IMG/VR virus record: IMGVR_UViG_3300025070_000277
Coordinates: 1-21,507 of that record
Source: a virus
DNA length: 21,507 nt
Reading direction: 5' to 3' (one strand)
Made by a program: the position numbers and the translations under genes. Position 1 is the first letter of the stretch. Each line of letters begins with the position of its first letter. The notes under the pieces were generated by a model. The model was not told the DNA's origin, searched no databases, and saw only the letters and a program-made list of their open reading frames with translations. Below, piece after piece: positions 1-21,507 of this stretch.

Positions 1-2
1 TA

Positions 3-47
3 ACTGTAGTAGTTGCAGCAGAAGAGTTTTACGATCCTAACCGTTAA
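3..47 (+). CDS. 3' end of an upstream gene (partial)
   Basis: The frame starting at base 3 is open from the left edge and reads ...TVVVAAEEFYDPNR before a TAA stop at 45-47. The other two forward frames hit stops early or read unnaturally. Only 14 residues are visible, so no family can be assigned. It lies about 14 bases upstream of the -35 box of the promoter that starts the next unit, so it probably closes the preceding transcription unit. Confidence 0.45.
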   Translation, partial: TVVVAAEEFYDPNR

Positions 48-60
48 GTGCATAACGGGG

Positions 61-89
61 TTGCAATATTATCTGTTTTATGTTATAAC
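61..89 (+). promoter_or_regulatory. Sigma70-like promoter P1 upstream of the DUF1127 gene
   Basis: TTGCAA (61-66) and TATAAC (84-89) are separated by 17 bases, close to the bacterial housekeeping consensus. Transcription would start near base 96, leaving a leader of about 53 bases before the ATG at 149. The -10 and flank (TATAACTA) match those of the capsid promoter at 12144-12171, which supports both. No phage-type RNA polymerase promoter was recognised, so host polymerase use is inferred. Confidence 0.55.
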
Positions 90-102
90 TATATGTGTAA
101 AA

Positions 103-145
103 CTATCTCCATAAAGGCAGGAATGTCTAAACATAAAGGAGATAG
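103..145 (+). promoter_or_regulatory. Leader inverted repeat that can pair with the DUF1127 ribosome binding site
   Basis: CTATCTCC (103-110) is a perfect 8-base complement of GGAGATAG (138-145), which contains the Shine-Dalgarno sequence of the gene at 149. The intervening 27 bases would form the loop. CATAAAGG is also directly repeated at 110-117 and 132-139. Pairing would hide the ribosome binding site, so this looks like a translational switch or a brake on expression. The complementarity is seen directly; the regulatory role is inference. Confidence 0.45.
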
Positions 146-148
146 AAA

Positions 149-289
149 ATGTTTAAACGATTTGTAAAAGCAATCCAAAAAAGCCAAGAACGTAAAGTGG
201 CCCTCTGGCAACTGCAGAATATGTCAGATAGACAACTACGTGATATAGGAGTATCTCGTGCCGAAATCCAAAGCAAAGTCTACAGTTAA
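149..289 (+). CDS. Small DUF1127 domain protein (46 aa)
   Basis: This short ORF encodes 46 residues and ends in the hallmark DUF1127 (YjiS-like) signature: LWQLQNMSDRQLRDIGVSRAEI at about residues 19-40, preceded by a basic N-terminal helix. DUF1127 proteins are common in alphaproteobacteria. At least one, CcaF1 of Rhodobacter sphaeroides, has been described as an RNA-binding protein affecting small-RNA maturation and RNA turnover. The start is supported by AAAGGAG eight bases upstream of ATG. The 3' end overlaps the next gene by 32 bases, so the two are probably translationally coupled. As first gene after promoter P1 it may act on host or phage RNA during late infection, but that is inference. 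Family assignment is fairly secure; function here is unknown. Confidence 0.8.
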   Translation: MFKRFVKAIQKSQERKVALWQLQNMSDRQLRDIGVSRAEIQSKVYS

Positions 290-443
290 TGCGGCAGGAA
301 ATTATACTAACCCTGCTATGCGCAAGCGTCTTGTCTCATCCATTAAAGCTGGCGGCAAAGGTGGAAAACCTGGACAGTGGTCGGCTCGTAAAGCACAAAT
401 GGTCGCAAAGCAGTATAAAGCAAAAGGTGGAGGGTATAAATAA
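258..443 (+). CDS. Small basic protein with GGKPGQWSARKAQ motif (61 aa)
   Basis: Sixty-one residues with 12 Lys, 3 Arg and no Asp or Glu. It starts at GTG (258), preceded by AGGAG at 247-251 inside the DUF1127 gene, which supports the non-ATG start and coupling. The core reads NPAMRKRLVSSIKAG, then GGKGGKPGQWSARKAQ, ending KAKGGGYK. From memory, this QWSARKAQ block recurs in small proteins of marine phages and in some giant-virus proteins, possibly under the name DUF5872; I am not sure of that label. Such charge suggests binding to nucleic acid, perhaps during packaging, but no catalytic residues are visible. The next gene starts directly after its stop. Confidence 0.8.
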   Translation: MPKSKAKSTVNAAGNYTNPAMRKRLVSSIKAGGKGGKPGQWSARKAQMVAKQYKAKGGGYK

Positions 444-617
444 ATGAAGGTTGATGCTCCAAAAGGATATCACTGGATGAGACAACCTAAGGGTGGATTC
501 AAACTTATGAAACACAAAGGTAAGTTTGTTTCACACAAGGGTGCAAGTTTAAAAGCAGATTTTCCAATACAAAAGGTACACAGTGATGGCTCTAGCAAAA
601 AGTCAAAAAAGTCTTAA
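444..617 (+). CDS. Small basic conserved phage protein (57 aa)
   Basis: Starts at ATG 444, directly after the stop of the preceding gene, and encodes 57 residues with 14 Lys. It reads MKVDAPKGYHWMRQPKGGFK, then a KLMKHKGKFVSHKGASLKA stretch and IQKVH, and ends in a Lys/Ser tail. The tyrosine/tryptophan/histidine core followed by HKGASLKA resembles short hypothetical proteins found beside terminase genes in marine phages (recalled, not searched). AGGTGGAGGG just upstream serves as ribosome binding site. It overlaps the next gene by 32 bases. No enzyme motif is present. It could bind DNA or a partner protein through its basic surface; function is unknown. Confidence 0.75.
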   Translation: MKVDAPKGYHWMRQPKGGFKLMKHKGKFVSHKGASLKADFPIQKVHSDGSSKKSKKS

Positions 618-861
618 GTCTTGGACTAAACAAAAATGGCGAACTAAAAGTGGCAAGCCTAGTGCTAAAACTGGTGAACGTTATTTACCTGATAAGGCTA
701 TTAAGTCTCTTAGCAGCAGTGAGTATGCCGCTACAACCAGAGCTAAACGAAAAGGCACGAAGGCAGGTAAGCAGCATGTGGCTCAGCCTAAAAACATTGC
801 AAAGAAAACTAGACCCTTTAGAGCCGCCAAGGGTGGAGTGGTAAGAAAGAAAAAGAAATGA
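586..861 (+). CDS. Small basic protein, WTKQKWRTKSGKPS family (91 aa)
   Basis: Ninety-one residues from ATG 586; a GTG at 583 would add one residue. The sequence has three conserved-looking blocks: SWTKQKWRTKSGKPS near residues 13-27, RYLPDKAIKSLSSSEYAATTRAKR near 34-57, and QPKNIAKKTRPFR near 70-82. It ends in a Lys-rich tail. I recall the same architecture in hypothetical proteins of marine phages and large DNA viruses, where it appears as a stand-alone module of unknown function. It is strongly basic, which suggests nucleic-acid binding. The stop overlaps the next start as ATGA, typical of coupled translation. Its place just before the small terminase suggests a role in packaging or the virion, but this is inference. 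Confidence 0.8.
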   Translation: MALAKSQKSLKSWTKQKWRTKSGKPSAKTGERYLPDKAIKSLSSSEYAATTRAKRKGTKAGKQHVAQPKNIAKKTRPFRAAKGGVVRKKKK

Positions 862-1223
862 GTCGTAACCTTACAGAAAAACAACAAAAGTTTTTAGATG
901 TACTCTTTGAGGAAGCCCAAGGCAGTCCAGTCAAAGCCCTTAAGCTTGCTGGATATGCTGAGGGTACATCTTCTACCACGGTTATGAATACTCTGATTGA
1001 TGAAGTTGCAGAACTGACTAAACGTTTTATTGCAACTCGTGGACCACAGGCAGCTTGGTCTATGATGGAGATCATGAGTAATCCTACTAACCTTGGTAAT
1101 AAAGAAAAGATGGCTGCTGCAAAAGACTTTCTTGATCGAGCTGGTTTTGCTAAGACTGAAAAGGTTGAAGTTAAGTCAGAAAGTCCACTGTTTATTTTGC
1201 CACCAAAGACTGATGAAGACTAA
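858..1223 (+). CDS. Probable terminase small subunit
   Basis: A 121-aa protein starting MSRNLTEKQQKFLDVLFEE, the usual opening of small terminase subunits (LTxKQxxF). It is followed by a helix-turn-helix-like stretch, PVKALKLAGYAEGTSSTTVM (about residues 24-43). A helical middle includes RGPQAAWSMMEIMSNPTNLGNKEKMAAAKDFLDRAGF, and such subunits often end their core with this kind of AAxxxLDRAG segment. Small terminases form rings that recognise the packaging site and stimulate the ATPase of the large subunit. The tail (ESPLFILPPKTDED) may contact the large subunit, as C-termini do in several phages. It overlaps both neighbours (4 and 11 bases) and lies two genes upstream of terL. Confidence 0.78.
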   Translation: MSRNLTEKQQKFLDVLFEEAQGSPVKALKLAGYAEGTSSTTVMNTLIDEVAELTKRFIATRGPQAAWSMMEIMSNPTNLGNKEKMAAAKDFLDRAGFAKTEKVEVKSESPLFILPPKTDED

Positions 1224-1629
1224 TAAAACTTGGAAGCTACCTGCCCCTGAAATAGTGGGGAACGAAAAAGTTTGGCATCCTGTAATTAGGATAGGTCGAA
1301 CAGTTCCATTTGGGTACGAAGAAGACCCTAGTGATCCTGATATCCTACTTCCTGTAGAAGATGAACTAGAACTCTTTGAACAGGCTAAGAAATTTCTAAA
1401 GCAGTACAGCTATCGTGATGTAGCCAACTGGTTAAGTAATGAATCGGGTAGGTATTTATCCCACGTAGGATTATATAAGAGAGTTAAACTTGAGCACAAA
1501 CGTAAGAAAGAGGCTGCAAACCAACGCTACCTTGCCGAGCGATACAAAACGGCGCTCGCCAAAGCGGAAAAGCTTGAAGAAAAAGTCCGAAGAGGTGGTA
1601 TCGGCTCAGCCAAAGCCCCCATTAATTGA
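1213..1629 (+). CDS. Helix-turn-helix/coiled-coil protein beside terL (138 aa)
   Basis: The open frame extends further upstream, but the upstream part overlaps the small terminase out of frame and reads unnaturally. ATG 1213 (MKTNKTWKLPAPEIVG) is therefore preferred, giving 138 residues. Residues about 60-90 (QYSYRDVANWLSNESGRYLS) fit a resolvase-type helix-turn-helix that recognises DNA. The C-terminal 45 residues form a charged helix (KRKKEAANQRYLAERYKTAL and onward). Small DNA-binding proteins in this slot are often accessory packaging factors or alternative small terminases. Its last bases overlap the open frame of terL. The exact role is unknown; DNA binding is inferred from the motif. 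Confidence 0.7.
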   Translation: MKTNKTWKLPAPEIVGNEKVWHPVIRIGRTVPFGYEEDPSDPDILLPVEDELELFEQAKKFLKQYSYRDVANWLSNESGRYLSHVGLYKRVKLEHKRKKEAANQRYLAERYKTALAKAEKLEEKVRRGGIGSAKAPIN

Positions 1630-3037
1630 TGTAGAACAGGCTCAAAGAGAGATAATCTTTCAGCCTAACTCTGGTCCACAGACAGATTTTTTATCTGCTA
1701 CAGAACAGGAAGTGCTATATGGGGGATCTGCTGGTGGTGGTAAATCATATGCAATGGTTGCTGACCCAGTACGATATCTAAATAACCCACAAGCAAGAAT
1801 GCTGCTTGTACGGAGAAGTACAGAAGAATTACGTGAACTTATTTCAGTTTCAAAAGAGTTGTACCCAAAAGCAATTCCTGGAATTAAGTTTATGGAACGA
1901 GACAAGACTTGGGTAGCTCCCTCAGGTGCAACACTCTGGATGTCTTACCTTGACCGTGACGATGACGTAATGCGTTACCAAGGTCAGGCCTTTAACTGGA
2001 TTGGATTTGACGAACTTACTCAGTGGCCTACCCCGTATCCGTGGAACTATATGCGCTCACGTTTAAGAAGTACTTCAGCTAGTGGACTACCGTTATACAT
2101 GCGTGCAACTAGCAATCCAGGAGGACCAGGACACGCTTGGGTGAAGAAGACCTTTATTGATCCTGGATCTCATAATAAGGCTTTCTGGGCTACAGACATA
2201 GATAGCGGTAACATTATCGCTTGGCCGAAAGGTCACAGCAGGGAGGGTGAGCCTCTGTTCAAAAGGAAATTTATACCAGCCACCCTCTTTGATAATCCCT
2301 ATCTCGCAGAAGATGGTATGTATGAAGCCAACCTTTTGTCGTTACCTGAACACCAACGTAGGCAATTGCTTGAAGGTGATTGGGATATAAATGAAGGAGC
2401 TGCATTTCCTGAGTTTAACCGTAACATACACGTAGTAGAACCCTACGACATACCAAACAGTTGGGTAAAGTTTAGGGCTTGTGACTATGGTTATGGTTCT
2501 CACACAGGTGTACTCTGGTTTACCGTAACCCCCTCTGAGCAGGTTGTTGTGTACAGGGAGTTATATGTATCTAAGGTTACTGCTGATAGCTTGGCAGATA
2601 TGATCCTAGAAATAGAAGATGGGGAGAAAATGCGGTATGGAGTTTTGGACTCTAGTCTTTGGCATAATCGTGGTGATACTGGCCCTAGCCTTGCTGAACA
2701 AATGATTATAAAAGGTTGTAGGTGGAGACCCTCAGATCGCTCCCGTGGATCAAGGGTGTCAGGGAAGAACGAAATACACAGGAGGTTACAGGTAGATGAA
2801 TTTACTGAGGAACCAAGGATGGTATTTTTTAATACTTGTAAGCATACCATCTCTCAACTACCTGCCATACCTTTGGATAAAAATAATCCAGAAGATGTAA
2901 ACACAAATGCAGAAGACCACTTGTATGATGCCTTACGATATGGTATTATGACTAGACCAAGAAGTAGTCTATTTGACTTCGATCCTAATGTAACTAGGAC
3001 AGGATTTCAAGCTTCAGACGCAACGTTTGGCTATTAA
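1595..3037 (+). CDS. terL: Terminase large subunit (ATPase/nuclease packaging motor)
   Basis: A complete large terminase. Numbered from GTG 1595 (480 aa), the ATPase domain has Walker A GGSAGGGKS at 43-51, Walker B NWIGFDE ending at D139-E140, and the coupling motif TSNPGG at 172-177. The RNase H-like nuclease domain has acidic residues in RACDYGYG (D297), YGVLDSS (D352) and DHLYDALRYG (D445), as expected for the three metal ligands. It drives ATP-powered DNA translocation into the procapsid through the portal and cuts the concatemer. The start is uncertain. The frame is open back to TTG 1490, and TTG 1574 is also possible. The extra N-terminus is an anomalous Lys/Arg-rich run shadowing the coiled coil of the upstream gene, so a later start is favoured. 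Confidence 0.95.
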   Translation: MVSAQPKPPLIDVEQAQREIIFQPNSGPQTDFLSATEQEVLYGGSAGGGKSYAMVADPVRYLNNPQARMLLVRRSTEELRELISVSKELYPKAIPGIKFMERDKTWVAPSGATLWMSYLDRDDDVMRYQGQAFNWIGFDELTQWPTPYPWNYMRSRLRSTSASGLPLYMRATSNPGGPGHAWVKKTFIDPGSHNKAFWATDIDSGNIIAWPKGHSREGEPLFKRKFIPATLFDNPYLAEDGMYEANLLSLPEHQRRQLLEGDWDINEGAAFPEFNRNIHVVEPYDIPNSWVKFRACDYGYGSHTGVLWFTVTPSEQVVVYRELYVSKVTADSLADMILEIEDGEKMRYGVLDSSLWHNRGDTGPSLAEQMIIKGCRWRPSDRSRGSRVSGKNEIHRRLQVDEFTEEPRMVFFNTCKHTISQLPAIPLDKNNPEDVNTNAEDHLYDALRYGIMTRPRSSLFDFDPNVTRTGFQASDATFGY

Positions 3038-3046
3038 GGATAAAAT

Positions 3047-5143
3047 ATGGAAGAAGAATTTGAAGATATGATCATGGATATGGAAGGCTCTGCTTCTGTT
3101 GAAGATGTAAAAGAAGAAGAACTTTCTGATCCTAAGGCTGGACAAATAATCAGTTTTGTAGGGGAAAAGTACTCCAAAGCTGAGACTGCAAGGAAAACAG
3201 AAGAGCAGCGTTGGGTCCAAGCCTACCGAAACTACCGTGGTATTTACGGACCAGATGTGCAATTCACTTCAACTGAGAAGTCTCAAGTATTTGTTAAAGT
3301 AACTAAGACAAAAGTCCTAGCTGCATATGGACAAATTGCAGAAGTTTTATTTGGTGGCAACAAGTTTCCAATTAGTATTGATCCCACTGTCCTTCCAGAT
3401 GGGGTAGAAGAGACAGTAAACTTTGAAACTAACCCAGAGCAAATGAAAGCTCAAGAGGGTCTACCTAGCCTCCTTCCTGGAGAGACTCTTCCAGAATTAC
3501 AAGAACGCCTTGCAGGAATAAAGGAAGACCTTCAACCAGTGATGGACAAGGTAGAATCTGGGTCTGCTAAGACTCCTACCTCTCCACAGTTCTTTCCTGC
3601 AGAAGTTGCAGCTAAGAAGATGGAAAAGAAAATCCATGACCAGTTAGAAGAATCTCACGCAAAGAAGCACCTACGGGCAGCAGCTTTTGAATCAGCTTTG
3701 TTTGGTACTGGTATTATGAAAGGTCCGTTTGCTGTAGACAAAGAATATGCAAACTGGGATGAAGAGGGTAATTACTCTCCTACTTTTAAAACTATCCCAC
3801 AGACTACAAGTGTTTCTATCTGGAACTTCTATCCTGATCCAGATGCAGCAACAATGGAAGAAGCTGAGTATGTTGTGGAGCGTCATAAGATGTCACGTTC
3901 TCAACTACGAGCACTTAAGAATCGTCCATACTTCCGTAAGAATGCACTAGACAATGCATTGAGTATTGGAGAGTCCTACACAAAAGAGTGGTGGGAACAG
4001 GCTATGGAAGATGAAGCAAATGAGTCTAAGTCAGAACGTTTTGAAGTTCTTGAGTTCTGGGGTTTTGTAGATACAGATATCCTAGAAGAGCAGGATATTG
4101 ACATTCCTAAAGAGCTTAAGGATGCAGAGCAGTTAAGTGTTAATGTCTGGATCTGTAACGGTCAAGTACTTCGTTTGGTAATGAACCCCTTCACTCCTGC
4201 TTACATTCCGTACTTTGCTGCCCCTTATGAAATGAACCCTTACAGCATATTTGGTGTAGGTATTGCAGAAAATATGGATGATACCCAAACTCTTATGAAT
4301 GGGTTTATGCGTATGGCAGTAGATAACGCAGCACTATCAGGAAACTTACTTATCGAAGTAGATGAAACTAACCTAGTTCCTGGCCAAGACCTCTCTGTAT
4401 ACCCTGGAAAAGTTTTCCGTAGGCAGGGCGGTGCAATGGGTCAGGCAATCTTCGGAACAAAGTTTCCTAATGTAAGTTCAGAAAACATGATGATGTTTGA
4501 TAAATCAAGGGTATTAGCAGATGAGAGTACAGGATTTCCTTCGTTCGCACATGGGCAAACTGGAGTATCAGGAGTGGGAAGGACTGCTTCTGGCATCAGT
4601 ATGCTTATGTCTGCAGCTAACGGCAGTATACGAAATGTTGTCAAGAACATAGATGACTACTTGCTTGCACCACTAGGTAAAGCCTTCTTTAACTTTAATA
4701 TGCAGTTTGACTTTGACCAAGAGATTAAAGGCGATCTGGAAATTAAAGCTCGTGGTACTGAAAGCTTAATGGCTAATGAAGTACGTAGTCAACGACTAAT
4801 GCAATTCCTGCAAGTTGTACAAAATCCAGCACTAGCACCATTTGCTCGTATGGATTACATTGTACGTGAGATTGCTAAGTCTATGGATCTTGATCCTGAT
4901 AAAGTTGGAAACAATATGGCACAAGCAGCAGTACAAGCTGAGATCCTAAAAGAGTTCCAAGCACAGAACCCACCACAACCAGAACCAGGAGTTCCACCAC
5001 AGGCTGGTCCTCAGGGCGCTCCTGCTGGTGCACAGGTGCAGGATACCTCTGGAGCAGGGGGTGGGACTATAGGAACTGGTACAGCGCCTCAGCCAGGAGA
5101 ACAGGGCTTCTCAGGTAACACTGGCCCACAACAGGTACAATGA
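3047..5143 (+). CDS. Portal protein
   Basis: A 698-aa protein directly after terL, starting ATG 3047 with AAGGATAAA upstream. Its size and layout fit the large podovirus portals of the P22 type. An acidic N-terminus is followed by a helical region (AETARKTEEQRWVQAYRNYR), a mixed core including ESALFGTGIMKGPF, VSIWNFYPDPDA and an aromatic loop region, and a helical barrel-like C-terminus (SLMANEVRSQRLMQFLQVVQ). The last 75 residues are Pro/Gly/Gln-rich and probably disordered. Portals form the dodecameric ring at one capsid vertex through which DNA enters and to which adaptor proteins bind. Identification rests on position, size and these segments. Its stop overlaps the next gene as ATGA. Confidence 0.92.
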   Translation: MEEEFEDMIMDMEGSASVEDVKEEELSDPKAGQIISFVGEKYSKAETARKTEEQRWVQAYRNYRGIYGPDVQFTSTEKSQVFVKVTKTKVLAAYGQIAEVLFGGNKFPISIDPTVLPDGVEETVNFETNPEQMKAQEGLPSLLPGETLPELQERLAGIKEDLQPVMDKVESGSAKTPTSPQFFPAEVAAKKMEKKIHDQLEESHAKKHLRAAAFESALFGTGIMKGPFAVDKEYANWDEEGNYSPTFKTIPQTTSVSIWNFYPDPDAATMEEAEYVVERHKMSRSQLRALKNRPYFRKNALDNALSIGESYTKEWWEQAMEDEANESKSERFEVLEFWGFVDTDILEEQDIDIPKELKDAEQLSVNVWICNGQVLRLVMNPFTPAYIPYFAAPYEMNPYSIFGVGIAENMDDTQTLMNGFMRMAVDNAALSGNLLIEVDETNLVPGQDLSVYPGKVFRRQGGAMGQAIFGTKFPNVSSENMMMFDKSRVLADESTGFPSFAHGQTGVSGVGRTASGISMLMSAANGSIRNVVKNIDDYLLAPLGKAFFNFNMQFDFDQEIKGDLEIKARGTESLMANEVRSQRLMQFLQVVQNPALAPFARMDYIVREIAKSMDLDPDKVGNNMAQAAVQAEILKEFQAQNPPQPEPGVPPQAGPQGAPAGAQVQDTSGAGGGTIGTGTAPQPGEQGFSGNTGPQQVQ

Positions 5144-5352
5144 AACTGGTCGTGAATAATACTTTAAAACCTTTTGTAAATAACCCTGAGCTATATAACC
5201 CTTTCCTTGAAGAGATTGATGAAAGGATTATGTTTGCTCAGATAGCTCTTGAACAATCTAGAGAACCCGATGAGTTGTTTAGATTACAGGGTGAGATACG
5301 TGCACTCAGGTCACTATTAAGATTAAGAGATAAAATCAATGGCAGCTCCTAA
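5140..5352 (+). CDS. Conserved small protein after portal (70 aa)
   Basis: Seventy residues, starting at ATG 5140 in a 4-base overlap with the portal stop. The N-terminus (LKPFVNNPELYNPFLEEIDE) is followed by two predicted helices (RIMFAQIALEQSREPDELFR and LQGEIRALRSLLRLRDKIN), giving a short helical hairpin. I recall similar short proteins directly after the portal in marine phages, but no named family. Tight coupling to the portal and the helical character suggest a small accessory to the portal or procapsid vertex. This is inference only. It overlaps the giant downstream gene by 14 bases. Confidence 0.75.
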   Translation: MKLVVNNTLKPFVNNPELYNPFLEEIDERIMFAQIALEQSREPDELFRLQGEIRALRSLLRLRDKINGSS

Positions 5353-8300
5353 TACATCCCTAAGACCTAAAGCTAGGCCTGAGTCTCAGACAGAGCGTAT
5401 GCTCAAACCTAAGACTATAGCTCAAGTTAAGGAAGACTTGCAGCAAAAACAACTTGCAGCAGATTTTGGAGATGTTGAATTTAGAGCCGATTTAGAACCA
5501 CAATTTTCTTGGAATCCTCTAGCTAGACTAGGGTACGATCCGAAGAAAGCTAAAGTCTTACCCTCTAGCCTTCTCGAACCTAACAATGCGTATGCAATTC
5601 CTGATAGTTCAACTGTAGAACGTATTACAAATGCATCAGAATTTAAAAGAAGTGACCCTTTAGAGGTTGAAAGAATTAATCCAGGAGATGTAGTTACTAA
5701 AGGTCCAACTGCAGTTTCTCCTGTCTGGTCTCACGAATTTACTCATAAAGGTATTGAAAGGTTAAAAGAATACTTAGATGAAGATCCAGAATTTTTTAAA
5801 GGGAAGTATGGAGAAAAAACTTTTAATTTAATTAATAAAATTTCTAAAGGGGGTAAAGAAGCAAAGGATGGTAATGAACGGGTCACTGAATTTTTTGATT
5901 ACTTAGAAGACACTATTAATGTTCCTGGATATACCGTTTCAAAAAAACAAATAGACAAAAGTTTAGAAATTCCTGAGATTAAACCAGAAACGCAAAAACT
6001 TTTAAAAGAAAAAGATTTTAATGAAGACGGTCAGATTTCTGCTATGGAATTTGCACAGGATACTTTTCTTGCTAATTCCTCTTGGGGAGGAGATAGAGAA
6101 GAGTTTCAAAAATACCTTAAGTCACCTAATAAGAAAAGAAAAAAATATCTAAAAAGTTTATTTCCAGGTCTTATGGGAGCTGTACAGGCAGCACAAGATT
6201 TACTTGAAGCTCAAGGAGAAGTGCCAAAGGTTAAGAAAAAAACTTTAAGTTTTTGGGAAAAGGTAGCAAAACATTTTGGATATAGTAGATTAGGTTTTAA
6301 CGAAGGTGGAGATGTAATAGGCCCAAAGTCTGAGCTAGAAAGACAACGAGAAGTAAATATAGCTGAACAAATGGCTACTCTCCCTAAGAAAAAAGATGAG
6401 TATAAACCATCCGTAGATCCTCAGAAAGAAGAGATTATAAAAAAGTATAATCTAGACGGTGCTAGATCTGGTTGGCAAGTTGGACCTACTACATTTCATA
6501 CTATTTATGAAAACCTTCCAACTAACTTTAGACTTCTTACAGAGTTTATCCTTGGTAAAGATACACCTATCACTATGGCAGATTTTACTAAAGATGAACT
6601 AGTTTCAATGATAGCTCTTTCAGAGAATCAGGAAAAAAATAAACTTAACCTTAAAAACAGAAAGTTAAAAGATCAACCTGAAAATGTAACAACAGTTACT
6701 ACTTATAAACTTAAACCTACTGATAGGTATCCTGATTGGGTTGAAAGTAATCCATACTTTAGAGCTATGGCACACAGTCTTTTTAGCCCTGAATACCAAG
6801 TACGTACAACTTTAGGTAGGTATGATACAGAAGATACTCCTTCAAGTCTCATAGTAAAAGATGCATACGATATGAATATTGGACAAAGGAGCTTACCTAA
6901 ACTTAGTAACCGTAAAGATTTAGCAGAAGTGTTAGACTACATGCGAATTGATCCTGAAATGGCAGGAGAGTTTATAGCAAATGTTTTCAGACCTAACCCA
7001 GAAGATTCAAGAAAGATTGACTTAGTAATACCAAAAAGAAAAAAGGTTGAAAATTTTAACGAAGGTGGTGATGTATCAGCTCAAATGCAATCTTTGATGA
7101 TACCTTCTGCAGATAACGATATTCGTCCAGAAGATTATGTTCAGTATAGAGAAGATAACTTTACTCCAGCAAGCTTTGCAGAAGACTCTTGGGAAGATAC
7201 GAAGAAAAGATTTATGGATGCAGGTAGGATTGATGTAAATCCCGATGATCCTGCTATCTTCACTGCGTATAAACGTGCTGTCGATTACCTTAAAGATACA
7301 GGACTTGCAGGTTTAGGTTTAGCTGATACTGCATTTAAATATGCTGTAGGTTCTGCAGCTCAGGTTATGCCTACAGAAGCTTTAGAAAAACGTATGGCTA
7401 GAGATCTTTACTCTATGCCAGAAGCTTTTGCTGGAGCAGCAGGTGCTAGAAGCCTAACTCAACTTGATGATGCAGCAGATGCATTTCTTGAAGGGTCTCT
7501 GCACGTAGCACGTAAAGCAGGTCAAATGAAACCTGACCCCAATACACTTGCAAGTTTTGCTGGAGCTGTGCCTCCTACATATATACAGAGAGATACTCCA
7601 CTTTCTGAAATGGGAGAGTACCAACTTGATTATTTTCGTCAAGTAGAACCCACCGAAAAAACAAAACTGAAAGACTTAGAACTCCTCCAATTTAGAGAAC
7701 CTATTTCAGAGTTTATAAAAACCTTAACTATACCTAAAAAAGGTATGATAGGATCAGAGTTTTTAAACCAAATAAAAAAGAATCCCTCTATCCCAGAGAC
7801 TTCTTTACAAGAGGGTATTATAGATCCCAGTAAAAGATATACTAAGGAGGAGTTACTTGGGGCCATAGGAGTAGGAAAAAATACTCAAGGCACTTTTAGA
7901 TCTGCTGCAAATATTTCTCCTTATAGAATAAAACAATTTGAAGGCAATCAAAGACAAACAAAAGATGCAGGGTTTCAAGGTGGAAGAGAGGTTGAGTATT
8001 TTGATATACCCATAGATACGACTATTGGATATCCTGGGAAACGTTTTAGGGCTAATTATCAACATTATAGTCCAGAAACTTTAGTTCATGTTAGAGGTTC
8101 TATTGTAAGTCCTTATAGACAAATTGAGTTTTCTCCTAGAAAAATAAAAGAGTTTGACAAGATTATTGGGGGTAAAAATTACTTACTCGGAGAAGAGCTT
8201 CAGTCTGACCTTCTTACTAAAGGTTATGCAAAACCAAATAATTTTTTTGACGCTGTATTTTCTGAAGCTACAAAAAACTGGGAATCTGCTAATCTTGTTA

Positions 8301-11155
8301 CTTACCAAGAAGCTCTTGGTGATATAGATAAAGAAATTAAAAAGGTTTTAAAGCTTCTTGATGATCCATCTTCAGCCCACCTTTCTCCTGGAAGAGTTTC
8401 CAGTAATCCTAAGTTTTATCATTTTTCTTCAGAGTACACCAACAAGGTAAACTTTGAAGATAGAAAGAGGGGATTAAAAGGTCTTGCAAGTCTAGATAGA
8501 ATTGATTATGACGAGCTTTCAGATCTTCTTATTAAAACAAGTGCAACTGAAAAAGACATAGATCAGGTTTTTGAAACGTTAAAAGCTGATGCACTATTAG
8601 AACCAATACTCCTAAGAAAATCTGCAATAGATTCAATGTGGGAGAATGATCCTGAAGCTGCAGTATTCTTTGAAGGTGGGCTAGACGACGTTGATTTTCT
8701 TACTCACGACGAGCTTGTAAATTTACCAGAAGTTAATTCAATAAATGATAAAGGTATAAAAGAAGACTTTTTAAACTATCATAATAAACGGCAGCAAGCT
8801 CTTGACAGTGCAACTGAAGAATACTTAAATTTTTTACAGTCTCAAATAGATAAGTTAAAAATAAATGATACAATAGATGCTAAAGATTTAGCCGAACTTC
8901 ATGAAAATATGATAATGGCTCAGTCTTATACTCCAGATACTTCAGAGATTGGCCTACCTCCAATACGTAAAAATAAACAAGCTGTAGATGAAGCACTTAA
9001 AGTTCTTATTGCCAAAGCAGCACAATCAGGTGTAGACAAAATTGTCATACCTCCAGCAAGTCGTATTGCTTTAGCTAGGGGTAGAGATCTTGAGAAAGAT
9101 AAGGGTGATAGGTTTTATAGAACTTATGTAACTGACTTAAACAAATCCTTAAAGGAGCTTGAAGAAAACTACCCTGTTGTAATACACAGGGATGTTGAAA
9201 TGCCTTATGGTATCAGGGGAGAAGCAAGTACTGATGAGCTTATAGGATTTGAAGATATAGATCAAGATCTAGGTTTTGATGCGGAAAATGACCCAGAAAT
9301 AACAAATCTCCTTAATGAAATGGCAGGAGATATTGATATGGAAGCTATTGGTCAACAAATAACTGAATTAGTAGATCAAAACTTAAACGATGTCAATCAA
9401 GTTGTAGTAACTGAACCCTTAGGTAATGAACTTCTACCTCCTAGTCAAAGGAAAAAAACAGTTGATGTAAGTGACAAAGGTACAATTATAGATATCTCAG
9501 AACTAGTTAATAGATTTAAAGTAGAACAACCAAGACAGTTTGCCCAAGGAGGCGTAGCAATGAATAAACAAATGGAAATGGCTTTTATGCAACAAGGTGG
9601 ATTGCAGGATGACGGGATGAATCAAGATCCTGTATCTGGTAATGAAGTACCCTCTGGGTCGATGGCTTCAGAAGTACGAGATGATATCTCTGCCCAGTTG
9701 TCTGAAGGTGAATATGTTGTACCTGCTGATGTTGTTCGTTATCTTGGAGTAAAACACTTTGAAGACTTGAGAGATAAAGCTAAAAACGGACTTAATAAAA
9801 TGGAAACTGATGGTCGTATTGGTGGAGAACCCGTACCTGTTGGTGGACCTAAAGCAGGTCTACGACCAGATGAGATGCAAGAAATACAAAAGATGTTTGA
9901 AGGTGGTATGGTAGCTGGAGCTGCAAATGGAGCAGACTTTAGTTTCTATAATCCTACAGGATCAACTGTAGAAGAAGCTGTAACCACTCCTGGACCTGCA
10001 GGTAGACCTATGTACAGTGGAGAGTTTAGCTTTGAGCAACCTGGAGCTGGTTTAGCTACACCACCACCTGAAGTAACAATACCTGAAACACCAGAACAAA
10101 AAGCTGTAACACTGTATGGACCAAGTGGTGAAGTTATAGCTTTGATGCTACCTAGAGACCAAACTATGTATGACCAACTTATTGCTCAAGGTTATGGACT
10201 TACAGCACCACAAATAGAAAAAGAAAGAAGTGATAAAGATAAAGATAAAGAAGTACAAACTGATCCAAATGCTTGGATGGATAAGTATGACTATAATAAT
10301 CTAGACAATTTAGCTACACAAACAGAAGATCTTTTAACTGCTGAAAAAGGTTTTATAGGTAAAGTACTTGGTGGAGGGGTTATAGGCATGTTTATTTCTG
10401 CCAGTAATGCAGCTCAGGCAGCAGCTAACATAGCAATTCTTAAATCTAATGGACAAGAAGCTGAGGCAGAAAGATTAAAAACTTTGTGGGATGGTTACGT
10501 AAAACAGAATAAGATTGACGTACTCCCCAGTTTCACTTATAATGGTGATCAATTAACAAGACAAATTGTACAAAATAATCCAGGAAAAGACCTTGGACTA
10601 CAGTTTGGAGATACGGATGTAAACGGAGATCCAATCTTTAAAAATCAAAAAGACTTTGATGACTTTGCTCAAAGTGTTGCACCAGAAGGTATGACTTTTA
10701 TTCCTGATAAAGGGAAATACATAAGGCCAGAAGGAGTATCTTATGAACCAGAAGAGCTTCCAAGACCCAAAGCTAGACCTACTTCTTATCAACCCCCTAA
10801 ACCTGAAGTATCAGATTCTTCAGCCTTACAAACAGGTCCAGAAATAAGAGGCAGGAAACGACCTCAACCCAAAACTGCACCTATTGATGACCCTCTTGAA
10901 CAAATACAGGACGCTGCTAATAGAAAAAGCAGAGAAGCTCATCTCCCTGGCCCCCGTAAGTCAGATATACCTTCTTCTTCTTCTATAGAAGATAGGACAG
11001 ATATAGTTTCAGAATCTTTAGCTGATAAACAAGCAAAACAAGCAAAACAAAAAGCTATAAAGAGAACAGAAGAAACTCTTAAAGCTATGGAAAGAGGTGT
11101 TCAAAGGGGATTTAAAAAAGGCGGCTTGATGAAAAAGAAAAAGAGTAAAAAATAA
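5339..11155 (+). CDS. Giant multidomain virion-associated protein (1938 aa)
   Basis: One uninterrupted 1938-residue frame between portal and scaffold. Residues 1-320 hold an HExxH motif (SHEFTHKGIERL, H132/E133/H136) with acidic residues about 45 downstream (NERVTEFFDYLED), as in zinc peptidases. They also hold a textbook EF-hand loop (DFNEDGQISAME, 226-237). Residues about 800-1250 resemble a segment of phage polyvalent proteins: GSEFLNQIKKNPSIP, then HYSPETLVHVRG (909-920), GEELQSDL (951-958) and AVDEALKVLIAKAAQSGVDKI (1215-1235). Residues 1453-1480 hold the marine-phage block LSEGEYVVPADVVRYLG. A glycine/alanine hydrophobic stretch (1671-1701) may be membrane-active. FxxGG motifs recur at 320, 573, 1110, 1401 and 1925, and RPKARP occurs near both ends. 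Most likely an internal, ejected or maturation protein; function is not proven. Confidence 0.85.
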   Translation: MAAPNTSLRPKARPESQTERMLKPKTIAQVKEDLQQKQLAADFGDVEFRADLEPQFSWNPLARLGYDPKKAKVLPSSLLEPNNAYAIPDSSTVERITNASEFKRSDPLEVERINPGDVVTKGPTAVSPVWSHEFTHKGIERLKEYLDEDPEFFKGKYGEKTFNLINKISKGGKEAKDGNERVTEFFDYLEDTINVPGYTVSKKQIDKSLEIPEIKPETQKLLKEKDFNEDGQISAMEFAQDTFLANSSWGGDREEFQKYLKSPNKKRKKYLKSLFPGLMGAVQAAQDLLEAQGEVPKVKKKTLSFWEKVAKHFGYSRLGFNEGGDVIGPKSELERQREVNIAEQMATLPKKKDEYKPSVDPQKEEIIKKYNLDGARSGWQVGPTTFHTIYENLPTNFRLLTEFILGKDTPITMADFTKDELVSMIALSENQEKNKLNLKNRKLKDQPENVTTVTTYKLKPTDRYPDWVESNPYFRAMAHSLFSPEYQVRTTLGRYDTEDTPSSLIVKDAYDMNIGQRSLPKLSNRKDLAEVLDYMRIDPEMAGEFIANVFRPNPEDSRKIDLVIPKRKKVENFNEGGDVSAQMQSLMIPSADNDIRPEDYVQYREDNFTPASFAEDSWEDTKKRFMDAGRIDVNPDDPAIFTAYKRAVDYLKDTGLAGLGLADTAFKYAVGSAAQVMPTEALEKRMARDLYSMPEAFAGAAGARSLTQLDDAADAFLEGSLHVARKAGQMKPDPNTLASFAGAVPPTYIQRDTPLSEMGEYQLDYFRQVEPTEKTKLKDLELLQFREPISEFIKTLTIPKKGMIGSEFLNQIKKNPSIPETSLQEGIIDPSKRYTKEELLGAIGVGKNTQGTFRSAANISPYRIKQFEGNQRQTKDAGFQGGREVEYFDIPIDTTIGYPGKRFRANYQHYSPETLVHVRGSIVSPYRQIEFSPRKIKEFDKIIGGKNYLLGEELQSDLLTKGYAKPNNFFDAVFSEATKNWESANLVTYQEALGDIDKEIKKVLKLLDDPSSAHLSPGRVSSNPKFYHFSSEYTNKVNFEDRKRGLKGLASLDRIDYDELSDLLIKTSATEKDIDQVFETLKADALLEPILLRKSAIDSMWENDPEAAVFFEGGLDDVDFLTHDELVNLPEVNSINDKGIKEDFLNYHNKRQQALDSATEEYLNFLQSQIDKLKINDTIDAKDLAELHENMIMAQSYTPDTSEIGLPPIRKNKQAVDEALKVLIAKAAQSGVDKIVIPPASRIALARGRDLEKDKGDRFYRTYVTDLNKSLKELEENYPVVIHRDVEMPYGIRGEASTDELIGFEDIDQDLGFDAENDPEITNLLNEMAGDIDMEAIGQQITELVDQNLNDVNQVVVTEPLGNELLPPSQRKKTVDVSDKGTIIDISELVNRFKVEQPRQFAQGGVAMNKQMEMAFMQQGGLQDDGMNQDPVSGNEVPSGSMASEVRDDISAQLSEGEYVVPADVVRYLGVKHFEDLRDKAKNGLNKMETDGRIGGEPVPVGGPKAGLRPDEMQEIQKMFEGGMVAGAANGADFSFYNPTGSTVEEAVTTPGPAGRPMYSGEFSFEQPGAGLATPPPEVTIPETPEQKAVTLYGPSGEVIALMLPRDQTMYDQLIAQGYGLTAPQIEKERSDKDKDKEVQTDPNAWMDKYDYNNLDNLATQTEDLLTAEKGFIGKVLGGGVIGMFISASNAAQAAANIAILKSNGQEAEAERLKTLWDGYVKQNKIDVLPSFTYNGDQLTRQIVQNNPGKDLGLQFGDTDVNGDPIFKNQKDFDDFAQSVAPEGMTFIPDKGKYIRPEGVSYEPEELPRPKARPTSYQPPKPEVSDSSALQTGPEIRGRKRPQPKTAPIDDPLEQIQDAANRKSREAHLPGPRKSDIPSSSSIEDRTDIVSESLADKQAKQAKQKAIKRTEETLKAMERGVQRGFKKGGLMKKKKSKK

Positions 11156-11171
11156 AACTGGGTTAATACCC

Positions 11172-11177
11172 TATACT
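11172..11177 (+). promoter_or_regulatory. Weak -10-like element upstream of the scaffold gene
   Basis: TATACTAGG at 11172-11180 resembles the -10 region of the capsid promoter (TATAACTAGG at 12166-12175), but no convincing -35 box lies at the right distance. The 76-base gap also holds a short GGGTTAATACCC palindrome (11160-11171) and a GGCTAC/GGCTAC direct repeat. It may be a weak or activated promoter, or only a spacer. Confidence 0.25.
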
Positions 11178-11212
11178 AGGAACGATAAGGCTACTCGGCT
11201 ACGGCTGACCCC

Positions 11213-11231
11213 AACATAAAGGAGATAGGAT
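11213..11231 (+). promoter_or_regulatory. Ribosome binding site block shared with the DUF1127 gene
   Basis: AACATAAAGGAGATAG (11213-11228) is identical, over 16 bases, to 130-145 upstream of the DUF1127 gene. The distance from GGAG to the ATG is also the same in both. It contains a strong Shine-Dalgarno sequence. Exact reuse of the whole block points to a copied or co-selected translation start element. Confidence 0.6.
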
Positions 11232-12140
11232 ATGCCTGAACTAACAGAAATGGAAACACCAAAGACTGCAGGATTTGTTGAACGTGGATCAAACTACATG
11301 AAGCGTAAACAAGAAATGAAAGATGAAGAAGAGGAGATCAAACGTCTTGAAGCTGAACAGCGAGGAGAATCTGAATCAGAAGAAGAAGAAGAAACAACTG
11401 AAGAAGAAACTACCGAAGCGAAAGAGGCCGATACAAAAGATAAAGAAGAGACGTTATCTCCAGAAGAAAAGTCTTTCAAAAAACGCTATGGTGATCTAAG
11501 ACGACACATGCAGCAGAAGGAAAAGGAGTGGGATGCTAAACTTGAGAACCTACAAAAGGCTTCTGAAAAAGCGGGTATCATACCACCCAAGTCTGATGAA
11601 GACATAGAGGAGTGGGCTAAGGAGTATCCTGATGTAGCTGGAATTGTAGAAACTATTGCAGCTAAGAAAGCCCAAGAAATGTTTGAAAGGGCTAACACTC
11701 GGATTAAGGAACTTGATGAGGCTCAATCAGAAGCTAATCGAGTAAAGGCAGAAAATGAAATACGTAAAACTCATTCAGACTTTGACGAGCTACGAGATTC
11801 AGACGGATTTCATGATTGGGCTGACGAACAACCTAAGTGGGTTCGTGATGCTTTGTATGAAAACTCTGACGATCCAGCATCTGTGGTCCGTATAATTGAT
11901 CTGTATAAAGCAGACAAAGGTCTTACCACTAAGGATAAGAAAGCTAAAACAAAAGAAGCAGCTAAGACAGTTACTAAACGTAGTAGAACGGAAGTAGATG
12001 TAGCTGATGCTAACGACATGATTCGGGAATCAGATGTTGCAAAAATGTCTGACAAAGAATTTGAAGAACGTTCAGATGATATTAATACAGCAATGCGCAA
12101 TGGAAAATTCATCTATGACGTGTCTGGTTCTGCCAGATAA
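11232..12140 (+). CDS. Capsid scaffolding protein
   Basis: A 302-aa, highly charged protein immediately upstream of the coat gene, where scaffolds sit. The N-terminal 90 residues are extremely acidic, with long Glu runs (around residues 30-75), then LSPEEKSFKKRYGDLRRHMQ. The middle is rich in predicted coiled coil (KEKEWDAKLENLQKASEKAG; MFERANTRIKELDEAQSEAN). The C-terminus has a mixed-charge helix ending MRNGKFIYDVSGSAR. Scaffolds co-assemble with coat protein into a procapsid and leave before or during packaging. Composition, lack of enzyme motifs and position support the call. The start is fixed by GGAG 8 bases before ATG. It ends exactly where an inverted repeat begins in the coat leader. 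Confidence 0.85.
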   Translation: MPELTEMETPKTAGFVERGSNYMKRKQEMKDEEEEIKRLEAEQRGESESEEEEETTEEETTEAKEADTKDKEETLSPEEKSFKKRYGDLRRHMQQKEKEWDAKLENLQKASEKAGIIPPKSDEDIEEWAKEYPDVAGIVETIAAKKAQEMFERANTRIKELDEAQSEANRVKAENEIRKTHSDFDELRDSDGFHDWADEQPKWVRDALYENSDDPASVVRIIDLYKADKGLTTKDKKAKTKEAAKTVTKRSRTEVDVADANDMIRESDVAKMSDKEFEERSDDINTAMRNGKFIYDVSGSAR

Positions 12141-12166
12141 CTGTTGACAAATAGAATTTCAACAGT
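12140..12166 (+). promoter_or_regulatory. 8-bp inverted repeat over the capsid promoter (operator-like)
   Basis: ACTGTTGA (12140-12147) and TCAACAGT (12159-12166) form a perfect inverted repeat with an 11-base centre. It starts in the scaffold stop codon, covers the -35 box and spacer, and ends at the first base of the -10. It could be a repressor or activator site, or a hairpin at the end of the scaffold message. No T-run follows, so a classical terminator is unlikely. Confidence 0.5.
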
Positions 12167-12171
12167 ATAAC
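12144..12171 (+). promoter_or_regulatory. Sigma70-like promoter P2 for the capsid gene
   Basis: TTGACA (12144-12149, full consensus) and TATAAC (12166-12171) with a 16-base spacer. The expected start point is near 12178-12180, giving a leader of about 195 bases before the coat ATG. An independent promoter here would lift capsid output above that of the genes upstream. It is the best promoter match in the window. Confidence 0.65.
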
Positions 12172-12179
12172 TAGGGATA

Positions 12180-12216
12180 TAGAACAAAAGCCTCATTCTG
12201 ACTACCTTTTGTTCTA
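12180..12216 (+). promoter_or_regulatory. 11-bp perfect stem-loop at the predicted 5' end of the capsid message
   Basis: TAGAACAAAAG (12180-12190) and CTTTTGTTCTA (12206-12216) are perfectly complementary, with a 15-base loop. The predicted start of promoter P2 falls at its base, so the message would begin with this stem. A terminal 5' hairpin protects messages from decay in known cases such as ompA. A terminator for incoming transcripts is an alternative, but the bases after it (ACCCAAATT) are not a T-run. Confidence 0.6.
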
Positions 12217-12264
12217 ACCCAAATTCCAATAAAGTCTAAACTAGAAGAACTACCTGTTCAAGTA

Positions 12265-12312
12265 TAGGCCCATGTATGCATAGGTTGGCCAACCTTAAGT
12301 ACATGCACCCTA
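12265..12312 (+). promoter_or_regulatory. Extended imperfect hairpin with 14-bp palindrome in the capsid leader
   Basis: AGGTTGGCCAACCT (12282-12295) is a perfect palindrome. It is flanked by CATGTA (12271-12276) and TACATG (12300-12305), and further out by TAGG/CCTA (12265-12268, 12309-12312). Folded together these give a stem of about 15 pairs with internal loops. As DNA the core could be a dimeric protein site; as RNA it would be a stable leader element. A smaller stem GCTTT/AAAGC (12341-12354) follows, just before AGGAGG (12363-12368). Confidence 0.45.
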
Positions 12313-12375
12313 GAAAAACAACAGCCTCTTATTGGTATTAGCTTTTAACAAAGCCAACTATCAGGAGGATTTATC

Positions 12376-13449
12376 ATGGCTTTTACAACAGCAAGTGGAC
12401 ACGGTAACTTACCTAACGGTAATTTTAGTTCCGTAATCTACTCCAAAAAAGTACAGCTTGCATTCCGCAAGAGCACTGTATGTGGTGACATCACCAACTC
12501 AGATTATTTTGGCGAGATTTCTGCCCAAGGCGATACCGTTAAAATCATCAAAGAACCTGAAATTTCCGTAAGCTCATATGCTCGTGGTACTCAGGTTTCA
12601 GCACAAGATCTTGATGACGAAGATTTTTCATTGGTCGTAGACAAAGCTAACTACTTTGCCTTTAAGATTGATGATATCGAAGAAGCTCACTCACATGTGA
12701 ACTTCATGGATCTTGCAACTAATCGTGCAGCTTATCGTTTGGCTGATCAGCATGACCAAGAGGTTCTTGGCTACTTGTCTGGTTTCAAACAGTCATCTTT
12801 GCACTCACAAGCAGACACAGCTAATGATGTTGTAAACGGTTCTAAAGCTGTTTCAACTGCTGGTTCAAATGAATTGCTTTCAAGCATGCAATTGAAAAAG
12901 TCTGACTTTGGCAACATTACAACTAGCTCTGCTGGAGATCACTCGATCCCACTAGCAGCTCGTTTGCCAGGTGCTACTGCACTTCCAACTGCTACAGCTT
13001 CACCAGCAATGGTTGTTGCTCGTATGGCTCGTTTGCTTGACCAACAACAAGTAGACAAAGCTGGACGGTGGATTGTAGTTGATCCAGTATTCATGGAACT
13101 CCTTGCAGATGAAGACTCACGTTTCTTCAATGCAGACTTCGGTGAATCAGGTGGACTACGTAATGGTCTTGCAGTGAATAATTTCCACGGCTTCCGTGTT
13201 TATTCTTCAAGCAATTTGCCAGCAATTGGTACAGGTCCAGGTACAACTGGTTCTGCAAACCAAAATGCTAACTATGGTGTTATTGTTGCAGGTCATGATT
13301 CTGCTGTTGCAACCGCAGAGCAAATCAACAAGACTGAAACTTACCGTGATCCTGACAGCTTTGCTGACATCGTTCGTGGTATGCACCTATATGGCCGCAA
13401 GATCCTTCGCCCAGAAGCTCTTGTTAACGCCAAGTATAACGCAGCGTAA
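12376..13449 (+). CDS. Major capsid protein (HK97-fold type)
   Basis: A 357-aa protein just after the scaffold, with the strongest ribosome binding site in the window (AGGAGG, 7 bases before ATG) and its own promoter and structured leader, as expected for the most abundant virion protein. Telling segments are GNFSSVIYSKKVQLAFRKS near the N-terminus, GDTVKIIKEPEISVSSYARG (52-71), LVVDKANYFAFKIDDIEEAH (about 86-105), FMDLATNRAAYRLADQHDQE, GRWIVVDPVFMELLADEDSR, and the late FHGFRVYSSSNLP and MHLYGRKILRPEAL. This order of strand and helix blocks is that of P22/HK97-like coat proteins in marine podoviruses (recalled). It assembles the icosahedral head on the scaffold. No delta-type cleavage site was identified. 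Confidence 0.9.
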   Translation: MAFTTASGHGNLPNGNFSSVIYSKKVQLAFRKSTVCGDITNSDYFGEISAQGDTVKIIKEPEISVSSYARGTQVSAQDLDDEDFSLVVDKANYFAFKIDDIEEAHSHVNFMDLATNRAAYRLADQHDQEVLGYLSGFKQSSLHSQADTANDVVNGSKAVSTAGSNELLSSMQLKKSDFGNITTSSAGDHSIPLAARLPGATALPTATASPAMVVARMARLLDQQQVDKAGRWIVVDPVFMELLADEDSRFFNADFGESGGLRNGLAVNNFHGFRVYSSSNLPAIGTGPGTTGSANQNANYGVIVAGHDSAVATAEQINKTETYRDPDSFADIVRGMHLYGRKILRPEALVNAKYNAA

Positions 13450-13463
13450 GGAGGGTATATATT

Positions 13464-13949
13464 ATGGCATTAGGTGATAACACACTCCAAGCGGCACGGG
13501 GAAACCAAAACCCTGGCCGTAATCCGTACATGGTCCAAACTGTATTGAATTGGGCTACAGCTTTGTCAGACAAAGGTTCTGCTCTTGCAGCTTCCGATGT
13601 TGTTCCTGTCATTGCTGTACCTAAAGGTACTATGGTCATGAACGCAGGTATCGAAGTTGACACTGCATCCGATGGTTCTACTTTTACAGTAGACTTGGGT
13701 ATGGTTGATGCTGATGCATTTGTTGATGGTTTCGATGCTACATCTGCAGCAGCAGTAGTCGCACAGAACCCTGCAGCATATCAGCCCGTAATGGCTGTTG
13801 CTGATGACAACATTGATGTAACTATTGCTACCCTATCAGGTGGTGCTGTTTCATCAGGTAAGTTCCGTGTTTGGGCTGTTCTTATGGACTGCTCTGACAT
13901 GGGTAATGACGGTGTTGCTAACGAAGTAACTCGTGATTATCTTGCTTAA
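13464..13949 (+). CDS. Probable head decoration/stabilisation protein (161 aa)
   Basis: A 161-aa protein 14 bases after the coat gene, behind AAGGAGGG. The N-terminal 25 residues (LQAARGNQNPGRNPYMVQTV) look extended. The rest is alternating beta-type sequence, including AASDVVPVIAVPKGTMVMNA, DGSTFTVDLGMVDADAF, NIDVTIATLSGGAVSSGKFRVWAVLMD. This is typical of small beta-sandwich virion proteins. Coupling to the coat gene and the likely shared high expression suggest a decoration or head-stabilising protein. The family is not recognised with confidence. A terminator-like hairpin follows, so coat plus this gene may form a two-gene high-expression unit. Confidence 0.65.
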   Translation: MALGDNTLQAARGNQNPGRNPYMVQTVLNWATALSDKGSALAASDVVPVIAVPKGTMVMNAGIEVDTASDGSTFTVDLGMVDADAFVDGFDATSAAAVVAQNPAAYQPVMAVADDNIDVTIATLSGGAVSSGKFRVWAVLMDCSDMGNDGVANEVTRDYLA

Positions 13950-13961
13950 TTAAAACTAACT

Positions 13962-13990
13962 AGAGAGGCTGCTTTAGGGTGGCCTCTTTA
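13962..13990 (+). terminator. Terminator-like hairpin after the capsid/decoration pair
   Basis: AGAGAGGC (13962-13969) pairs with GCCTCTTT (13982-13989), giving 8 pairs with one G-T and a 12-base loop. The T-run is short and largely within the stem, so termination is probably partial, letting some transcription reach the tail genes. The gap of 61 bases between genes here contrasts with tight spacing elsewhere. Confidence 0.5.
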
Positions 13991-14010
13991 GACTATGTTA
14001 AGGAAGCACA

Positions 14011-14718
14011 ATGGCATATAATTATTTAGGTCTTACAAACGAAGTCTTAGCTAGATTTAATGAGGTTGCTTTAACTGAAGCAGGTTTTACCTCTTCTCGC
14101 GGATTTCAAACACAATGTAAAAATGCTGTTAATGATGCTATTTATTATATTAATACTCGTGAATACAGTTGGCCTTATAATCATGCTACACAAACAGAAA
14201 CACTTGTAGCAGGTACAACTAGATACGACACACCTGCAACAGCTAAACACGTAGATTACGATACTTTTAGAATTGTTGAAAATACTACACTAGGGTCTCA
14301 AGGAAGATCCTTGGTTGTTTTAGATTATAAAGACTATTTAAATAGGTACATTGAACAAGAAGATAAATCTGATGTAGGGGGCGTACCTACTCATGTATTT
14401 AGAACCCCAGATAATAATTTTGGTTTATATCCCTATCCAGATAAAGCGTACTCTTTAAAGTATGAATACTATAACTATACTACTGCATTAAGTGCAGCTA
14501 CAGATGTACCTACAATCCCAGAGCAATATCGTTCAGTTATTGTAGATGGTGCAACTGCTTTTGGGTATCAATATAGAGGAGAATCTGGAGAGTATCAATT
14601 AAATTTTCAAAGGCTTTTAGATGGTATCAAGAGTATGCAAAGTCTTTTATCTAACAGATCTGAGTATATTAGATCAACTGTAATCTTAAAAAACTCTTCG
14701 GGAAGAGCAGTAATTTAA
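14011..14718 (+). CDS. Head-tail adaptor (tail tubular A/gp4-like)
   Basis: A 235-aa protein, ATG 14011 with AAGGAA upstream. It starts YLGLTNEVLARFNEVALTEA, then RGFQTQCKNAVNDAIYYINT, the helical opening seen in podovirus adaptor proteins. The middle carries GTTRYDTPATAKHVDYDTFR and SLVVLDYKDYLNRY. A beta-type stretch follows (THVFRTPDNNFGLYPYPD; YSLKYEYYNYTTAL). It ends in helices that contain IPEQYRSVIVDGATAFGYQY, a typical adaptor segment. Adaptors of this kind bind below the portal and form the platform for the tail nozzle. The next gene, a nozzle-like protein, begins immediately after the stop, consistent with that order. The call rests on motif pattern and position. Confidence 0.75.
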   Translation: MAYNYLGLTNEVLARFNEVALTEAGFTSSRGFQTQCKNAVNDAIYYINTREYSWPYNHATQTETLVAGTTRYDTPATAKHVDYDTFRIVENTTLGSQGRSLVVLDYKDYLNRYIEQEDKSDVGGVPTHVFRTPDNNFGLYPYPDKAYSLKYEYYNYTTALSAATDVPTIPEQYRSVIVDGATAFGYQYRGESGEYQLNFQRLLDGIKSMQSLLSNRSEYIRSTVILKNSSGRAVI

Positions 14719-16236
14719 ATGGCAGATGAGTCTCGTATTAACCCTTTTGTTTTTCCATTAGAGGGTGGTTTAGTTCTTGACCGTTCTACTTTTTCTATGG
14801 AACCTGGAATGGCATTAGAGTTAGAAAACTTTGAGCCTGACGTTGGTGGTGGGTATAGACGAATAAACGGATATACTAAGTGGAATACTAACATAGTACC
14901 ACAAACCTCTGCCTCTACTGAAGCAGTACTAATGTCTGCATATTTTGCAGGAAATAGTAAAGTAATTGCCGCAAGGGGTCAGAAGGTATTTGAGGCTGCT
15001 AGTGGTAGTGGTTCTTGGACGGAGATAGATACGGGCAGAAGTAATGCAATACGGTACTCCTATGACAGATACAACCTAAGTGGTACAGAGTATATTGTGT
15101 GGGCTGATGGTGCTAATCGTGCGACAAAGTATGATGGCAGTACACTAACAGACCTTAATGCTACTGGTGCTCCAAGCAATCCTAAGTACGTAAAACACTT
15201 TAAGAATGCACTCTTCTTTGCAGGTATGTCAGCTTCACCAGAAGAAGTAGTATTTACTGCCCCATATACTGACAGTGATTTTACTGCAGCTAATGGTGCA
15301 GGTAGTATACGAGTTGATAGTAAAATTACAGCACTGTTCCCTTTTCGTGATGAACTATACATCTTTGCAGAAGAACGTATATACAAACTTGTGGGAAATA
15401 CAGTTGCTGATTTTGCAATGCAACCTGTTACACGAGACATTGGTTGTCTTAATGGACACACTGTACAAGAACTTGCAGGTGAGATTGTTTTCCTTGGTCG
15501 TGACGGTTTAAGAACGGTTGCTGGTACTGCTAAAATTAATGATGTTGAGTTAGGCACAATTAGTAAGCCAGTACAGGAGTTGTTTGAAGGCGAGACAGAC
15601 GTTGATGATTTTAATAGTCTAGTTATTCCTGATAAAACACAATATCGTATTTTCTTTTCTAAACCAAATAGCACACTAGAAAGTACAGCTACAGGTGTTA
15701 TTGCTGTACGTAAAGCACAGGGTTATGAGTTTGCTAAGATAAAAGGTGTACAACCAGCATCTACAGACTCAGCCAGTGTACAAGGTACTACCTACGTTAT
15801 TCATGGTGGATACGATGGATACGTGTATCGCCAAGAACAAGGCAATAAATTTGATACACGAAATATTATAGGTCGTTATCGTAGCCCAGATATTACAGCA
15901 GGTGATGCAGGAATACGTAAGAACTTCCAACGTGTTATTATTAACTACTCACCCACAGGTACAGTAAACTCTGATTTATTTTTACGGTACGACTATGAAG
16001 ACCCTAATGTTCCAAGGCCAGCAGCTTACCCATTTGACTCTACAAAAGTTGTAGCTATCTATGGAACGTCACTATACAACACTGCTACTTATGGTGGTCA
16101 AACAAACCCACTTGTAAGGCAACCCGTAGAGGGTTCAGGTTTTGCAGTAGCACTTCGTGTTGTAGATAATGCAGAGTCATCCCCATACTCTCTCAAGGGT
16201 TTTCAGCTAGAATTTGACGCAGGAGCAAGACGTTAA
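14719..16236 (+). CDS. Tail nozzle/stabilisation protein (P22 gp10-like or tubular B-like)
   Basis: A 505-aa protein whose start directly follows the adaptor stop. The opening [20 protein letters not shown] then [20 protein letters not shown] and RRINGYTKW is characteristic of podovirus nozzle/stabilisation proteins. The body consists of repeated beta blades: [75 protein letters not shown]. This suggests a beta-propeller. The C-terminus holds a jelly-roll-like strand region ([26 protein letters not shown]). It would plug the portal-adaptor channel and carry the fibres. Its stop shares one base with the next ATG. Confidence 0.8.
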
Positions 16237-18014
16237 TGGCAGGTTATACAAGACAGTCTACATATACAGACGGTGATATTATTCAGGCAGCAGACTCCAA
16301 TGATGAGTTTGATCAGGTTCTTGCTGCTTTTAATAATGCCTCTGGACACAAACATGATGGTACTGCAGCAGAAGGGCCAGTTATTGGTTTAATTGGTGAT
16401 GCTGGTTCTACTACACCTAAAAATAAAGTTGTTGTAGATGATACAAACAATCAAGTAGAGTTTAACATTGATGTATCTGGTACGTCTACTGAACAGTTTG
16501 TAGTTAAAGATGGTGTTATCGAACCTACTACGGATAATGACATTGATCTTGGCTCAAGTAGTAAAGAGTTTAAAAATGCTTACTTTGATGGTACAGTAAC
16601 TACAGATGCTCTTGTAGCTGATACTGCAGACATTAATGGTGGTACAGTAGACGGTGTAACTATCGGTGGAGCTAGTGCAGGAGACATTACTTTTGCTAAC
16701 TTATCAGATGGTACAATTACTGTAACAGCATTTGTTGATGAAGATAATATGTCTTCTAATTCTGCTACACTTCTCCCAACTCAACAGTCTGTTAAAGCAT
16801 ATGTAGATGCCCAAGTAACTGCACAGGATTTAGACTTTCAAGCAGACTCAGGTGGTGCTCTTAACATTGACCTAGACAGTGAGACTTTATCACTAGCAGG
16901 TGGTACTGGCATTGACACAGCAGGTTCTGGTAATGAAGTTACCTTTGCTATTGACAGTACTGTTGCAACTTTAACAGGGTCACAAACTCTTACAAATAAA
17001 ACCTTGACAAGCCCTGTGTTGAACGGTACAATAAGTGGAACATCCATTAAAGATGAAGATGATTTATCTTCTGATAGTGCTTCTCACCTAGCTACCCAAC
17101 AATCAATTAAGGCTTATGTAGATGCTCAAGTAACTGCTCAAGACTTAGACTTCCAAGGTGACTCTGGTGGAGCACTGTCAATTGACTTAGATAGTGAAAC
17201 ACTAGACATTGCAGGTGGTACAGGTATTGATACTTCTGGCTCTAGTAATACTCTTACTGTAGCAATTGATAGTACTGTAGCAACACTGTCAGGTACACAA
17301 ACACTAACTAATAAATCTATTGATGCCACACAACTTACAGGTACTGTAGCAAATGCACGACTAGACGCAGAGCTACAAGCACTAGCTGGACTAACCTCTG
17401 CTGCTGATAAAGGTATTCAATTCACTGGTTCAGGTTCTGCAGGTACATACGACCTTACTACTGCAGGTAAAGCACTACTTGATGATGCAAGTGCATCTGC
17501 ACAGAGAACTACACTAGGACTAGGCACAGCAGCAGTTACAGATACAGGTATTAGTAACGGTAACGTAGCAGTCTTTACCAGTGGTGCAGCAGATAATGAC
17601 TTCCTTCGTATTGATGGTACAGCTATTGAAGGTAGATCAGCAACAGAAGTATTAAGTGACATTGGTGGTCAAGCAGCATTAACGTTTGGTATTTCTAACA
17701 CAAATGCTGTAAAGATTGACAGTGCATCTGTAGCTGACGATGAGTATGCAAGATTCACAGCCAGTGGTCTTGAGAGTCGTTCTACTGCTGAAGTTCTTAG
17801 TGACATTGGTGGTCAAGCCTCACTTACATTTGGCATTTCAAATACGAATGCAGTTAAGATAGATAGTGCATCAGTAGCAGATGATGAATACGCAAGGTTC
17901 ACATCTAGTGGATTAGAAAGTAGATCAACCTCAGAAGTTCTTAGTGACATAGGAGCTACAACAGCAGCAGCCGCAGCAGATGAGGCAACAGCATTAGCAA
18001 TTGCTCTAGGATAG
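16236..18014 (+). CDS. Repeat-built tail fibre protein (592 aa)
   Basis: A 592-aa fibre. The N-terminus ([20 protein letters not shown] then [20 protein letters not shown]) is a widespread virion-attachment domain of phage fibres. [20 protein letters not shown] (about 103-122) is a trimeric beta motif. Two 105-aa units follow (each with [37 protein letters not shown]), then 48-aa units containing [10 protein letters not shown] and [17 protein letters not shown]. It ends in an Ala-rich helix ([18 protein letters not shown]) and has no chaperone domain, so receptor binding may be completed by the downstream fibre proteins. Gly, Ser, Thr and Asp dominate. It probably forms the proximal fibre shaft. 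Confidence 0.85.
16773..17320 (+). repeat. 105-aa (315-bp) duplicated unit in the tail fibre
   Basis: The codons for AYVDAQ lie at 16797 and 17112, exactly 315 bases apart. Similarity runs from the TQQS segment to QTLTNK. In the 15 codons for [15 protein letters not shown] the two copies differ only at synonymous positions. It is an internal duplication in the shaft that has diverged at the DNA level but not in protein. Confidence 0.8.
17632..17960 (+). repeat. 48-aa (144-bp) tandem units at the fibre C-terminus
   Basis: The SDIG block has its Asp codon at 17658, 17802 and 17946, exactly 144 bases apart. Two full units and flanking partial ones are present. The unit protein sequence is almost invariant, while codons differ heavily. 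Confidence 0.85.
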
Positions 18015-18023
18015 GAAAAGGAT

Positions 18024-18368
18024 ATGGCAAACACATTTAAGGCGGTAACTAAAGCAGGTATTACATCAGAAGATGTAATTTATACTGTTGCAAGTTCCAC
18101 TACCAGTATTATACTAGGGCTTGTCCTTGGTAACACAACAGGAAGTCAGGTTACTGTAACTGTAACTCTTAGCTCAGATACATCTAACAGGGCAGGTGCA
18201 AACAATGAAGCTAACCAAGATGTTGAGATTGTGACAAATGCAGCAGTACCTGCAGGATCATCTCTCAGTGTACTGGATGGTAAGATTGTAATGGAGACTA
18301 CAGACATACTTAAAGTCACAGCCACTGGTGCTACTGACGTTATTGTGTCCATGATGGAGATTACCTAA
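18024..18368 (+). CDS. Small beta-rich virion protein in the fibre cluster (114 aa)
   Basis: One hundred and fourteen residues behind GGAAAAGG, 9 bases after the fibre stop. Alternating Val/Thr/Ser strands dominate: EDVIYTVASSTTSIILGLVL, SQVTVTVTLSSDTS, EIVTNAAVPAGSSLSVLDGK, ILKVTATGATDVIVSMMEIT. The pattern fits a small beta-sandwich of the type found as tail or fibre accessory proteins in marine phages (recalled; no family name). It has no signal peptide. The next gene starts in its stop codon (TAATG). A fibre connector or capping role is plausible from the neighbours only. Confidence 0.7.
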   Translation: MANTFKAVTKAGITSEDVIYTVASSTTSIILGLVLGNTTGSQVTVTVTLSSDTSNRAGANNEANQDVEIVTNAAVPAGSSLSVLDGKIVMETTDILKVTATGATDVIVSMMEIT

Positions 18369-19681
18369 TGACCAGTAAGGCATTTGAATTAGCACAGCTT
18401 GGCGATGCTGTAACGGTTGATAGTTCTGGCAATTTAGGCTTGGGAACTAGCAGCCCAACAGCTATCCTTGATGTTAGGCGTGGAGATGCTAGTGGCAAAA
18501 TAGCTGAGTTTCACACCTCAACAGGATACGGACTTGAGTTAGGGTCAAGCCAAACTGAGGCTTATGTTGCCTCTGGTTCAAGCCAAGCATTACTATTTAA
18601 AACCAATGACACAAGTGAGAGGATGCGCCTGACAGCCGATGGAAAATTGGGCGTGGGAACTAGCAGCCCTGACGCATTAACCCATATTTACAGCGGTGCA
18701 TCTGGCGTAACAAATCCCCACTCCTACACAAAGCTGCACGTTGAAAGTGCTGACCACAATGCTATTCAGCTAAGTGGTAGCTCTGGTGGGGAACAATGGA
18801 TTTGGTTTGCTGATGACACAACAGCAACCCCTGTTGGTGGGCTGACTTATTATCATGGTGAGAATTACATGGGCTTCCGTGTGAATAGTGCGGAGAGGGC
18901 CAGAATAGACAGCAGTGGCAATCTGCGAGTGGCTAAAACCACTTCTGCCCTTGCTGATGTGGGTCATGAACTTAGTAACGAAGGATATGCGTACCACACC
19001 AGAGATGGCGGTACTGCAATGTACATCAACCGCAAATCAAGTGATGGTAGTATAATTGATTTTTATAGAGATTCTTATGTGGGGAGTATCGGTATTCAGT
19101 CTACTGGCTTTTATATTGACGGTGAATCTGGGCATACGGGTCTTAGGTTCGGTGCTAATACTTTTATACCCAGAGACAACCAAGCAGACGCAGATAACGT
19201 GGTTGATTTGGGGGCAGCGTCAGCCCGTTTCGATGATGTCCACGCCACTAACGGCACTATCCAAACCTCTGACCGCAACGAAAAGCAGGACATTGCAGAA
19301 CTGACAGATGCAGAAAAACGTGTAGCTGTAGCTGCCAAAGGTCTGATGCGGAAGTTCCGTTGGAAGTCAGCCGTAACAGAAAAAGGTGAAGCAGCCCGTA
19401 CCCACTTTGGTATCATAGCTCAAGACCTACAAGCTGCCTTTGCAGCAGAAAGCCTAGATGCAGGTGACTATGCTATGTTCATCTCAAGCACATGGTGGGA
19501 AACACAGACAGAAGTCCCTGCCGTAGAAGCTGACGAAGAAAAGGGCATTGAAGCAGCAGATGCTTACACCCGAACAGACACCTACAACACAGAAGAAGAA
19601 GCACCAGAGGGTGCAACAAAGAAAACAAGACTAGGTGTTAGGTATTCTGAGCTACTAGCATTTATAATAGGAGCTTTATAA
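18368..19681 (+). CDS. Tail fibre/spike with C-terminal peptidase S74 chaperone domain (437 aa)
   Basis: A 437-aa fibre with trimeric beta motifs (SSGNLGLGTSSP near residue 18; ADGKLGVGTSSP; SSGNLRVAKTTS) and a receptor-type middle. The block LGAASARFDDVHATNGTIQT then SDRNEKQD opens the intramolecular chaperone domain of the endosialidase type (peptidase S74). The self-cleavage dyad is visible as S301 and K306, five residues apart as in characterised members. The domain ends TRLGVRYSELLAFIIGAL. It trimerises the fibre, then cuts itself off just before S301, releasing about 137 residues. GC in hand-counted blocks is 50-57% against 28-42% in other genes, so this gene may be a recent acquisition. 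It shares one base with each neighbour. Confidence 0.88.
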   Translation: MTSKAFELAQLGDAVTVDSSGNLGLGTSSPTAILDVRRGDASGKIAEFHTSTGYGLELGSSQTEAYVASGSSQALLFKTNDTSERMRLTADGKLGVGTSSPDALTHIYSGASGVTNPHSYTKLHVESADHNAIQLSGSSGGEQWIWFADDTTATPVGGLTYYHGENYMGFRVNSAERARIDSSGNLRVAKTTSALADVGHELSNEGYAYHTRDGGTAMYINRKSSDGSIIDFYRDSYVGSIGIQSTGFYIDGESGHTGLRFGANTFIPRDNQADADNVVDLGAASARFDDVHATNGTIQTSDRNEKQDIAELTDAEKRVAVAAKGLMRKFRWKSAVTEKGEAARTHFGIIAQDLQAAFAAESLDAGDYAMFISSTWWETQTEVPAVEADEEKGIEAADAYTRTDTYNTEEEAPEGATKKTRLGVRYSELLAFIIGAL

Positions 19682-21324
19682 TGGCAGGATATATTGGATC
19701 AAAAATGTCCGTCACTTTAGTTGGTGGCGGTACATTTAATAGTGATGTTACCTTTGAAGATAATGCAGATATTATAACAGCTAGTGCAGGTACTTCTAAC
19801 TTTCGTGCAGGTGTAAACGCAGGGAACTCTATTGCTTCTGGTGGTAACTATAATGTAGTAGTGGGCGATGAGGCTGGTACTGCAATTACGACAGGTGATT
19901 ACAATGTGGCTGTTGGTTATATTGCAGGTGATGCAATCACTACTGGTGAGAGAAACGTAATCGCAGGTTATAGTGCAGGTGGTGCTTTAACGGTAGGTGG
20001 ATCAAATACAGCCATTGGTGACAGAGCATTATTGGCAGATACGCAGGGTTCAAGTTCTGTTGCCATTGGTAGAAATGCGTTATTTGCTCAAAACTTTACA
20101 TCAGCTACTACTGTTTACAATGTTGCCATTGGCAGGGATGCAGGTGCATCAATATCTACAGGCATACAAAACACCCTGATCGGTGGTCTGACAGGTGATG
20201 CCTTAACTGTTGGCACTAAAAATAATGCTATGGGTTATCGTGCACTCAGTTTCGATACACAAGGCAGCAAATCAGTTGCGATTGGAAACTTTTCATTAGC
20301 TAGTCAAAACTTTACGTCAGCTACTGATACTTACAATACTGCTGTTGGACATGCCGCAGGTGAAGGCATTACGACAGGCGTACAGAATACTCTTACTGGC
20401 GGTCTGGCAGGAGATGCTTTAACGGATGCAGATTATAATGTGGCAATCGGTTATGCAGCATTAACTTCAGACACACTAGGAAGTAGGTCGGTAGCTATAG
20501 GTACTAATGCTCTTAATGCACAAAACTTTACCTCTGCTACAAATACTTACAATACGGCTGTGGGTAATAATGCAGGTGAATCAATTACGACAGGTACAGG
20601 AAACACCTTTCTAGGTGCTAGTGCAGGTGATGGTACTGATAATGGTAATAATAATACTGCTGTTGGTTATATAGCACTTAATGCCAACTGTGGTGACGAA
20701 AACACAGCGGTTGGCGAAAATGCTTTAGGCCGTTGCACAGGTTCTACCAATACAGCAGTGGGCAAAGATGCAGGTGAATATGTAACAAGCGGTTCTAACA
20801 ATATTCTTTTAGGGCCAGACACAGGAGTTTCAGGAAGCCCCGGTGGTCAGATTACTACTGGTACTAATAATATCGTGGTAGGTGACGAAAATAATGATGC
20901 TGCTTACATCCAAATAGATTGGACTGTAGCCTCTGACCAACGTGACAAGACAGACTTTACAGCACTAGACTTAGGCTTAGACTTTGTTAAGGCGTTGTCT
21001 CCTGTTACTTACAAGTGGGATAAACGTTCTAAGTATGGTGATAAGCGTGCGGATGATTATGATCTTAATGCACAGACACCAGACGGTACGCACAAAGAAG
21101 ATTGGTTAGACATAGGCTTCAAAGCACAAGAAGTAGAGGCACTAGAAATAGCTGCTGGATATAAGATTGCTGACAAAACAAACTTAGTAACATCACTTAC
21201 TTCTGATGGTAAACAATATGGGATGCAGTACAGCAAGTTTGTACCAATCCTAGTCAAAGCCATACAAGAACTGTCTGCTAAGAATGCTGCACTAGAAGCT
21301 CGTATAGCTACATTGGAAGGTTAA
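19681..21324 (+). CDS. Beta-helical tail spike/fibre with C-terminal S74 chaperone domain (547 aa)
   Basis: A 547-aa protein starting in the stop codon of the previous fibre. Residues about 45-400 are a run of N-x-A-[VI]-G turns (YNVAVG, NTAIG, SVAIG, YNTAVG), a pattern resembling the YadA-type trimeric left-handed beta-roll. They are organised in 72-aa super-repeats. WTVASDQRDKTDFTALDLGL starts the S74 chaperone domain, with S418 and K423 in the same SD(x3)K spacing as the neighbour. FVKALSPVTYKWDKR, DIGFKAQEVEALE and YSKFVPILVKAIQELSAKNA follow, typical of that domain, with a terminal coiled coil. It probably forms the distal receptor-binding needle after self-cleavage before S418. Confidence 0.88.
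   Translation: MAGYIGSKMSVTLVGGGTFNSDVTFEDNADIITASAGTSNFRAGVNAGNSIASGGNYNVVVGDEAGTAITTGDYNVAVGYIAGDAITTGERNVIAGYSAGGALTVGGSNTAIGDRALLADTQGSSSVAIGRNALFAQNFTSATTVYNVAIGRDAGASISTGIQNTLIGGLTGDALTVGTKNNAMGYRALSFDTQGSKSVAIGNFSLASQNFTSATDTYNTAVGHAAGEGITTGVQNTLTGGLAGDALTDADYNVAIGYAALTSDTLGSRSVAIGTNALNAQNFTSATNTYNTAVGNNAGESITTGTGNTFLGASAGDGTDNGNNNTAVGYIALNANCGDENTAVGENALGRCTGSTNTAVGKDAGEYVTSGSNNILLGPDTGVSGSPGGQITTGTNNIVVGDENNDAAYIQIDWTVASDQRDKTDFTALDLGLDFVKALSPVTYKWDKRSKYGDKRADDYDLNAQTPDGTHKEDWLDIGFKAQEVEALEIAAGYKIADKTNLVTSLTSDGKQYGMQYSKFVPILVKAIQELSAKNAALEARIATLEG
20023..20682 (+). repeat. 216-bp (72-aa) super-repeats in the beta-helical spike
   Basis: The G-x-x-A-L anchor following each N-x-A-[MIV]-G turn recurs with its codon at 20023, 20239, 20455 and 20671, exactly 216 bases apart. 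The first three units share DTxGSxSVAIG and AQNFTSAT or SQNFTSAT. The fourth anchor keeps the register, but the unit then diverges (NANCGDENTAVG). Confidence 0.85.
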
Positions 21325-21327
21325 GAT

Positions 21328-21507
21328 ATGACTAGAGAAACAGATGAAATTAGCAAAGCACATGAAGCATGTCTTGGTGGGGCAGACACTATTAATACAG
21401 TAATTGCCACACACAATAAAGGTAGTGATGCAACAGATGATGATTTTGCATGGGAGTTAACACATGATGAAAAGAAAGATCGTGTCTCTCGAAGTGTAAG
21501 TTATTTG
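21328..21507 (+). CDS. Start of an unidentified small acidic protein (partial)
   Basis: Open from ATG 21328 to the right edge, 60 codons visible, behind GGAAGG 7 bases upstream. It reads MTRETDEISKAHEACLGGAD, then TINTVIATHNKGSDATDDDF, and on to SRSVSYL. It is acidic and probably helical, with one Cys and no recognised motif. It lies three bases after the last fibre gene and is probably in the same operon. It might be a fibre accessory or the first gene of a lysis or late module; nothing in the sequence decides. Confidence 0.65.
   Translation, partial: MTRETDEISKAHEACLGGADTINTVIATHNKGSDATDDDFAWELTHDEKKDRVSRSVSYL

Follow-up and report, generated by a model that had tools for sequence, protein, structure and literature searches.

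A candidate injected giant protein carrying a distant relative of a polyvalent-protein module in the head-gene region of an HMO-2011-type marine phage

What does a protein of 1938 residues do among the head genes of a marine phage? Phages and conjugative elements encode an established class of polyvalent proteins (Iyer et al. 2017, PMC5512222), and an original prediction made from this locus held that the central region of its largest gene resembles one of their domains and that the whole protein would be an injected effector. Here, we follow the first claim through profile and structure comparisons, and the second through the architecture and variation of the gene in related phages.

Phage type and layout of the giant protein

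The window (the whole stretch of DNA analyzed, a 21.5-kb viral contig of 21,507 nucleotides) encodes a terminase, an SU10-type portal, the 1938-aa open reading frame, a scaffold-like gene product, the major capsid protein, an SU10 adaptor and tail proteins; all features below lie on the + strand. The portal gene (3047..5143; Pfam SU10_portal, 2.4e-28), of the SU10/HMO-2011 type, shares 66–76% identity with its counterparts in roseophages CRP-13, CRP-9 and CRP-2 and SAR116 phage HMO-2011; for HMO-2011 and the CRP phages taken together, the range is 58–76% over 87–98% of the length. Because the head gene order also coincides with that of HMO-2011 and the CRP phages, we assign the window to the HMO-2011-type marine podophages, reported to be one of the most abundant and widespread groups of viruses in the sea (PMC9038755). 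The gene of the giant protein (5339..11155) occupies a slot whose left flank is the portal gene and whose right flank is the scaffold-like gene (11232..12140; phrog_13678), followed by the major capsid gene (12376..13449; phrog_267, 1.8e-61). It is thus coded among the virion genes of a portal-terminase phage, and its position is matched in about 50 related contigs. The gap between portal and slot gene holds a small 70-aa frame (5140..5352), with counterparts in the equivalent place of cultured CRP-9, CRP-13, CRP-207 and HMO-2011.

Direct searches of the giant protein against Pfam, NCBIfam and PDB sequences gave no match above the cut-off; by Pfam, neither a polyvalent domain (LPD, ART-PolyVal or others) nor a MuF domain was found in it. 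PHROGs matches were confined to the C-terminal part (phrog_3547, tape-measure-like, 1.5e-05). The protein consists of a zincin-like N-terminus, two more segments, the EEIQSD module and a C-terminal part that the phages of the group have in common. Polyvalent proteins combine at least two domains of disparate activity; several exchangeable segments are evident in the giant protein, with activities predicted from motifs only.

The N-terminal module (residues 1–319; 5339..6295) carries HEFTH at residues 132–136 (nt 5732–5746) and is zincin-like by motif alone; it has neither a Pfam nor a PDB match, and 9 of 10 homologues retain HExxH, at identities as low as about 30%. The same module contains an EF-hand-like loop, DFNEDGQISAMEF (residues 217–242, nt 5987–6064), with Pfam matches below cut-off. 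Two linkers follow, FNEGGDVIG (residues 320–328; 6296..6322) and FNEGGDVSA (residues 573–581; 7055..7081); the proteins of loci L004, L128 and L129 start directly after the second. Residues 357–744 resemble the start of the cargo in locus L202.

Downstream of the EEIQSD module lies the C-terminal module common to slot proteins, FAQGGVAMNKQMEMAFMQQGGLQDDGM..SEGEYVVPADVV..IGGEPV (9539..9835), present in nearly all complete slots; we propose it as a virion-loading domain. The C-terminal third holds a second variable, low-complexity stretch (window 10300–11118), dissimilar between the window and its sister phage L138 and ended by a conserved GGL..KKKK tail. The basic C-terminus itself, FKKGGLMKKKKSKK (11111..11155), has parallels in 22 of 40 complete slot frames with at least five K/R within the last 10 residues.

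The EEIQSD module and its relatives

All motifs on which the predicted resemblance was based are found inside the 5339–11155 frame in the order claimed: GSEFLNQIKKNPSIPETSL (residues 805–823, nt 7751–7807), YTKEELL (834–840), HYSPETLVHVRG (909–920), GEELQSDL (951–958, nt 8189–8212) and AVDEALKVLIAKAAQSGVDKI (1215–1235, nt 8981–9043). The region was correctly located, but its span (7736–9085) was drawn too short. Alignment to canonical modules with hhalign and MAFFT, together with the order of secondary structure elements, places the module at residues ~782–1402 (7682..9544), and it is one cassette only of the giant protein.

The canonical family was represented by at least 120 EEIQSDWHQ loci fetched by DNA pattern, 80 of which were aligned. 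Their consensus begins FYS..KGTG.qFL..LkK.PGVKkeEl.w.GL..fL...kvTKqEv / YqLPGGENYREiLLtLP / SsHfdePNvLAHmR / LfvEEIQSDWHQ.GRkkGY and continues VPDAPFKktWheLalKR.lryAAenGYDriAwttG.qqaeRY / GGEGMKgFYDkiLP..nKygKK / ldITPeMResi..GQPLF; every segment has a counterpart in the window, in identical order. Segment A, GSEFLNQIKKNPSIPETSL...YTKEELL (7751..7858), corresponds to KGTGxqFLxxLkKxPGVKkeEL...vTKqEv (hhalign E 1.5e-9), and segment B, GGREVEYFDIPI...HYSPETLVHVR (7970..8098), to GGENYREiLLtLP...SHfdePNvLAHmR, with GG, H, H and R invariant in 32 sequences. The core NYLLGEELQSDLLTKGY (8177..8227) matches LFVEEIQSDWHQxGRKKGY by MAFFT and the slot-family profile. Segment C, PPIRKNKQAVDEALKVLIAKAAQSGVDKIVIPP...DRFYRTYVTDLNKSL (8951..9190), is collinear with PDAPFKKTWHELALKRxxRYAAENGYDRIAWTTG...GFYDKILPxxxNK and individually weak, and the module end GTIIDISELVNRFKVEQPRQFA (9479..9544) was matched to VHxLDITPEMRESIxxGQPLF by eye and by predicted secondary structure. 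The correspondence therefore exceeds the motifs first named, extending to GGxxxY and HxxxxxxxHVR. The WHQxGR that follows EEIQSD in canonical copies is absent from the window, which reads EELQSDLLTKGY, and from intermediates such as Pelagibacter phage HTVC028P (EEMQSDLL); as it is missing from clear members such as this one, we do not count it as defining. Where the window has EELQSDLL, its relatives L002, L004, L128 and L129 have EEIQSDLL, nearer the form given in the original prediction.

By tblastn, none of 50,697 phage records matched the module, and the link was therefore made through profiles. The close family of the window, gathered without use of the motif, matches the canonical profile in its N-terminal segment (hhalign, 96.3%, E 1.5e-9), with the DEALKVLIAKAA segment in correct order and weak (P 0.008). 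A broader slot-family profile matches at 98.7% and E 4.6e-16 over 158 columns through EEIQSD. The six-residue EExQSD match within it is partly due to selection, since slot-family members were picked for containing this motif; the 1.5e-9 segment and the remainder of the 158 columns are free of it. Control comparisons all stayed at P 0.005–0.8 (best reversed profile P 0.13; unrelated portal, scaffold and peptidase families P 0.005–0.5). The family of HTVC028P gp34 provides a strong intermediate, matching the canonical profile at 100% and E 1e-60.

In a MAFFT alignment of 32 sequences, G881, G882, H909, H917 and R919 are invariant, and R934, L949, E952, E953, Q955, S956 and D957 are at least 90% conserved. 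The pattern E[EQ][ILMV]QSD occurs in 19 slot proteins versus none in 240,906 aa of other frames on the same contigs. The C-terminal half of the module is collinear and aligns weakly by sequence; HMMER searches with single segments were likewise weak, although in three of the four cases family members mostly outranked the reversed decoys.

Canonical copies of the module are accompanied by domains that led us to count it as polyvalent. An open reading frame of at least 4616 aa on P. aeruginosa plasmid p382 (L136:1-13848) combines 12 ART-PolyVal domains, LPD23, an HEIQH motif and an EEIQSDWGQ module; locus L105 joins the module to a Strawberry-notch helicase and LPD38 in a single polypeptide; and in MW202675 the module gene follows the portal gene and a gene encoding ART-PolyVal, M15 and GNAT domains. 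Across the proteins scanned, neither Pfam nor NCBIfam supplied a model for the module. It is covered by phrog_7348, labeled "endolysin" and matched by L008, L012, L086, L117 and L119. We rejected this label as a function of the module, phrog_7348 being a multidomain profile of 2564 positions; it could also lead to wrong annotation of multidomain proteins of this kind.

AlphaFold2 modeled the canonical module with fair confidence (pLDDT 78, pTM 0.66) and the window module with low confidence (pLDDT 61, pTM 0.44), the latter with strands and helices near the motifs in the canonical order. Of the seven BFVD entries that best match the window model, two bear the name "Large polyvalent protein associated domain-containing protein" (probability 1.00 and 0.98, with low TM-scores). 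Against PDB folds, the canonical model is matched best by N-acetyltransferases (SSAT, with a probability of up to 0.82; E ≥ 0.012). Together with a compatible order of strands and helices, these matches raise the possibility that the module is a GNAT-like acyltransferase targeting host proteins or small molecules. We hold this idea only tentatively: no fold match falls below E 1e-3, the exact acetyl-CoA loop motif was not found, and the window model gave only noise and no GNAT against PDB folds, nor did the PDB sequence search return a match. A GNAT-like fold is only hinted at by the models.

Judged by sequence, the central module is genuinely, if distantly, related to the polyvalent-protein module; profile comparison, secondary structure order and the best predicted-structure matches all bear out the resemblance, which reaches far beyond short motifs. 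Chance likeness is very improbable: each motif is short by itself and WHQ is missing in the window, but the profile match (E 4.6e-16) comes with clean controls and many conserved collinear columns.

Exchange of cassettes in the slot

At the DNA level, sister phage L138 is 93–97% identical to the window on the left side as far as nt 7126, 87% identical at nt 9522–10299 and 96% identical from nt 11119. Between flanks of 93% and 87% identity, the window cassette (7127..9521, residues ~597–1394), which encloses the span singled out in the original prediction, is replaced in L138 by unrelated sequence. In the L138 cassette (L138:6001-11523), LPD23 (8.4e-11) and a TLLHEIQHIIQ peptidase motif are accompanied by a ParB-like stretch whose end lies near NTRVAVAKDLNVPSIRAEV.

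We surveyed 80 portal-based loci and added others that had been obtained by way of the module or the N-terminus (a biased addition). By motif-based labels, the 51 slots with a recognized C-terminal part comprise 16 with EEIQSD, 13 with HExQH, one with both, 15 with other cargo and six with none. Among the 45 cargos, 26 architecture groups can be distinguished, with segments common to several cargos in a mosaic manner. LPD23 was found in nine of 31 slot proteins, NlpC/P60 in five and CHAP in three. When cargo labels are mapped onto a tree of the portals, they switch 17 times or more, and in three sets the portals are identical while the cargo differs.

The sharpest replacements are seen in the pairs L160/L161 and L128/L202, which are about 97–99% identical until the slot start codon and then unrelated; identity returns no more than about 16 residues away from the FxxGG linker preceding the C-terminal part. 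These are pairs of metagenome contigs, for which misassembly is a risk, reduced by the presence of both flanks in several pairs. The F..GG pattern occurs 87 times in slot proteins versus 15.6 expected from shuffling, an excess partly due to inheritance of a single linker, and is absent from 40 portals and 38 scaffold-like proteins. In L208 (L208:4607-8688), the slot protein is split into two frames exactly at an FxxGG linker, the first ending RFAEGGLV and the second starting MDEQMEM.

A cassette swapped beside near-identical flanking genes points to a changeable cargo entering the bacterium with the phage DNA. The variable region could instead be a filler or spacer devoid of effector activity in a structural protein of the head or ejection tunnel, of inner-core or tape-measure-like type. 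The tape-measure PHROG profiles matching the C-terminal part, the adjacent portal and the low-complexity, partly disordered stretches agree with such a role, yet we consider it unlikely: the gene set is of podophage type, and the cargo retains putative catalytic residues (HExxH, EExQSD) and matches polyvalent families. Moreover, the slot proteins HMO-2011_49 and L189 start at the C-terminal part, and since such cargo-free versions occur in nature, cargo is not structurally needed. Less probable still is a maturation peptidase or assembly factor working in the producing cell or the virion rather than in the next host. The HEFTH zincin motif, linkers that could serve as cleavage sites and the nearby scaffold-like gene would suit it, but most slot proteins are devoid of the HEFTH domain, and the cargo changes too rapidly to fit a conserved step of assembly.

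Proposed role and comparison with known systems

The sequences establish that the module is homologous, that the protein is built of modules, that near-identical phages differ by exchanged cassettes and that the gene has a fixed place in the head operon. As a whole, these findings are best explained by the giant protein being a polyvalent-type, virion-associated injected cargo protein of an HMO-2011-type podophage, which we regard as likely. The slot gene lies with those of the portal and the scaffold-like protein; its product would probably be made late and probably be loaded into the head by its group-common C-terminal part. The N-terminal cargo domains, separated by FxxGG linkers, would be exchangeable, and the cargo would pass into the bacterium along with the DNA and act early on its host. 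That the protein is packaged and injected, acts on the host and is processed at the linkers is what we infer; an injected effector, as originally suggested, is plausible given position, architecture and precedent, and the NlpC/P60 and CHAP domains of some cargos suit an action during entry. FxxGG may be a processing site freeing each effector. For a wider proposal, we see the case as evenly balanced: a dedicated hypervariable slot, in which a C-terminal head-loading module takes interchangeable polyvalent effectors, would exchange them between start codon and FxxGG faster than portals diverge, so that near-identical phages carry different injected sets.

Polyvalent proteins are already known as a class, and the window protein belongs there. 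Two things look new: the unnamed module, and a slot that keeps its place, exchanges rapidly and has a C-terminal part found group-wide in abundant marine phages. In the open-access literature searched, we found no paper tying HMO-2011-type phages to polyvalent proteins. If real, a slot exchanging effectors beside unchanged head genes would allow near-isogenic phages to be compared for each injected cassette, for example against host defenses. A widespread EEIQSDW module is now defined despite the absent Pfam/NCBIfam model, with ADP-ribosyltransferases, helicases and peptidases as its neighbors in polyvalent proteins, and the C-terminal part is a directly testable candidate loading signal.

Like polyvalent proteins, the window protein is a multidomain giant whose gene is a neighbor of virion genes in a portal-terminase phage; it shares with them a zincin-like HExxH motif and a homologous EEIQSD module, which elsewhere co-occurs with ART-PolyVal, LPD23 and LPD38. 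It differs from them in having no Pfam-recognized domain, in the loss of WHQ from the module, and in its single fixed slot with a group-wide C-terminal part and FxxGG cassette exchange. The gp34 of cultured HTVC028P (MW273921) likewise has the module, there with EEMQSDLL, and its signature segments, and lies among internal-virion genes; however, it follows the tail genes rather than the portal and has no SEGEYVVPADVV C-terminal part.

Among cultured HMO-2011-type phages, slot genes HMO-2011_49, CRP-9 gp54, CRP-13 gp55 and CRP-207 gp58 share the orthologous position, the C-terminal part and the FxxGG linkers with the window. Unlike it, the cultured slot genes examined carry other cargo or none, without the EEIQSD module, and are annotated only as hypothetical proteins. 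The N-terminal region of CRP-9 gp54 (L234:3039-7226) looks like a CHAP/NlpC-type hydrolase, and its middle contains RLDIPAY..W..S.HD, also found in CRP-207 gp58.

The virion RNA polymerase of phage N4 is reported to have an injecting N-terminus, a catalytic middle and an encapsidation C-terminus (PMC9569702, PMC5512222). It is a giant polyvalent virion protein comparable in layout to that proposed for the window, but its cargo is a single fixed RNA polymerase. DdrB of phage P1 is processed before packaging (PMC5512222). MuF polymorphic toxins also join a constant virion-associated domain to variable cargo; their constant domain is N-terminal, whereas the constant part of the window slot protein is C-terminal (PMC5576092).
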